Assembly: GCA_029932855.1 (NCBI GenBank)
Contig: JAOZPG010000010.1
Location: forward strand, 19,507 to 83,506
Direction of reading: 5' to 3'
Length of the DNA: 64,000 bases
Origin: Bacteroidales bacterium
GTDB taxonomy: Bacteria; Bacteroidota; Bacteroidia; Bacteroidales; VadinHA17
The translations under genes were made by a program, and so were the position numbers. Shown one piece after another: positions 1 to 64,000 of this stretch (position 1 is the stretch's first letter; each line of letters starts with the position of its first letter). The notes under the pieces were generated by a model. That model saw only the letters and a list, made by a program, of their open reading frames with translations. It searched no databases and had not been told where the DNA came from.

Positions 1-119
1 AATTTATCATACTTTTGCAAGGTTTTATGCAAAAATAACGCAATTTTAAGGACTAAAATTTCTAATACTTTTGCAAGGTTTTATGCAAAAATAACGCAAT
101 TTTAAGGACTAGAATTTCT
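1..119. repeat. 56-bp tandem direct repeat, two copies
   Basis: Two copies with a 56-base period (about 1-56 and 57-112), plus the first bases of a third, differ at only a few positions near the unit boundary. Each unit holds TACTTTTG, a match to the Bacteroidota -7 promoter element TAnnTTTG, and a short inverted repeat (TTTTGCA ... TGCAAAA, 8-base loop). The array may continue left of the window. It lies just upstream of pcm, so the copies may be duplicated promoters; no clear -33 element was found. Confidence 0.8.
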
Positions 120-132
120 TTTTACAGTTATT

Positions 133-156
133 TTATCAACATTAAATTGTTGATAA
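133..156. repeat. Perfect 9-bp inverted repeat, TTATCAACA/TGTTGATAA
   Basis: TTATCAACA at 133-141 and its exact reverse complement at 148-156 flank a 6-base AT spacer, 16 bases before the pcm start. Each arm differs by one base from the E. coli DnaA box TTATCCACA. It could be an operator, an RNA hairpin in the pcm leader, or a DnaA-binding pair; the sequence alone does not decide. Confidence 0.6.
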
Positions 157-171
157 CCTGACTTTTAGCAT

Positions 172-834
172 ATGCTACAGGAAGATACATTCAGACATAA
201 AGGGTTAAGGAGAAAACTTGTTGACACTATCAGGAGGAAGGGTATTGATGATGAGGCTGTGCTGAAGGCAATATTAAAGATCCCCAGGCATTGTTTCATG
301 GACTCTGGCTTCATAGATTTTGCCTATAAAGACCAGGCATTTCCAATAGGTGAGGGTCAGACAATATCCCAGCCATATACAGTAGCATTTCAAACACGAC
401 TGCTTGATGTTAAGCCTCATTGCAAGGTGCTGGAGATTGGAACCGGCTCGGGTTACCAGGCCGCCGTACTGCTTGATCTTGGGGTAAGATTATTTACTAT
501 TGAAAGACACAGGAAGTTATATATAAAAACCCAGGCCCTGCTGAATGAAATGAATTATAAGGCCAGGTTTTTTTATGGAGACGGATATAAGGGAATACCC
601 GCATATGCTCCATTTGACAGAATATTAGTAACAGCTGCAGCACCGGAAATTCCGGACGATTTATTAAAACAGTTGAAGACAGGAGGGAAGATGGTTATGC
701 CCCGTGGAGGCTCTGTAAGCCAGGAGATGATTCTTATTGAGAAGACCGGGGATGATGAATATAAGGAGAGCAAGCATGGTTTATTTGTTTTTGTGCCAAT
801 GTTAAAAGGGACCAGCAATGGAAACAACAAATGA
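172..834 (+). CDS. pcm: Protein-L-isoaspartate O-methyltransferase
   Basis: This enzyme uses S-adenosylmethionine to methylate isoaspartyl residues in aged proteins, starting their repair in the cytoplasm. The 220-residue length is usual for the family. The substrate-loop motif GQTISQPYTVA lies at about residues 62-72 and the SAM-binding motif LEIGTGSGYQ at 87-96. The ATG at 172 is the only sensible start. The stop overlaps the next gene by 17 bases, so the two are probably co-transcribed and translationally coupled. Upstream lie tandem repeats and a palindrome that may control transcription. Confidence 0.95.
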   Translation: MLQEDTFRHKGLRRKLVDTIRRKGIDDEAVLKAILKIPRHCFMDSGFIDFAYKDQAFPIGEGQTISQPYTVAFQTRLLDVKPHCKVLEIGTGSGYQAAVLLDLGVRLFTIERHRKLYIKTQALLNEMNYKARFFYGDGYKGIPAYAPFDRILVTAAAPEIPDDLLKQLKTGGKMVMPRGGSVSQEMILIEKTGDDEYKESKHGLFVFVPMLKGTSNGNNK

Positions 835-1471
835 TATAATAGTTAAAGAATTCGTCTTTAATCCTTTCCAGGAGAATACCTACCTGGTATATGACAATAG
901 TGGTGAAGCAATTATTATAGATCCCGGACATTCAAGGAAGGGGGAAAGGGAAAAGCTTTCAGGCTATATTTCTGCCAATGGTCTTAAGCTGGCAGCCATG
1001 GTATTTAGTCATGGGCACCTCGATCATGTTTGGGGTGCAGCTTATATTAAGGAGAAGTACGGACTGTCTCCCCTCTGTCATACTGATGAGATTGATTTAT
1101 TGAAAGATGCAGTGGCACATGGAAAGATATTCGGGTTCGACGTGGATCAGCCACCCCTGCCGGCTGAGTACCTTGGTGAAGGTGACAGGGTGGAATTCGG
1201 GGGTTCTTCCCTGCAGGTGTTTCATGCTCCCGGTCATTCGCCCGGACATATTATCTTATACAGTGAATCCGGAAAATTTGTAATTACCGGTGATGTCTTG
1301 TTCAGGGGAAGCATCGGCAGGACAGACCTTCCGGGAGGCGATTACAATACACTGATAAAAAGCATACAAACAAAGATATTTAAGCTTCCGGATGATACTA
1401 TTGTTTATTCCGGTCACGGCCCCTCAACAACGGTTGGTAACGAAAGAAGAACTAATCCTTTTCTTTCATGA
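818..1471 (+). CDS. MBL-fold metallo-hydrolase, glyoxalase II-like
   Basis: This is a metallo-beta-lactamase-fold hydrolase of 217 residues. The metal-binding motif HGHLDH sits at residues 65-70, further ligands at His136/His140 (HAPGHSPGH) and Asp159 (TGDVLF), and a C-terminal SGHGP. This layout is typical of the glyoxalase II-like and thioesterase-like branch. The usual C-terminal glyoxalase II substrate domain is absent, so the substrate is unknown. The gene overlaps pcm by 17 bases and ends in a hairpin that may stop transcription before gcvP. Confidence 0.85.
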   Translation: METTNDIIVKEFVFNPFQENTYLVYDNSGEAIIIDPGHSRKGEREKLSGYISANGLKLAAMVFSHGHLDHVWGAAYIKEKYGLSPLCHTDEIDLLKDAVAHGKIFGFDVDQPPLPAEYLGEGDRVEFGGSSLQVFHAPGHSPGHIILYSESGKFVITGDVLFRGSIGRTDLPGGDYNTLIKSIQTKIFKLPDDTIVYSGHGPSTTVGNERRTNPFLS

Positions 1472-1500
1472 TTTTTTCGCACAGTTCTGTAAAAAATCAT
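1468..1500 (+). terminator. Hairpin after the MBL-fold hydrolase gene
   Basis: ATGATTTTTT (1468-1477) pairs perfectly with AAAAAATCAT (1491-1500), and an inner ACAG/CTGT stem extends the hairpin. It begins on the stop codon of the hydrolase gene. The U-rich run lies in the stem and no clear U-tract follows, so its role as a terminator is only probable. Confidence 0.45.
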
Positions 1501-1522
1501 ATTTAGAAAATTTTCCTTTGAT

Positions 1523-1530
1523 TACTTTTG
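1523..1530 (+). promoter_or_regulatory. -7 promoter element of gcvP
   Basis: TACTTTTG matches the Bacteroidota -7 consensus TAnnTTTG, 36 bases before the gcvP start. The -33 region is weak. There is no room here for a glycine riboswitch. Confidence 0.4.
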
Positions 1531-1566
1531 GCGACGAATAAGGATTAAAACTCAAAAATACAGGAT

Positions 1567-4467
1567 ATGGCTTTTGATATATTTGCTGACAGGCATATTG
1601 GTCCCAGGGAAGAGGAAATTCCCGGTATGCTTAAGAAGTGTGGTGTTTCCTCAATGGAGGAACTTATTGATAAAACAATTCCCGGATCTATAAGACCTGA
1701 TAAAGCTATGGAGATGGAAGAGGGGCTAAGCGAGTACGAGTACCTGGGTAAGATAAAGGAAATTGCTTCTTTGAATAAGATATACAAAACATATATAGGA
1801 CAGGGATATTATAATACTATTCTACCGGCTGTAATACTCAGGAATATACTTGAGAATCCTGCATGGTACACTCCCTATACACCTTACCAGGCAGAGTTGT
1901 CCCAGGGAAGGCTGGAAGCTTTATTGAATTTTCAGACTATGGTGGTGGATCTTACGGCCATGGAAGTGGCAAATGCTTCTTTACTTGATGAAGCCACAGC
2001 TGCTGCCGAGGCTATGTTGATGGCACACAGGTCAAGGCCCAGGGCTGCTGTTAAAGCCGGGGCAAACAGCTTTTTTATTGATTCTGCAGTTTTTTTACAA
2101 ACAATAGAGGTGGTGAAAACAAGGGCTGAAGCACTTGGCATAGATGTGCATGTAGGTTCTTATAATGAATTTGTGCCTGATGAAAGTTTTTTCGGGGTAC
2201 TGGTACAGTATCCAAACAGCAGGGGAAGTATAGAGGACTATAAAGCTTTTGCAGGGAAAGTACATGAAAAGGGAGCTCTTGTAGCAGTGGCGGCCGACCT
2301 GCTGAGCCTTGCACTCCTAAAGCCTCCCGGGGAATGGGGAGCAGATATGGTTATAGGATCCACCCAGAGATTTGGTATTCCTATGGGATATGGAGGACCT
2401 CATGCCGCTTATTTTGCGACATATGAAAAGTATAAAAGAAATATCCCGGGAAGGATAATAGGTGTTTCTGTGGACTCTCATAATAAGAAGGCTCTGCGCA
2501 TGGCACTGCAGACCAGGGAGCAACATATAAAAAGAGAAAGAGCTTCATCAAACATTTGTACTGCACAGGCCCTGCTTGCTGCAATGGCCGGCATGTATGC
2601 GGTTTATCACGGACCCGACGGCCTGAAAAGAATAGCCCGGCATATTAATGAAAAAACCATGATGCTGGCAGCTAAGCTTGAACAACTGGGTTATAAGCAG
2701 CTTAATAAAAACTATTTCGATACACTTCAAATAGTACTTCCGGCAGGAAGCTCTGTTGATAAACTTAAGGAAATAGCTCTCAGTAATGAGGTTAACCTGT
2801 ATTATAAAGATAAAAACAGCATTGGCATAAGTCTCGATGAGACAAGCAGTGATGAAGATGTAGAACTGCTGAGCTCTGTATTTGCAAGTCTTATCAATAA
2901 GGAAAAGCCTGAGAAAAAATCTTTTTCAGGTGGATATGCTTTCGACAATAGCTTCCTAAGGGAAAGTAGTTTTATGACGTCAGAGGTATTTAATTCTTAC
3001 AGGTCGGAAACCGAATTAATGAGGTATATAAAAATGCTGGAGAGCAAGGATGTGTCACTCATACATTCAATGATATCCCTTGGTTCATGCACCATGAAGC
3101 TGAATGCTGCCATTGAGATGCTTCCGCTTTCATGGCCCGAATTTGGGAATATTCATCCTTTTGTTCCTTACTCTCAGGCTGAAGGTTATCATAAACTGTT
3201 GGAAGAGCTGGAAGAGGACCTGAAGATAATTACAGGTTTTGATGCTGTTTCTTTTCAGCCCAATTCAGGGGCTGCAGGAGAATATGCAGGTCTTTCGGTG
3301 ATCCGGGCTTATCATAAGAGCAGGGGAGAGGATCACAGGAATATAGTACTGATACCCTCTTCTGCACATGGCACCAATCCCGCAAGCGGTGTGATGGCGG
3401 GATTGAAAGTGATAGTTGTGGATTGTGATGACAGGGGTAACATAGACCTTGGAAAGTTAAAAGAGCTGTCTGTGCTGCATAGAGACAATCTTGCCGCATT
3501 TATGGTTACCTACCCTTCAACACATGGCGTTTTTGAGGAAGATATTAAGGAGATGGTTGACATTGTTCATGAAAATGGCGGACAGATATATATGGATGGT
3601 GCAAATATGAATGCTCAGATAGGATATACCAATCCTGCTGTTATAGGTGCTGATGTTTGCCACCTGAACCTTCATAAAACATTTGCCATACCTCACGGAG
3701 GAGGAGGCCCGGGGATGGGACCAATAGCGGTTGCAAAACATCTGGCCGAATTTCTTCCCTCACATCCCCAGGTAGAAATCGGTGGGGAGAATGCTATCAG
3801 GGCACTTTCTGCCGGTCCCTGGGGAAGTGCAAGCATACTGCCTATCTCACATGCATATATCAAGCTGCTTGGAGGTAGCGGACTTACCAGGGCTACATCC
3901 ATGGCTATACTTAATGCAAATTACCTGTCTGCCTCTCTCAAGAAACATTATAAAATCCTGTACACCGGTAGTAAGGGTTTTGTAGGACATGAGATGATAG
4001 TTGATTGCAGACAGTTTAAGGCAGATAGCGGGATAACAGAACTCGATATTGCAAAAAGACTTATGGATTACGGTTTTCATGCACCTACTCTTTCTTTCCC
4101 GGTTCATGGTACACTTATGGTTGAGCCTACAGAAAGCGAATCATTGCAGGAGCTTGACCGCTTTGTAGAGGCTATGGACAGTATCTACGGGGAGATAATG
4201 GATATTGTTGAAAAGCGTGCAGATGCCAGGGATAATTTGCTGATGAATGCACCTCATACAGGCGAGCATGTTGTTGCTGATAACTGGGAACACAGCTATA
4301 GCCGCGAGAGGGCTGCTTATCCGCTTAGCTGGATACGGAAAAATAAATTCTGGCCTTCAATAGGGAGGATAGATGATGCATATGGCGACAGGAACCTGAT
4401 GTGTACATGCGATCCTGTTGAGAGTTATACTGAGAAGATAAAAGGAATAGGGAATCTAGATTCCTGA
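1567..4467 (+). CDS. gcvP: Glycine dehydrogenase (decarboxylating), P protein
   Basis: This is the PLP-dependent P protein of the glycine cleavage system. It decarboxylates glycine and passes the aminomethyl group to lipoyl-H protein. At 966 residues it is the full-length fused form, with both halves of the two-gene type in one chain. The PLP lysine lies in LNLHKTFAIPHGGGGPG (Lys704), followed by the family's glycine-rich loop. The T and H proteins are not in the window; an L protein candidate is encoded at 40760. A -7 promoter element lies 36 bases upstream. It converges with ddl, with only 2 bases between stops and a GGAATC/GATTCC palindrome at 4451-4464. Confidence 0.97.
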   Translation: MAFDIFADRHIGPREEEIPGMLKKCGVSSMEELIDKTIPGSIRPDKAMEMEEGLSEYEYLGKIKEIASLNKIYKTYIGQGYYNTILPAVILRNILENPAWYTPYTPYQAELSQGRLEALLNFQTMVVDLTAMEVANASLLDEATAAAEAMLMAHRSRPRAAVKAGANSFFIDSAVFLQTIEVVKTRAEALGIDVHVGSYNEFVPDESFFGVLVQYPNSRGSIEDYKAFAGKVHEKGALVAVAADLLSLALLKPPGEWGADMVIGSTQRFGIPMGYGGPHAAYFATYEKYKRNIPGRIIGVSVDSHNKKALRMALQTREQHIKRERASSNICTAQALLAAMAGMYAVYHGPDGLKRIARHINEKTMMLAAKLEQLGYKQLNKNYFDTLQIVLPAGSSVDKLKEIALSNEVNLYYKDKNSIGISLDETSSDEDVELLSSVFASLINKEKPEKKSFSGGYAFDNSFLRESSFMTSEVFNSYRSETELMRYIKMLESKDVSLIHSMISLGSCTMKLNAAIEMLPLSWPEFGNIHPFVPYSQAEGYHKLLEELEEDLKIITGFDAVSFQPNSGAAGEYAGLSVIRAYHKSRGEDHRNIVLIPSSAHGTNPASGVMAGLKVIVVDCDDRGNIDLGKLKELSVLHRDNLAAFMVTYPSTHGVFEEDIKEMVDIVHENGGQIYMDGANMNAQIGYTNPAVIGADVCHLNLHKTFAIPHGGGGPGMGPIAVAKHLAEFLPSHPQVEIGGENAIRALSAGPWGSASILPISHAYIKLLGGSGLTRATSMAILNANYLSASLKKHYKILYTGSKGFVGHEMIVDCRQFKADSGITELDIAKRLMDYGFHAPTLSFPVHGTLMVEPTESESLQELDRFVEAMDSIYGEIMDIVEKRADARDNLLMNAPHTGEHVVADNWEHSYSRERAAYPLSWIRKNKFWPSIGRIDDAYGDRNLMCTCDPVESYTEKIKGIGNLDS

Positions 4468-4469
4468 TA

Positions 4470-5459
4470 TCAGTCTTCCTGCTTTCTCCTGATAGCATCC
4501 TGTATGCTCAGGTCAAGGATGTCTTTCAGTTCATACCCGTAAGCTTTTACCTGTTTAGGTATTATGCTGTTCATACTCATTCCGGGGACTGTGTTTATCT
4601 CCAGGAAATAGGGAGTATTACCCGAAACAATGTAGTCTATCCTTACAATACCTTTACAATCGAGCTTATCATAGATAAGTGACGACAGTTCCCTGCTCCT
4701 AAGCTCAATTTCTTCCGGCAGCCTGGCAGGTGTTATCTCCAGGGCCTTGCCATCCGTGTACTTTGCCTCAAAATCGAAGAATTCATTTTTACTGACTATT
4801 TCCGTAAGAGGAAATATATGTTCTTCTTCTTTTGTTTTTATCAGGCCGCAGGATATTTCTGTACCCTCGATATATTTTTCCACTATAACCTCATTATCTT
4901 CGGAAAAAGCTCTTGTTATTGCTTCCTGCAGATTTTCTTTGCTGTTAAGCTTTGATATGCCAAAGCTCGATCCGCTGTTATTTGGCTTAACAAAATAAGG
5001 TGGCTGAATCTTTGATGTGAGTTCTTTAAGCCTGATCTTTTCATGTTTCCTGAACAGCCAGCTTTTAGCCATTGGTATATCAAACTCCCTGAGAAAGTTC
5101 TTGCAGGCCTGCTTGTTGAAGCTCAGGGCAGAACTAAATGCTCCTGAACTTGTATACGGAAGTCCTATAAGATCGAAATATGACTGCAGCTTTCCATCTT
5201 CTCCGGGTATGCCATGTATGGCCATTAATACACAGTCGAATCTAATGCTGGTATCATCGAGCATAAAGGAAAAATCATTCTTGTTAATGTCTATTTGCTT
5301 ATTGTCTGCAAGTGCCTTCCATTCTGCCCCCTTTATTTTTACAATATAAGCCTCATATTTATTTTTATCCAGGACCTTTAAGAGTTCTCCGGCACTCAGT
5401 ATTGAGATATCATGCTCCGAGGAGTTTCCTCCTGCTACGATTGCAATTTTCCGGGTCAT
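4470..5459 (-). CDS. ddl: D-alanine--D-alanine ligase
   Basis: This ATP-grasp ligase joins two D-alanines for the peptidoglycan stem peptide. The 329-residue length is usual. The N-terminal motif AGGNSSEHDISILS is the family's GGxSxEHxIS signature. The ATP-grasp region holds FVKPNNSGSSFGISK, and the C-terminal metal site reads FLEINTVPGMSMNSIIP. The start ATG overlaps the stop of the upstream gene meaB (ATGA), which implies a two-gene operon. In many Bacteroidota ddl lies with rluD and a PASTA gene; here those two are at 35-38 kb. Confidence 0.95.
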   Translation of the reverse strand: MTRKIAIVAGGNSSEHDISILSAGELLKVLDKNKYEAYIVKIKGAEWKALADNKQIDINKNDFSFMLDDTSIRFDCVLMAIHGIPGEDGKLQSYFDLIGLPYTSSGAFSSALSFNKQACKNFLREFDIPMAKSWLFRKHEKIRLKELTSKIQPPYFVKPNNSGSSFGISKLNSKENLQEAITRAFSEDNEVIVEKYIEGTEISCGLIKTKEEEHIFPLTEIVSKNEFFDFEAKYTDGKALEITPARLPEEIELRSRELSSLIYDKLDCKGIVRIDYIVSGNTPYFLEINTVPGMSMNSIIPKQVKAYGYELKDILDLSIQDAIRRKQED

Positions 5460-6577
5460 TTGTTTTTTGAATTGAGACTTTTATAATATATATCCAGGAT
5501 CTCTTGTGCCGCAGTAAAGGGACTGTATTTCCTGTTAATTACTTTTTGTTCCATGTCTTTTAGCATTTCCGCTATCTTAATATCCTGGTAAAAACTGTCT
5601 TTAAGCTTTTCTTCTATTGTCTGGTGCATCCATGACCTGGCCTGGGCATTCCTGTTTTTATCAAACCAGCCATTTCCCCTGGTGTGAACAATAAACTCCT
5701 GTATGACAGTCCATATCTCACTTATGCCTTTCCTGTCGTAAGCCGAGCAGCTTCTTGCAGTGGGGATCCAGCCATTTTCGTTTGGAGGGAATAAATGGAG
5801 AGCATTCTTAAAATCTGCCAGGGCTCTCTCAGCTCTTTTTTTGTTGTCTCCATCAGCCTTGGTAATAGCTATCATATCTGCCATTTCCATTATACCACGC
5901 TTTATTCCCTGCAGTTCGTCACCTGAGCCGGGGAGCATCAGGAGGAGGAAGAAATCTACCATAGAGTGAACAGTTACTTCCGACTGGCCTACCCCGACGG
6001 TCTCAATGAAAATAACATCATAACCGGCTGCCTCACACAGTATTATTGTTTCCCTGGTTTTGCTGGCCACACCCCCCAGGGAGCCCGCAGAAGGGGAGGG
6101 ACGTATAAAAACATTTTTATCCGCAGCCAGTTTCTCCATCCTGGTCTTATCACCCATAATGCTTCCTCCCGATCTTACACTACTTGGATCAATAGCCAGT
6201 ATGGCCAGTTTTTTCCCTGAAGAAGAAATTATGCTTCCCAGTTCTTCAATAAAAGTACTTTTACCAACCCCCGGAACACCTGTAATCCCTATTCTTATTG
6301 AGTTCCCGCTTTCAGGCAGGCAGCTGGTCACAATCTCGCGGCCCAGCTTGTTATGGTCTGCCCTGGAGCTTTCAACAATAGTAATGGCCTGGCTAAGTAA
6401 TACAGGATCGTGTTTTAATATCCCCCTGCTGTATTCCAATGATGATAACAATCGCTTTTTCTTTTTTCCACTAAGATTATAGGCGTCTTTGTTAAGCTGA
6501 CCTGAGGGTAATACCCCCGGCTTGAGATTAAGGGCACTTTCAGAACTTGTATTTTTCTCTTTTCTCTCCATATACAT
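5456..6577 (-). CDS. meaB: Methylmalonyl-CoA mutase-associated GTPase MeaB
   Basis: MeaB is a G3E-type P-loop GTPase that protects methylmalonyl-CoA mutase and controls loading of its B12 cofactor. The P-loop GITGVPGVGKST is at residues 97-108, followed by LAIDPSSVRSGGSIMGDK and a base-specificity motif ITKADGDN. The first 45 or so residues are a Lys/Ser-rich extension that looks disordered. A second ATG at residue 3 (6571) is an equally good start. The mutase is not in the window, but carboxylase subunits of the same propionate/methylmalonyl route are at 26.7-28.7 kb. It is followed by ddl with a 4-base overlap. Confidence 0.93.
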   Translation of the reverse strand: MYMERKEKNTSSESALNLKPGVLPSGQLNKDAYNLSGKKKKRLLSSLEYSRGILKHDPVLLSQAITIVESSRADHNKLGREIVTSCLPESGNSIRIGITGVPGVGKSTFIEELGSIISSSGKKLAILAIDPSSVRSGGSIMGDKTRMEKLAADKNVFIRPSPSAGSLGGVASKTRETIILCEAAGYDVIFIETVGVGQSEVTVHSMVDFFLLLMLPGSGDELQGIKRGIMEMADMIAITKADGDNKKRAERALADFKNALHLFPPNENGWIPTARSCSAYDRKGISEIWTVIQEFIVHTRGNGWFDKNRNAQARSWMHQTIEEKLKDSFYQDIKIAEMLKDMEQKVINRKYSPFTAAQEILDIYYKSLNSKNK

Positions 6578-6600
6578 TACGAAGGTAAGTCAAAAACTTT

Positions 6601-6634
6601 AAAAAAAAACGAGACTGTGTCTCAGTCTCGTTTT
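6601..6634 (-). terminator. Rho-independent terminator of the DUF1573 gene
   Basis: AAAACGAGACTG and CAGTCTCGTTTT form a perfect 12-bp stem with a 5-base loop. On the minus strand the hairpin runs into nine T residues. It lies 20 bases past the stop of the DUF1573 gene and separates it from meaB. Confidence 0.9.
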
Positions 6635-6653
6635 ATAAGCTTTTACATAGGGG

Positions 6654-7754
6654 TCAATCTGTTTTTGGAGCTTCAACTTCACCGGTGATCCTGAGTATTA
6701 CAGTTGATTGTTTAGGGTCGTTTGTAATAATGGTGATAGATTTGTTCTGACGGCCCACTCTTGACCCTGAACTAAAAATTGCTTTTACCGAACTGCTTTG
6801 TCCGGGCTTGATCACCTTTTCTTTTGGCGATACTGCAGTACATCCGCAGCTTGATTTTACTTTTCTTATCAAGAGGTCTGATTTGCCGGTATTTGTAAAG
6901 GTAAATTCATGCTCAACAGATGTTTTCTGTTGTATCATTCCAAAGTCAAACTGTTTTTCTTTGAACTCTATTTTTGCAGCATTTGCAAGCTCTTCATCAG
7001 ACATTTTACCAAAATCTTCTGTAAGGGTAGCTGAAATGGTAAGCATATTTTTTCTGTCCTTCACACCGTTAATAACAATATATGCCCTGTTAACAACAAA
7101 GCCCCAGTCATTAAGCATGTCTGAGTTATAAATACCGCTGATATTTCCTTTCTGACCTGCTTTTAACAGCTGGGGTGTAACAGTAAGTTTAATATGCGCA
7201 GGAACATTGTCAAATGCTATTTCAAGATCTTTATCCGTGGTGTTTATGATCTTTACTTCAGCTTTTTTTGTTTGGCCTTTAATTACTTTAACAAAAGCCA
7301 TATGATTGGTATTCATACGTAAATCGCCCAGCGTATAAGGATAATCATCTTCTATGGTCCTGGGCTTTGGAATAACATTCCCGGTAATTTTTAGAACCAC
7401 AACTTTCTTGTCGGCATTTGAATAGACTGAAATCGTTTTATTGAACTTGTTTGGCCTGTTTTTGGGATTAAAGGCTACTTTGATCAGCCCTTTCCCTCCC
7501 GGAGGAACAGGCTCTTTTGTCCAGCTTGGGGAAGTGCATCCGCATGAAGCCGTAACTCTTTGTATTATAAGTGCTTCACCACCTGTATTGGTAAATGCAA
7601 AATTGTGAGTTGCAAGTCCTGCCTCTTCCTTAATATTTCCAAAATCGTATTTCTCATTCTCAAATGAAATGCTGGCAGCTTTTTGCTGGGCATTTAGTTG
7701 AAAACCAGCTAAGAGTATCAGTGAAGTTAATAGTGATCGTGATAATAAATTCAT
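6654..7754 (-). CDS. DUF1573 protein with two repeats, exported
   Basis: The 366-residue protein starts with a signal peptide (hydrophobic residues 5-20, cut near NAQQ) and holds two DUF1573 modules, each with the family motif SCGCT (Cys71 and Cys303 begin the CGC). These modules have an immunoglobulin-like beta fold and occur widely in exported Bacteroidota proteins; their role is unknown. The region between them may be a further beta domain. The gene stands alone: a strong terminator follows, and a divergent 171-base intergenic region precedes it. Confidence 0.85.
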   Translation of the reverse strand: MNLLSRSLLTSLILLAGFQLNAQQKAASISFENEKYDFGNIKEEAGLATHNFAFTNTGGEALIIQRVTASCGCTSPSWTKEPVPPGGKGLIKVAFNPKNRPNKFNKTISVYSNADKKVVVLKITGNVIPKPRTIEDDYPYTLGDLRMNTNHMAFVKVIKGQTKKAEVKIINTTDKDLEIAFDNVPAHIKLTVTPQLLKAGQKGNISGIYNSDMLNDWGFVVNRAYIVINGVKDRKNMLTISATLTEDFGKMSDEELANAAKIEFKEKQFDFGMIQQKTSVEHEFTFTNTGKSDLLIRKVKSSCGCTAVSPKEKVIKPGQSSSVKAIFSSGSRVGRQNKSITIITNDPKQSTVILRITGEVEAPKTD

Positions 7755-7892
7755 AAGCTTAAATTTTAAGTATTGAGTTTAAAATTAGTATTTATACATA
7801 ACTATTCAGACATGCATAGTAAATAACGAACTAAAATTAATAAAGTTTCCTCTGTAAAGTATATTTTTTACACAGATTTAACATACATTATG

Positions 7893-7900
7893 TAGTTTTG
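7893..7900 (+). promoter_or_regulatory. -7 promoter element of the TolB-like gene
   Basis: TAGTTTTG matches TAnnTTTG, 26 bases before the start at 7926. No exact TTG was found at the -33 position (TTTTTTA about 22 bases upstream), so the call rests on the -7 element. Confidence 0.4.
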
Positions 7901-7925
7901 CTACAAGAACAGTATTTCTTTTATT

Positions 7926-10900
7926 ATGTTGTATCTTCTGTCAAGAAAAAATATTCTGCTGCTTTTTCTGGTCTTTACTGCCATTAGTACAAAGGGGCAG
8001 TTTTATAACGGGCTGGAGATGACATTCGGGAAGAACCGGGTGCAACATAACGATTTTTACTGGTCCTTCTATCGTTTTGAAAGATTCGATGCCTACTTCA
8101 ATGAGTATGGGCGTGAGCTGGCTGAATATACCGCCCGTTATACTAATAAAAAACTTGCGGAGATGGAGGACTACTTTGATTATGAGTTGGATAGCAGGCT
8201 TATATTGCTTATCTACAATAAGATGTCGGATTACAGACAAAGTAATATGGGACTTGTTACCGGTAAGGACGACTATAACCTGGGAGGTGTCTCAACCATT
8301 ATTGAAAACAAGGTGTTCTTGTATTATGAGGGGGATCACCGGACTTATGACCAACAGATAAATAAGGCCATATCATATGCCCTGGTGAATGAGATGTTAT
8401 ACGGATCTGAAAAAACCAGGACTAAAAACTCGAGTAAGCTGGATCTTCCTGACTGGTATTTCAGGGGACTGATATCTTTTCTTTCGGTTAACTGGGATTA
8501 TGATATTGAGAATGAAGTTAAAGATGGTGTGCTTAGTAAGAGATATAATAAGCTGAACAGGCTTAAACCTGAGAACGAGGAGATTGCCGGACATTCCTTC
8601 TGGAAGTTCATTGCAGACACTTACGGAGTAAATATTATTCCTAATGTTTTATATATAACCAAGTTAAATGAAGATTTTGAGAAAGGTTTTTATTATGTTT
8701 TAGGGGTAAAGCTAAAGGATCTGAACAAGGAATGGCTAAATTACTACAGGGAGATGTATTCTGAAGATCCGGGGAATTCACCTCAGGGCCAGAGAATAAT
8801 AAAAAAGCCAAAGAAAAAAAGGAGATATCAGCAGATAAGGATAAGTCCCGACGGAAAAAAAATTGCCTATGTCACAAATGAGTTAGGGCAATATAAGGTA
8901 TGGGTGTACGACCTGGAAAAGAAGAAAAGCCGGAGAATATACAGAAAGGAACCAAAAGTTGAGCAGATAATAGATTATTCCTACCCCGTAATTGCCTGGC
9001 ATCCTACGGGTAAAATGCTGACAATCATCACTGAAGAAAAAGGAGGGCTGGATATATTGTTTTACAGGACATCAAGCAGGAAGATTGAGAGGAGGAATCT
9101 CTTGTATTTTGATAAGGTTCTGGATATTTCTTATTCCCCCGATGGCAGGAAACTTGTATTCTCGGCCATGAAGAATGGTTTGACAGACTTGTTTGTCTTT
9201 GATGTGGCAGCCGGGACCCATGAGCAGCTTAGCTATGACTTTCCTGATGATTTGCATCCCCGCTTTACTGAAGATGGCAGGTCAATTATTTTTTCTTCCA
9301 ACAGATTAAATGACAGTCTTGGCTTTGGTGGCAGTACAGATATTAAAGCGGGAAACAGTTATGAATTGTTCCTTTACAAGCCTGGAAGCAAGTCGCCTGT
9401 TCTTACCCGTTTACCGGAAGGGAATTATTATGATAAAATCCAGGCCTTTTCTGCAGGAAAGGGGGAATACCTGTATACCGGGAATCAATCGGGCATTATC
9501 AACAGGTACCATTCATACTTCGACAGTACCATAAGCTACATTGATACGGCTATTCATTACAGTTATTTCACAAAATCGGTTCCTGTAACAAATTATTCGC
9601 GTAACATTATTGAAACCGACTATGCCCGCTCTGCTGAGATGCTGGCTGATATTGTATATGATAATGGGAGATATAATATGTATTATGACAGGATTCCTGA
9701 GAACGGCTTTCCTGAAGTTGATGATCCTGAACCAACAGAGTTCAGCAGGAAACACAGGCATGACCTGTATGTGGCTGATAGCATTGAGATTTTAAGGCAG
9801 AAGCTTATTGAGGAAGATAAAAGGCTAAAGGACAGTCTTAGCAAACCCTTGTATGCTTATTTCGAGACTGACAACGAAGTGGATATCAATAACTATATCT
9901 TCGAGGAGGAAAAGGCAAATTACTACTGGCAGCAAATTAAAAAAGAAGATTTTGAGATAGACCTTGATACTGCAACAATCGAGCTTCCCCCGATAAGGAT
10001 ATATGAAACATCTTTCTATACCAACTATATGGCCAACCAGGTAGATTTTGGTTACCTGGGGCAATCATACCAGGCATTTAACGGAAGTGGTGTTTATAAT
10101 AATTCCGGTCTGGGTATGCTTTTCAATATTGGAACGAATGATCTTTTTGAGGATTATAAAATAATTGGAGGGTTCAGGTTCTCGGGAGATTTCGACTCGG
10201 GAGAAATATTGCTGAGTTTTGAGAACCTTAAGAAACGGCTTGACAGGCAAACGGTTTTTCACAGGCAATCATATAAATCATGGGCAAACGATAATAATTA
10301 TATCAGGGTAAATACCAACCAGCTGTTTTATAGCCTGAGATATCCTTTCAGCCAGGTAATGGCCATAAAGGCAACAAGCAGCATAAGAAGCGACAGGCTT
10401 GTTTATCTTGCAACCGGCAGGGATAACCTGATTAAGGATAATCTTTATTTTACCTGGGCCAATATAAAGCTTGAATATATTTATGATAATACCAGGTACA
10501 GGGGTATAAACTTCCTAAATGGCACAAGATTTAAGGTTTTTGCTGAGGCTTACAGGCAGATAGAAAGGAAGAAGTCGGATGTGTTTATTATTGGTGGAGA
10601 CTTCAGGCATTACCTTAAGATACACAGGGATATTATTTGGGCAAACCGTTTTGCGGCCAGCACTTCTTTCGGACATAATAAACTTATTTACTACATGGGT
10701 TCTGTGGATAACTGGTTTATGATCTTTAACATTGATAAAATGTTTGACAAGAGTATTCCTATTGACTACAGTCAGAATTATGTTTTTCAAACCCTTGCTA
10801 CCAATATGAGGGGCTTCAAGCAGAATATAAGGAACGGTAACAGTTTTGCCCTTATTAATTCTGAAATACGCTGGCCCATTATCAGGTATCTTGCAGATCA

Positions 10901-11198
10901 TTCCCTGTCAAACAAATTCCTGAACAACTTTCATGTAGTTGGCTTTGCTGATATAGGTACTGCATGGACAGGATGGAATCCATATTCGGGAGAAAACTCT
11001 TATGATAAGGAAGTAATTGAAAATGGTCCTATTACGGTTACTGTTCACTCAAACAGGGAACCAATAGTTGCTGGTTATGGATTTGGTGCCAGGTCAACCT
11101 TGTTTGGATATTTTATCAGGGCGGACTATGCCTGGGGAGTTGAGGATTTCAGGATTAGGAAACCGATGTTTTATATCTCATTAAGTTTAGATTTCTAA
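7926..11198 (+). CDS. TolB-like beta-propeller and outer-membrane barrel fusion protein
   Basis: This 1090-residue protein has a signal peptide (1-24). Residues about 35-290 resemble a peptidase MA-like (gluzincin) domain: LPDWYFRGLISFLS at 174-187 mirrors the family's LPxWFxEGLAEYxS helix. The metal-binding HExxH is missing, since the matching helix reads ISYALVNEML (149-158). Residues about 300-530 carry TolB/PD40 propeller repeats such as ISPDGKKIAYV and YSPDGRKLVFSA. From about 690 to the end the chain is rich in alternating aromatic strands and closes with FYISLSLDF, a typical outer-membrane barrel ending. The TSUP gene starts 3 bases downstream. The function is unknown. Confidence 0.75.
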   Translation: MLYLLSRKNILLLFLVFTAISTKGQFYNGLEMTFGKNRVQHNDFYWSFYRFERFDAYFNEYGRELAEYTARYTNKKLAEMEDYFDYELDSRLILLIYNKMSDYRQSNMGLVTGKDDYNLGGVSTIIENKVFLYYEGDHRTYDQQINKAISYALVNEMLYGSEKTRTKNSSKLDLPDWYFRGLISFLSVNWDYDIENEVKDGVLSKRYNKLNRLKPENEEIAGHSFWKFIADTYGVNIIPNVLYITKLNEDFEKGFYYVLGVKLKDLNKEWLNYYREMYSEDPGNSPQGQRIIKKPKKKRRYQQIRISPDGKKIAYVTNELGQYKVWVYDLEKKKSRRIYRKEPKVEQIIDYSYPVIAWHPTGKMLTIITEEKGGLDILFYRTSSRKIERRNLLYFDKVLDISYSPDGRKLVFSAMKNGLTDLFVFDVAAGTHEQLSYDFPDDLHPRFTEDGRSIIFSSNRLNDSLGFGGSTDIKAGNSYELFLYKPGSKSPVLTRLPEGNYYDKIQAFSAGKGEYLYTGNQSGIINRYHSYFDSTISYIDTAIHYSYFTKSVPVTNYSRNIIETDYARSAEMLADIVYDNGRYNMYYDRIPENGFPEVDDPEPTEFSRKHRHDLYVADSIEILRQKLIEEDKRLKDSLSKPLYAYFETDNEVDINNYIFEEEKANYYWQQIKKEDFEIDLDTATIELPPIRIYETSFYTNYMANQVDFGYLGQSYQAFNGSGVYNNSGLGMLFNIGTNDLFEDYKIIGGFRFSGDFDSGEILLSFENLKKRLDRQTVFHRQSYKSWANDNNYIRVNTNQLFYSLRYPFSQVMAIKATSSIRSDRLVYLATGRDNLIKDNLYFTWANIKLEYIYDNTRYRGINFLNGTRFKVFAEAYRQIERKKSDVFIIGGDFRHYLKIHRDIIWANRFAASTSFGHNKLIYYMGSVDNWFMIFNIDKMFDKSIPIDYSQNYVFQTLATNMRGFKQNIRNGNSFALINSEIRWPIIRYLADHSLSNKFLNNFHVVGFADIGTAWTGWNPYSGENSYDKEVIENGPITVTVHSNREPIVAGYGFGARSTLFGYFIRADYAWGVEDFRIRKPMFYISLSLDF

Positions 11199-11201
11199 AA
11201 T

Positions 11202-11570
11202 ATGAGCAGTTCAGAAATATTACTTCTTTTAGCAATAGGCTTTTTGGCCGGAACGGTTGGTGGGTCGCTCGGTGTTGGGGGTGGAATTGTAATTGTTCCG
11301 GCCCTGGTGTTCTTTTTTGGCCTTAATCAGCATACCGCTCAGGGAACAAGCCTGGCAGTATTGATGTTCCCTGTTGCCATCATGGGAGCTTATAACTATT
11401 ATAGAAATGGTTATGTGAATCTCAAATATGTGCTTATACTGGTGCTGGCATTTGCTGTGGGCCAGTATGTTGGCTCATTAGTTGCTATTCATATTCCTGG
11501 TCGCGTACTGCGTAAAATATTTGGAATATTCGTTGTTTTGGCAGGGTTAAAAATGGTTTTTGCTAAGTAA
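11202..11570 (+). CDS. Half-size TSUP (TauE/SafE) family permease
   Basis: This 122-residue membrane protein has the glycine-rich TSUP start (GFLAGTVGGSLGVGGGIVIVP at about 14-34, then QGTSLAVLMFP) and about four membrane helices. Full TSUP proteins are about 250 residues with two such halves, so this is a single half that would have to work as a dimer. TSUP members carry sulfite, organosulfonates or other anions; the substrate here is unknown. It starts 3 bases after the TolB-like gene and is probably co-transcribed with it. Confidence 0.8.
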   Translation: MSSSEILLLLAIGFLAGTVGGSLGVGGGIVIVPALVFFFGLNQHTAQGTSLAVLMFPVAIMGAYNYYRNGYVNLKYVLILVLAFAVGQYVGSLVAIHIPGRVLRKIFGIFVVLAGLKMVFAK

Positions 11571-11589
11571 AAACAGATTTGTATATTTG
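11559..11589 (+). promoter_or_regulatory. Promoter of the ferredoxin gene
   Basis: TTTG (11559-11562), a 19-base spacer and TATATTTG (11582-11589) fit the Bacteroidota sigma-ABfr consensus very well. The -33 element lies inside the end of the permease gene. Predicted transcripts would carry a leader of about 60 bases before the ATG at 11653. Confidence 0.75.
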
Positions 11590-11652
11590 CCAAACCTTTG
11601 AGATAACAATTCATGTTTGATATTAAAAATTTAATAATTAAAATTTAGGAAG

Positions 11653-11820
11653 ATGGCTTACATAATTAATGATGATTGTACTGCTTGCGGCGCTTGTATT
11701 GACGAATGTCCTGTTGAAGCAATTTCTGAAGGTGATATCTATAAGATTGATCCTGATCTTTGTACTGACTGTGGTGCTTGTGCAGATGTTTGTCCTGTTG
11801 AAGCAATTCATCCCGAATAA
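11653..11820 (+). CDS. 2[4Fe-4S] ferredoxin
   Basis: This 55-residue protein carries two clostridial-type cluster motifs: CTACGACIDECP (Cys9-x2-12-x2-15-x3-19) and CTDCGACADVCP (Cys37-x2-40-x2-43-x3-47). Each motif is followed by VEAI, showing the internal duplication of this family. It is a small soluble low-potential electron carrier, commonly used with pyruvate:ferredoxin oxidoreductase and other anaerobic enzymes. The gene has its own consensus promoter and terminator, so it is probably a strongly expressed single-gene unit. The AGGAAG just before the ATG is a good ribosome-binding site. Confidence 0.95.
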   Translation: MAYIINDDCTACGACIDECPVEAISEGDIYKIDPDLCTDCGACADVCPVEAIHPE

Positions 11821-11848
11821 GAATTTACTTATTCAGTTATAGGATTTT

Positions 11849-11881
11849 AAAAAAGGCTGCCGGTAACAGGCGGCCTTTTTT
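11849..11881 (+). terminator. Rho-independent terminator of the ferredoxin gene
   Basis: AAAAAAGGCTGCC and GGCGGCCTTTTTT pair (one T-G wobble) around a 7-base loop and end in a T run. It begins 28 bases after the ferredoxin stop and may also serve the converging gldB, since the minus strand has T residues on its far side. Confidence 0.9.
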
Positions 11882-11904
11882 GCTGTACCCTGGGGTCATA
11901 TTCT

Positions 11905-12909
11905 TTAGCCTGGTTTATATCCCGATTCCTGCAGTATCTTCTGGTAATCTATATTTTCCATCAACTCGTCCAGCCCTTTATCCTTGTTGTTTTTCATATA
12001 GGTTTTTACTATCTCCCATCCCAGCCACACTGCAGCCCGTGAGGGTGACTCCCGTGGAAAGAAGTTAGTAAAGGGGCCATCGCCTATAAGCTTTCGTACT
12101 GTAAGATGATCACTTTCGAACAGTAATTTATGTTCTATCAGGTAGGTCCACATTTCTTCTTCATTATCCTTACACCATTTATACTCATCTTCAGTGAATC
12201 CAAGTATCCTGTGATCCGGCTCCCGGGGCATCATTGCTTTCACAAAATAGCATAGCTTTCCTTCGTATATAATGTTGTTTATTACATTCTTATTAGCATC
12301 TCCAAAAAGAAATTCAGTGCTTGCCCACATTTGCATGCAATCTGAAGGTATCTTTTCAGGGTACATGTTTTTTCTGAGGTATTCGGGTATTCCCAGGCGT
12401 GGGTAATACTTATAGTCGGTACCCAGGTACCTGTCCAGGCCTATGCCTATAATATTTGTATCGATAAGTATAGAACTGTTAAAACCTGAGATAAATGTAT
12501 AAATTTCAGGAATTGCTTTGTCGGGGAAATAGTATTTGTAGTGCTTAAAAGCAAGCTTAAGATTATTCTCAAGCCACTCGGGACCAGGAAACATTTCCCG
12601 GCTTTTATTATAGATATCGATATTTCTGTGGTCTGTGACAAATGCCTTAAGAAAATCGGGGAATAAAGGGTTTTCCGGCTTAACAATATTGACGATATAA
12701 GAAAAACGTTCCAGGAATTGAGGATATTCCAGTTTTAGCTGATATGCTGTCTGCGATATTGAATCGGGATGGGGCATAAACATTTTATCCTCAAACCTTA
12801 TTAGCTTAAGATCAAGATCAATATCTGAAACGGATATTTTTAAGGGCTCTCTTTTGCAGGCTGAAGAGATGAATATAAGGCCAAGAAGAGTTATTATAAG
12901 TTTATTCAT
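11905..12909 (-). CDS. gldB: Gliding motility lipoprotein GldB
   Basis: GldB is an outer-membrane-associated lipoprotein needed for gliding in Flavobacterium; homologs also occur in non-gliding Bacteroidota. The signal peptide ends in a lipobox with Cys18 (ISSAC). The family start is seen in SVSDIDLDLKLIRFEDKMF, and the 334-residue length is typical. The gene sits close to nadE (13766), an association also known in Flavobacterium. A minus-strand -7 element TAAATTTG (CAAATTTA at 12944-12951) lies 35 bases upstream. Whether this organism glides cannot be told from one gene. Confidence 0.88.
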   Translation of the reverse strand: MNKLIITLLGLIFISSACKREPLKISVSDIDLDLKLIRFEDKMFMPHPDSISQTAYQLKLEYPQFLERFSYIVNIVKPENPLFPDFLKAFVTDHRNIDIYNKSREMFPGPEWLENNLKLAFKHYKYYFPDKAIPEIYTFISGFNSSILIDTNIIGIGLDRYLGTDYKYYPRLGIPEYLRKNMYPEKIPSDCMQMWASTEFLFGDANKNVINNIIYEGKLCYFVKAMMPREPDHRILGFTEDEYKWCKDNEEEMWTYLIEHKLLFESDHLTVRKLIGDGPFTNFFPRESPSRAAVWLGWEIVKTYMKNNKDKGLDELMENIDYQKILQESGYKPG

Positions 12910-13056
12910 ATAATGTCTGCTATTTAGTGTTTACAAGAATATGCAAATTTAGCGAAGTTCATCTAAGATTACTAACTTTACAGCAAATGCTGAGTATGAA
13001 AAAACTATACTCCAGGTCAGGCGAAGTAAGTTTATAGGATCATAAAAATTAGTCAG

Positions 13057-13752
13057 ATGAGAATCGGATTTTTTCAGGACAGGAAAACCCATATACTTAT
13101 TATTGTGTTTATGCTGATATCAGGTAATGTCTTTTCACAAAAGGAGAAAACTAAACTCAGCATAGCGGTAGAACCCGGGATATCCTGGTTCTCGAGTGAT
13201 CACAGGCAGGTAAGGACAGATGGACTGAAGACAGGGATATCATTCGGACTGGTAGTGGATAATTATTTTGGAGAGAAATATGCTGTTTCAACAGGTGCCT
13301 TTATGATGTATACAGGTGGGAAAATGTCCTATACTGATACAGTTGATATTGTTACCGCTTTTGATACTCTGAGCATTCCCGGGGGAATTGAATTGAATTA
13401 TGGCTTGCAATACCTTGCTGTCCCCTTTGGGCTTAAGCTGGAGACGGTTGAGATTGGTTATACTACTTTTTATGTAGAGCTGGGTGTTAAAGCATTGCTT
13501 AGGCTTGGCTCAAAAGCTTCTGCTCCCAATAACCTTCTTAATAAGGAAAAGATAAGTGACGAAATATCATTCTTCAATTTAGCATGGTCGATAGGAGGAG
13601 GTTTTGAGTATTCTATTGGAGGGAGCACATCACTTATCGGGGGATTGTATTTTAACAATAGCTTTATTGATATTACTAAAGACCGGAACAATAAACCTGA
13701 GGATTACCTGAGGCTTAATTCTTTATCTCTAAGGATGGGTATTTTGTTTTAA
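13057..13752 (+). CDS. Outer-membrane beta-barrel protein, PorT-like
   Basis: The 231-residue protein has a long N-terminal signal peptide ending near NVFSQ and then alternating beta strands typical of an 8- to 10-stranded barrel, closing with LSLRMGILF. That ending and overall length match the PorT-like/OMP_b-brl family of the Bacteroidota. The internal ATG at residue 19 starts too late to keep a full signal peptide, so the first ATG is preferred. It precedes nadE by 13 bases and is probably co-transcribed. The function is not known. Confidence 0.7.
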   Translation: MRIGFFQDRKTHILIIVFMLISGNVFSQKEKTKLSIAVEPGISWFSSDHRQVRTDGLKTGISFGLVVDNYFGEKYAVSTGAFMMYTGGKMSYTDTVDIVTAFDTLSIPGGIELNYGLQYLAVPFGLKLETVEIGYTTFYVELGVKALLRLGSKASAPNNLLNKEKISDEISFFNLAWSIGGGFEYSIGGSTSLIGGLYFNNSFIDITKDRNNKPEDYLRLNSLSLRMGILF

Positions 13753-13765
13753 AAAAAATGCAAAG

Positions 13766-15430
13766 ATGAAAATCGGGCTGGCACAACTTAATTACCAGGT
13801 TGCTCATTTTAAGAAGAATGTATCTAAGATCATAGATGCTATTGATGAGGCAAAGAAACAAAAGACCGACCTGTTGGTTTTTTCTGAATTGTCAGTATCG
13901 GGTTATCCGCCACTTGATCTTCTGGAGCGCAAAGAATTTGTGGATGCCTGTATGAAGGGTATAGAAGAGATTGCAGGGCATTGCCAGGGCATTGCAGCTA
14001 TAGTTGGAGGTCCGGTTCAGAACCATCTTCCCGAGGGGAAAAACCTGTATAATGCTGCTTTTTTTCTTGAAGATGGAAGGATTAAGAAAGTGATCAATAA
14101 AAGCCTGCTTCCTACTTACGATATATTTGATGAGTACAGGTATTTTGAGTCCAACCGTTTTTTTGAGCTGGTTGAGTTCATGGGTAAAAAGATCGCCCTG
14201 ACTGTTTGCGAGGATCTGTGGGATCAGCAGGAGTTTGAAACAGACTTTGGGAAGAGTCATCTTTACCTTATCTCACCCATGGATGAGCTTGCCAGGCTTG
14301 ATCCTGATCTGGTAATCAATATTGCTGCTTCACCATATTCTTATCATAAGGAGAGGGTAAAAAAGAAAATATTTATCGAGAAGGCAAAGAAATATAATTT
14401 GCCGGTGTTTTATGTCAATCAGGTTGCCGGGCAGACTGAGTTGATTTTTGAGGGTGGATCCATGGCTGTCAGTCCCAATGGAGACATATATGATGAACTG
14501 TCATTTTTCATGGAAGACACAGGATATTTTGATCTGGATAAGGTGCTAAAGGGAAGAAAGTATCAGAGCAGGCAGGAATCAAAGCTTATAATACAGAATA
14601 TTCATGATGCCCTGGTAATGGGTATAAAGGATTATTTTTCCAAGATGGGTTTTAGCAAGGCTGTCCTGGGCTTGTCGGGAGGTATAGACTCGGCCGTATG
14701 CCTTGTTCTTGCACAAAGAGCACTGGGAGCTGGTAATGTTAAAGCACTTTTGCTTCCTTCTGCTTATTCCTCAGAACACTCTATTAGTGACTCGCTTGAA
14801 CTGCTTGAAAAGCTTGGTGTGGAGCATGAGATCATTTCCATTGAGAAGGCAATGCAAGCCTTCAAAGAATCTCTTGAGCCTGTATTCAAAGGAATGAAGG
14901 AAGATGCCACAGAAGAGAATATTCAGGCCAGGATAAGGGCTGTTTTGCTTATGGCTTACTCAAATAAATTTGGCCATATATTATTAAATACTTCTAATAA
15001 AAGTGAAGCTGCCGTGGGCTACGGAACCCTTTATGGAGATATGAGCGGTGGACTTTCAGTGTTGGGAGATGTTTATAAGACAGATGTTTACAATCTCGCA
15101 AAATATATGAATAGTGATAAGGAGATTGTTCCCTGTAATATTATTTCTAAAGCGCCCTCGGCTGAACTCAGGCCGGAACAGAAAGACAGCGACTCCCTTC
15201 CCGATTATTCTGTTCTCGACCAGGTGCTGTTCAGGTACATTGAATTACAGAAAGGATCGGAGAGCATAATCAGGGAGGGCTTTGATGAAGGCCTGGTAAG
15301 AAAGATAATTGATATGGTAAACAGGAATGAATATAAACGTTTTCAGGCGCCTCCGGTATTAAGAATATCTTCCAAAGCATTTGGATATGGAAGGAGACAC
15401 CCCCTCGTGGCTAATTATAATTTCCTGTAG
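13766..15430 (+). CDS. nadE: Glutamine-dependent NAD+ synthetase
   Basis: This enzyme makes NAD+ from deamido-NAD+, ATP and glutamine. The N-terminal half (about 1-255) is a nitrilase-fold glutaminase with the Glu-Lys-Cys triad visible in FSELSVSGYPPLDLL, INKSLLPTYDIFDEYRYF and LTVCEDLW. The C-terminal half is the synthetase with the PP-loop GLSGGIDSAV near residue 300 and the NTSNKSEAAVGYGTLYGD motif. At 554 residues it is full length. The start MKIGLAQLNY is the usual family start. Confidence 0.97.
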   Translation: MKIGLAQLNYQVAHFKKNVSKIIDAIDEAKKQKTDLLVFSELSVSGYPPLDLLERKEFVDACMKGIEEIAGHCQGIAAIVGGPVQNHLPEGKNLYNAAFFLEDGRIKKVINKSLLPTYDIFDEYRYFESNRFFELVEFMGKKIALTVCEDLWDQQEFETDFGKSHLYLISPMDELARLDPDLVINIAASPYSYHKERVKKKIFIEKAKKYNLPVFYVNQVAGQTELIFEGGSMAVSPNGDIYDELSFFMEDTGYFDLDKVLKGRKYQSRQESKLIIQNIHDALVMGIKDYFSKMGFSKAVLGLSGGIDSAVCLVLAQRALGAGNVKALLLPSAYSSEHSISDSLELLEKLGVEHEIISIEKAMQAFKESLEPVFKGMKEDATEENIQARIRAVLLMAYSNKFGHILLNTSNKSEAAVGYGTLYGDMSGGLSVLGDVYKTDVYNLAKYMNSDKEIVPCNIISKAPSAELRPEQKDSDSLPDYSVLDQVLFRYIELQKGSESIIREGFDEGLVRKIIDMVNRNEYKRFQAPPVLRISSKAFGYGRRHPLVANYNFL

Positions 15431-15480
15431 ATGAGTTTGTAAGTGAGTGTAAGAAGAAGATTTTCCAAAGCTGGATTTTA

Positions 15481-15513
15481 TTGTGAATATATGATGTGAG
15501 TTTCATATATTTG
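15481..15513 (+). promoter_or_regulatory. Promoter of the Crp/Fnr regulator gene
   Basis: TTG (15481-15483), 22 bases, then TATATTTG (15506-15513), 26 bases before the ATG at 15540. The -7 element is a perfect match and the spacer is a little long. Confidence 0.5.
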
Positions 15514-15539
15514 TATGTTTTATAACATAATGCCGAAGT

Positions 15540-16241
15540 ATGGCTAAAAAGGATTATTCTTGTGAGAATTGTTTAAATGATCCCAATTCAATATTCAGCG
15601 TCTTAAGTGATGAGGAGAGGGAATATTTATTAAAATATCATTCCTGTGTTCATCACAGGAAGGGAAGTATTATATATAGTGAGGGAGACAAGCCGACAGG
15701 TTTGTTATATCTTACAAATGGCAAAGTTAAAATATTTAAAGAGGGTATAGGGGGCAGAGATCAGATAGTGAGGTTGGCCAAGCCACTTGGCTTTATTGGT
15801 TACAGGGCCCTTTTTGCCGATGAAAACTATTCGGCTTCTGCAGTAGCACTTGAAGAATCTGATATTTGCAATCTTGAAAGGAATGTGCTTTTTTCTGTAC
15901 TGGGAAACAATTCTGCCCTGTCTTTTAAGCTGATGCAGTCTATGGCCCAGGAGCTGGGATTATCAAATACCAGGACAGTCTCGCTTACCCAGAAACATAT
16001 ACGTGGCCGTCTTGCTGAATCTCTGTTCTTCCTGATAAACACATATGGCTTTGATGTTGACCAGCAAACAATTAAGGTTTACCTGTCAAGGGAAGATATT
16101 GCTAACCTTTCAAATATGACAACCTCGAATGCTATACGTACCTTATCAATGTTTGCAAGTGAGGGTGTAATAAAGCTTAATGGCAGAAAAATAGAAGTTC
16201 TTGACCTGGCACAATTAAAAAGGATAAGCGAGATGGGTTAA
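15540..16241 (+). CDS. Crp/Fnr family regulator with four cysteines
   Basis: This 233-residue regulator has an N-terminal cyclic-nucleotide-binding-like barrel (about 18-140) and a C-terminal winged helix with the HTH helix REDIANLSNMTTSNAIRTLS at about 185-204. It holds exactly four cysteines: Cys8 and Cys11 (SCENC), Cys36 and Cys110. E. coli FNR also ligates its oxygen-sensing [4Fe-4S] cluster with a CxxC pair, a third nearby cysteine and one distant cysteine, although the spacing differs. A redox or oxygen sensor is therefore plausible but unproven. It has its own promoter and lies 19 bases before the lipid A acyltransferase gene. Confidence 0.88.
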   Translation: MAKKDYSCENCLNDPNSIFSVLSDEEREYLLKYHSCVHHRKGSIIYSEGDKPTGLLYLTNGKVKIFKEGIGGRDQIVRLAKPLGFIGYRALFADENYSASAVALEESDICNLERNVLFSVLGNNSALSFKLMQSMAQELGLSNTRTVSLTQKHIRGRLAESLFFLINTYGFDVDQQTIKVYLSREDIANLSNMTTSNAIRTLSMFASEGVIKLNGRKIEVLDLAQLKRISEMG

Positions 16242-16260
16242 GGCATTTTCCCCAGGCATA

Positions 16261-17133
16261 ATGAACTCCATACTTTATTACATATTATATAGTGTACTGT
16301 GGCTTATTTCTCTTTTGCCACGGCAGGTATTATATTTTTTCTCCCGCTTAATTTACTTTTTTGTGTATTATATTTCTGCTTACAGAAAAACGATTGTCTT
16401 TAAAAACCTCAGGAATTCTTTTCCTGAAAAGACTGAAGCAGAAATAAGGAAAATTGCAAGAGGCTTTTACGGGCATTTCAGCAATCTTATGGTTGAATCA
16501 ATTATGTCCCTTACATTGAGCAGGAAAGAGCATTTAAGAAGATTCAGTTATAAAAACCCTGAACTCCTGGAAGAAATATATGCTGCCGGGAAAAGTATAA
16601 TCCTGGTATTACCTCATTATGGAAACTGGGAATGGATTGTTAACATGGAGTGTATATCTTCTTTTCATTTTTTGGCAATTTACAAGCCTTTGCATTCTTC
16701 TGCTATGGACAGGCTATTTATTAAACTCAGAGAAAGGTTTGGCGGGGAGACTGTCCCTATGAAACAATCACTGAGAAGGATTATGAAAGCCGTGAATGAT
16801 AAGGAGCAGACCATAACATTTTTTCTTTACGACCAGAGGCCAAGGAAAAATGAAATGCATCATTGGCTTAATTTTATGAACCAGGATACGCCCGTACTAC
16901 TGGGCGCAGAGAAGATTGCCAGGAAAACAGGGCAAACAGTTGTGTTTTTTAAGACTACCAGGATAAAAAGAGGTTATTACGAGAATGAGTTCATAAAGAT
17001 GACAGATGATCCTGCTGGGTTGCCCATGTATGAATTAACCGATTCTTTTTTCAGGATAGTGGAAGATATGCTGAATAAAACCCCTGAATACTGGCTTTGG
17101 ACACATGACAGGTGGAAGTTTAAGAGGAATTAG
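16261..17133 (+). CDS. Lipid A biosynthesis acyltransferase
   Basis: This is a member of the LpxL/HtrB family, which adds secondary acyl chains to the lipid A precursor at the inner membrane. The 290-residue protein has an N-terminal membrane anchor (about 3-40) and the catalytic HX4E motif in LPHYGNWEW (His119, Glu124). A conserved FLYDQRP and the C-terminal WLWTHDRWK follow. The gene starts 19 bases after the Crp/Fnr regulator and may be co-transcribed. Its last 14 bases overlap the end of the converging tdk gene. Confidence 0.92.
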
Positions 17134-17710
17134 ATTCCCCCTGTTCTTTTACATAGCACTCCCTGCATAATGGCTGGTAAGCTTCTTTCTCCCCGAGCAG
17201 AACCCTCTTATCATCATTTGTCAAACGATAAGAATAAGAGGCCAGGTTACCACATCTTACACATATTGCATGCACCTTGGTAACATATTCGGCAATTGCC
17301 ATTAATTGTGGTACCGGACCAAAAGGGACACCCAGGTAATCCATATCCAGTCCGGCGACAATTACTCTTACTCCACTATTAGCCAGCTTGTTACACACAT
17401 CAATAAGTCCATCATCAAAAAACTGGGCTTCATCAATGCCCACTACATCAACATCTGAGCACATTAACAGAATATTTGCAGAGGTCTCAACAGGAGTAGA
17501 CATAATGGCCCTGGCATCGTGAGATACTACTTCTACATCAGAATACCTGTTCTCGATCTGGGGTTTGAAGATCTCCACCTTCTGGTTTGCAATTTTAGCA
17601 CGTCTCATCCGCCGTATCAATTCTTCAGTTTTACCACTGAACATCGATCCGGCTATGACCTCTATCCATCCGTGTTTCCTGCCCCCTACATGGGATTTCT
17701 CCAAAAACAT
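17120..17710 (-). CDS. tdk: Thymidine kinase
   Basis: Type II thymidine kinase phosphorylates thymidine in nucleoside salvage. The 196-residue chain has the P-loop [14 protein letters not shown] near residue 21, the [10 protein letters not shown] motif, and two C-terminal zinc-ligand pairs (CVRC and CREC) around the lasso loop. The N-terminal extension of about 15 residues before the core ([19 protein letters not shown]) is common in Bacteroidota. It converges on the lipid A acyltransferase gene and overlaps its end by 14 bases. Confidence 0.96.
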
Positions 17711-17832
17711 CAGCTAAGAAATTCTAATTTATTATCATTAACTTTACCAAATCTTGCAATTTACAAAGCTATATATTGTTTATTGTAATTTTCTTTCAAA
17801 AATAAAAGTTTTAAAGAGGAAAGCCAGTAATA

Positions 17833-18582
17833 ATGGATATTAAAGATAGTCTAAAAAACCTCTCTAAAGATACACAAGAAATCCTGAAGAAGATATATAA
17901 GCTTGAGGATAATTCAGATATATCACCGGAAGAGATTAATGCGCTTAAAGTAAAAATACTTTCCCTGTATGATAATGTGTCCGGTATTGAGTGGATGATC
18001 AGGCAGGGATCTTCAATAGCTGAGCCGGAAAAGTCTGTATCTGTGGAAATGCCGCAGGTGGTAACTGATAAGCCGGAGGAACCTGTATCCGTGGAAGTGT
18101 CGCAGGCCGCAATTGATAAGCCGAAGGAATCAATGCCGGAAGAACCTGTACCCGGTGAAGTATCAGAGGGTATGACTGATGACAGGGTTGTAAGTGAAAA
18201 GCCGGAAAAAATAGTATCATCTGCCAGGAAGATGGAAAGATCGGCAGGTGTTATTTCTGATAAGTTCCGGAACAGCAAGTACAGGAATGAGGCCCTTAAA
18301 AAAGAAATGCCTATAAATGACCTTAGCTCGAAATTTTATGATAAGCCTATAAAAGACATCCCTGCAGCAATAGGTATTAATGAGAAGTTCAGGTATATCA
18401 GGGAGCTCTTTGACGGTGATTCATCCAGTTATAATAAAACTATTGCTTACCTGAACGAGGTTAAGTCAGAATCGGATGCTGTAGAGTATTTCAACAGTAA
18501 TTTTGACTGGGATCATGATGATAAGCTTGTAAGAATGCTTCTTAACCTCACGAGTAGAAAACTGAGATATACAAAGAAATGA
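17833..18582 (+). CDS. Bacteroidota conserved hypothetical protein with a repetitive linker
   Basis: I do not recognise a function. The 249-residue chain has three parts: an N-terminal coiled-coil-like helical segment (1-60), a Pro/Glu/Val-rich linker (about 65-135) in which a 20-residue unit such as EEPVSVEVSQAAIDKP is repeated about three times, and a basic C-terminal domain (about 140-249) with IGINEKFRYIRELFDGDSSS and YFNSNFDWD. Similar C-terminal domains are common in Bacteroidota hypothetical proteins near tdk and rsmI. No signal peptide is seen, so it is probably cytoplasmic. Its TGA overlaps the rsmI start (ATGA), which implies coupling. Confidence 0.75.
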   Translation: MDIKDSLKNLSKDTQEILKKIYKLEDNSDISPEEINALKVKILSLYDNVSGIEWMIRQGSSIAEPEKSVSVEMPQVVTDKPEEPVSVEVSQAAIDKPKESMPEEPVPGEVSEGMTDDRVVSEKPEKIVSSARKMERSAGVISDKFRNSKYRNEALKKEMPINDLSSKFYDKPIKDIPAAIGINEKFRYIRELFDGDSSSYNKTIAYLNEVKSESDAVEYFNSNFDWDHDDKLVRMLLNLTSRKLRYTKK

Positions 18583-19250
18583 CCGGTCTTTTTCTTGTAC
18601 CTACACCCATAGGGAATCTTGATGATATCACCAGGAGGGCTGTAGCAGTCTTGTCGGGGGTTGATACAGTACTTGCCGAGGATACCCGCAAAACTTCTTT
18701 CCTGCTAAAGCACCTTGAGATAGAAAAAAAGATCATTTCCCACCATAAGTTCAATGAGCATAGTAGCCTGGATTCACTTATTGAAAGGATGAAAAAGGGT
18801 GAAAGCTTTGCCCTTGTGTCGGATGCAGGTACCCCGGCGGTATCAGACCCGGGTTTTTTACTGGTAAGGGCCTGTATTGAAAATGGTATTAATGTGGAAT
18901 GTCTTCCCGGTGCAACGGCTTTTGTTCCTGCCCTGGTTGTTTCGGGACTGCCAAATGACAGGTTTTGTTTTGAAGGTTTCCTTCCTGCAAAGAAAGGAAG
19001 ACAGAAAAGACTTAATGCCCTTGCCGGTGAGAGCCGGACAATGATCTTTTATGAGTCGCCTCACAGGCTGGTAAAATTGCTTAGCCAGCTAAGCGGGATA
19101 ATGGGTCCCGACAGAAAAGCTTCTGTCTCCAGGGAACTCACAAAAATATACGAAGAAACCATTCGCGGCAGCCTTGCAGAGCTTTCGGAACACTTTTTAT
19201 CTAAAGCTCCAAAGGGCGAATTTGTGGTGGTTGTGGCGGGTAAGAAGTAA
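18579..19250 (+). CDS. rsmI: 16S rRNA (cytidine-1402 2'-O)-methyltransferase
   Basis: RsmI uses SAM to methylate the ribose of C1402 in 16S rRNA, tuning the ribosomal P site. The 223-residue length and the motifs LFLVPTPIGNLDDIT, VLAEDTRKT, LVSDAGTPAVSDPG and LPGATAFVPALVVSGLP are those of the family. The start overlaps the previous gene's stop by 4 bases. Confidence 0.96.
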   Translation: MTGLFLVPTPIGNLDDITRRAVAVLSGVDTVLAEDTRKTSFLLKHLEIEKKIISHHKFNEHSSLDSLIERMKKGESFALVSDAGTPAVSDPGFLLVRACIENGINVECLPGATAFVPALVVSGLPNDRFCFEGFLPAKKGRQKRLNALAGESRTMIFYESPHRLVKLLSQLSGIMGPDRKASVSRELTKIYEETIRGSLAELSEHFLSKAPKGEFVVVVAGKK

Positions 19251-19323
19251 GTTGATTTCTATTTACTGACATTTCTAAATATTGGAATGAGCAAAGTTTT
19301 ACAACTAATCAATTGTTAACATT

Positions 19324-20505
19324 ATGAATACAGCATTTGAGAATTTGAAGAACTTCTTTGATCGGATTAAGCACATTGGCTTTTGGCAAAGAATTTTCTA
19401 CTGGAGGTCAATCAAGACACTTAGCTATGATGCTTATAACGAATTTAAAGAGTTAAACACAACAATTGAGCAATCTAAATTGGAGTTGGAACAAAGCAAA
19501 AGCAGGGTTGCTACTCTTGAGAAAGAAAAAGAGATACTGGAATCAAAAAATGAAGGAATTCAAAAACTTGAATTTAAGATTACACAATTGGAAGAAGATA
19601 AAAATCATCTTATTCGTAACAAGGTGCAACTTGAAAAGAAAGTAACACAGTATGAGCAAACGGAAGACCTGCGGAAGAAAGATTATGAGAAAAAAATTGC
19701 TTCGATAGAGGCTGTACGTGATGGACTGGAAGGTGACAGAACCCGATTAAATGATGACCGGGTGCAAGAAAAAGAAGAAGCATTGCAACGCATGAAAGAA
19801 TTGTGGAAGAATCACCAAGACAATGTTGAATCAACTATACGAGATGTTTGCAAAAATAATATCATCAAATATGTGGAAGATGTTCCATTTAAGGGGAAAC
19901 CAGATAATACCATTATGATAGCTGATGAATATATCATTTTTGATGCAAAAAGTCCCTCGAATGAGGATCTTAATAATTTCCCAAAATATTTAAAAACACA
20001 GGCTGAGTCAGTTAAGAAGTATATTAAAGAAGAGGATGTTAAGAAGGATATTTTCTTAGTCATCCCTTCAAATACTACAAGCATCGTAAAGAATCACTTC
20101 ATCAATATGGGTGATTATAATGTATATCTTGTTTCTGTTGATTCTCTTGAACCTATCATCTTATCTCTCAAAAAGATAGAAGAATATGAGTTTGCAGAAC
20201 AGCTTACACCGGAAGAAAGAGATAACATTTGCAGGGTAATCGGGAAATTTGCCCATACAACGAAGAGAAAAATTCAAATTGATTACTTCTTTTCGCAACA
20301 GTTTCTGGAAATTCTTACGAAGTGTGAAACTGACCTTCCCGATGATATCATGAGTTCTGTTATCGAATTTGAGAAAGCAGAAAAATTGAATCCCCCTCAA
20401 GAAAAAAGGTCAAAACAGATTCTTACGAAAGACTTGATAAAGGACAATGAGAAATTAGCACTTCTAGCAAGAGCTAAGCTAATGGGAGAGAATGATAACA
20501 AATAA
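19324..20505 (+). CDS. RmuC-like coiled-coil protein with a nuclease-like core
   Basis: The 393-residue chain has a long coiled coil (about 40-165, Glu/Lys/Leu-rich) followed by a domain with the D-x-K signature in ADEYIIFDAKSPS at about 202-214, like the restriction-endonuclease fold of RmuC. RmuC proteins limit recombination between inverted repeats; the usual N-terminal membrane helix is not evident here. Codon choice differs from the neighbours: many CGN arginine codons and CAA rather than CAG, where the flanking genes favour AGG and CAG. This suggests acquisition by transfer. It converges on the next gene with a 2-base gap. Confidence 0.55.
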   Translation: MNTAFENLKNFFDRIKHIGFWQRIFYWRSIKTLSYDAYNEFKELNTTIEQSKLELEQSKSRVATLEKEKEILESKNEGIQKLEFKITQLEEDKNHLIRNKVQLEKKVTQYEQTEDLRKKDYEKKIASIEAVRDGLEGDRTRLNDDRVQEKEEALQRMKELWKNHQDNVESTIRDVCKNNIIKYVEDVPFKGKPDNTIMIADEYIIFDAKSPSNEDLNNFPKYLKTQAESVKKYIKEEDVKKDIFLVIPSNTTSIVKNHFINMGDYNVYLVSVDSLEPIILSLKKIEEYEFAEQLTPEERDNICRVIGKFAHTTKRKIQIDYFFSQQFLEILTKCETDLPDDIMSSVIEFEKAEKLNPPQEKRSKQILTKDLIKDNEKLALLARAKLMGENDNK

Positions 20506-20507
20506 TA

Positions 20508-21020
20508 CTATTTCTTTAATGATTTGAATTCAGGTGGATTTGTAAGCTCCAAAAATCCATCCATCAGGTCATTATCAATAGTTACTGACAGATGGTAATG
20601 AGTTAATTTCCATTCATTATCCTTAAACACCATTACTCCCGATCCCCTGCAAACGCCCATCCAGGTGTCCAGGAGCTCGTCGAACCAGGCAGTATTTTTG
20701 CTGGCAGAGTAGTGTATTTGCCTGTTATATGGTTTGAAATCCCATGCTTTGCCTTTATCGAAATAGGGCCTGGCAAATGAGTAAAATTCTTCCTTGTTCC
20801 ATCTTTCTGTGGCATCTGTTCCAAGGTAAACAAAACTGCTGTCCATTAATCCAAAAAACACTTCAGCATTGGCCCGGGCAGCAGCCATATGCCATGAATC
20901 CATGACCTTATCCGGGTCAGCTGAATTATCTGATACCTTCCTGACACTCTCTTTTCCGTTGCAGGAGGAAAAAAGGATGAAAACAAATACTAAGAGATAT
21001 CTGGAAATGGATATATGCAT
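20508..21020 (-). CDS. Lipoprotein with a SnoaL-like (NTF2-fold) domain
   Basis: The 170-residue protein has a short signal peptide with a lipobox cysteine near residue 20 (LFSSC). Residues about 35-155 look like a SnoaL_3 ketosteroid-isomerase-like domain, with the helix VMDSWHMAAARANAEVFFGL and the strand-rich segment GSGVMVFKDNEWKLTHYHLS. Members often bind small hydrophobic ligands, but no catalytic role can be assigned here. It lies 14 bases downstream of the DEAD-box helicase gene on the same strand and may be co-transcribed. Confidence 0.75.
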   Translation of the reverse strand: MHISISRYLLVFVFILFSSCNGKESVRKVSDNSADPDKVMDSWHMAAARANAEVFFGLMDSSFVYLGTDATERWNKEEFYSFARPYFDKGKAWDFKPYNRQIHYSASKNTAWFDELLDTWMGVCRGSGVMVFKDNEWKLTHYHLSVTIDNDLMDGFLELTNPPEFKSLKK

Positions 21021-21034
21021 TTATCTGTTTGTTA

Positions 21035-22165
21035 TTACTTGATATGAGGGGGAAGCTGTATCTCAAAAATACTTTGTTCTATAAGTTTTTCTATGTTTTT
21101 CAGCAGCCTGATTTCTTCCCTGTTTACGAAAGTTATCGCCACACCTGTGGCTTTTGCTCTTGCCGTACGGCCCACCCTGTGAACATAATCCTCGGCATCC
21201 TTGGGCACGTGATAGTTGATCACAAGGTCAATATTATCAATATCTATCCCTCTTGAAACAATATCGGTAGCTACCAGTATATTGATCTTATTGTTTTTAA
21301 AATCAAGCAGTGCCTGTTCCCTTTCCTTTTGTGTAAGATCGGAGTGTATAGGTGATACCAGCATGTTTTTGCTTTTTAGGGTCCGTGCCAGTTGTTTCAC
21401 CTCCAGTTTTGTGCCGGAAAAAAGCAATATCCTGTTCAGGTCTTTACCCTCAAGCAGGTCCACCAGAAGCTGTATCTTTTTATTATTCTCTATCCTGTAA
21501 ATTGCCTGTAAGACTCCCTGTGCAGGTTTTGATACCGCAAGGTCTATCTGTTCGGGTTCCTTCAGGAGTTCTTTGGCCAGTTTCCTGATGGTAGGAGGCA
21601 TGGTTGCCGAGAACATAAGTGTCTGACGCTTTACAGGCAGGGTTTTTACTATTTGTTTAATATCGGCATAAAAACCCATATCAAGCATCCTGTCTGCCTC
21701 ATCAAGGATGAGGAAATCGAGATTACTGAAGTCCAGGTAGCCAAGCTGAAGGTGGGCAATAAGCCTGCCGGGAGTTGCAATGATGATATCAGATCCTTTC
21801 TCAATAGCAGTTCTTTGCTGGTCCCACGATATTCCGTCACCTCCTCCATACACGGCAATTGAGCTGATATTTGTGAAATAAGATAATCCAAGGAACTGCT
21901 GATCTATCTGTGTTGCCAGCTCGCGGGTGGGGACTATTATCATGGCACTTATGCCTTTCTTCTCTTTCTTGTTTATTATCCTGTGGAGTACAGGCAGCAG
22001 GAAGGCAGCTGTCTTGCCGGTGCCTGTCTGGGCACAACCAATAAGGTCTTTACCCTGCAGGATAAGGGGTATTCCAAGCTCCTGTATAGGGGTAGGTAGA
22101 CTAAAGCCCATAGCCTCAACGCCCTCCATTATGGAGCTGTCGAGATTAAATTCGGAGAATGACAT
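21035..22165 (-). CDS. DEAD-box RNA helicase, RhlE-like
   Basis: This ATP-dependent RNA helicase carries the full motif set: Q motif (PTPIQELGIPLILQGKD), Walker A AQTGTGKT, DEAD in LILDEADRML, SAT in MFSATMPP, and HRVGRTARA. At 376 residues it has only the two RecA-like domains and no basic C-terminal tail. I place the start at the ATG at 22165 (MSFSEFNLDSS), which fits the family. A GTG six codons upstream (22183) would overlap the peptidase stop. It probably forms an operon with the peptidase upstream and the lipoprotein downstream. Confidence 0.93.
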   Translation of the reverse strand: MSFSEFNLDSSIMEGVEAMGFSLPTPIQELGIPLILQGKDLIGCAQTGTGKTAAFLLPVLHRIINKKEKKGISAMIIVPTRELATQIDQQFLGLSYFTNISSIAVYGGGDGISWDQQRTAIEKGSDIIIATPGRLIAHLQLGYLDFSNLDFLILDEADRMLDMGFYADIKQIVKTLPVKRQTLMFSATMPPTIRKLAKELLKEPEQIDLAVSKPAQGVLQAIYRIENNKKIQLLVDLLEGKDLNRILLFSGTKLEVKQLARTLKSKNMLVSPIHSDLTQKEREQALLDFKNNKINILVATDIVSRGIDIDNIDLVINYHVPKDAEDYVHRVGRTARAKATGVAITFVNREEIRLLKNIEKLIEQSIFEIQLPPHIK

Positions 22166-22179
22166 TATTTTATCTTTAC

Positions 22180-23256
22180 TCACTGTGCAGAGATTTTAAG
22201 AATTTCAACTATCATTCCCAGTGCCTTTTCCATATCGGAGATGCTTATATGTTCTTCAGTGGAATGTTCCAGATGGGCTCCTATTCCCACTACTGCCATT
22301 TCAATATCATGATTGTTGTAAACCGAAGCATCGGTGAATCCTGTAATAAAACCTGTTCTGGCATCAATGCCAACCGATTTAAGTGCTTGTTTTGAAACCA
22401 TTACAGTTTCAGAATTGTCTGAGATCTCAACTGCCTGGAATGGGTTTTGCACATCGATTTTAACTGTAGCCCCGGTAGACTCAACCTTCTCCCTGATAAT
22501 AACTTCCATCTTTTTTGCCAGTTCCTCAGCCTTCTTATCATTAAGACTGCGGCATTCTGCCAGGAAGAAAGTTTCATCAGGTACACCATTCCTGATAATT
22601 CCACCTTTAATAACACCTACATTGGAAGTTGTTTCTTTATCTATCCTGCCCAGGGGGAGTGCAGATATTGCTTTTGATGCAGCCAGTACTGCATTAATTC
22701 CTTTTTCAGGTTCCATACCTGCATGTGCCGACCTTCCTTTTATCTCAACATCAAGAGTGAAATATGAGGGACCTCCAATAACTATAGTATCAAGTGTGTC
22801 ATTATCCAACAGGTATCCTTTTTTTGCTGTTAGCCAGTCGAAATCAAGGTTCTGAACCCCAATAAGTCCCACTTCTTCCTGGCGGGTAATAGCAATTTCA
22901 ACCACCGGCCTTGTATCTGCTATCCTCAGCGCTTCAAGCATTTCTGCTATACCGGCTTTATCATCGGCACCCAGGATGGTAGTTCCGTCTGAACGGATCA
23001 CTCCATCTTTAATAACAGGCTTAATAGCTTTTCCTGGTTGCACCGTATCGGCGTGGCATGACAGTAAAATGCTTTCACTGTTAGAAGCATTCTTTGAGGG
23101 CAAACGTCCAAGCAGGTTGCCGTAAGGATCTATATATGTTTCGGCACCTAATGCTTTTAATTCTTTTTCAAGGTATTCTATAAAATGCTTCTCTTCACCC
23201 GATTCACTGTCGATCTTTACCATCTCCAGGAACTGATTAATCATTCTTGACTCCAT
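22180..23256 (-). CDS. M20 family tripeptidase, PepT-like
   Basis: This is a cytoplasmic zinc aminopeptidase of the PepT-like branch of M20. Metal-site motifs are LLSCHADTVQPG, LGADDKAG and ITRQEEVGLIG, and the dimerisation domain follows. Family members remove the N-terminal residue from small peptides. The reading frame is open for 18 further codons upstream to a TTG, but the ATG at 23256 (MESRMINQF) gives the normal family length of about 358 residues. The stop lies 15 bases before the DEAD-box gene's ATG. Confidence 0.88.
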   Translation of the reverse strand: MESRMINQFLEMVKIDSESGEEKHFIEYLEKELKALGAETYIDPYGNLLGRLPSKNASNSESILLSCHADTVQPGKAIKPVIKDGVIRSDGTTILGADDKAGIAEMLEALRIADTRPVVEIAITRQEEVGLIGVQNLDFDWLTAKKGYLLDNDTLDTIVIGGPSYFTLDVEIKGRSAHAGMEPEKGINAVLAASKAISALPLGRIDKETTSNVGVIKGGIIRNGVPDETFFLAECRSLNDKKAEELAKKMEVIIREKVESTGATVKIDVQNPFQAVEISDNSETVMVSKQALKSVGIDARTGFITGFTDASVYNNHDIEMAVVGIGAHLEHSTEEHISISDMEKALGMIVEILKISAQ

Positions 23257-23510
23257 ATTATATATTTTGATTGCTTGATATCTGCTTGTGAAACAGCTGT
23301 AAATATACAAAGACTGCCCAAAAGATCAGACTGCTTATTGAAATTAAATTCTCAGGCAGAGATTATACTATAATTAATTACAATAATTAAGGAGAGCTTA
23401 TAAATTAGTTATAATTTTAGTCACTCTATTATATGTTTTCAGGTAATTGATAAGGCCTGGATCAGGATGCCGGGATGAAGCTAATAATATCTATTACATA
23501 AGACCAGGCC

Positions 23511-24203
23511 ATGACAAAGTATAAACACATTTTTTTTGATATTGATAATACCCTCTGGGACTTTAAAGCTAATTCCGACCTGACACAGCATGAAATGTAC
23601 AAGCAGTTCGGGCTTGATGAGTTTTTTTCAGGTGCTGAGGAATTTATAAGTATTTATCATGAATATAATGATGAGCTATGGGAAGATTATCGTAAAGGAA
23701 GAATTGAAAAGAGTAAGCTTAAATGGTACAGATTTTATTTAAGCCTTAAGGAGAAGTTCGTCGAGAATGAAAGGCTTGCCAGGGAGCTTGATGATTTTTA
23801 TCTGACTGAGAGTCCAAAAAAGACAGGATTGATACCGGGAGCTATTGATCTGCTTGAAGAATTAAAAAAGCGTTATTCTCTGCATGTTATTACAAATGGT
23901 TTTAATGAAGTTCAGTATACTAAGCTTGATAACAGTAACTTAAGAGTTTATTTCAAGACTGTTGTAACTTCTGAGGATGCCGGTATAATGAAGCCGGATC
24001 CGGCTATCTTTGAGTTTGCTCTTGAAAAAGCAGGTGCAAAGAAGGAAGAAAGCATAATGGTTGGTGATGTTCTGGGGGTTGATATCCTGGGAGCCAGGAA
24101 TGCAGGTATTGACCAGATTTACCTGGCACCAAATGGGCACAGGCATAATGAGGAGATAAGTTTTCAGGTCAGCAGGCTGGAAGAAATTCTGGAAATCCTT
24201 TAA
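23511..24203 (+). CDS. HAD phosphatase, YjjG-type noncanonical pyrimidine nucleotidase
   Basis: This 230-residue HAD-superfamily phosphatase has motif I FFDIDNTLWDF, a helical cap domain, motif II HVITNGF, the motif III lysine in GIMKPDPAIF, and motif IV MVGDVLGVDILGARNAG. The sequence fits the YjjG family, which dephosphorylates noncanonical pyrimidine nucleotides. The gene is isolated: about 250 bases of AT-rich DNA precede it, with an imperfect GGCCTGG/CCAGGCC pair at 23454 and 23503. Its stop abuts the stop of the converging dnaB. Confidence 0.88.
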   Translation: MTKYKHIFFDIDNTLWDFKANSDLTQHEMYKQFGLDEFFSGAEEFISIYHEYNDELWEDYRKGRIEKSKLKWYRFYLSLKEKFVENERLARELDDFYLTESPKKTGLIPGAIDLLEELKKRYSLHVITNGFNEVQYTKLDNSNLRVYFKTVVTSEDAGIMKPDPAIFEFALEKAGAKKEESIMVGDVLGVDILGARNAGIDQIYLAPNGHRHNEEISFQVSRLEEILEIL

Positions 24204-25724
24204 CTAAAAAGGTTCATCCTCGCTCAGGCCGTCATTCTCAAAACTGTTTCCTCCACCTTTCAGGTCATCATTCATTTTCGATCCGTATGATATCGATGAT
24301 ATGCCCTTTTCATTGTCAAGCCCTGCAATATCCATTTCATCGGGTTCTACAAACTTGGCCATTTCTTCTCTGAACCTGAGGGTTACGTCATCTATGGGTC
24401 CATTACGGTGCTTGGCTACAATTATCTCGGCCAGTCCCTTGTTTGAGTTGCCATCCTCATCTGTGAGGAAACCATATTTCTCGGGACGGTGAATAAATAA
24501 TACCAGGTCGGCATCCTGCTCTATGGCACCCGATTCCCTAAGGTCGGAAAGTTGTGGTCGCTTGGAGCCTGTACGTGTTTCAACCGATCTGTTTAGCTGG
24601 GAAAGTGCAATGATAGGTATCTCCAGCTCTTTGGCAATCGCTTTAAGCGACCTGGAGATACTGCTTACTTCCTGTTCCCTGCTTCCACGGTTATCTGCCG
24701 AGCTTGTCATTAGCTGAAGGTAGTCAACAACTATAATCTCAACATGGAACTGTAGTTTCAGCCTTCTTGCCTTGGCCCTGAACTCAAAAAGTGATATTGC
24801 AGGCGTATCATCAATGAATATGGGAGCATCAACAAGGGTTTTTATATTGGATTCAAGTTGCTTCCATTCATGGTCGTCGAGTTTACCGTTACGAATCCTG
24901 TGTGATGGGAGCTCAGTCTCACTTACAATAAGCCTTGTTACCAGTTGAATGGATGACATCTCGAGTGAAAAGAACCCGATAGGTCTTCCATGATCAACAG
25001 CAATATTCTTAGCCATAGAAAGAGCGAATGCTGTTTTTCCCATAGATGGCCTGGCTGCCAGAATTATAAGGTCCGACTTTTGCCATCCAGAAGTGATACG
25101 GTCAAGCTTGGTAAAGCCCGAAGGTACGCCTATAAGACTGCCTTCGGTCTTGCCGGCTTCCTCGATTTGCAGAATGGCTTCTTTTATAAGAACATTTATT
25201 CTTGCTGTTTCTCTTTTTATATTTCCTTCAGCTATCTGGAAGAGTTCCTGTTCGGAGAAATCCAGCAGGTCGTCAACATCAATGCTTTCGTCAAAGGCCC
25301 TGGTCTGTATCTCGGAAGAAACGCGTATCAGTTCACGTTGTATATGTTTCTGTGCAACTATTCGGGCATGGTATTCAATATTAGCTGCCGATGCCACCCT
25401 GTTTGTGAGTTTGGAAATATATATTGATCCTCCAACTTCTTTCAAAAGGCTTTTTTTCCTAAGCTCCTCGGTAACAGTAAGTATGTCTATAGGCCTCTCG
25501 GCGTCTGAGAGAGCCAGTATGGCCTGAAAAATTTTCTTATTTGCCTCATTATAAAAACTATCTGCTTTAAGGATGTCTATTACTGATATAAGAGCATCTT
25601 TTTCAAGCATAATGCCACCCAGTACGGCTTCTTCAAGCTCCATAGCCTGTGGGGGAAGTTTGCCAAGTTCGAGGCTTGCCGTGCTGAGTGAAGAGCTGCT
25701 TCTTACTTTTTCTTTAAGAGCCAT
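24204..25724 (-). CDS. dnaB: Replicative DNA helicase DnaB
   Basis: DnaB is the hexameric helicase that unwinds DNA at the replication fork. The 506-residue protein has the N-terminal helical domain (PPQAMELEEAVLGGIML) and the RecA-like core with Walker A ARPSMGKTAFAL near 228-240, Walker B IIVVDYLQLM, and ALSQLNRSVETR. No intein is present. The acidic, Gly-rich C-terminal tail ends in SEDEPF. A minus-strand -7 element (CAAAAATA at 25756-25763) lies 32 bases upstream. It shares a divergent region with ispE. Confidence 0.97.
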   Translation of the reverse strand: MALKEKVRSSSSLSTASLELGKLPPQAMELEEAVLGGIMLEKDALISVIDILKADSFYNEANKKIFQAILALSDAERPIDILTVTEELRKKSLLKEVGGSIYISKLTNRVASAANIEYHARIVAQKHIQRELIRVSSEIQTRAFDESIDVDDLLDFSEQELFQIAEGNIKRETARINVLIKEAILQIEEAGKTEGSLIGVPSGFTKLDRITSGWQKSDLIILAARPSMGKTAFALSMAKNIAVDHGRPIGFFSLEMSSIQLVTRLIVSETELPSHRIRNGKLDDHEWKQLESNIKTLVDAPIFIDDTPAISLFEFRAKARRLKLQFHVEIIVVDYLQLMTSSADNRGSREQEVSSISRSLKAIAKELEIPIIALSQLNRSVETRTGSKRPQLSDLRESGAIEQDADLVLFIHRPEKYGFLTDEDGNSNKGLAEIIVAKHRNGPIDDVTLRFREEMAKFVEPDEMDIAGLDNEKGISSISYGSKMNDDLKGGGNSFENDGLSEDEPF

Positions 25725-25897
25725 AAGGATAGGTGTATTATTAGTTTTTCGCTGTCAAAAATAAGAAATTGAAAAAGACAGCCTCTTATATTTGCCTGTT
25801 TCTTTTAAACAAAAAGCTGTTTAAAAATAAAGGGAATTGTTAATAAAAAGATACATTTGTGATAAAGGCTGTAGCTGTAGCTTTACAGAGTAGAATT

Positions 25898-26731
25898 ATG
25901 ATTTGTTATCCCAATGCAAAAATAAATCTTGGTCTTAATATTGTTGAAAGAAGGCCTGATGGATTTCATAATATTGAAAGTGTTTTCCTTCCAACAGCTT
26001 TCACAGATATTCTTGAGCTTTTGCCTGATCCCGGGGCTAAACCGGGAGATTATTTGTTTTTTGAGTCGGGAATAAAGATTAATGGTCATGCCGATGATAA
26101 TCTTGTTGTAAAGGCATATAAACAAATGGCTGAAGATTACGACCTGCCGGCGGTGAAGATAGCCCTTCACAAGCAGATACCCTGGGGGGCAGGACTGGGG
26201 GGTGGTTCGGCAGACGGGGCCTTTATGCTTATGGCATTGAACAGTCTTTTTAAGCTTAATCTATCTGTCGGTCAATTGGGTGTTTATGCTGCCAGGCTTG
26301 GAAGCGACTGTCCTTTCTTCCTTGAGAACAGGATTTCTTTTGTTACAGGCAGGGGAGAGATAATTAGAAAACTTGATATTGATACCGGGAATTTTTTTTT
26401 GATAATTGTAACGGCTAATGTAAAGATTAATACTGCCATGGCTTATTCCGGGATAAGGCCGGTCAGACCTGTCTTAAGTTTGCCTGAATCACTGAAGGAA
26501 GGCAGGAAGGCCTGGAAGAAACTTATTAGCAATGATTTTGAGAAAGAAGTATTTGGTCGCTATCCCAGGCTGGGACAAATAAAAGAAGAATTATACAACA
26601 TGGGTGCATTCTACAGCTCCATGTCGGGAAGCGGATCGGCTGTTTATGGATTATTTGAAAATGAGCCCGATCTGAAAGGCCGGTTTGCTAATGAATTAAA
26701 ATGGAGCGGATGGTATGGTGGCATCACCTGA
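25898..26731 (+). CDS. ispE: 4-diphosphocytidyl-2-C-methyl-D-erythritol kinase
   Basis: IspE is a GHMP kinase that phosphorylates CDP-methylerythritol in the MEP pathway to isoprenoids. The start MICYPNAKINLGLNI is the normal family N-terminus; an upstream GTG at 25859 is rejected because it overlaps a -7 promoter element (TACATTTG, 25852-25859). The ATP-binding loop PWGAGLGGGSADGA and the C-terminal SSMSGSGSAVYGLF are present. Length is about 277 residues. It converges on the biotin carrier gene with an 11-base gap. Confidence 0.95.
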   Translation: MICYPNAKINLGLNIVERRPDGFHNIESVFLPTAFTDILELLPDPGAKPGDYLFFESGIKINGHADDNLVVKAYKQMAEDYDLPAVKIALHKQIPWGAGLGGGSADGAFMLMALNSLFKLNLSVGQLGVYAARLGSDCPFFLENRISFVTGRGEIIRKLDIDTGNFFLIIVTANVKINTAMAYSGIRPVRPVLSLPESLKEGRKAWKKLISNDFEKEVFGRYPRLGQIKEELYNMGAFYSSMSGSGSAVYGLFENEPDLKGRFANELKWSGWYGGIT

Positions 26732-26742
26732 TCAAGATACTA

Positions 26743-27090
26743 TTATTCCATTTCGAATATCAGTTTCCCCTTGGGTACCAGTTCCCCTTCTTTCACATTA
26801 ACTTTCTTCACTATACCGGCCTTTGGGACATAAACCCTGTTTCTCATCTTCATGGCTTCAAAGATAAGGGCAAGCTGACCATTTTTCACCTTTTTCCCTG
26901 CACTGATCTTTACTTTAATAATAGTGCCGGGGATAAATGAAAATACCTTCTTAACATCCGGCTTTTCCCATTTTGTTCTCTGACTGAACTTGGTGGTATA
27001 ATGGGTTTTGTATTTGGTTCCATCAATATTTATTGACTTTAATCTGCCTGATTTTGCTGACTCTGATGTTTCCATGGATTTATTTTTCAT
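26743..27090 (-). CDS. Biotin carboxyl carrier subunit
   Basis: This 115-residue biotinyl-domain protein carries the biotin site EAMKM with Lys81 as the modified residue. The domain spans about 48-115, and the N-terminal part has a beta segment (RLKSINIDGTKYKTHYTTKF) and basic linker as in carriers of acyl-CoA carboxylases. It would shuttle the carboxyl group to the carboxyltransferase encoded 21 bases upstream. No biotin carboxylase or membrane decarboxylase subunit is adjacent. The ATG at 27075 (residue 6) is an alternative start. Confidence 0.9.
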   Translation of the reverse strand: MKNKSMETSESAKSGRLKSINIDGTKYKTHYTTKFSQRTKWEKPDVKKVFSFIPGTIIKVKISAGKKVKNGQLALIFEAMKMRNRVYVPKAGIVKKVNVKEGELVPKGKLIFEME

Positions 27091-27111
27091 AAATAATAGA
27101 ACAGGATATTA

Positions 27112-28656
27112 TTAAAATGGAGGTATTCCATGTTTTTTATTCGGACTTGCTATTGCCTTATTGGAGGATACCTTAATAGCATGAAGAAATAGTTTCCTCG
27201 TTTCCTCGGGTTCAATTACAGCATCTATATAACCTTTGGCTGCAGCAACATAGGGATTGGAAAATTTAGACTTGTATTCCTTTATTTTCTTTTGCCTCAT
27301 CTTTTCAGGATCATCAGCTTCATTTATTTCTTTCCTGAAAATAATATTAGCTGCACCTTCGGGACCCATCACAGCTATCTCGGCGCCGGGCCATGAAAAG
27401 ACAAAGTCGGCCCTGAGATGCCTGGAACTCATTGCTATATAACCTCCGCCATAGGCTTTTCTTATTATCAATGTTATCTTGGGAACTGTTGCCTCGCTAT
27501 ATGCATACAGGAGCTTAGCCCCGTGCCTGATTACTCCGGCATGCTCCTGGTCCACACCCGGAAGATAACCAGGAAGGTCAACAAGTGTGATGATAGGGAT
27601 ATTGAAAGCATCACAGTACCTGATAAAGCGGGCAGCCTTATCTGAAGAATCCACATCCAGTACTCCTGCCAGAACAAGGGGCTGGTTGCAAACGAAACCT
27701 ACTGTTTTTCCACCAAGCCTTCCAAAGCCTATAACCATGTTAGCTGCCCACATTTTCTGTACTTCAAAGAAGTCTGAATCATCTACAATGCTATTGAGAA
27801 CATCCCTGACATCATATGGTTGCCTGGGATCATCAGGAACTATCTGCCCGATCTTAAATTCTTTTTTTGGTGCTTTGATTTTGCAAATATCAGACTTGTC
27901 GGTATTATTCCATGGAATAAAGGAGAGCAGCTTCTTTATCTGGTCCAGTGTCTCAACTTCACTTTCGGCAAAGAAATGTGCATTGCCCGTGATCTCGCTA
28001 TGTACGCGCGCACCTCCCAGGTCTTCCATGGAGATCTCTTCACCCAGTACTGTCTTTATCACCTCGGGTCCGGTGATGAACATTTTTGATATTTTATCAG
28101 TTACGAAAACAAAATCGGTCAGGGCAGGAGAATATACGGCTCCGCCGGCACAGGGTCCCAGTATTACAGATATCTGAGGTATAACCCCTGAGGAAAGTGT
28201 ATTCCTGAAGAATATTTCGCCATAACCTGCAAGCGAGTTAACTCCTTCCTGTATTCTTGCTCCACCCGAATCATTAATCCCGATCAGGGGCATTCTCATT
28301 TTCAGGGCATAGTCCATGATCTTGGTGATCTTCCTGCTGTGCATAAGTCCCAGTGACCCGCCTGCCACTGTAAAGTCCTGTGCAAAAATGGCAACAGGCT
28401 TTTTATGTATGGTGCCTGTACCTATAATAACACCGTCGCCATGTAATGTTTTTTTGTCCATGTTGAAGTCACGGGCTTCGTGCTCAACGAAGAGATCATA
28501 TTCGCTAAAGGAGCCTTTGTCAACAAGACTGATTATTCTCTCACGGGCAGTAAGCTTACCCATGGCAATTTGTTTTTCTATTGCTTTCTCACCACCACCG
28601 GCAAATACTTCCTTACGCCTTTTCTGCAATTCCCGGATATTTTTCTTTAATGCCAT
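27112..28656 (-). CDS. Acyl-CoA carboxylase carboxyltransferase (beta) subunit
   Basis: The 514-residue protein belongs to the propionyl-CoA carboxylase beta/methylmalonyl-CoA decarboxylase alpha family. It shows the acyl-CoA pocket motifs FAQDFTVAGGSLG and GINDSGGARIQEG, the GPCAGGAVYSPALTDF loop, and the C-terminal biotin-site region LPGYLPGVDQEHAGVIRHGAKLLYA. It transfers carboxyl groups between biotin and an acyl-CoA, most likely propionyl/methylmalonyl-CoA. With meaB at 5.5 kb it points to an active methylmalonyl-CoA route. Sequence alone does not tell the carboxylase direction from the decarboxylase direction. Confidence 0.92.
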   Translation of the reverse strand: MALKKNIRELQKRRKEVFAGGGEKAIEKQIAMGKLTARERIISLVDKGSFSEYDLFVEHEARDFNMDKKTLHGDGVIIGTGTIHKKPVAIFAQDFTVAGGSLGLMHSRKITKIMDYALKMRMPLIGINDSGGARIQEGVNSLAGYGEIFFRNTLSSGVIPQISVILGPCAGGAVYSPALTDFVFVTDKISKMFITGPEVIKTVLGEEISMEDLGGARVHSEITGNAHFFAESEVETLDQIKKLLSFIPWNNTDKSDICKIKAPKKEFKIGQIVPDDPRQPYDVRDVLNSIVDDSDFFEVQKMWAANMVIGFGRLGGKTVGFVCNQPLVLAGVLDVDSSDKAARFIRYCDAFNIPIITLVDLPGYLPGVDQEHAGVIRHGAKLLYAYSEATVPKITLIIRKAYGGGYIAMSSRHLRADFVFSWPGAEIAVMGPEGAANIIFRKEINEADDPEKMRQKKIKEYKSKFSNPYVAAAKGYIDAVIEPEETRKLFLHAIKVSSNKAIASPNKKHGIPPF

Positions 28657-28740
28657 AATTTATGCAGTTATATTAGAGATATATACTTATTAATATAGCA
28701 GTGCAATATTACAAATTATTTATAAAAGAATATTTTATGG

Positions 28741-29844
28741 CTATTTGGGAGCATAGTAATACAGGAATCCGGCAATAATGGCAAATATTATGTTTGGCAT
28801 CCATACGGCAAGCAGTGGGTCAATGGAACCCCCAACGGCAAATTGTGAAGAAAACTGCAGAAACAATATATAGGCAAAACTAAGGGCTATGCCGGCTCCT
28901 ATATGACCACCTATGCCACCCCTGATCTTTCTTGAAGACAGGGTGACCCCTATAAGAGTTAATATGAAGGTTGAGAAAGGAAATGCCAGTCGCTTGTATT
29001 TTTCAATAAGGAAAGGAGTGATATTCTCAGAGCCCTGCAGTTTTTGCTGGTCAATAAATCCCCGGAGCTCCCTGATATTCATATTTTGTACAAAGTCGTC
29101 ATTTCTTGAGAATTCCTCGGGACGAAGGGTTAATGTGGTATCAATCTCCCTGCCATAGGATAGCTTCTCAGTTCCATCATTAAGGAATATTCTTGAATAA
29201 TAATTCCTGATGGTCCAGTTCTCCTTATCCTCATTCCACTTTATATAATCGGCCAGTAACTTTGATTTTAGCTCACCCTTCTCCGAGAACTTCTCCATAG
29301 AGAATTTATATCCTATACCGGAATTGTTACTGAAACTCTCCATGTATATATACTCATTGGGATGTAGCTGGAGATGAATATTTCTCCTGTTCACAGACCG
29401 GGGTCTTTTATTTATGTAAGCATTTTCGAAATCGGTTCTTTTTTTATTGGCCGGTGGAATTATGTAATTGCCGGATACAAAGGTGAAGCCTGCAATTGTA
29501 AGGGCTGATATAAAATAGGGAAAGAGCAGCCTTCTGAATCTTAGTCCGCTGCTAAACATTGCAATTATCTCGGAGTCATAAGCCAGCTTGGATGTAAAGA
29601 ATATGACTGAAATAAATGTAAACAGGGGACTGAAAAGCAGTGCGAAGTATGGTATGAAGTTAAAGTAGTATTTGAATAATACATCCCTGAAGGGAGCGTT
29701 GTTTTCAATGAAGTCATCCAGTTTTTCAGAGATGTCGAAAACTATGACTATAAGCATCAGCAAAGTAATGGCATAGAAAAAAGTACCCAGGAACTTTTTA
29801 ATTATATATATATCAAGTATTATGCTTCCCTTAAATTTTCGCAC
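28741..29844 (-). CDS. LptF/LptG-family LPS export permease
   Basis: This 367-residue inner-membrane protein is a YjgP/YjgQ-family permease, the membrane part of the Lpt transporter that extracts lipopolysaccharide from the inner membrane. The start IIKKFLGTFFYAITLLMLIVIVF and six predicted membrane helices (three N-terminal, three C-terminal) flank a beta-jellyroll periplasmic domain. The start is a GTG: no ATG occurs before the first helix, and the GTG gives the normal family N-terminus. It follows tgt by 17 bases and is probably in the same operon. Confidence 0.9.
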   Translation of the reverse strand: MRKFKGSIILDIYIIKKFLGTFFYAITLLMLIVIVFDISEKLDDFIENNAPFRDVLFKYYFNFIPYFALLFSPLFTFISVIFFTSKLAYDSEIIAMFSSGLRFRRLLFPYFISALTIAGFTFVSGNYIIPPANKKRTDFENAYINKRPRSVNRRNIHLQLHPNEYIYMESFSNNSGIGYKFSMEKFSEKGELKSKLLADYIKWNEDKENWTIRNYYSRIFLNDGTEKLSYGREIDTTLTLRPEEFSRNDDFVQNMNIRELRGFIDQQKLQGSENITPFLIEKYKRLAFPFSTFILTLIGVTLSSRKIRGGIGGHIGAGIALSFAYILFLQFSSQFAVGGSIDPLLAVWMPNIIFAIIAGFLYYYAPK

Positions 29845-29861
29845 GTCTTTTTTTCCTTATA

Positions 29862-30986
29862 TCATAACCTGGTTTTGAGCTTTGGCAGCATTTGATTTTT
29901 CCATCCGGCAAAACTGTTATCTTTTATTTTTTTTCTTGCTTCGGTCATCAGCCATTTATAAAATTCAAGGTTATGCAGGCTTGCTATCCTGGCACCCAGC
30001 ATTTCTTTGGCATATATAAGATGACGCAGGTAGGCTTTTGAATATTGTTTGCCTGCGTCTGTAAAATTATCAATGGGTGAAAAGTCATCCTTCCATTTTT
30101 CATTCCTGATATTTATTATGCCCTCTGCTGTGAAAAGCATCCCGTTTCTTCCGTTCCTGGTAGGCATAACACAGTCGAACATGTCAATGCCCAGGGCAAT
30201 GTTCTCAAGAATATTTACCGGTGTGCCAACGCCCATAAGGTACCTGGGTTTATCTTTTGGCAGTATTGCGGTCACTGTCTCACACATTTCATACATCACT
30301 TCTTCAGGCTCACCAACAGAAAGTCCCCCTATGGCATTTCCTTCCTGTTGCATTGAGCTGATAAACTCTGCAGACTGCCGCCTGAGGCTGGTATATATAC
30401 TGCCCTGAACAATGGGGAAGAAGCTCTGACTATGACTGTATTTCGGACTGCCAGCATTGAAATGTTTTACACCCCTTTCCAGCCACCTGTGTGTTAGCCC
30501 CATAGATTTATTTGCATAATCATATTCACAGGGGTATGGTGTGCATTCGTCGAGGGCCATGATAATATCAGAGCCTATGGCTCTCTGAATGTCCACAACT
30601 GATTCGGGAGTGAACAGGTGCTTTGAACCGTCTATATGAGAGCGAAAGGCATATCCTTCTTCCGTTAATTTACGATTGGCGGCAAGTGAAAACACCTGGT
30701 ATCCCCCGCTATCTGTCAGAATTGGCCTGTCCCAGGCCATAAATTTATGTAAGCCACCCGCCTTTTCAAGTATGCCGGTTCCGGGTCTCAGGTAAAGGTG
30801 ATAAGAATTTCCCAGTATTATTTCTGCGTCAATCTCCTTTTCCAGCTCATTTTGTGAAATGCCTTTAACGCTTCCCACAGTTCCAACAGGCATAAATACC
30901 GGTGTCTGAATTTCTCCATGATCAGTTATCAGCCTGCCTGCCCTGGCTGAAGATCCGCTGTCGCTATGAGATATGATGAACTTCAT
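29862..30986 (-). CDS. tgt: tRNA-guanine transglycosylase, without the zinc cysteines
   Basis: Tgt exchanges guanine-34 for preQ1 in tRNAs with GUN anticodons, the key step to queuosine. The 374-residue length, DSGGYQVFSL, GGLSVGEP and the nucleophile region DMFDCVMPTRNGRNG are those of the family. The CxCxxC zinc motif expected just before YSKAYLRHL is absent: positions 307, 309 and 312 are Asn, Thr and Gly, while the fourth ligand His338 (SLHNLEFY) is kept. I believe related Bacteroidota enzymes show the same. A minus-strand -7 element (CAAAGATA at 30992-30999) lies just upstream. Confidence 0.95.
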   Translation of the reverse strand: MKFIISHSDSGSSARAGRLITDHGEIQTPVFMPVGTVGSVKGISQNELEKEIDAEIILGNSYHLYLRPGTGILEKAGGLHKFMAWDRPILTDSGGYQVFSLAANRKLTEEGYAFRSHIDGSKHLFTPESVVDIQRAIGSDIIMALDECTPYPCEYDYANKSMGLTHRWLERGVKHFNAGSPKYSHSQSFFPIVQGSIYTSLRRQSAEFISSMQQEGNAIGGLSVGEPEEVMYEMCETVTAILPKDKPRYLMGVGTPVNILENIALGIDMFDCVMPTRNGRNGMLFTAEGIINIRNEKWKDDFSPIDNFTDAGKQYSKAYLRHLIYAKEMLGARIASLHNLEFYKWLMTEARKKIKDNSFAGWKNQMLPKLKTRL

Positions 30987-31156
30987 TGTGACAAAGATAG
31001 GGAATAGTTCGGTTCTTAATATGAGTTTTATTTTTGCATCATCTTTTTAAAAATAATAGTTTACTGGGAAAAGATTAAGGGATAGCCTGGTTTTATGGCA
31101 ACTGTCAATTTGGATTAACAAAAAAATTGTAATAAAATTACTGCATAATCAATAAC

Positions 31157-32296
31157 ATGATCCAAAAGTTGTTTTACAATCCTGCCCTTAGCGATATACT
31201 GCTTATCCTGTTTTTGCTAAGTATGGCCATACAGCTTTTCTACTATCTTTTTTTCTATGCAAGGATGGCCTTTGGCAGGGTCAAAGCTAAAAAGGCTGCC
31301 AGGCAGCCCGTTTCTGTTGTTATCTGTGCCAGGAATGAAGAAGATATGCTTAAGAAAAACCTGTCTTTGATAATGGAACAGGATTATGATGATTTTGAAG
31401 TAATTGTTGTGGATGATTGCTCTGAAGATGCAACAGCAGAGGTGCTGGAGCAATTCAGCAAAAAGTATCCTAAGCTGAAGGTGACCACAATAAAAAAGGA
31501 TGAAAAGTTCAGTCATGGGAAGAAACTGGCCCTTACAATAGGAATAAAAGCTGCCAGCAATGAATGGCTGCTGCTTACAGATGCCGATTGTGCCCCGGGG
31601 AGCAACAGGTGGATAAGCGGTATGCAAAAGAACTTTAGTTCAAAAACATCTGTAGTTCTGGCTTATGGTCCATACAAGCAGGAAAAAGGATTACTGAACA
31701 GCTATATAAGGTTAGATACTTTCTTTATAGGATTACAATACATGAGTTTTGCCATTGCAGGTATTCCCTATATGGGTGTAGGCAGGAACCTCGCTTACAG
31801 GAAATCGCTCTTTTTTGATAACAAGGGATTTGCCTCACACAGGAAACTGGCTTCAGGAGATGATGATCTTTTTATTAATGAGGTTGCCCATGGCCGCAAT
31901 ACAAAAGTGGAATATTCTCCCTGTACATTTACATATTCAGAGGCAAAGAAAAACCTAGGGGAATGGATGATGCAGAAAAAGAGGCATTTAAGCACAGGGA
32001 CTCATTATTCTGCTTTAACGAAATGGTTACTTGCAGGAGAGATTATTTCCAGGCTCTTGTTTTATGCCCTGTTTGTAATACTCCTGGCTGGCACGGAGCA
32101 GTATCATTATTATCTGCTGGCTGCTTTTACCTTAAGGCTGTTGGTAATGCTTAGTGTTTTCAAATCAGCCATGAACCGTTTGAATGAAACAAATTTATTT
32201 GTACTTTCGTTTTTTTATGATCTGGTTTCGCCCTTTATTAATTCTGTATTGTATATCGCTAACATTTTTAACTCCCGAGTATCTTCATGGAAGTAA
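31157..32296 (+). CDS. Membrane-anchored family 2 glycosyltransferase
   Basis: The 379-residue protein has an N-terminal membrane helix (about 12-36), a GT-A domain with the nucleotide-binding start VVICARNEED, VVDDCSED and DADCAP (DxD metal motif), a QKKRH motif equivalent to the processive QxxRW, and two or three C-terminal membrane helices. The layout resembles transferases that act on lipid or polysaccharide acceptors at the inner membrane; the sugar is unknown. A possible -7 element TATTTTTG lies at 31029-31036. The end overlaps the sigma factor start by 10 bases. Confidence 0.85.
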   Translation: MIQKLFYNPALSDILLILFLLSMAIQLFYYLFFYARMAFGRVKAKKAARQPVSVVICARNEEDMLKKNLSLIMEQDYDDFEVIVVDDCSEDATAEVLEQFSKKYPKLKVTTIKKDEKFSHGKKLALTIGIKAASNEWLLLTDADCAPGSNRWISGMQKNFSSKTSVVLAYGPYKQEKGLLNSYIRLDTFFIGLQYMSFAIAGIPYMGVGRNLAYRKSLFFDNKGFASHRKLASGDDDLFINEVAHGRNTKVEYSPCTFTYSEAKKNLGEWMMQKKRHLSTGTHYSALTKWLLAGEIISRLLFYALFVILLAGTEQYHYYLLAAFTLRLLVMLSVFKSAMNRLNETNLFVLSFFYDLVSPFINSVLYIANIFNSRVSSWK

Positions 32297-32886
32297 ATGA
32301 AAATCTATCTGAGAAAGCCCGTTATGATTGTGTGCTGGTAGAGAGGGCTCTGGATGGAGAAGAGAAGGCCTATGCTGAATTAATGAATCGTTACAGGGAT
32401 GCAATCTACTATATGCTTCTGAAGATGGTTAGCAGCAGTGTTGATGCAGAAGATCTTACAATAGAGGCTTTTGGCAAGGCCTTCAAGAATCTTAATCAAT
32501 ATACACCCAAATTTGCTTTTAGTACATGGCTGTTTAAGATAGCAAGTAATAACTGCATTGATTTTATACGAAAGAAAAGGGGGAATACTATCTCTATAGA
32601 TCAGGGAGATGAACCATCAGACTCATCGCCCCTGTCAATACAGTCTGGTACTCTTGATCCCGAGGAAAACCTGATTAAGAAACAGAAGCAGAAACTCCTC
32701 AGGGATATTGTAACACAGCTTAAGCCCAGGTATCGCAGATTGATAGAGTTAAGATATTTTAAGGAGTATTCGTACGAGGAAATTGCCATTGAGCTTGACC
32801 TGCCCCTGGGTACGGTTAAGGCCCAGCTATTCAGGGCCAGGGAACTTCTTTATAATATTTTAAACAAAACCGGATCGGGTGTGTGA
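32287..32886 (+). CDS. ECF-type RNA polymerase sigma factor
   Basis: The 199-residue protein has sigma-70 region 2 (about 20-90, with DAEDLTIEAFGKAFKNLNQY and FSTWLFKIASNNCIDFIRKK) and region 4 (about 125-190, with LPLGTVKAQLFRARELL as the DNA-reading helix). It should direct RNA polymerase to an alternative promoter set. No anti-sigma factor gene is adjacent; instead it overlaps a glycosyltransferase gene by 10 bases and precedes rsmG by 14, so it is probably expressed from a longer operon. Target genes are unknown. Confidence 0.92.
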   Translation: MEVNENLSEKARYDCVLVERALDGEEKAYAELMNRYRDAIYYMLLKMVSSSVDAEDLTIEAFGKAFKNLNQYTPKFAFSTWLFKIASNNCIDFIRKKRGNTISIDQGDEPSDSSPLSIQSGTLDPEENLIKKQKQKLLRDIVTQLKPRYRRLIELRYFKEYSYEEIAIELDLPLGTVKAQLFRARELLYNILNKTGSGV

Positions 32887-32900
32887 CATGATCTGTCCGT

Positions 32901-33530
32901 ATGGATATAATTAAAAAATATTTCCCACAGCTCTCCGCCAGGCAGTATGAGCAATTCATGCAAATGGGAGATATATATGGCTACTGGAATGAAAGAATCA
33001 ATCTTATATCGCGGAAAGATATAAAAAACCTCTATTTACATCATATACTGCATTCCCTGTCAATAGGTCTTTACCATCCTTTTAAGAAAAATATGCTGGT
33101 GATGGATGTGGGTACGGGTGGAGGTTTCCCTGGTATTCCCCTGGCCGTTTTGTTTCCTGAGACAGAATTTTATCTGATCGACAGTATTGCAAAGAAGATA
33201 AAGGTGGTAAATGAAGTAGTTGTCTCCCTGGGTATTAAAAATGTAAGGGCAGAGCAGGTACGTGCCGCAGATGTGAAAGTTAAATGCAACTATGTTGTTA
33301 GCCGGGCCGTTTCTTCCCTGCCGGTATTTTATGACTGGGTGAAGGATAAATTTGCCATCCTTCCAGGCAGGCAAAGTCATGGGCAGGAGCAGGGGATATT
33401 GTATTTAAAAGGAGGGGATATCAATGAGGAGCTTATATCTGTCCCGGGAAGAGCCAGGGAGGTTTTATTGTCAGAATATTTTGAGGAGGATTTTTTTGAG
33501 ACAAAAAAAATCGTGTTTATTCCTGTTTAA
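32901..33530 (+). CDS. rsmG: 16S rRNA (guanine-527 N7)-methyltransferase
   Basis: RsmG (GidB) methylates G527 of 16S rRNA with SAM. The 209-residue chain has the family start with YGYWNERINLISRKD, the SAM motif VMDVGTGGGFPGIPLA near 70-85, and SRAVSSLPVFYDW. It follows the ECF sigma gene by 14 bases. No gidA/mnmG partner is nearby. Confidence 0.95.
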   Translation: MDIIKKYFPQLSARQYEQFMQMGDIYGYWNERINLISRKDIKNLYLHHILHSLSIGLYHPFKKNMLVMDVGTGGGFPGIPLAVLFPETEFYLIDSIAKKIKVVNEVVVSLGIKNVRAEQVRAADVKVKCNYVVSRAVSSLPVFYDWVKDKFAILPGRQSHGQEQGILYLKGGDINEELISVPGRAREVLLSEYFEEDFFETKKIVFIPV

Positions 33531-33629
33531 ATATATGTGTTTGCCGCAGTATAGATACAATCAGGGCTTTTATTATTTCCAACTATGTTTATTTCCGATA
33601 TTATTTGAGCTTTAATTTTAACTTAAGCT

Positions 33630-33659
33630 TTTGTGATAAAGAAAAAAAGATTAAATTTG
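33630..33659 (+). promoter_or_regulatory. Promoter of rpmH
   Basis: TTTG (33630-33633), an 18-base spacer and TAAATTTG (33652-33659) match the Bacteroidota consensus. The leader before the ATG would be about 27 bases. Confidence 0.7.
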
Positions 33660-33692
33660 CAAACTCAATTTTGGAATTAAGACAAGACAGCA

Positions 33693-33851
33693 ATGAAAAG
33701 AACATTTCAGCCATCAAACAGGAAGAGAAAAAACAAGCATGGATTCAGGGAAAGAATGTCCACTGCTAACGGAAGGAAAGTGCTTGCTTCAAGAAGGGCA
33801 AAAGGCAGAACAAAGCTGTCGGTGTCCGATGAGTCAAGGCCTAAGATCTAA
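33693..33851 (+). CDS. rpmH: 50S ribosomal protein L34
   Basis: The 52-residue, strongly basic protein begins [20 protein letters not shown] and continues with [19 protein letters not shown], the L34 signature. L34 binds 23S rRNA in the large subunit. The C-terminal tail [13 protein letters not shown] is slightly longer than the E. coli protein, as is common in Bacteroidota. The gene has its own promoter and terminator and lacks the usual neighbours rnpA and dnaA. Confidence 0.97.
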
Positions 33852-33873
33852 TTTAAGGGATATTTTAAAATAG

Positions 33874-33903
33874 AAAAGGATCAGCAATGATCCTTTTTTT
33901 TTT
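33874..33903 (+). terminator. Rho-independent terminator of rpmH
   Basis: AAAAGGATCA and TGATCCTTTT form a perfect 10-bp stem with a 4-base loop (GCAA) and run into ten T residues. It begins 22 bases after the rpmH stop. Confidence 0.95.
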
Positions 33904-33944
33904 CATAATTTTACAACCTTAATTGCTTTTATAGATTATGGATT

Positions 33945-35048
33945 ATGGAATTTCCGGAAATAAAAACAGCTGCGATAAAGGATATTTATGAGAAGGTATT
34001 ATCGGGAACAAGAATAAGTTGCGATGAGGCTCTTGTACTCTATACTGAGGCAGAGCTTGGTGAACTTGGGATAATGGCCAGTCATGTATGCAAAAGTCTG
34101 AATGGGGACAATGTATATTTTAACAGGAATTTTCATTTCGAACCTACCAATATATGTATCTATAACTGTAAGTTTTGTTCTTATAAAAGAAATATCAATG
34201 AACCCGGTAGCTGGGAATATGGTTACGATGAGCTACAAAAACGATTGGATGCTTATAAAGGGAAAGAACTCAGTGAAATACATATAGTGGGGGGGGTGCA
34301 TCCCAAACGTGATCTTCATTATTACGGGAAGATGCTACAGCTTGTAAAAAAGCAAAGGCCCGATATACATATAAAGGCATTTACAGCAATTGAACTCGAT
34401 TTTATGATCCGTAAAGCGGGGATGAGTCTTGAGGAGGGATTGCTTGCATTGAAAGATTACGGTCTCGATTCCATTCCCGGGGGCGGTGCCGAGATATTTG
34501 ACGAGGAAATAAGAAGGCAGGTATGTGAAGAGAAATCAAGTTCTGACTTATGGCTTAACATACACAGGAAAGCACATGAGCTGGGAATACCCTCTAATGC
34601 AACTATTTTATACGGACATATTGAGAATTATTCCCACAGAACAGATCATCTCAACAGGTTGAGGGAGTTGCAGGATGAGACCGGGGGCTTTAATGTGTTC
34701 ATTCCTCTTAAATATAAAAAAGAAAACAACCAGCTTTCGGAAGCCGGCGAGGTATCGGGTATTGAAGATCTCAGGAATTTTGCAGTATCAAGGATATTCC
34801 TTGATAATTTCCCACATATAAAAGCTTACTGGCCCATGTTGGGTAAAGAGCTTACCAGGCTTTCACTTTCCTTTGGTGTTGATGATATTGACGGGACGAT
34901 TGATGATTCAACAAAGATATACTCTATGGCCGGTTCGGAGGATAAGGCTCCCGGTCTCAGCAGCGGGGAGCTTATCGGTATTATTAAAGATGCCCGTCGC
35001 AGTCCCGTGGAGAGAGATACTCTTTATAATATAATAAAGCGGTATTGA
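33945..35048 (+). CDS. mqnE: Aminofutalosine synthase
   Basis: MqnE is a radical SAM enzyme that makes aminofutalosine, an early step of the futalosine route to menaquinone. The cluster-binding motif is CIYNCKFC (Cys71, 75, 78). IHIVGGVHPKRDLHYY, FTAIELDFM, IPGGGAEIFDEEIR and FGVDDIDGTIDDSTKIYSMAG separate it from the related MqnC. Length is 367 residues. A second ATG 7 bases upstream is out of frame. The other mqn genes are not in the window. Confidence 0.93.
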   Translation: MEFPEIKTAAIKDIYEKVLSGTRISCDEALVLYTEAELGELGIMASHVCKSLNGDNVYFNRNFHFEPTNICIYNCKFCSYKRNINEPGSWEYGYDELQKRLDAYKGKELSEIHIVGGVHPKRDLHYYGKMLQLVKKQRPDIHIKAFTAIELDFMIRKAGMSLEEGLLALKDYGLDSIPGGGAEIFDEEIRRQVCEEKSSSDLWLNIHRKAHELGIPSNATILYGHIENYSHRTDHLNRLRELQDETGGFNVFIPLKYKKENNQLSEAGEVSGIEDLRNFAVSRIFLDNFPHIKAYWPMLGKELTRLSLSFGVDDIDGTIDDSTKIYSMAGSEDKAPGLSSGELIGIIKDARRSPVERDTLYNIIKRY

Positions 35049-35098
35049 TCATATAATTTTTTTTATATCTATTCGTTAATTAATAAACATTTAGATAA

Positions 35099-35941
35099 AT
35101 GTCAGCAGCTAAAAGTTTTTTACGATTCATTATCAGCAAGGTATTCTTAAAAAATCTGGGTATCGCAGCCATACTTACAATTGTAATAATAGTACTTGTG
35201 TTTTCCGGACTGCACCTGTTTACCCAGCATGGAAGAACAAGAGCTGTTCCCTCTTTTTACGGACTGGACCCTGATGCAGCAGCTGAAATGGCAGATGATA
35301 ATAAGCTCAGGATAGAGATAATTGACTCGGTTTATAATGTGGATGCTGAGAAAGGTACTGTTGTTGAGCAAAATCCTCTGCCCGGTAAGATGGTGAAAAA
35401 AAGCCGCAGGATATTTCTTATTATAAATGCCCGTAACAGGGAGATGGTTATTATGCCAGATATTGTTGGAGTAACTCACAGGCAGGCCAAGGCAACACTG
35501 GAGATGACAGGCCTGGAGATAGGCAGGTTAGGTTATGCTCCTGACATTGCCGTGAATAATGTTCTTAAACAAATGTATAAGGGTAAGGAGATTGAGCCTG
35601 GAGATACTATAATAAAGGGTGCACATATTGATCTTGTCCTGGGAACAGGTCTCAGTAACAGGAGGACAGGCGTACCCGATCTGACAGGGATGAGTTTTGA
35701 ACAGGCAAAAGACCGGATACTGCGTGCTTCCCTGAACATGGGTGCTGTGCTTTATGACATATCTGTAATAAACGGGGAAGATTCAGCAGCAGCTTTTGTA
35801 TGGAAACAAAATCCGGAATATAGTGAAGACAGGAAGTTGAGATTGGGATCACCTGTATATATCTGGTTAAGTGTTGATTCACTTCGCTTACCGCAGCCTG
35901 ATACATTAAGCAATAATTTTCAGGATGAAGTACCCCGCTAA
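35099..35941 (+). CDS. Membrane-anchored PASTA-domain protein
   Basis: The 280-residue protein has a single membrane helix (about 17-38) and then three PASTA domains in the periplasm (about 47-115, 118-188 and 193-268), each opening with a Pro-x-[FLIV] start such as VPSFYGLDPDAAAEM, MPDIVGVTHRQAKAT and VPDLTGMSFEQAKDR. PASTA domains bind peptidoglycan fragments or beta-lactams in kinases and penicillin-binding proteins; here no catalytic domain is attached. Such genes often lie next to rluD and ddl in Bacteroidota. The end overlaps the next gene by 17 bases. Confidence 0.9.
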   Translation: MSAAKSFLRFIISKVFLKNLGIAAILTIVIIVLVFSGLHLFTQHGRTRAVPSFYGLDPDAAAEMADDNKLRIEIIDSVYNVDAEKGTVVEQNPLPGKMVKKSRRIFLIINARNREMVIMPDIVGVTHRQAKATLEMTGLEIGRLGYAPDIAVNNVLKQMYKGKEIEPGDTIIKGAHIDLVLGTGLSNRRTGVPDLTGMSFEQAKDRILRASLNMGAVLYDISVINGEDSAAAFVWKQNPEYSEDRKLRLGSPVYIWLSVDSLRLPQPDTLSNNFQDEVPR

Positions 35942-37793
35942 TTACAGGCTTCTGCTTTCTTTGTTGTTCACAACGCTTTCACTAAGCTTGTGGGGACAGG
36001 AGGCACTTGTGGGCCTGGAAGAGAATTCATTGCTCAGGAATTATCACAGTGAAGTGAAAGCCTCAGTGAAAGCATTAATGACTACCGACACCCTGGGACT
36101 TCCGTTTTTTGACGATTTCTCAAAAGAAGACATATTCCCCTCGCCTGATAAATGGGAAGACAGGGAAGTTTTTATAAATACTACATGGGGAATTCATCCT
36201 CCTTCCCTGGGAGTGGCAAGCTTTGATGTCTTAAATGAACAGGGACTTATATATGAATATGCCGAGACATATGGTTTTATAGCCGATCATTTAACATCTG
36301 TGCCGCTGGATCTTAGTAGCGGGGGCCCCGGGGATACTTATCTAAGTTTTTATTACCAGCCCGGTGGACTGGGAGATATGCCCAATGAGGGAGATTCTCT
36401 TTTTCTGGAATTCCTGTCTCCTTCTGATACTGTCTGGGACAGGGCCTGGGCTGCCGGAGGACCAGAAACTGATTCTGTACCGGAGTTCAGGCATGTTATG
36501 ATACATATAGACAGCCTTAAATACCTGGATAAAGGATTCAGGTTCAGGTTTATGAACCTTGCTAGTATAAGCACTTCGGGTGATATCCCTGGTATCAGGA
36601 CTAATTGTGACCACTGGCACATAGATTATGTGTTTCTTGATACCGACAGGACCCTTAATGATACTGTTCCGCATGATGTTGTGATATCAGAGCCCATGCA
36701 GTCGATACTCAATAATCATGAAGCTATGCCCTGGCGGCATTACAAAGAGAATATTTATAATGAAATGGGTGGCTATATTCCCATTATTTATACCAATCTT
36801 GATTCAATCACAAGAAATGTAACAAGAGATTTCCAGATATGGGATGTTTATGATGATATGGAATCTCATTCCTATTCTGCAGGTGCAGAAAACATCAGTC
36901 CCTGGCAAACTATTGAATATAATTCAAACCTTCTCTGGAATTTTGGTTCTTCACAGCAGGATTCTGCCCTGTTCAGGATAAAAGCATGGCTTGTTACCGA
37001 TGACTTTGATAAAAAAGTAAATGATACAGTTGTTTTTTACCAGCATTTTGCCAACTATTTTGCTTATGATGACGGTATCCCTGAAGCAGGTTACGGATTA
37101 GCCGGCGAAGGAAGTGAGAATATGAGTGTCGCCTACAGCTTCAGGTCATATATTCCGGATAGTTTGCAGGCAGTAAATATTTTCTTTAACAGGTCATACC
37201 TTGATGAAAATGACAGTTACTTTCATCTTACTGTCTGGAATGATAATGAAGGACAACCGGGTGATATAATTTATTCAGATGAGAATAAGAAGCCAAAGTA
37301 CAGGGATAGTCTTAACTGTTTTGTGACTTACCCCCTTGATGAAAAAGTACCGGTTGATGGTATCTTTTATATTGGCTGGCAGCAAACATCCAAGGTTTTT
37401 CTTAATATAGGATTTGATAAAAACAGGAATAAAAACAGCAAGATACTGGTACAGAAGATGGGAGAGTGGAACATGACAATATATGAAGGTGCTTTAATGA
37501 TGAGACCTGTTGTGGGTGGGAATATTTTAAGCTCAATACCGGAACGATCTGCAGATATACAGTTCGAGATATATCCAAACCCGGTATCCGGCATGCTTAA
37601 GTTAAGATATGTCCCTGTTGTGCGTAGCACAGGACAGGAAGTGAAGATATATGATTCATGGGGCAGGCTGGTGAGATATTATGAATATCTGCCCGCCGAA
37701 ATTGATGTCTCCTTTCTTTCTCCCGGATTGTATATATTTGAACTGAAAGATGCCTCAGGCATATGCAGGAAGAAATTTATAAAAAACAGCTAA
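35925..37793 (+). CDS. Secreted protein with T9SS type A sorting domain
   Basis: The 622-residue protein has a signal peptide (about 1-24, ending SLWGQ) and a C-terminal T9SS sorting domain (about 545-622) with the motifs FEIYPNPVSGMLKLRY, VKIYDSWGRLV and SFLSPGLYIFELKD. It should cross the outer membrane by the type IX system. The body is beta-rich; residues about 60-240 look like a jellyroll carbohydrate-binding-type module (FFDDFSKEDIFPSPDKWEDR), with no catalytic motif visible. It overlaps the PASTA gene by 17 bases and precedes rluD by 18. Confidence 0.88.
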   Translation: MKYPANYRLLLSLLFTTLSLSLWGQEALVGLEENSLLRNYHSEVKASVKALMTTDTLGLPFFDDFSKEDIFPSPDKWEDREVFINTTWGIHPPSLGVASFDVLNEQGLIYEYAETYGFIADHLTSVPLDLSSGGPGDTYLSFYYQPGGLGDMPNEGDSLFLEFLSPSDTVWDRAWAAGGPETDSVPEFRHVMIHIDSLKYLDKGFRFRFMNLASISTSGDIPGIRTNCDHWHIDYVFLDTDRTLNDTVPHDVVISEPMQSILNNHEAMPWRHYKENIYNEMGGYIPIIYTNLDSITRNVTRDFQIWDVYDDMESHSYSAGAENISPWQTIEYNSNLLWNFGSSQQDSALFRIKAWLVTDDFDKKVNDTVVFYQHFANYFAYDDGIPEAGYGLAGEGSENMSVAYSFRSYIPDSLQAVNIFFNRSYLDENDSYFHLTVWNDNEGQPGDIIYSDENKKPKYRDSLNCFVTYPLDEKVPVDGIFYIGWQQTSKVFLNIGFDKNRNKNSKILVQKMGEWNMTIYEGALMMRPVVGGNILSSIPERSADIQFEIYPNPVSGMLKLRYVPVVRSTGQEVKIYDSWGRLVRYYEYLPAEIDVSFLSPGLYIFELKDASGICRKKFIKNS

Positions 37794-37811
37794 GGAAGAT
37801 TATCTATAAAC

Positions 37812-38849
37812 ATGCCGGAACAGATTTTACCAGGTGAAGAGAAAGAACTTTATGAACATTTTCATATTGATGTTGACAGGGGACAGACTAGCCTGAGGAT
37901 AGATAAATTCCTGGTCAATAAGCTTGAGAATGCTTCCCGGTCGCGAATACAGGCCGCCGCCCAGGCCGGAAATATTCTTGTAAATTCAAGGCAAGTAAAA
38001 CCAAACTACAAGGTTAAGCCCGGAGACAGCATTTCAATAGTGCTTGCATACCCTCCCAGGGAGTATGAACTGATACCTGAGGATATTCCCCTTGATATAG
38101 TATATGAAGATAATGACATTGCCATAGTGAACAAGAAGGCGGGAATGACGGTTCATCCGGGGATAAGTAATTACTCGGGTACCCTTGTAAATGCTCTGAG
38201 CTGGTATTTTAAAGACCTGCCCCTTTTCAGTTCGGGTGAGTTCAGGCCGGGACTGGTACACAGGATAGATAAGAATACTTCGGGGCTGCTTGTTGTGGCT
38301 AAAAACGAACTTTCGCTGAACAGGCTGGCAAAACAGTTTTTTGATCACACTGTTGACCGGAGGTACCAGGCGCTGGTATGGGGAATGCCCCCGGACAAGG
38401 AGGGAACAATTACCGGACATATAGGCCGCAATCCCAAGAATCGTACAGTAATGAGGGTGTTTCCCGACGGGAGCCAGGGTAAGCATGCAGTTACTCATTA
38501 TAAAGTACTTAAGGATCTTGGATATATATCGCTTATTGAATGCAAGCTTGAAACGGGAAGGACACACCAGATAAGGGTGCATTTACGTTATATAGGGCAT
38601 CCTCTTTTCAATGATAGTGAGTACGGGGGAAATGCCATCCTCAGGGGAACCACCTTCTCGAAATACAAGCAATTTGTTGAGAACTCATTTAAAATTATAC
38701 CACGGCAGGCTCTTCATGCCAAATCACTCACCATAACACATCCTGTATCGGGCGAGAGGCTTTATTTCGATTCTGAGCTTCCTGCCGATATGAAAGCTAT
38801 TATTAAGAAGTGGGAGACATATACTTCATCACGAAAAGAACTTAAGTGA
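37812..38849 (+). CDS. rluD: Ribosomal large-subunit pseudouridine synthase, RluD-type
   Basis: RluD-family enzymes convert specific uridines of 23S rRNA to pseudouridine. The 345-residue protein has an N-terminal S4 RNA-binding domain (about 24-85, with RIDKFLVNKLENASRSRIQ) and the catalytic RluA core with the active-site aspartate in LVHRIDKNTSGLLVVAKN. LETGRTHQIRVHL follows. Exact uridine targets cannot be told from RluA-family sequence alone. A weak hairpin with a T run follows the stop. Confidence 0.93.
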   Translation: MPEQILPGEEKELYEHFHIDVDRGQTSLRIDKFLVNKLENASRSRIQAAAQAGNILVNSRQVKPNYKVKPGDSISIVLAYPPREYELIPEDIPLDIVYEDNDIAIVNKKAGMTVHPGISNYSGTLVNALSWYFKDLPLFSSGEFRPGLVHRIDKNTSGLLVVAKNELSLNRLAKQFFDHTVDRRYQALVWGMPPDKEGTITGHIGRNPKNRTVMRVFPDGSQGKHAVTHYKVLKDLGYISLIECKLETGRTHQIRVHLRYIGHPLFNDSEYGGNAILRGTTFSKYKQFVENSFKIIPRQALHAKSLTITHPVSGERLYFDSELPADMKAIIKKWETYTSSRKELK

Positions 38850-38869
38850 GCAGAGCTTAGTGTTTTTTT
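38840..38869 (+). terminator. Possible terminator after rluD
   Basis: ACTTAAG and CTTAGT can pair with one bulge around a 9-base loop, followed by GTTTTTTT. The stem overlaps the rluD stop codon and is short, so the call is tentative. Confidence 0.4.
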
Positions 38870-38951
38870 GATTACCGGCTTTTTTACAATAATAATCCCA
38901 TGTATTTGATACAGTTCTGTGACTAATATGATTAAGTTGGGATAATTCTGA

Positions 38952-38959
38952 TATATTTG
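38952..38959 (+). promoter_or_regulatory. -7 promoter element of the TlpA-like gene
   Basis: TATATTTG is a perfect TAnnTTTG match, 28 bases before the start at 38988. No well-spaced TTG was found upstream. Confidence 0.45.
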
Positions 38960-38987
38960 CTGGAATTTTATTTTAAAGCATTAATAA

Positions 38988-40103
38988 ATGAAAAATCTTT
39001 TTTACTTTTTTGCTGCAGCTATCTTGCTGCAATCCTGTTCTACTGAACCCGGCTATGTTATCAATACACAACTTGACGGAATTACAGACGGCAAGGCCTT
39101 TCTTGTACAAAGAATTGATGGCGAATATGTTAATGTCGATTCTGCTCTTATTGAAAACGGGAAGTTTATCATGCAGGGCTCAGTTGTTATACCCGATGTA
39201 TTTGATCTGAAGATTGACGGAAAAAGGGGAGCAAAAAGATTTTACCTCGAAAACTCAGTGATTGAGATAAGAGGAAACGCCGATTCTCTTCGCGAGGCGG
39301 AGGTGTCAGGCTCACAAACTAACGATGAGTATGGTGTATATACCGATACACTTTATCAATATTATGATGTGTTGAGGGGATATTCATTAAAGATGAGGGA
39401 AGCAAGGGCCGGGAAAGATGAAAGCCAGGGAGAAAAGGATCTTGCCGGTCTCGAAGAGGAGTATATGGCAAAGTCAGATTCAGTGTATGATGAGATGGTC
39501 TCATACCAGATGGACTATCTTAAGGCAAATCCTTCTTCATATTTATCCCCTTCCATACTTCAGGCTAATTCATATTCAATGGATGCTACTGAACTTGAGG
39601 AATACCTGTCCGCAATGGATGAATCGCTGTCTGCTTCCAATATTGTAAAGAACCTGCAGGCAAGGGTTGAGGTATTAAAGAAAGTTGCAATTGGTCAGCC
39701 TGCTCCCGATTTTACTCAAAACGATTCTATGGGCAATCCGGTATCACTGTCATCCTTTAAAGGTAAATATGTGCTTATTGATTTCTGGGCTGCATGGTGC
39801 GGACCATGTCGTGGTGAAAATCCCAATGTTGTTAAGGCATACAATACGTACAACGACAAGGGATTTGAAGTACTGGGAATATCTCTCGACGATAACAGGG
39901 ACAGCTGGTTAAAAGCAGTTAAGGATGATCATCTCAGCTGGACACATCTGTCTGAGCTTAACGGCTGGTCTAACTCGGCAGCCAGGCTGTACGGGGTAAA
40001 TGCCATTCCTGGAAATTTCCTGATTAACGATGAAGGAATAATAGTGGCCAGGAATATACGCGGGGAGGAGCTGCAGGAAAAGCTGGCAGAGATCTTTAAT
40101 TAA
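38988..40103 (+). CDS. TlpA-family thiol-disulfide lipoprotein with DUF4369 domain
   Basis: The 371-residue protein has a lipobox cysteine near residue 17 (LLQSC), an N-terminal DUF4369 beta domain (about 20-120), a helical linker, and a C-terminal thioredoxin fold (about 230-371) with the active site WAAWCGPCRGE. It probably reduces or exchanges disulfides in the periplasm, as TlpA/ResA proteins do. Many such paralogs occur in Bacteroidota, and their partners are mostly unknown. It has its own -7 element, and its stop abuts the converging hypothetical gene. Confidence 0.92.
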   Translation: MKNLFYFFAAAILLQSCSTEPGYVINTQLDGITDGKAFLVQRIDGEYVNVDSALIENGKFIMQGSVVIPDVFDLKIDGKRGAKRFYLENSVIEIRGNADSLREAEVSGSQTNDEYGVYTDTLYQYYDVLRGYSLKMREARAGKDESQGEKDLAGLEEEYMAKSDSVYDEMVSYQMDYLKANPSSYLSPSILQANSYSMDATELEEYLSAMDESLSASNIVKNLQARVEVLKKVAIGQPAPDFTQNDSMGNPVSLSSFKGKYVLIDFWAAWCGPCRGENPNVVKAYNTYNDKGFEVLGISLDDNRDSWLKAVKDDHLSWTHLSELNGWSNSAARLYGVNAIPGNFLINDEGIIVARNIRGEELQEKLAEIFN

Positions 40104-40592
40104 TTATTTTTTCAATATCAGCTCAATATTCCTGTCAAATACTTCAGTCTCGTAGTAGGGGTTAAAATCAGGATTGGCTACTTGTTTTCCTGACTCAGTA
40201 TCAAAGAAACCCATTATGAACTGTGCGGGCAGGGTGTAGATCAGCATTTCATTGTAACCCATTACCGGGGGGTATTTGGTTAGTACCTCTGAGAAATGAG
40301 ATCCGCTGTTTACCAGTTTCCGGTTAATTGACTCTATGAGCTCGTTGTTTATCTGTATTACAATGGCTACTTTCCCATAGGCCCTGCGGATATTTATGAA
40401 ATATGTGAGTTCTATAATATCATCCGGAGAAACATGATCGGTAGTGTTTCCCAGGTGGTTCTCAAACATAAAGCCTTTATGCATAATCTTTTCTGCAAGT
40501 CTTGTATCTCTTAGCCTGTGAAGAAAAGTGGCCAGTTTTTTATCAGTACCGATAAAACTGCTTAGTTCTTTTATAATGTCGGGATCATCCAT
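40104..40592 (-). CDS. Hypothetical protein
   Basis: I do not recognise this 162-residue protein. It has no signal peptide or membrane segment and is probably cytoplasmic. Notable segments are the N-terminal helical ELSSFIGTDKKLATFLHRL, FENHLGNTTDHVSPDD, a hydrophobic strand GKVAIVIQI, and YPPVMGYNEMLIYTLPAQFI. The composition and codon use are like the neighbours, so it appears to be a real gene. It stands alone between the TlpA-like gene (converging, no gap) and lpdA (divergent, 167 bases). Confidence 0.65.
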   Translation of the reverse strand: MDDPDIIKELSSFIGTDKKLATFLHRLRDTRLAEKIMHKGFMFENHLGNTTDHVSPDDIIELTYFINIRRAYGKVAIVIQINNELIESINRKLVNSGSHFSEVLTKYPPVMGYNEMLIYTLPAQFIMGFFDTESGKQVANPDFNPYYETEVFDRNIELILKK

Positions 40593-40759
40593 AAGGGCGG
40601 ATTAAATATTTTATGATTCATTGAACACAAGAAATTATATTCTAATGTGCTTAGAAATTTTATTCTAAGATAAGACAAAGAAAGGAAATACTATAAATGA
40701 ATTATATGATAAGATATTTTTAACTTTATACATTATTGAAAATAAATGATTTTGAACGA

Positions 40760-42160
40760 ATGGAACGAATAAAATATGATCTGTTGATAATTGGCAGTGG
40801 TCCCGGAGGCTATGTGGCTGCAATAAAGGCTTCACAACTCGGACTGAAAGTGGTGGTGATAGAGAGGGATGAGATAGGTGGGATATGCCTTAACTGGGGT
40901 TGTATCCCTGCCAAGGCATTATTAAAGACTGCCCAGGTAATGGACTATATAAAGCATGCCGGGGATTATGGCATAGATATTAAGGGAAGCATTGAGCCCG
41001 ATATGAAAAAAATAGTTGAGCGTAGCAGGAATGTTGCCGAGGGCATGAGCAAGGGGGTTCAGTTTCTTTTCAGGAAGAATAAGATTGATGTTATCAAAGG
41101 TTCAGGGAAACTGGTGTCGGCTAATGAGGTTGAGGTCAGTTCGCCTGATGGGAAAACAGAACTGATGGTGGCAGATCATATAATCCTGGCAACAGGGGCA
41201 AGGTCGAAAGAGATCCCCGGGCTTAAGCAGGATGGCAAAAAGATAATTGCATACAGGGAGGCGCTGACACTTAACAGGATACCTGAATCCATGATAGTTG
41301 TCGGTTCGGGTGCAATAGGAAGTGAGTTTGCATGGTTTTACCATTCCATGGGAACAAAAGTAAGCCTTGTGGAGTTCCTGCCTCATATTGTGCCCGTTGA
41401 GGATGAAGAAGTATCAAAGCAGCTTGAAAGATCGTTTAAGAAAGCTAAGATTAAAGTGATGACCGGTTCGGCTGTGGAATCTGTTGATATATCCGGAAAG
41501 CTCTGTAAGGCAAAGCTGAAGACCAGGAAGGGTATTGAAGAGATTGAAGCAGAGCTGGTACTTTCAGCTGTGGGTGTCAGTCCCAATATTGAAGGACTGG
41601 GACTTGAAGAACTTGGCATTGCAACAGAGAATGGCAGGATAAAGGTTGATGACTATTATAATACCAGCCTGAAGGGGGTTTATGCAATTGGAGATATTGT
41701 TCACGGTCCCGCCCTGGCCCATGTGGCATCGGCTGAAGGGATAATATGTGTTGAAAAAATAGCGGGTAAGGATCCCGCGGCCCTGGATTATGAAAATATT
41801 CCTTCCTGCACCTATACTTCCCCGGAAGTTGCTTCTGTGGGTATTACCGAGTCTGCTGCCAGGGAAAAGGGACTGGAAATAAAAGTTGGTAAGTTTCCTT
41901 TTACCGCTTCAGGTAAAGCCAGTGCTGCCGGCAGGAGAGATGGTTTTGTAAAGCTTATTTTTGATGAAAAATACGGGGAACTGCTGGGTGCCCATATGAT
42001 AGGGGACAATGTAACTGAGATGATAGCTGAGATAGTGGTGGCGAGGAAGCTTGAGACCACTGCACATGAAATGATAAAAAGTGTACATCCGCACCCAACA
42101 ATGTCGGAAGCTGTTATGGAAGCGGCGGCAGCAGCATATGATGAGGTGATACACCTGTAA
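40760..42160 (+). CDS. lpdA: Dihydrolipoyl dehydrogenase
   Basis: This FAD enzyme reoxidises dihydrolipoamide with NAD+; it is the E3/L subunit of 2-oxoacid dehydrogenases and of the glycine cleavage system. The FAD motif GSGPGGYVAA, the redox-active pair GGICLNWGCIPAKAL, the NAD motif GSGAIGSEFAWFY and the C-terminal HPHPTMSEAV (catalytic His-Glu) are all present. I start at the ATG at 40760 (MERIKYDLLII), about 466 residues; the frame is open eight codons further to a TTG. It may serve the P protein encoded at 1567. Confidence 0.95.
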   Translation: MERIKYDLLIIGSGPGGYVAAIKASQLGLKVVVIERDEIGGICLNWGCIPAKALLKTAQVMDYIKHAGDYGIDIKGSIEPDMKKIVERSRNVAEGMSKGVQFLFRKNKIDVIKGSGKLVSANEVEVSSPDGKTELMVADHIILATGARSKEIPGLKQDGKKIIAYREALTLNRIPESMIVVGSGAIGSEFAWFYHSMGTKVSLVEFLPHIVPVEDEEVSKQLERSFKKAKIKVMTGSAVESVDISGKLCKAKLKTRKGIEEIEAELVLSAVGVSPNIEGLGLEELGIATENGRIKVDDYYNTSLKGVYAIGDIVHGPALAHVASAEGIICVEKIAGKDPAALDYENIPSCTYTSPEVASVGITESAAREKGLEIKVGKFPFTASGKASAAGRRDGFVKLIFDEKYGELLGAHMIGDNVTEMIAEIVVARKLETTAHEMIKSVHPHPTMSEAVMEAAAAAYDEVIHL

Positions 42161-42184
42161 TTTTTTGAGCTGAATTATTATATT

Positions 42185-43291
42185 ATGAGAGTAAATAAAA
42201 GCGGGGCCCGTTATTCGGCCATAGTAGGCATAGGAGAAAAAATAAAGGAACTCAGTAAGCAAACAGCCAGGGAATATCTTTTCCTGAACAGGGGGGTCAA
42301 TGCGGTTTGTAATATAAACCTGAATGAGGTGGTAAAAGATATTGATTTCAACTCGGGTACTATACAGGTTTACCCGCCTAATTCCGGTTTCCCCAGGCTT
42401 AAATCTGCTATTAACGAGATATACTTTCATAATAGAACCAGGGATGATAATATTACCATTTCTGCAGGAGGTATGGGTGGGCTCGACCTTGTTTTTCAGA
42501 CCCTGGACATAGATAAGATATTGCTTCCAAGGTTTTACTGGGGTGCTTATGCTAATATTTTACTTATCCGTAATGTGCCCAACCAGACCTATAACAGTCT
42601 TCCTGAATTGAAAGCTCTGGCAGGCAGCATGGCAGGTACTGCAGTGATTATTTGTGATCCTAATAATCCTGTAGGAAACAAGTATGATGATGCGGAAGTG
42701 CTTGAAACAGTTAAGCTGCTTGAATCAAAAGGTGCGGTTGTGGTCTTTGACAGCCCTTACCGCAGGGTGTTTTACGACAGGGATGAACCAATGTTCGCTG
42801 AACTTGCACAGCTTGATAACGTAGTTATAGTTGAGAGTTTCAGTAAGTCTGTAGGCCTGTCCGGACAAAGGCTGGCATTTGTACATTCAGGCAATGAGGA
42901 ATTTAATAATGAACTGGGAATACGTATTCTTTATGCAAATAATGGCATTAATGGTTTTGCACAGGAGCTGGTAAGCCGCTTGCTGGTATCGGAGGAAGGG
43001 AAAAAGGCTGTTGATAACTTCAGGAAGGAGACCGTAAGAGATATAGGGCTGAATATTAGGTATTTGAAAGAAAAAGGTCTCCTGGCTGATAATGAATTTT
43101 ATTCCGATTCTGATCCTATGGGGATTTTTGTCATTGTTAATAAAACGGAAAAGGAATTGCTTGAAAAATACATAGGTAGTGTTTCTCTGAGTTATTTTAC
43201 AAAAGATGAAAAACAATGGGCATCACAGTTCTCAAGGCTGTGTGTTTCAGTTCCCCATTCCGGCTTTGTAGAGTTTTTCAGCAGTTTCTAA
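42185..43291 (+). CDS. PLP-dependent class I/II aminotransferase
   Basis: The 368-residue enzyme has fold-type I features: IICDPNNPVGN (Asn that contacts the cofactor), FDSPYRRVFYD, and the PLP lysine in ESFSKSVGLSGQRLAFVHSG. The N-terminal part is somewhat unusual (VNKSGARYSAIVGIGEKIKEL). The substrate cannot be told; aspartate or aromatic amino acids are usual for the class. It starts 24 bases after lpdA and is probably co-transcribed. Its stop overlaps the converging lipoprotein gene's stop by 4 bases. Confidence 0.88.
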   Translation: MRVNKSGARYSAIVGIGEKIKELSKQTAREYLFLNRGVNAVCNINLNEVVKDIDFNSGTIQVYPPNSGFPRLKSAINEIYFHNRTRDDNITISAGGMGGLDLVFQTLDIDKILLPRFYWGAYANILLIRNVPNQTYNSLPELKALAGSMAGTAVIICDPNNPVGNKYDDAEVLETVKLLESKGAVVVFDSPYRRVFYDRDEPMFAELAQLDNVVIVESFSKSVGLSGQRLAFVHSGNEEFNNELGIRILYANNGINGFAQELVSRLLVSEEGKKAVDNFRKETVRDIGLNIRYLKEKGLLADNEFYSDSDPMGIFVIVNKTEKELLEKYIGSVSLSYFTKDEKQWASQFSRLCVSVPHSGFVEFFSSF

Positions 43292-43950
43292 TAGTAATAA
43301 TCTATTTCCTTACTGTAAGCAGATCCTTCGTAGTTGAGGACAAGAATGAACTTTGTTGAGTGAGCATTGGAATTTTGCAGGGAGCTGATATCAAATGATA
43401 CATGATCTCCTATCCATGCCTCGCAAAGATCTCCGTTGGCATTATGGCACAGGGCCAGCACCGGCAGCATTCCCTTTGAGGTATTTTTCATTGTTGGTAG
43501 TATTGTTAAAGAAAAATCATGCTCATGGCAGCCACCACTATAGTGCAGCGCCAGGCCCAGGCAATCGCCATTTATTCCGAGGGTGTCGAGGCTGAAAGGG
43601 TCGGAGGGGAGTTTTGCAGAATAGGGGTTTAAGTCTTTGCACTCCAGCTCCCTTATGCTATCTATTCTTACTGTCTTCCCGACCATGCAGATGCTCATAT
43701 TGCTTAATTCGGTATAGGTCAGTATCACCCTTTGCCCGTCCATCAGCACAAAGTTCTCATCATTTATTTCAACGGGTTCCAGCTTATCACCATTAATCAG
43801 CTCAATGATAAAACCACAGCCGTCCAGGCCTGTGTAATCACGAACAATACCTTTTACTTCGTTCTTAATTATAACAGGATTATCCTCACAGCTGGAAAAG
43901 TTTAAAAAAACAGATGCCAGTATCAGTATAACAAAATGTTTCTTTTTCAT
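43288..43950 (-). CDS. Lipoprotein of unknown function
   Basis: The protein (about 220 residues from the ATG at 43950) has a lipoprotein signal peptide (MKKKHFVILILASVFLNFSSC). Two parts are visible: an N-terminal beta domain with TGLDGCGFIIELINGDKLEP and a C-terminal part with HYSGGCHEHDFSLTI. Seven or so cysteines after the lipid-bearing one may form disulfides or bind metal. I recall similar two-part lipoproteins in other Bacteroidota, all without a known role. An ATG five codons upstream is less likely because it would put charged residues before the signal. It follows the serpin gene by 31 bases, so the pair are probably co-expressed at the cell surface. Confidence 0.75.
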   Translation of the reverse strand: MKKKHFVILILASVFLNFSSCEDNPVIIKNEVKGIVRDYTGLDGCGFIIELINGDKLEPVEINDENFVLMDGQRVILTYTELSNMSICMVGKTVRIDSIRELECKDLNPYSAKLPSDPFSLDTLGINGDCLGLALHYSGGCHEHDFSLTILPTMKNTSKGMLPVLALCHNANGDLCEAWIGDHVSFDISSLQNSNAHSTKFILVLNYEGSAYSKEIDYYY

Positions 43951-43981
43951 GATCCAGATTTTCATAAATGAGAGTATCGTA

Positions 43982-45253
43982 TTATTCCGGGTTTTCCACC
44001 TTGCCCATAAACATAATGGCCCCGGTTGTGTTTTCTTTTATTATATAAACAAAAGGATGGTTTGCCCTGAACTCAATACTGTTATCTCCTCCGCCGCCTG
44101 CCGATGTAACGCCTATTGTAACTGAGGTTACAGCTGCTGCCTCTGTGCCTTCTTCGTCAAGCTCGATAAAAGTCTTATGTTTTACCGAAGAAATATACAG
44201 GTCAACATCAGAGTTTATCTTTGAGAAATCTGCTGCACCCTTACTATCAAAGGCAATTCCCATTCCTAACTGAGTCAGGTCGGGTATTAATTCCTTTTTG
44301 TATTCTATCTTGAATTTTGGAAGGAAAATATTTACTGCTGTCTCATCAGAGAAGTCCGCATTCCAGTTATCCCATGCGTCCTGGTTCATGGCTGATACAA
44401 GGCTGTCGAGGCTTACATTATAATTCGGCAGCAATATGGCCATGCTGAAGTTACCCTGCCCGTATGGAAGGTCAACCGCGCTGAATAGTTGATTGGAAGT
44501 ATATTTTATATTTTCCTTGAAAGACATGGTTTGTACATTATTGATAATGTTCCCTTCCTGGTCGTAAAATGCTTCTTCTTTTGTTTCTTCTTTGTTAAAC
44601 TGGTACTTCCAGGTAGCTTTAAAGTAAATCGCATTGATCAGGAACATAATATTCTCAGGATCGATCTGTTCAATGATCTTGTCAATCTTATCATGTGTTT
44701 TTTCAGCTACCCAGCCGTTTATTATTCCCACAGATGCAGGGTCGGTAAAATCAAGGCGGTTGACTTTTGCATCATAAAAAGTCTTGTTGACATTCAGGAA
44801 GTCTTCTTTCACCGGAAAATTATCGCGGTACCATATAGAGTTGCCAATCTCCATTATCACTTTCGGGTCTACACTGAGCAGGGCATTTATTAAAAGCTGG
44901 TAGGACTGGTTGATCTCTTCCAGGCTAAGGCCGGTAAGGTGCATCACTTCTTCAAAAGCTTTTTTTGTATCCCCCTCAGCTCCGTTGTAGGTCATGGCCA
45001 GTGCAAGAGAAATGCTTAATGGGGAGATCATTAGATTATCCTCGTCCTCCTCAAGTAAATTTGTTGTTTTAAATATATCGAAAGCAAAATCATTGCTTGT
45101 TTTAAGCAGGAGTAGGCTTTTCTGGTCCAGGTTAATTTGCTTTGGTCCTGCCGGGGAAACAGGGTCCTTTTCGCAGGAAGCAATAAATATAGCTGCTGCG
45201 AGTATTACAGATGACAGTATAATAACAGTTTTTGATCTAAATGGAGTTTTCAT
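43982..45253 (-). CDS. Serpin-family protease inhibitor, predicted lipoprotein
   Basis: The 423-residue protein has a signal peptide with a lipobox cysteine near residue 27 (FIASC) and a full serpin domain (about 45-423), including NAIYFKATWKYQF, the FLPKFKIEYKKEL segment and the C-terminal FRANHPFVYIIKENTTGAIMFMG. The reactive-loop hinge EEGTEAAAVT (about 367-376) matches the consensus of inhibitory serpins. Counting 17 residues from the first Glu puts the scissile bond near Thr383-Ser384. It probably traps serine or cysteine proteases at the cell surface. It seems to form a unit with the small lipoprotein gene downstream. Confidence 0.93.
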   Translation of the reverse strand: MKTPFRSKTVIILSSVILAAAIFIASCEKDPVSPAGPKQINLDQKSLLLLKTSNDFAFDIFKTTNLLEEDEDNLMISPLSISLALAMTYNGAEGDTKKAFEEVMHLTGLSLEEINQSYQLLINALLSVDPKVIMEIGNSIWYRDNFPVKEDFLNVNKTFYDAKVNRLDFTDPASVGIINGWVAEKTHDKIDKIIEQIDPENIMFLINAIYFKATWKYQFNKEETKEEAFYDQEGNIINNVQTMSFKENIKYTSNQLFSAVDLPYGQGNFSMAILLPNYNVSLDSLVSAMNQDAWDNWNADFSDETAVNIFLPKFKIEYKKELIPDLTQLGMGIAFDSKGAADFSKINSDVDLYISSVKHKTFIELDEEGTEAAAVTSVTIGVTSAGGGGDNSIEFRANHPFVYIIKENTTGAIMFMGKVENPE

Positions 45254-45438
45254 GACATATATTTTTTCAGGGCATACCCGGTTTATGTTTAGACAACTTT
45301 AACAGCCTGTAAGTTGCGTCTGGTGAATAATAAATGCAAGCAAATTCTGTGCCATCATCATTAATATAAATACGCAACCATTTATCATCTTAAATCATCA
45401 AATGAATGCAAAAGTTCTTTGAAAAAACCTTAATATGA

Positions 45439-45469
45439 TTGTTTAGCTCTAATATAAGCTGTAATTTTG
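45439..45469 (+). promoter_or_regulatory. Promoter of the ECF sigma/dual-membrane gene pair
   Basis: TTG (45439-45441), a 20-base spacer and TAATTTTG (45462-45469) fit the housekeeping consensus. Transcription from it would begin near 45475, after the upstream TTG codon at 45471, which argues for the GTG at 45498 as the translation start. Confidence 0.6.
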
Positions 45470-45497
45470 ATTGACGCAGGCCTTAAAAATTATAAGG

Positions 45498-46064
45498 GTG
45501 GAAGAAAAACTACAGCGCTTAATTAGCGAGTGCATTAAAGGTAATCAGTTGGCACAAAGACATTTGTACGACAAGTATGTCTCTGTAATGTTTGGTATTT
45601 GCCTGAGGTATGCCAAAGATGCTGATAGTGCTAAGGATATACTGCAGGATGCTTTTATTAAGGTTTTTAGCAAGCTGAAGCAATATAATGGGCATGGTTC
45701 TTTTGAAGGCTGGTTGCGAAGGGTATTTATAAATACTGCCCTTGAGAAGTTCAGGAACAAGACGCCCATACTTTCTCTTGATGACAAGGCTGAACTTACA
45801 ATTGGGGAAGTGCCCGAAAACATAATATCTGAGCTTTCTGCCGGGGAGTTGCTGGAAATGATTCAGGATCTTTCACCGCAGTACAGGCTGGTATTTAACC
45901 TGTATGCCATTGAAGGATATTCGCATAAGGAGATAGCAGAAAGCCTTGGTATATCAGAAGGAACTTCGAAGTCGAATTTGTCGAGAGCAAGAAGCATTCT
46001 GCAAAAGAGGATTATAAGTCTTTCAGCTATGGAAGGAAGGAGAAAAAAAGTAAATGAAGGATAG
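45498..46064 (+). CDS. ECF-type RNA polymerase sigma factor
   Basis: The protein of about 188 residues has sigma region 2 (AKDADSAKDILQDAFIKVFSKL and FEGWLRRVFINTALEKFRN) and region 4 with the DNA-reading helix ISEGTSKSNLSRARSILQK. No ATG precedes the conserved region. The start is GTG at 45498 (VEEKLQRLISEC) or TTG at 45471; the promoter position favours GTG. Its last 11 bases overlap a gene for a protein with an anti-sigma-like N-terminus, a membrane helix and an outer-membrane barrel, so the two form a sigma/anti-sigma unit. The overlap implies coupled translation. Confidence 0.9.
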   Translation: MEEKLQRLISECIKGNQLAQRHLYDKYVSVMFGICLRYAKDADSAKDILQDAFIKVFSKLKQYNGHGSFEGWLRRVFINTALEKFRNKTPILSLDDKAELTIGEVPENIISELSAGELLEMIQDLSPQYRLVFNLYAIEGYSHKEIAESLGISEGTSKSNLSRARSILQKRIISLSAMEGRRKKVNEG

Positions 46065-47547
46065 GCCAAATAATATTGACAGTGTATTTAAGTCCGGTCT
46101 GGACAATTTTCAGGCTGAACCGCCGGCTGATGTTTGGGCGTCTGTAAAAGAAGGCCTGTTTAATCAGGCAATAAGGGATAAATTATATTCTTATGAATCT
46201 CAGACCCCCTACGGTTCGTGGCCGATAATTCGTGCAGGTATAGCTGATGAGCTAAGGCCTGTTTACAGCAATATTGCAGCAGCAGTGGCTGTACTTGTGG
46301 TGGTTGTAGCCACTGCATTCTGGGCAATGAGGACTAACTTAAATCAACCGGCAGCCAGTATGCTGGCTGAGCAGGCAATAGTACTTCCGGCAGAAACAAT
46401 AGATAAAGCCCCTGTTAGAGAGATAGTTGTGCCTGAGCAGTCTCCTGCAGGAAATGATAATGCAGAAGCTCTTCTTGCCGAAAATTCAGCCGGCTTATTT
46501 CCAGCCGGCCAGGACTATAAAATTGTTGCCCGGGAGAACATTTCTGAAGTGCAGGCTAATTCTTCTAGCCTTTTTACATCTCTCAGGTCGCAGTCTGTGG
46601 CAGCAAACTATACGGGAAATGCTTCCGGTGACCTTTCTCCGGGACCCGAAGAAGAGAAATCCTTGCTTCACATGGAAACACAAAAAAGGATGGGCTTTAT
46701 GGGTCAGGTAAATTCAGGGGACTATCCGGGTAATCTTGTGGTTCCGGAGCCGGTGCAGTATGCTAATAAATGGACTGTGGCAGGTAACTATACGCCTGTT
46801 TATTCCTTCAGGTATGCTAATTCAGAAAATACTCTTAAGACAGATAATTATTATTATAATTCCGAGACCCCGGTAATCTCTTTTACAAGCGGTGTAAGTG
46901 CAGAGTACAATTTTGAAAAGAGATGGTCGGTCAGGTCCGGGATACAGTATTCAAAAAATGGAGTTCAGGTAAATAATGTAATTTTTTACCAGGATGTTCA
47001 GACAGGCAGGCTTCTTAGTTCAGGTATTTTTAACGAAGATATTCCTTATCCCTTTGAAACTTCCCTGGGAAACATCTCTTCGGGTGATTTCACTCACTAC
47101 ATTGCGGATTTTAAAATGCCGGGTGGCGATTATTATACCGGGAACCTGTCTGCTAATCCCGAGTTTGCCTCATATGAGATGATGAATACCGACCTTACTC
47201 AGAACCTGGAATTTCTTGAAGTACCTGTAATAGTGAAGTATAAACTTATTGACAGGAAGCTTGGAGTTAATTTGCTGAGCGGACTGGGAGCAAGTTTCCT
47301 TATCAATAATGAGGTTTATATGACATACCTGGGTGAGCAGTTTGCTATGGGACGTACCTCTGATATCAGGTCTGTTAACCTGGTGGGGACAGTTGGTATG
47401 GGACTGGAATATCTGATAAGTAAATCACTTGCCTTAAATATTGAACCAAGCCTTAAGTACTTTCTTAACTCTATGAATACCGAATCAACACTTTCTACCC
47501 ATCCTTATTATTTTGGAGTTTATTCAGGTATCAGCATTTCTTTTTAA
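46054..47547 (+). CDS. Putative dual membrane-spanning anti-sigma factor with C-terminal outer-membrane barrel
   Basis: The 497-residue protein has three parts. Residues 1-70 are soluble and cytoplasm-like, with the short anti-sigma-like segment FKSGLDNFQAEPPADVWASV. Residues 72-92 are one clear membrane helix (IAAAVAVLVVVVATAFWAM), with no signal peptide before it. After a linker of about 145 residues, about 238-497 form an outer-membrane barrel ending GVYSGISISF. This layout matches the dual membrane-spanning anti-sigma factors (Dma) described in Bacteroides thetaiotaomicron. It probably holds the sigma factor encoded upstream and releases it on an outer-membrane signal. The barrel's ligand and the regulon are unknown. 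Confidence 0.8.
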   Translation: MKDRPNNIDSVFKSGLDNFQAEPPADVWASVKEGLFNQAIRDKLYSYESQTPYGSWPIIRAGIADELRPVYSNIAAAVAVLVVVVATAFWAMRTNLNQPAASMLAEQAIVLPAETIDKAPVREIVVPEQSPAGNDNAEALLAENSAGLFPAGQDYKIVARENISEVQANSSSLFTSLRSQSVAANYTGNASGDLSPGPEEEKSLLHMETQKRMGFMGQVNSGDYPGNLVVPEPVQYANKWTVAGNYTPVYSFRYANSENTLKTDNYYYNSETPVISFTSGVSAEYNFEKRWSVRSGIQYSKNGVQVNNVIFYQDVQTGRLLSSGIFNEDIPYPFETSLGNISSGDFTHYIADFKMPGGDYYTGNLSANPEFASYEMMNTDLTQNLEFLEVPVIVKYKLIDRKLGVNLLSGLGASFLINNEVYMTYLGEQFAMGRTSDIRSVNLVGTVGMGLEYLISKSLALNIEPSLKYFLNSMNTESTLSTHPYYFGVYSGISISF

Positions 47548-47565
47548 AGGAGATCTTATAGCTTA

Positions 47566-47594
47566 TTGTTAGTTCCCAAAAAGAACTATTTTTG
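47566..47594 (+). promoter_or_regulatory. Promoter of the lytic transglycosylase gene
   Basis: TTG (47566-47568), an 18-base spacer and TATTTTTG (47587-47594), 23 bases before the ATG at 47618. Confidence 0.6.
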
Positions 47595-47617
47595 CAGAAG
47601 CTTTAAAAGATCACAAA

Positions 47618-48595
47618 ATGCTTGCATTCAAAAATATATTCAGGAGAAGGGCAGTTTATTTTATTCTTGCATTTCTTATTCCGCTTATACTGTTTGTTAT
47701 AAATAGTTTTGATTCTGAATCTGATGTATTGGAGGAATCCTTCCAGGATTTATTCAGAAAGAATTACTCGATCTTTGCACTTCCGCTTCCTTCAGAGATG
47801 GAATATGCAGGAGAAAGAGTTCCTCTTGAGAATTTTGACGTAAGAGAGGCCCTGGACAGGGAGTTGCTGGTAAATACATACTGGCAGTCGCAAACATTGC
47901 TTTTTTTAAAGCGGGCAAACAGGTATTTCCCAATAATTGAAGATGTATTAAAAAGAAATTCTGTCCCTGATGATTTTAAATACCTTGCCCTTGCGGAAAG
48001 CGGACTTATCCAGGTTGTTTCTCCCACGGGGGCCACAGGTTTCTGGCAGTTCATGTCAGGAACAGCCCGGGATTACGGACTGGAAGTAAATAATGAAGTT
48101 GATGAACGCTATAACATCGAAAAATCCACAGAGGCTGCTTGCCGCTACCTGAATGAATCATACAAAAAATTTGACAGCTGGATACTGGTGGCGGCTTCCT
48201 ATAACAGGGGGCGAAAAGGGATTAACGAACAACTCTCAAGGCAGGAGGAGGATAATTATTTCGATCTCTTGCTGAATGAGGAGACCTCGAGGTATGTTTA
48301 CAGGCTGTTGGCACTGAAGCTTATTGTTAGTGATCCGGGGAAATATGGTTTTAACTTCAGGCCTGACGATCTGTATCCACCACTTTCTGTGAGGAAGGTG
48401 AAAGTTGATACGGCAATTAAATCAATGATTGATTTTGCGGCACAGTTTGATATGAATTACAAAATGCTTAAATATTTTAATCCATGGCTGAGGGAGATCC
48501 GGCTCAGTAATAAGAGTGCTAAGACTTACGAAATACTGATACCATGCAAGAATTTCAGAACGGGGGTATATGATAATCAAATGCCCCCGGAATGA
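47618..48595 (+). CDS. Lytic transglycosylase, MltD-like
   Basis: The 325-residue protein has an N-terminal membrane anchor or signal (about 11-28) and an SLT family 1 domain (about 100-235). The catalytic glutamate is Glu127 in LALAESGL, followed by SPTGATGFWQFMSGTA and AASYNRG. It cleaves peptidoglycan glycan strands to 1,6-anhydro products in the periplasm. The C-terminal part (about 255-320) resembles a degenerate LysM-like region (AAQFDMNYKMLKYFNPWL). It has its own promoter and lies 55 bases before uvrA. Confidence 0.9.
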   Translation: MLAFKNIFRRRAVYFILAFLIPLILFVINSFDSESDVLEESFQDLFRKNYSIFALPLPSEMEYAGERVPLENFDVREALDRELLVNTYWQSQTLLFLKRANRYFPIIEDVLKRNSVPDDFKYLALAESGLIQVVSPTGATGFWQFMSGTARDYGLEVNNEVDERYNIEKSTEAACRYLNESYKKFDSWILVAASYNRGRKGINEQLSRQEEDNYFDLLLNEETSRYVYRLLALKLIVSDPGKYGFNFRPDDLYPPLSVRKVKVDTAIKSMIDFAAQFDMNYKMLKYFNPWLREIRLSNKSAKTYEILIPCKNFRTGVYDNQMPPE

Positions 48596-48650
48596 GGAAT
48601 TGCCCTGAATATTAATTTGCCGGCTTGTGGCAGGTGAAAGATAAGAGTGA

Positions 48651-51476
48651 ATGGAAGCTAATATAAATGTTTACGGTGCAAGGGTGCATAATCTCAAGGA
48701 TATTGATGTTTCTATTCCCAGGAACAAGCTGACTGTAATAACGGGCCTCAGTGGCAGCGGGAAATCATCACTTGCCTTCGATACCATATATGCCGAGGGC
48801 CAGAGACGTTATATGGAAACCCTTTCTGCATATGCCAGGCAGTTCCTGGGCGGACTTGAGAGGCCTGATGTTGACAGGGTGACCGGACTGAGCCCTGTGA
48901 TTGCTATTGAACAGAAAACAACAATTAAGAATCCACGGTCAACGGTTGGGACCATTACCGAGATATATGATATGCTCAGATTGCTCTATGCCAGGGCAGG
49001 GATAGCTTATTCCTACAATTCGGGAAAGCCTATGGTGAGGTATTCTGATGATCAGGTATTAAGACTGATCAGTGAGAAGTATGATAAGAGGAGAATATAT
49101 ATTCTTGCTCCTGTTGTTAAGGGCAGGAAAGGCCATTATAAGGAGCTTTTTGAGCAGATCCGGAAAAAAGGCTTCCTGAATGTGCGTATAAACGGGGAGA
49201 TTAAGGAGTTGAGTCCTGGCATGAAGCTGGACAGGTATAAGACCCACTTTATAGAAATAGTTATAGATAAGCTGCAGCTAATGCAGGATGACCTGAAGCG
49301 CCTTAAAGAATCGGTGAAGCTGGCTATGAAGCATGGTAATGGAGTGATAATAACACTCGACAAGGATAGTGGGGAACAGCAATATTTCAGCAGTCATCTG
49401 ATGTGTCCTGATACCGGTCTTTCTTATAATGAACCTGCGCCTCATACATTTTCTTTTAACTCTCCGCAGGGAGCATGTAAGATGTGCAACGGACTGGGTA
49501 AGGTGTCTGAGGTAGATGTGTCAAAGATCATTCCGGATGATAGCCTTAGCATAAGGAAAGGTGGGATAGAGCCACTGGGTACTTATAAGAAGGGACTGAT
49601 ATTCTGGCAGCTGGAAGCTATAGCTGAGAAGTATGGCTTTAGTATGGATACTCCCATCAGGGATATTCCCGGGCAGGCAATGGATATTATACTTTATGGC
49701 TCGGATGAATCATTTATGATAAAGAATTCCTCACTGGGCGTTTCTTCTAATTACTTCCTGAGCTTTGAAGGTGTAATAAACTATATATCCAACCAGGAAT
49801 CCCTGAATAACACTTCCATGGCCAGGAAGAAGAACAAGTTTGTTAAATATGTAACATGCCCGGAATGTGGAGGGTTCAGGTTAAAAAAAGAATCGTTATG
49901 GTTCAGGATACATGATAAGCATATTGGAGAATTGACCGCAATGGACATGAAAGAGCTTCTCTTATGGCTGAAAGAGCTTCCGGCCCATCTGTCGGACAAA
50001 CAAAAAATCATTGCAAGGGATATTTTAAAAGAGCTCAATTCCCGTCTGCAGTTCCTGCTTGATGTGGGACTTGATTACCTGGCACTGGGGAGACCGACAG
50101 GAAGTCTTTCGGGTGGTGAAAGCCAAAGGATAAGGCTTGCTACCCAGATAGGCTCAGAGCTTGTTAATGTGCTGTATATACTGGATGAGCCAAGTATAGG
50201 TCTGCATCAGAGCGATAACCAGAAGCTTATTCTATCCCTTAAGAAGTTAAGGGATGCCGGTAACTCGGTCATAGTTGTGGAGCATGATAAGGCTATGATC
50301 ACTTCAGCAGATCACATTATCGATATGGGACCCTTTGCAGGCAGGCACGGGGGAAACATTGTAGCCCAGGGAGGCCTGGGAGATGTGCTGAAAACAAGCT
50401 CCCTGACCTCTGAATACCTGAAAGGGGAGAAATCCATTTCTCTTCCCAAAGAACGGAATAAAGGCAATGGTAATTTTCTTTTGCTTAAAGGGGCAAAGGG
50501 GCATAACCTCAGGAATATAGATGTTAAGTTTCCTCTGGGCTTATTCATATGTGTTACCGGGGTTTCCGGCAGCGGGAAATCATCGCTGATAAACCAGACC
50601 CTTCATCCTATATTAAGCAAGATTTTCTACAGATCGGTAAAGGAATCGCTTCCCTATGAGAAACTGGAAGGAATAAAATTTCTTGACAAGGTAATAGAAG
50701 TTGACCAGTCGCCCCTGGGAAGAACCCCGAGGTCTAACCCTGCCACCTATACAGGTGTGTTCGGGGATATAAGGAAACTGTTTGAGCAAAGTCCCGAAGC
50801 CAGGATAAGAGGCTATAAAGCAGGCAGGTTTTCTTTTAATGTTAAAGGAGGGAGATGCGAGACATGCCAGGGGGCGGGACTGAGGACAATAGAAATGAAT
50901 TTTCTGCCTGATGTGTATGTGAAGTGTAGTGATTGTAACGGTAAAAGGTATAATCCTGAAACCCTCGAAGTAAGGTATAAAGGATCAAGCATAAGTGATG
51001 TGCTGGATATGACCATTAACAGAGCATACGGGTTTTTCGAGAATATTCCCTCTATAAGTCATAAGCTCAGGGTGCTTATAGATGTGGGACTGGGCTATGT
51101 AAGGCTTGGTCAGCCCTCAACCACACTTTCAGGAGGGGAGTCGCAAAGGGTTAAGCTTGCTACCGAACTGGCAAAGAGGGATACGGGAAGGACTCTGTAT
51201 ATTCTGGATGAACCTACTACCGGCCTGCATTTTGAGGATGTAAGGGTATTGCTGCAGGTACTTAGCAGGCTGGTAAGCAAGGGAAATACAGTTATTGTAA
51301 TCGAACATAATATGGATGTAATAAAAGTGGCCGACCATATTATTGATCTGGGACCCGGGGGAGGAAGGAATGGGGGAGAGGTAATAGTTAGCGGGAGTCC
51401 TGAAGAGATAGCAGATAATGAAAAAAGCCTTACCGCCAGTTATCTCAAAGAGGAGCTTAGTCATTCATCATTATAG
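48651..51476 (+). CDS. uvrA: Excinuclease ABC subunit UvrA
   Basis: UvrA is the DNA-damage sensor of nucleotide excision repair, with two ABC ATPase units. At 941 residues it is full length: Walker [13 protein letters not shown] and [12 protein letters not shown], and signature loops [12 protein letters not shown] and [12 protein letters not shown]. The second zinc module is complete (CETC ... CSDC). In the first, near residue 252, CPDTG replaces the usual CPxCG, leaving three cysteines; I believe other Bacteroidota share this. A weak hairpin lies 44 bases after the stop. Confidence 0.97.
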
Positions 51477-51519
51477 TATCCCATGATAGTTCCTTGCTAC
51501 CTGACTGGTGGAGATCTGT

Positions 51520-51539
51520 AGTTAAAGTATTAACTTTTT
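51520..51539 (+). terminator. Weak hairpin after uvrA
   Basis: AGTTAA and TTAACT pair around a 4-base loop and run into five T residues. The stem is short and AT-rich, so termination is uncertain. Confidence 0.3.
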
Positions 51540-51681
51540 AAGCATTTGGTTCTGCAACTGACTAAGTTTTTGTACTTTTATTAATCAATCATTAAGGAGA
51601 ATCAGCTTATTCAAAGCATGCTCCAGTGGGGGTTTTATTATAAAATGAATCAGGGATGCTGATAATTTAAATAGGATAATT

Positions 51682-52389
51682 ATGTCAGGAGATGATAAAG
51701 TAAAGAAGGCCTTTAAGCAAAAAGACTGGAATGAGATACGAACAAGCAATTCATGGGGGGTATTTAAGATACTGTCGGAATTTGTTGAGGGCTTTGAGAA
51801 GTTGTCGAGAATAGGTCCATGCGTATCCGTATTTGGTTCTGCCCGCACAGAGCCGGGGGACAAGTATTTTAAACTTGCTGAGGAGATTGGTTTTAAGCTT
51901 ACACAAAAAGGCTATGGGGTAATTACCGGAGGGGGGCCGGGAATAATGGAGGCTGCAAACATGGGGGCCAAAAAGGGAAATGGCAGGTCGGTTGGAATAA
52001 ATATTGACCTGCCTTTTGAGCAAAGTGCAAACCTTTTTATCGATCATGACAAACTTATTTCATTTGATCATTTTTTTGTAAGAAAGGTGATGTTCATGAA
52101 GTATTCCCAGGGATTTATTGTCTTGCCGGGTGGATTTGGGACCTTTGATGAATTGTTTGAGGCAATAACCCTTATTCAGACCGGGAAAATAGGGAAGTTC
52201 CCAATAATACTGGTCGGATCGGAATACTGGCAGGGGCTTGTTAGCTGGATAAAAGATGTAATGCTGAAAAAGGAAGCTAATATCAACAGGGAAGATTTAG
52301 ACCTGTTTGTGCTTGTTGATAGCGCGGAAGATGCAGTGAGCCAGATAGATAGCTTTTATTCAAAATATCTGCTTTCTCCTAACTTTTAG
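51682..52389 (+). CDS. LOG-family Rossmann-fold protein (TIGR00730 type)
   Basis: The 235-residue protein belongs to the LOG/TIGR00730 family, whose best-known members are cytokinin riboside 5'-monophosphate phosphoribohydrolases and related nucleotide N-glycosidases. The active-site motif PGGFGTFDELFE is present, along with VFGSARTEPGD and GGGPGIMEAANMGAKKG. The bacterial substrate is generally not established. It lies in its own unit: about 200 bases with a weak hairpin precede it and about 120 follow. Confidence 0.88.
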   Translation: MSGDDKVKKAFKQKDWNEIRTSNSWGVFKILSEFVEGFEKLSRIGPCVSVFGSARTEPGDKYFKLAEEIGFKLTQKGYGVITGGGPGIMEAANMGAKKGNGRSVGINIDLPFEQSANLFIDHDKLISFDHFFVRKVMFMKYSQGFIVLPGGFGTFDELFEAITLIQTGKIGKFPIILVGSEYWQGLVSWIKDVMLKKEANINREDLDLFVLVDSAEDAVSQIDSFYSKYLLSPNF

Positions 52390-52508
52390 TCTGTGTCTCT
52401 TATACTGTGCATTATTCCTCGTTTTTTGGCTTTATGATTCAAACAATAATTGTTATACTTGTAATTAGCTCAACAACAAAAACAACTAACAAAATAAACT
52501 TATAAGCA

Positions 52509-53792
52509 ATGAGATACATTATTTCAGTATTATTCCTGGTTTTTTCGGCTATGTTTATTAATGCCCAGGATGTAAATGTTAATATCAACTCACCTTCAGA
52601 GATCACTGCCGGTGAACCTGCAATTATTGAGATAGTTATATCAAAAGGTTCTCTTAATGGTTTTGCACGCTTGCAGCAGCCTTTTCCTGCTGCAATAAAT
52701 GTTAAGGCAATTGAATCGGCCGGTGCCGATTTTAGCTTTTCAGATGGTAAGCTGAACATTATATGGCTTAACCTTCCTTCAAAACGGGAACTCAGTTTAA
52801 AGTACGAGCTTGTTGCAGATGCCAGGGTGGAGGGTGATTTTAGCCTGGAAGGTAAGTTTTCGTATATATATGAGAGTGAAAGAGAGGAAATATCAGTTGA
52901 TCCCCAAAACATACATATTAATCCCTCAGACCAGGTAAGTGCTGACCTTATTGTTGATGTTATGGCTTTTACGGGTGATTTCCAGGGAGCAGAGAAAGCG
53001 GTTGTATTGCCTGTTGCAGCTTACAGGGAGGCACCCTATATCAGTCCTTCCTCCGATGGGTGGATAGTGAATGTACTGGTTAGCAAAGGTGGTATTTCCA
53101 AGCTTGCCAGGGTTGAGGAGGATATACCCGGGGGTTATATGGCCGAAGCAATAGAAACAAAAGATGCAATATTCAGTTTCAAGGGAGGCGTTGCCAAGTT
53201 TCTGTGGATGACACTTCCCCCGGAGGCATATTTTTTGATCTCATATGAGATTAAATCTGAAGGAGGAAGTTCTGATGAGGCACCCGGGATAAAAGGAATG
53301 TTTTCATATATGGAGGATGATAATGTTAAGTCCATTCCCATAGTACAGAAAGATGCGGCTATAGGCAGCATGAGTGATGAAGAGTTTGTAGCCCTGATAT
53401 CCGGGTCTGCACCTGCGACAAAGCCGGTACAGAAACCACTGATTGTAGATAAGCCGGCGAAGAAAACAAAACCAGCTCCCAAACCGGTACAGCCCAAAGC
53501 TCCTGTCAGTGAAGGTATAGTGTTTAAGGTACAGGTACTTGCATCCAATATAGTTATTAATACCGACAGGTATTTTGCAGGCAAGGATATTGGAAGGCTT
53601 GAGATGGAGAAGCATGATGGTATGTATAAATATACCTCGGGTAGTTATAAGTATTATAAGGATGCCCGTTCTCATATCACTGAACTGATGAATGCAGGCC
53701 TGCAGGATGCCTTTGTTACAGCTTATAAAGATGGCCGGCGCATAGAAGTTAAAGAAGCATTAAGACTGAGCAGGCAAAAATGGTTTGAGTAA
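52509..53792 (+). CDS. Exported protein with two repeats and a SPOR-like end
   Basis: The 427-residue protein has a signal peptide (1-20, ending INAQ). Two beta domains (about 25-130 and 150-290) share a pattern seen in ISKGSLNGFARLQQPFP and VSKGGISKLARVEEDIP, with FSFSDGKLNIIWLNLPS matched by FSFKGGVAKFLWMTLPP. They must be an internal duplication. A Pro/Lys-rich linker (about 300-340) leads to a C-terminal SPOR-like domain (FKVQVLAS ... YKYTSGSYKYYKDA ... LQDAFVTAYKDGRRI), a fold that binds denuded peptidoglycan. A cell-wall-linked envelope protein is likely. It precedes the next gene by 20 bases. Confidence 0.7.
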   Translation: MRYIISVLFLVFSAMFINAQDVNVNINSPSEITAGEPAIIEIVISKGSLNGFARLQQPFPAAINVKAIESAGADFSFSDGKLNIIWLNLPSKRELSLKYELVADARVEGDFSLEGKFSYIYESEREEISVDPQNIHINPSDQVSADLIVDVMAFTGDFQGAEKAVVLPVAAYREAPYISPSSDGWIVNVLVSKGGISKLARVEEDIPGGYMAEAIETKDAIFSFKGGVAKFLWMTLPPEAYFLISYEIKSEGGSSDEAPGIKGMFSYMEDDNVKSIPIVQKDAAIGSMSDEEFVALISGSAPATKPVQKPLIVDKPAKKTKPAPKPVQPKAPVSEGIVFKVQVLASNIVINTDRYFAGKDIGRLEMEKHDGMYKYTSGSYKYYKDARSHITELMNAGLQDAFVTAYKDGRRIEVKEALRLSRQKWFE

Positions 53793-53812
53793 GAGTTCTG
53801 CCTGAAAAATAT

Positions 53813-55147
53813 ATGAAGCTGATATACAAATATTGTTCAATTTTTGTCCTGGCTGCTACATTTTCACTTGCAGGCTTTGGACAAGAAAATTATTTTGACA
53901 GCCTTCTGATCGAAGAAGTAAAGGTTGAGAATCCTATATATAAGCCGGTTGTAGGGATGGCTGCGGGGGTATTTAATTTTTATGGTGATGTAAATAATAA
54001 CTATCGTAACCCATCAATGATAAATCCGGGGGGGAAACTTATAATATCGAGTTATATAGATAAGCAACACATTTTTATGTATGATATCTATGTGCTTTTC
54101 GGCGAACTCTCAGGCAATGAATCAGGTCTTGAAAGGAATCTTAATTTCTCAACCCGCGTTTTCAGCATGGGTGCAAACCTTCATTATGAGTTTGCACATT
54201 TCGTTGGTAACAAGCATCTTACAGCTTCTCCTTTTGTAGAGATTGGCCTGGGGACCCTGCAATTCAGTCCCAAAGGCGACCTGGAAGATGAGAACGGGAA
54301 TCTCTATGTGTATGCTCCTGACGGAACAATACGTGATGTTGGAGATATGATCATAGGGCGTGATTTTGTTTACGAGTCCGATCTAAGGAGCCTTGATCTG
54401 TACGGGCAGGGTAATTATTCACAGTTTGGAGTGGTTATGCCTGTGGGATTGGGACTGAATGCCAACCTGTCGAAGAGGGTAAGCATGCGTGTTGGAACAT
54501 CATTTAATTTTACTACTTCTGATTATATAGATAATGTAGGTAATAAAGCCGGTCTGGAGCTGAAAAACAAAAGGCCCGACTTCTTTAATTTTTCATATTT
54601 AAGCTTTCACTTCGATCTTTTCTCAGAGCCTGAATATGTTACAGTTGAAAAGATGTATCTGGACTTTGAGGAGGATGATATCCTGATGGGAGATGAGGAT
54701 ATGGACTGGGTGCTGGACTTTGGGGATGAATGTCCATTCACCCCTTATGGTATTGAGGTGGATACAATGGGATGTCCTCTTGACAGTGACAATGACCTTA
54801 TAGCTGACTACCTTGACAGGGAGGTTGATTCACCGGAGAATGCATTTGTAGATGATTATGGTGTACAGATAGATGAAGCAGAATTAATAGCTATGATGCA
54901 GCCTGGAGAAGCTGCTCCAAGAGAAGATGTGGAGTATTACCTTGCCATGATGAGGGAGTCTGACCGGATAGTGATGGCCAGGCCGCATGGTGTTCCCCTT
55001 AAGTTTAAGGCTTTCGATATGGATGATGATGATTATCTTTCTTTCGACGAGCTTTTATTCGGCATAAGGCAGTACTTCGATTTTCGTACATTCCTTTCAT
55101 TGCAGGATATATACGAAATGATGGAATTCTATTTCATACAGGATTAA
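53813..55147 (+). CDS. Outer-membrane protein with TSP3-like repeats and an EF-hand-like end
   Basis: The 444-residue protein has a signal peptide (1-23, ending GFGQ), a barrel-like domain (about 40-275, with AAGVFNFYGDVNNNY), then acidic thrombospondin-type-3 calcium repeats (DMDWVLDFGDECPFTPYGIE and DSDNDLIADYLD, about 300-345). In OmpA-like proteins these repeats usually lead to the OmpA_C peptidoglycan domain, but here the last 100 residues lack it and instead hold an EF-hand-like loop, FDMDDDDYLSFDELL. It may be co-transcribed with the preceding SPOR-like gene. The function is unknown. Its stop overlaps the converging smpB stop by 4 bases. Confidence 0.7.
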   Translation: MKLIYKYCSIFVLAATFSLAGFGQENYFDSLLIEEVKVENPIYKPVVGMAAGVFNFYGDVNNNYRNPSMINPGGKLIISSYIDKQHIFMYDIYVLFGELSGNESGLERNLNFSTRVFSMGANLHYEFAHFVGNKHLTASPFVEIGLGTLQFSPKGDLEDENGNLYVYAPDGTIRDVGDMIIGRDFVYESDLRSLDLYGQGNYSQFGVVMPVGLGLNANLSKRVSMRVGTSFNFTTSDYIDNVGNKAGLELKNKRPDFFNFSYLSFHFDLFSEPEYVTVEKMYLDFEEDDILMGDEDMDWVLDFGDECPFTPYGIEVDTMGCPLDSDNDLIADYLDREVDSPENAFVDDYGVQIDEAELIAMMQPGEAAPREDVEYYLAMMRESDRIVMARPHGVPLKFKAFDMDDDDYLSFDELLFGIRQYFDFRTFLSLQDIYEMMEFYFIQD

Positions 55148-55593
55148 CGCGTTCTTATCCTGTCGAGATCCCTGTTAATATCCTTTTTCTTTATAGACTC
55201 TCTCTTGTCATATTCCCGTTTACCTCGGGCAAGGGCTATCTCAAGTTTGGCAAGGCCTTTTTCATTTATGAAAACCCTTAATACGACTATGGTCAGTCCC
55301 TTTTCATTTACCTTCTTCTCAAGCTTGTTCAGTTCCCTGCGTTTCATCAGGAGCTTACGGTATTGCATGGGCTCATGACTTACATAACCACGATGTGAGT
55401 ATTCGGAGATGCTCATATTATGTACAAACAATTCGTGGTTTGAGAAAGCACAGTATGCTTCAGTAAGACTTGCTTTTCCCTGCCTTAGCGACTTGATCTC
55501 TGTTCCCCTGAGCTGAATTCCTGTAATATATTTTTCCAGGAACTCGTAATTGAACCAGGCTTTCTTATTTTTTATGTTTATTCCTGCTGACAT
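55144..55593 (-). CDS. smpB: SsrA-binding protein
   Basis: SmpB carries tmRNA to stalled ribosomes in trans-translation. The 149-residue chain begins with the family core KKAWFNYEFLEKYITGIQLRGTEIKSLR and ends with the basic tail REYDKRESIKKKDINRDLDRI that enters the ribosomal A site. It has an independent promoter far upstream (-7 at 55726-55733). It converges on the TSP3-repeat gene with a 4-base overlap. Confidence 0.97.
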   Translation of the reverse strand: MSAGINIKNKKAWFNYEFLEKYITGIQLRGTEIKSLRQGKASLTEAYCAFSNHELFVHNMSISEYSHRGYVSHEPMQYRKLLMKRRELNKLEKKVNEKGLTIVVLRVFINEKGLAKLEIALARGKREYDKRESIKKKDINRDLDRIRTR

Positions 55594-55725
55594 TGATGTC
55601 TGGTTTTTCCCGGCTTTACATGCTTCTTCTGTTTAACTAACTCAGGCAGTCCTGTTTCTTTTGCATGCCCCACTTACTCTGCCTGCTTTACAGGATTTTT
55701 TATTTGTCGATTTATATGATGAGCA

Positions 55726-55759
55726 CAAATTTAGCTAATTTTATAAGATAAAAATCCAA
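55726..55759 (-). promoter_or_regulatory. Possible promoter of smpB
   Basis: On the minus strand TTG (55757-55759), a 23-base spacer and TAAATTTG (55726-55733) fit the consensus. The leader before smpB would be about 125 bases. Confidence 0.4.
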
Positions 55760-55762
55760 TTT

Positions 55763-56701
55763 ATGTCTCAATCCTATAACCTGATTGTTATTCTCGGACC
55801 CACAGCAACTGGAAAGACTGAGCTTGCAGCACATCTGTCACATAAGCTTGATACAGAGATCATAAGTGCCGATTCCCGACAGGTCTATCGTGGCATGGAT
55901 ATAGGGACAGGTAAGGATTATGAAGATTATAAGCTTACAGGCCTGCCGGGACAGCATGATAAAAAGATGCCTGTCCACCTGCTTGATATTGCAGATGCCG
56001 GTTATCATTATAATGTGTATGAGTATCAGAAGGATTTTTTCAGGGTTTTCAGTGAACTCAGAGACAGGGGAAAGATCCCTGTCCTCTGTGGGGGCACGGG
56101 CCTGTATATTGAAGCTGTGCTGAAGGGCTACAGGCTTATTAAGGTTCCTGATAACCAGCAGCTCAGAAGCGGGCTTGAAGATAAGAGCATGGATGAACTT
56201 GCAGAGATACTCAGCTCATTTAAGAGGCTGCATAATACAACTGATCTTAAGCACAGGAAGAGGCTTATCAGGGCCATAGAGATAGAGACATATTATACAC
56301 AACATCCGGAGACTGCAGATGATCTGCCGGTAATTGATCCTGTAATATTTGGGAATGGTATCAGCAGGGAGAAAAGGAGGGAGAGGATATCTCTAAGGCT
56401 TAAAAAGAGAATGGAAGAGGGTATGATTGAGGAAGTTAAGGCTCTTATAAAAAGTGGTGTTAAGAAAGAAACTCTTGTTTATTATGGCCTGGAATATAAA
56501 TATATCACCTATTACCTGGATGGAGAGCTAAGCTATGAAGAGATGTTCGGGCAGCTGGAGACGGCTATACACCGCTTCGCAAAACGTCAGATGACATGGT
56601 TCAGGGGAATGGAAAAACGTGGTATCACAGTTCACTGGCTGGATGCTTTGGCGCCCATGGAGGAGAAGCTGGATTTTATCTTAAGTAAGATAAGTCTTTG
56701 A
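55763..56701 (+). CDS. miaA: tRNA dimethylallyltransferase
   Basis: MiaA adds a dimethylallyl group to A37 of tRNAs that read UNN codons. The 312-residue protein has the P-loop GPTATGKTELA, the IISADSRQVYRGMDIGTGK motif, LCGGTGLYIEAVL, and a C-terminal FAKRQMTWFRG. It converges on the HAD phosphatase gene with a 5-base gap. Confidence 0.96.
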   Translation: MSQSYNLIVILGPTATGKTELAAHLSHKLDTEIISADSRQVYRGMDIGTGKDYEDYKLTGLPGQHDKKMPVHLLDIADAGYHYNVYEYQKDFFRVFSELRDRGKIPVLCGGTGLYIEAVLKGYRLIKVPDNQQLRSGLEDKSMDELAEILSSFKRLHNTTDLKHRKRLIRAIEIETYYTQHPETADDLPVIDPVIFGNGISREKRRERISLRLKKRMEEGMIEEVKALIKSGVKKETLVYYGLEYKYITYYLDGELSYEEMFGQLETAIHRFAKRQMTWFRGMEKRGITVHWLDALAPMEEKLDFILSKISL

Positions 56702-56706
56702 TGATT

Positions 56707-57315
56707 TTACCAGTTATGCCCCAGGGTTTCCCGTATGTCTATAACCTGCATGCCTGCTCTTTTTGCAGCTTCTATTCCCCTGTCTCCATCTTCAAAAACA
56801 AGGCATTTTGCAGGATCAGCATTCATTAGCTCTGCACATTTCAGGAAAGTGTCGGGTTCTGGTTTATGATGTTTTACATCTTCAGCACTCACCACAGCTG
56901 CAAAATACTGAAGCATATTAATATGTTTAAGGGTTTTTACAGCACCTGCCTTTAGTCCCCCGGTGCCAACAGCCATAGGTAGCTTGCCGTAATATTTCAA
57001 TACAACATCTGCTACTTCCTTAATAGTCTTAATCAGCCCACGGCGTTTATCAAATTCACTCATTTTTTTTGCAACAAGCTCTTTTATCTTATCAGGATCA
57101 CTCCTGCCAAATGTTTTTTCCAGCAGTGCTGCAGAGATCTTATAGGTGGACAAGCCTGCAAACTGCATCATCTCCTCTTTATTGCATGTTATCCCAAAAC
57201 TTTCACAGGCCGCTTTCCATGCTTCGAAATGAAGCTTCATGTTATCTGCCAGGGTTCCGTCAAGATCGAAGATCAATGCCTGAGTATCCTCCGGGATAAA
57301 AAAATCTTTTTCCAT
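56707..57315 (-). CDS. HAD-family phosphatase, beta-phosphoglucomutase-like
   Basis: The 202-residue protein has HAD motif I FDLDGTLADNMKLH, a helical cap, motif III KHHKPEPDTF and motif IV FEDGDRGIEAAKRAG. It resembles small beta-phosphoglucomutase-like and sugar-phosphate phosphatases (YqaB type). The substrate is not evident from sequence. It may be in one unit with tkt, which lies 61 bases upstream on the same strand and handles sugar phosphates. Confidence 0.85.
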   Translation of the reverse strand: MEKDFFIPEDTQALIFDLDGTLADNMKLHFEAWKAACESFGITCNKEEMMQFAGLSTYKISAALLEKTFGRSDPDKIKELVAKKMSEFDKRRGLIKTIKEVADVVLKYYGKLPMAVGTGGLKAGAVKTLKHINMLQYFAAVVSAEDVKHHKPEPDTFLKCAELMNADPAKCLVFEDGDRGIEAAKRAGMQVIDIRETLGHNW

Positions 57316-57376
57316 AGTTTGATATTCTCTATATTATGAATTTTTTAGTAGTGACTTATCCGGATCTCTCCTGGCA

Positions 57377-59419
57377 TCACTTATTCATATTATAAAATTT
57401 CAGTGCTTCTTCTGCCACTTGTCTTCCGGTATATCCCAGTTTCTCATCAAGTACAGCTGCAGGGGCTGAGAAGCCGAAGCTCTCCATTCCTATTGCCACC
57501 CCTTTTGGCCCTACCAGTCCGGCCAGAGTAACCGGCAGGCCTGCTGTAAGTCCGAAAGCCGGTATGTCTGCAGGAAGTACTTTTTCCTGGTACTCACTGT
57601 CCTGATCCCTGAAGAGTCCTTCGGATATTGCTGAGACAAGCCTTATTTTAATTTTATTCTCCTTTTCAAGTATGCTTGCGGCCTCATAGAGGGTTGAAAC
57701 TTCTGAACCACTGCCTACCATTATCATATCGGGTATCCCTTTTGTTTCTTTAACTACATAAGCACCTTTCTTTGCGGCCTGTGCATCTTCATATCTTGAA
57801 TTCCCCAGGGCAGGGAGATCTTTAATGCCCTGTCTTGACAGTATCAGGGCCGTGGGCCTCGACGTGTTCTCAAGGGCCATCTTCCATGCAATGGTTGTTT
57901 CAGCGCTATCGGCAGGCCGCAGTACCAGCATGCTCCTCCTGCCGGAATGGTTTCTGAGGTGTTCAAGCAAGCGTATCTGGGCTTCTTGTTCCACAGGCTG
58001 GTGTGTGGGGCCGTCTTCACCCACCCTGAAAGCATCATGTGTCCATACATATTTAACAGGCAGCTCCATAAGGGCCGCCATTCTTACAGCGGGTTTCATA
58101 TAATCAGAGAATACAAAGAATGTTCCTCCGGCAGTGATTACGCCTCCATGAGCTGCCATGCCATTCATTACCGCCGCCATTGTTAGTTCGGATACCCCCA
58201 TCTGCAGGAAAGCACCGCTAAAATCGTTTTTTACAAATGCCCTTGAGTTTTTCAGGAAACCATCTGTCTTATCGCTGTTGGACAGGTCTGCCGATGCTAC
58301 TATCATATTCTCAAGAGTAGCTGCCAGAACTCCCAGCACAGTCCCCGAGGCAGCACGACTGGCAATATTTTCTTTCTGGCTGATCCCTGCAAAATCAATA
58401 TCGGGAAGCTCACCATTATAGAACATATGACGTTTGGCTGCCAGTTCAGGGTTTTCCTTTTCCCATTTTTCCCTGATGCTGTCCTGACGGTCTGCATAAG
58501 TTTTTTTAGACTCCAGTACTTTCCTGTAATGCTCCGCCACTTCAGGAAAAACTTTAAAAGGATCAGCAGGATCACCTCCCAGCTTCTGAATTGTTTTTTC
58601 AAATGAGGCTCCTGCACTGCCTATTGGCTGCCCGTGTGTGGATGTCTTCCTTTCAAAGCTACTTCCGTCATCTTTTATACATCCTTTACCCATAATGGTC
58701 TTTCCAATTATAAGTACGGGCATTTCTTTTTCCTCTCCGGCTGCCTTCAGACTGGTCCGGATCTCATTCTCGTTATTACCGTCTATGGTGTAAACCCTCC
58801 ATCCCCAGGCTTTGTATTTTGCTGCAGTATCTTCTGTGCTTACCGACTCTGTGCCGGTAGATAGCTGTATGTCGTTGGAGTCGTAAAATAATACCAGTTT
58901 ATTCAGGCCCAGGAATCCAGCCAGTCTTCCCGCACCCTGAGAGATCTCTTCCTGAACACCTCCGTCGGAGATAAAGCTATATGTGTTATGAGCCATCCAT
59001 TCCCCAAAGCGGGCTGTAAGGAAGCGCTCTGCAATGGCAGCCCCCACAGCCATTACATGGCCCTGTCCGAGAGGCCCTGATGTATTCTCTATCCCCTTGT
59101 TGATATTCATCTCCGGATGTCCTGGTGTGGAGCTTCCCCACTGCCTGAAATTCTTAAGTTCATCCATAGCGAAATTACCTGTGAGGTGTAATATGGAATA
59201 GAGCATTGGAGACATATGCCCGGGGTCGAGGAAGAACCTGTCACGCTCGGGCCAGTTCATATCAGAGGGATTGAATTTCAGGAATTCAGAATAAAGTATA
59301 TTCAGAAAATCGGCACCACCCATGGCTCCTCCAGGATGACCCGATTTTGCCTTTTCAACCATGGCGGCTGATAAAATACGGATATTGTCTGCAGCTCTTA
59401 CTGTTATAGATTTTTCCAT
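57377..59419 (-). CDS. tkt: Transketolase
   Basis: This thiamine-diphosphate enzyme moves two-carbon units between sugar phosphates in the pentose phosphate pathway. The 680-residue single-chain form has the N-terminal KSGHPGGAMGGAD, the ThDP motif starting GDG-like region (ISDGGVQEEISQGAGRLAGF, with the usual leading GDG read as SDG), and the pyrimidine domain FRVGEDGPTHQPVEQ. A minus-strand -7 element (CAAAAGTA at 59452-59459, read as TACTTTTG) lies about 33 bases upstream. It is followed by the HAD phosphatase gene. Confidence 0.95.
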   Translation of the reverse strand: MEKSITVRAADNIRILSAAMVEKAKSGHPGGAMGGADFLNILYSEFLKFNPSDMNWPERDRFFLDPGHMSPMLYSILHLTGNFAMDELKNFRQWGSSTPGHPEMNINKGIENTSGPLGQGHVMAVGAAIAERFLTARFGEWMAHNTYSFISDGGVQEEISQGAGRLAGFLGLNKLVLFYDSNDIQLSTGTESVSTEDTAAKYKAWGWRVYTIDGNNENEIRTSLKAAGEEKEMPVLIIGKTIMGKGCIKDDGSSFERKTSTHGQPIGSAGASFEKTIQKLGGDPADPFKVFPEVAEHYRKVLESKKTYADRQDSIREKWEKENPELAAKRHMFYNGELPDIDFAGISQKENIASRAASGTVLGVLAATLENMIVASADLSNSDKTDGFLKNSRAFVKNDFSGAFLQMGVSELTMAAVMNGMAAHGGVITAGGTFFVFSDYMKPAVRMAALMELPVKYVWTHDAFRVGEDGPTHQPVEQEAQIRLLEHLRNHSGRRSMLVLRPADSAETTIAWKMALENTSRPTALILSRQGIKDLPALGNSRYEDAQAAKKGAYVVKETKGIPDMIMVGSGSEVSTLYEAASILEKENKIKIRLVSAISEGLFRDQDSEYQEKVLPADIPAFGLTAGLPVTLAGLVGPKGVAIGMESFGFSAPAAVLDEKLGYTGRQVAEEALKFYNMNK

Positions 59420-59517
59420 AAGAAAAGTAATAATGAAAGTTTGATAAAGACCAAAAGTATTAAGATTTTCTTTCAGTAACTTAAGTTCTTTATAAAACTT
59501 ATTAACGGGATATCAGC

Positions 59518-59553
59518 AAAAAAATGAGAAGCCCGGAAAAAGATAATCCGGCT
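59518..59553 (-). terminator. Probable terminator of the amidotransferase-like lipoprotein gene
   Basis: On the minus strand AGCCGG and CCGGGCT pair with one bulged base around an 11-base loop, and TCTC plus a run of seven T residues follows. It lies about 40 bases after the stop at 59592. Confidence 0.65.
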
Positions 59554-59591
59554 ATAAATATGCCCATGAAATATGCTGCAGGCGGGTTTTG

Positions 59592-60719
59592 TTAAAACAG
59601 GCTGCTGAAGTATTCCCAGAATTCAAGCTGGAAAGGATAAGATCCAAGACTGTTAATGTAATCGTGCTCAGTTTGCAGTATCGTATCGCCAGGTTCTATC
59701 CTGTACTTCGTACTGCCGGGATCGTGTAAGTTAAGGCCCTCCGGATGAAACTGGGTTCCAAAAACATTTTTGTATTTATTGTGGTAAATAGCTTCAATTA
59801 TTTTTCCGTCCATTGAGTATGCCGAAACATCAAATCCCTTGCCTGTATTTTTTATTGCCTGGTGATGGCTGCTCACAACATAGGGGTGATAGTCCTTATC
59901 CTTCTTCATGTTCTCTGTGAAAAATTGTCCGTCAACAAATTTTATCTGGTGGTAGCTGTGAAACGTTCCCCTGTTGTCGAAGTTAAGGCTATATGAATAA
60001 GCCCTGTGAACATTATTCTTATCCTGTGCCACTACATCTTCAAAGTATTGCATCCCGTAAACTTCTGATGGGATATCCTGGTACAGATCCCCTCCTGTGG
60101 CCACATTCATGCTTTGCAGTCCCAGGCATATGCCATAAACAACATAGTCAGGCTTCTTTTCCAGAAGAGGTATATAGTTATCATCTTCACGACCCAATAA
60201 ATGATAAAGGAACGAAAGCTCAAAAAGATGCCTGTTAGGAGTCCTGATTGCTGTAAGCAAACTGGTTTTTTGATTATATGCAGCTGCCGGAAGATCTGCC
60301 CCGCCCAGGAAGATGACCCCGTCGCTGTTTTCAAATAGTTTGATAAAACTGTCTGTGCAGGAATTTTTCTTATACAGATTTGCGACATTAAGATTACCGT
60401 CAATCTTTTTAAGGCTGATATAAGAAATGCCATTATCTTTCACATATTTCTCAGCCTCTTCATAACTTACTTCATTCCTGGTATAAAAAACTGCCTGGTA
60501 TTCAAGATTATCAATATTAATAATATCATTCTCAGTCATATAGACTAAAGATTCCAGGTAGTAAACGCCGGGATTCATAAGGATGATCCTGTTTTTCTCA
60601 AGGCTTGAATTGTTGTTGCTGGTATTGCTGTTGTTGCTGCTATTGTTGTCCTGTACGCATCCTACTGAAAACAGAGCAAGAATAACAACAAGTAAGCCGG
60701 CCAGGAATGATCGTTTCAT
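59592..60719 (-). CDS. Secreted class I glutamine-amidotransferase-like lipoprotein (peptidase C26-like)
   Basis: The 375-residue protein has a signal peptide with lipobox Cys21 (FSVGC), then an Asn/Ser-rich linker to about residue 40, as in surface lipoproteins. The catalytic domain shows GVIFLGGADLPAAAY, the nucleophile Cys198 in YGICLGLQ, the SSHHQAI motif (284-290) and the His326/Glu328 pair in QFHPEG, so the triad is complete. It resembles gamma-glutamyl hydrolase and PuuD-like peptidases, which are mostly cytoplasmic. I start at the ATG at 60719; a further 28 upstream codons would bury the signal and span a -7 element. The substrate is unknown. Confidence 0.85.
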   Translation of the reverse strand: MKRSFLAGLLVVILALFSVGCVQDNNSSNNSNTSNNNSSLEKNRIILMNPGVYYLESLVYMTENDIINIDNLEYQAVFYTRNEVSYEEAEKYVKDNGISYISLKKIDGNLNVANLYKKNSCTDSFIKLFENSDGVIFLGGADLPAAAYNQKTSLLTAIRTPNRHLFELSFLYHLLGREDDNYIPLLEKKPDYVVYGICLGLQSMNVATGGDLYQDIPSEVYGMQYFEDVVAQDKNNVHRAYSYSLNFDNRGTFHSYHQIKFVDGQFFTENMKKDKDYHPYVVSSHHQAIKNTGKGFDVSAYSMDGKIIEAIYHNKYKNVFGTQFHPEGLNLHDPGSTKYRIEPGDTILQTEHDYINSLGSYPFQLEFWEYFSSLF

Positions 60720-60737
60720 AATAAAAGTTTTAATGAT

Positions 60738-60771
60738 CAAAAATAATATAAAACACAGGTTTTTTAGCAAT
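60738..60771 (-). promoter_or_regulatory. Possible promoter of the amidotransferase-like lipoprotein gene
   Basis: On the minus strand TTG (60769-60771), 23 bases and TATTTTTG (60738-60745), 18 bases before the ATG at 60719. It supports that start over the upstream one. Confidence 0.45.
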
Positions 60772-60811
60772 AAGCTGGTAAATTTGGAAGTATAAAGTCT
60801 CAATTGCCATA

Positions 60812-60819
60812 TAAATTTG
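60812..60819 (+). promoter_or_regulatory. -7 promoter element of the DUF4198 gene
   Basis: TAAATTTG is a perfect TAnnTTTG match, 37 bases before the ATG at 60857. The nearest TTTG (60783) leaves a rather long 25-base spacer. Confidence 0.4.
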
Positions 60820-60856
60820 ACATTGAGGATTATTTAATCAATAAATATCAGCTATT

Positions 60857-61654
60857 ATGAAAAAGACACTTATTCTTTTATTAGCTTTTGTCTTGCTTTC
60901 GTCTCATGAATTATTCCTTAAATCTGATAATTACTTTCTGAATGCCAATGAGGAAAGTGAACTATTTCTTTTCAATGGAACATTTGATAAAAGTGAAAAC
61001 AGTATAAGCCGCGACAGGATCAGAAGCGCAAAGATCATTGGTCCCGATTACCAGTTCCTTCCCTCTCAAGAAGATTATTATGACAAAGATGATATTAGCT
61101 ACCTGAGGTTTAAAACAGGAAAAGGAGGGACATACCTTGCCGGTATTTCAACTTTGCCAAGTGAAATAAGTCTGAGTGCAGATGAGTTTAATGAATACCT
61201 TGAACATGAAGAGCTTAGGGCTATTATAGCAGAACGGAAATTAAAAGCTATTAGCAATAAACCTGCCAGGGAAAAGTATTCAAAACACGTAAAGGCGATA
61301 TTGCAGGTTGATGATGAAAGAAGCAATCATTATAAGAAGGAACTGGCTTATCCGATTGAATTTATACCACAAACAAACCCCTATGAGCTAAATAAGGGAG
61401 ACAGGCTTTGGTTTTTATTATTAAAGGATGCAAAGCCCCTGGCAAAGCATGTTGTTCATTATGGCAGCCATTCCGGTTCAGGGAATAATTCTGATCATGA
61501 ACGTTCAGTCATGACAGACGAAAAAGGTTTATTCTCAATTAAACCGGACAAGGCAGGTAAATGGTATATAGCTACAATTCATATGACTGAATGTGATGAA
61601 CCGGATATTGATTACGAATCTAACTGGGCGACATTGACTTTTGAGATAAAATAG
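60857..61654 (+). CDS. Exported DUF4198 protein
   Basis: The 265-residue protein has a short signal peptide (about 1-17, LLLAFVLLSSHE) and then the DUF4198 start HELFLKSDNYFLNANEESEL. The C-terminal part has a beta domain with MTDEKGLFSIKPDKAGKWYIATIH. DUF4198 proteins are periplasmic, often near metal uptake systems (NikM-like components), and may bind metal through histidines. No transporter gene is adjacent here. The stop is followed by an 11-base inverted repeat. Confidence 0.8.
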   Translation: MKKTLILLLAFVLLSSHELFLKSDNYFLNANEESELFLFNGTFDKSENSISRDRIRSAKIIGPDYQFLPSQEDYYDKDDISYLRFKTGKGGTYLAGISTLPSEISLSADEFNEYLEHEELRAIIAERKLKAISNKPAREKYSKHVKAILQVDDERSNHYKKELAYPIEFIPQTNPYELNKGDRLWFLLLKDAKPLAKHVVHYGSHSGSGNNSDHERSVMTDEKGLFSIKPDKAGKWYIATIHMTECDEPDIDYESNWATLTFEIK

Positions 61655-61787
61655 ATTACACATAAGCTGTGAAAACGATGTAATATAAGAAATGGATTTA
61701 ACAGAAATATTAAACAGAACATATCCTCAAACACTGAACAGGTAGAAGATCACTCTTGTATTATTTTGTAGCCTGATATGTGTAATC
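61654..61787. repeat. Long-range 11-bp inverted repeat
   Basis: GATTACACATA at 61654-61664 and its exact reverse complement at 61777-61787 bracket 112 bases between two convergent genes, each arm touching a stop codon. It may be a chance pair, a bidirectional termination structure or the remains of a small mobile element. Confidence 0.45.
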
Positions 61788-62334
61788 AGAAAATGAAAGG
61801 AATAAAGCGTTTACTTTTTTTCATATAGCCTGCATATTTGTCGCCAAAGTAAACAATACATTCTTTCTCATCGAAATATGCGGTAAGATAAAGCAAAATA
61901 GTGATCAGTAATATAACTATAAGGAGACCGGCAGAAACATTCTTCAGGAAGATGCCCCAGGCAAGAAACAGCAATGATGAATACAGGGGATGCCTGATAT
62001 ATTTATAGATACCGGTATCAATAAGCTCGGAGGTCTTTTCCCATTTATATAATTCTTTTTCTTTTCTGAGGGCTGAAGCCCTGCCTTTTTTTCTTAGGAG
62101 CATAGTTCCTGCAACAACCGGGTAAATAGAAATAAAAAGTAAGGCCCAGGAAAATAAATGTTGTATGCTGAAAGGATCGGCAAACCAGTATTTATAGTTA
62201 CTTACAAAAAGCCATATTATTCCTTCCCAGGCTAAGAATCTGTAGAAACCGTGACTTTTGATATTAAATAAAGTATGCCAGGATAGAATTATTACCGGAA
62301 CACTTAATGCTGCGAATAAGATCAGTTTTTCCAT
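61786..62334 (-). CDS. Isoprenylcysteine carboxyl methyltransferase-like membrane protein
   Basis: The 182-residue protein (ATG at 62334; an upstream TTG at 62343 is less likely) has about five membrane helices and a C-terminal core with LIDTGIYKYIRHPLYSSLLFLAWG and EKECIVYFGDKYAGYMKK. These are the SAM-binding motifs of the ICMT/PEMT superfamily, which methylates lipids, prenyl cysteines and other hydrophobic substrates at the membrane. The bacterial substrate is unknown. The N-terminus is unusually hydrophobic for the family. Confidence 0.8.
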   Translation of the reverse strand: MEKLILFAALSVPVIILSWHTLFNIKSHGFYRFLAWEGIIWLFVSNYKYWFADPFSIQHLFSWALLFISIYPVVAGTMLLRKKGRASALRKEKELYKWEKTSELIDTGIYKYIRHPLYSSLLFLAWGIFLKNVSAGLLIVILLITILLYLTAYFDEKECIVYFGDKYAGYMKKSKRFIPFIF

Positions 62335-62341
62335 AGGGCTC

Positions 62342-62375
62342 AAAAAAAAGTCACACTATAAATATAGTATGACTT
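62342..62375 (-). terminator. Terminator of the small outer-membrane barrel gene
   Basis: On the minus strand AAGTCATACTAT and ATAGTGTGACTT form a 12-bp stem with one wobble and a 4-base loop, running into eight T residues. It lies 24 bases after the stop of the gene at 62399. Confidence 0.85.
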
Positions 62376-62398
62376 GATTAATTATTTTCTATTAAGGC

Positions 62399-62899
62399 TT
62401 AGAAATGAAAGAAAAATGCAAAATGGAGAGAGGAAAAATCGATTCCCAGTGCAAAGTGTCCGTCACTTGTCCCTCCTTCCCAGCTTGTCTGGGAATATCC
62501 AATATTACCCAGGGTTGCAGCCATAGACCATTGTTGGGTAAACCAGTATTGTACTCCGGGACGTACACCAATACCGAATGAACTATAATCGGTGGCTCCT
62601 GAACTGCCTCCGCCAATTGACAGGTAACCGTCGCCATAAAACTTAAAATTATCTTTTATTGGTTTGTACATCCTGAAATATGGTTCAATAGCCCAGAAGG
62701 CATCACTAATGGTGAGTGTGCCTCCAACAGCCATAACATCGGTTAGCATCATCCCAAAACTCGGTCCCAGGGTGTATGTGTTATTGGTGGTGAAAGACAG
62801 CTGTCCGCCTATCCACATTTTTGTTGAAGTAGCTTGTTCCTGGGCATAGATATTGGTAAATATTACCAGTCCCAGGGCAATGGTCATTAGTTTTTTCAT
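62399..62899 (-). CDS. Small outer-membrane beta-barrel protein
   Basis: The 166-residue protein has a signal peptide (1-19, ending NIYAQ) and alternating amphipathic strands typical of an eight-stranded barrel. It closes with LHFAFFFHF, an aromatic C-terminus as used by the BAM complex. The gene has its own strong terminator and stands alone between the ICMT-like and pdxB genes, which read the same way. The function is unknown. Confidence 0.75.
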   Translation of the reverse strand: MKKLMTIALGLVIFTNIYAQEQATSTKMWIGGQLSFTTNNTYTLGPSFGMMLTDVMAVGGTLTISDAFWAIEPYFRMYKPIKDNFKFYGDGYLSIGGGSSGATDYSSFGIGVRPGVQYWFTQQWSMAATLGNIGYSQTSWEGGTSDGHFALGIDFSSLHFAFFFHF

Positions 62900-62974
62900 T
62901 TGAATAGATTTTAGATTTTTAAGATTTCAGGCTAATATAAGCTTTTTTGCAAAATACAGAAATAAGAAGCATTC

Positions 62975-64000
62975 TTAATTAAAGCCCAGTTCTCTGAGTT
63001 TTAAAAGTATTTCCGGGTCGATATTATTATGCTCAATTGTATATGCGGGAAACTCTCTGCGGACGGGGTAATTTGTCCTGAGGGATTCGAATTTTGATAT
63101 ATCCCTGATTAATGTGTGGTGGTCTTCCATTATGGGATAAGTTGTTAGAATAGCCTGGCTGAGTATTTCCTGCTCAGGCAGCAGCTTATTGTCAAATCTT
63201 ATTATTCTGTCAGTAGTGTCCCTCATATGGCTTTCCCAGTTATCAAGGCCCAGCTTAAAGAAGCTGCTTAAGGCTTTTACTATTATGCTTGTGCCCATGG
63301 CTTTTCCGTCGGCTGAATAGCCTGCTATATGGGGGGTGCCCAGATCGGCAAGCTTAAGGAGTTCAGGATTACAGTCAGGTTCATTTCTCCATACATCAAG
63401 AACAGCGCCCGACAGTTTCCCGGTTTTTAGATTTTTTATAAGCTGATCTTCATCCACCACTTCACCACGGGAACTGTTTATTATTATTGCACCTCTCTTT
63501 GTACCTTCAAAAAAATCACTGTTGCACAGTTCGGTGGTTTTGTCCACTCCTTTTGTGATCAGGGGGACATGAAAGCTGATTATATCAGATTCTTTAAGTA
63601 TTCTTTCTATGGGAACAAAGGCTTGTGGCCCCTCATTTCTTTCACGTGGAGGGTCATTGAGCAACACTCTGAGGCCCAGTATTTTGGCCATCCTGGCAAG
63701 CTTGCTTCCAACATGGCCGGCACCAACTATCCCAAGTACCTTATCGTGAAATCTGAAATTATGTTTTTTAGCCAGAAAGGATAGTGCAGCAGCTATGTAC
63801 TGCATGACTGAAGAGGAATTGCATCCCGGGGCATTCTCCCAGTGTATTCCGGCCCTCTTACAATAATCTATGTCTATATGGTCTATTCCTGCCGTGGCGG
63901 TGCCAATAAACTTTAATTTGCTGTTTTTCAGCAATTCCCTGTTTATCTTTGTGCGGGTTCTTATTAGCAGGGCATCAGCATCCTTAACTGTCTTATTATT
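62975..64000 (-). CDS. pdxB: 4-phosphoerythronate dehydrogenase, partial at the right edge
   Basis: PdxB oxidises 4-phosphoerythronate with NAD+ in the DXP-dependent vitamin B6 route. The frame is open to the window edge: the codons upstream of residue MLKNSKLKF read VKDADALLIRTRTKINRE, so the start lies past 64000 and about 341 codons are visible. The NAD motif GIVGAGHVGSKLAR, INSSRGEVVDEDQL and the catalytic TPHIAGYSADGKAMG are present, and the chain ends in the PdxB C-terminal dimerisation domain. No sign of damage is seen. Confidence 0.93.
   Translation of the reverse strand, partial: NNKTVKDADALLIRTRTKINRELLKNSKLKFIGTATAGIDHIDIDYCKRAGIHWENAPGCNSSSVMQYIAAALSFLAKKHNFRFHDKVLGIVGAGHVGSKLARMAKILGLRVLLNDPPRERNEGPQAFVPIERILKESDIISFHVPLITKGVDKTTELCNSDFFEGTKRGAIIINSSRGEVVDEDQLIKNLKTGKLSGAVLDVWRNEPDCNPELLKLADLGTPHIAGYSADGKAMGTSIIVKALSSFFKLGLDNWESHMRDTTDRIIRFDNKLLPEQEILSQAILTTYPIMEDHHTLIRDISKFESLRTNYPVRREFPAYTIEHNNIDPEILLKLRELGFN

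Follow-up and report, generated by a model that had tools for sequence, protein, structure and literature searches.

A putative Dma/Reo-type trans-envelope anti-sigma factor with a tandemly duplicated N-terminal motif, encoded beside an ECF sigma factor gene in Bacteroidales

Within the 64,000-nucleotide stretch of Bacteroidales DNA analysed here (the window), a gene for an ECF sigma factor overlaps a second gene whose product joins a cytoplasm-like N-terminus to a C-terminal barrel, raising the question of whether the two proteins form one signalling unit that bridges both membranes. An earlier note on this DNA had tentatively assigned the pair to the Dma type, a family whose members are described as extending between outer membrane and cytosol (PMC13088901, PMC13114119). 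This assignment stood: the architecture of the protein, its adjacent ECF sigma gene, profile homology, reciprocal best hits between the sigma factors and a divergent nigD gene were all in agreement with it.

The first open reading frame contains Sigma70_r2 and Sigma70_r4_2, sigma-70 regions 2 and 4, according to Pfam, and was annotated as an ECF sigma factor gene of the Das1/EcfO type (45498..46064, forward strand; alternative start TTG 45471) based on these domains and a reciprocal best hit. The left edge given previously, 45439, is impossible as its start because an in-frame TAG occupies 45444-45446, and the candidate starts are TTG 45471 and GTG 45498. The Bacteroidota housekeeping -7 box has the consensus TAnnTTTG, and TAATTTTG, read from the sequence at 45462..45469 on the forward strand, resembles this box, so that GTG 45498 is favoured. 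The 11-base overlap with the barrel gene was confirmed, with 46054-46064 (11 nt) shared by the two reading frames. The sigma factors of the window and of Bacteroides sp. GM023 were reciprocal best hits at 42% identity, the reverse direction being run against 21 fetched GM023 sigma loci rather than the whole GM023 genome.

The second gene (46054..47547, forward strand) is predicted from its open reading frame, alignment and profile homology to encode a trans-envelope anti-sigma factor of the Dma/Reo type, 497 aa in length. Hydropathy analysis gave a single predicted inner-membrane helix at residues 74-92 (46273..46329, forward strand), with a 19-residue maximum of 2.59 at residue 74 and no second membrane helix found in the protein, closely matching the one internal helix (72-92) that the earlier note had placed in this single chain. 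Between the helix and the first conserved barrel residue, W240, lies a tether of 147 residues (previously put at about 145), which is presumed to form a disordered periplasmic linker (residues 93-239; 46330..46770, forward strand), is of low conservation judging by identity to the genus mate G378, and in which Pfam found no domain. The remainder is a predicted C-terminal outer-membrane beta-barrel with a C-terminal Phe (46771..47544, forward strand), as had been anticipated, detected through OMP_b-brl_2 (PF13568) at residues 270-462 (E=9e-6; 26.3 bits, just below the 27-bit cut-off) and a profile-profile match to gut Dma barrels. Mean charge across the protein family was +3.5 before the helix and -0.2 after it, and because of this positive-inside bias the N-terminus is expected in the cytoplasm; the flanks in the window protein itself, at -1 before and +1 after, are without the bias of its relatives. 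The position of the helix 73 residues into the chain, the N-in charge bias of the family and the family-wide conservation of an N-terminal motif together with the helix all count against a signal-peptide cleavage that would part residues 1-92 from the barrel.

Matches to the barrel protein at E<=0.001 were found in 123 of 295 genomes of the order, many over part of the barrel only, and in 92 of the 98 genomes of one Bacteroidales family, usually as one copy. A sigma open reading frame lay just upstream in each of the 28 homologues for which the preceding DNA was available, and because all 28 pair a sigma factor with a protein carrying the N-terminal motif, helix and barrel, the arrangement is not attributable to chance. 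Alignment of 27 members (A1) showed the motif, the helix, a tether of variable length and a conserved barrel to be common to all. The earlier note had proposed homology to Dma proteins as a check. A profile was built from 14 Dma-like proteins of gut origin, one of them from Bacteroides sp. GM023 and named Dma1-like by context rather than by a published tag; compared with the window protein (P0002), it yielded E=2e-12 against E=0.024 for the best of 2000 shuffles, while HHalign gave a probability of 99.6 and E=1.2e-24. Scans of genome contigs and viral contigs with P0002, P0001 and A2 found no relatives, and the family profile had no match among solved structures. Taken on family and architecture, the classification of the 497-residue protein as a Dma/Reo-type anti-sigma factor is well supported.

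The N-terminal motif of the family, IDxxFxxxLxxxxxxPPxxVWxxIxxxL (alignment A1), was detected by alignment columns, which replaced a regular expression since most members escaped it. In the window protein it is present as copy 1 at residues 8-35 (46075..46158, forward strand), which scored 40 bits with an HMM built from other homologues, and as copy 2, a degenerate tandem duplicate at residues 38-61 (46165..46236, forward strand), whose 9.9 bits with the same model were reached by none of 5000 shuffles. The gut Dma profile also aligned separately to each copy. Due to this duplication, which was overlooked in the earlier note, the cytoplasmic part spans 73 residues, compared with a median of 44 in relatives. 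Two copies were seen only in this genus, and other scanned homologues with a complete N-terminus have one. Copy 2 deviates from the consensus in its opening ID and in one proline of the pair, and together with its low score relative to copy 1 this is what would be expected of a decayed duplicate without function, a reading that is compatible with a Dma/Reo-type pair. We consider such decay possible but somewhat unlikely, as copy 2 is retained in G378 (10.7 bits) and, when the two genus members are compared, is no less conserved than copy 1 (amino-acid identity 0.45 for copy 2 and 0.43 for copy 1, against 0.22 for the tether).

Because the putative sigma-binding module is duplicated in this genus, a single chain may bear two sites for sigma binding. 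The same genome encodes a second candidate partner (G000 C15, L176 1471-3359), where a related ECF sigma gene, preceded by GCAACC-N16-TGTC, is followed by an anti-sigma gene. The product of the latter shares the N-terminal motif (21.9 bits with a nucleotide profile) and the helix with the window protein, but in place of a barrel carries two PKD domains and a CHU_C type IX secretion domain, and so would bear a surface-export signal at its C-terminus. A bivalent anti-sigma domain, whose two motifs would simultaneously bind two sigma factors (a pair of its own, or its own plus the C15 paralogue), such that one sensor gates two sigmas, is a speculative and rather doubtful extension. The element upstream of the C15 sigma gene resembles a site directed at the serpin and nigD genes beside the window pair; if true, bivalency would couple a protease inhibitor at the surface to the response to envelope stress.

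A different topology, in which the anti-sigma factor is anchored in the inner membrane with its beta domain periplasmic or cut off, rather than spanning both membranes, was judged improbable. It would accommodate a barrel that is called from sequence alone, with a Pfam match under the cut-off and a single-sequence structure prediction that reached pLDDT 33 and gave no usable model, as well as a tether that varies from 127 to 248 residues across the family. The barrel, however, is the most conserved part of the protein (61% identity to G378, compared with 22% for the tether), the last residue is aromatic or hydrophobic in nearly all family members, as in outer-membrane substrates, and the profile homology is to gut Dma-like proteins, whose family is described as extending from outer membrane to cytosol (PMC13088901, PMC13114119). 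That the two genes are co-transcribed yet functionally separate, the second encoding an ordinary porin-like protein, is very improbable, for although co-transcription is read from the overlap of the reading frames alone, proteins that otherwise agree only in the barrel still share the N-terminal motif, the sigma-barrel pairing recurs in 28 of 28 loci tested, and the C15 paralogue keeps the motif beside a related sigma where PKD and CHU_C domains replace the barrel.

Inspection of the DNA preceding the sigma genes revealed a predicted autoregulatory ECF promoter, ACGCAACC-N16-CATC (45372..45399, forward strand, in the window). The pattern GCAACC-N10-22-CATC was present upstream of sigma in 37 of 43 non-redundant loci, 34 of them with a spacer of exactly 16, where 0.02 were expected. 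Using a position weight matrix (PWM) trained without the window, the window site scored 31.1 bits and the second-best site in the 64 kb 10.4 bits. These results argue strongly for a conserved element that fits an autoregulatory ECF promoter, and from its position upstream of the sigma genes autoregulation is implied; the window sigma would accordingly be a candidate for recognizing ACGCAACC-N16-CATC. Elsewhere in this genome (G000), an exact ACGCAACC-N16-CATC (C12:113581-113608; L167 1501-1528; 30.5 bits) has no clear downstream ORF before an opposite-strand folD-like gene and could precede a small RNA, and GCGCAACC-N16-CATC (C16:14655-14682; L170; 27.0 bits) lies ~560 nt before a TonB-linked-receptor-like gene. 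The C12 match and the near matches are not claimed as a regulon because a reversed control pattern returned 3 matches against 6.

Divergent to the sigma gene are a serpin gene with a lipoprotein-like signal (FIASCEKD; 43982..45253, reverse strand; Pfam Serpin E=2e-111) and, beyond it, a gene for a NigD1/NigD2-family lipoprotein (43288..43965, reverse strand; NF051862, 70.8 bits, cut-off 60), the single NigD1-family match in its genome. On the other side, a lytic transglycosylase gene of the SLT/MltD type (47618..48595, forward strand; Pfam SLT E=1.7e-22) is a conserved neighbour, with the order sigma-Dma-SLT-UvrA retained in most family members examined, and a scan of 47500-47700 found no terminator. 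Divergent serpins were also located beside the sigma-Dma pair in G378, G373, G380, G212 and G382, and as the serpin recurs in this position, protease defence is suggested as an output. In relatives, two serpin genes adjoin the pair at L154 1576-4165 and L155 4985-8498, compared with one in the window. In 11 of 30 fetched NigD loci, the neighbours of nigD include a sigma ORF as well as a Dma-like ORF. At L063, L095 and L177, a different ECF sigma gene is followed by genes for a membrane anti-sigma-like protein of 182-186 aa and an exported protein, and at L063 and L095 this sigma gene adjoins a NigD-family gene.

A pattern search located a weaker divergent site, CGCAACT-N16-TGTC (45292..45318, reverse strand), facing the serpin and nigD genes. 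Using CGCAACY-N16-YRTC, the degenerate letters of which were picked after inspecting relatives and the paralogue, two sites were found in the window (0.06 expected), the divergent site being the only one besides the sigma promoter (P ~6.5e-4 for the 217-bp stretch). Over six loci checked, the serpin-facing site was not found in the genus mate nor at three other serpin loci, and at a fifth locus, L158, a site of 15.1 bits points to the serpin from ~860 bp away. At several gut loci, divergent GCAGTATTT boxes are directed at nigD and at sigma. That the window sigma controls the serpin is weakly suggested, and the serpin and nigD may be outputs, judging by their neighbourhood and one weak site.

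The window pair resembles Dma1-Das1 and Dma2-Das2 of Bacteroides thetaiotaomicron (PMC13088901) in its N-terminal, putatively sigma-binding part, helix, long and presumably disordered tether and barrel, and in the ECF sigma gene directly upstream. It likewise resembles the Dma1-like locus of Bacteroides sp. GM023, where a NigD1-family gene (214.7 bits) is divergent to sigma-Dma; a second GM023 locus resembles the Dma2 operon. In contrast to Dma1 and Dma2, the window protein has a duplicated N-terminal motif and low identity outside the motif, a serpin gene stands between nigD and sigma, and the promoter-like element is of the CGCAACC type rather than the GCAGTATTT type of many gut loci. Similar architecture is found in EcfO-Reo of Phocaeicola vulgatus and Bacteroides fragilis (PMC9308784, PMC13114119), and the P. 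vulgatus genes nigD, ecfO and reo have consecutive tags (M0N98_03762, 03761, 03760; PMC13114119, PMC9308784), a grouping of nigD with sigma and anti-sigma genes that the window locus shares, although PMC13114119 mentions no serpin. The EcfO-Reo sigma gene is strongly induced under stress, in line with autoregulation (PMC9308784, PMC13114119).

Overall, the architecture, homology, sigma coupling, motif duplication and conserved promoter-like element read from these sequences make it very probable that the gene pair is a signalling unit of the Dma/Reo type (Das1-Dma1, EcfO-Reo), working as follows. In the 497-residue protein, the N-terminal motif would hold the ECF sigma in the cytoplasm, the helix would serve as the inner-membrane anchor, the tether would cross the periplasm and the barrel would be seated in the outer membrane. 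The barrel may sense envelope stress, by analogy with EcfO-Reo of P. vulgatus (PMC9308784, PMC13114119), and a disturbance of the barrel or outer membrane would pass down the tether and free the sigma, which would then activate its own promoter, ACGCAACC-N16-CATC, and possibly the divergent serpin-nigD genes.

The Dma/Reo literature found covers a few gut Bacteroides and Phocaeicola, and here such proteins prove near-universal in a single family of Bacteroidales, with matches in 92 of its 98 genomes, and common in the order by sequence search. The conserved promoter-like element makes their regulons predictable, and the two-motif variant offers a natural case for asking how the sigma factor is held and released. 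Ultimately, Dma/Reo proteins may provide a direct signalling path from the outer membrane to transcription.
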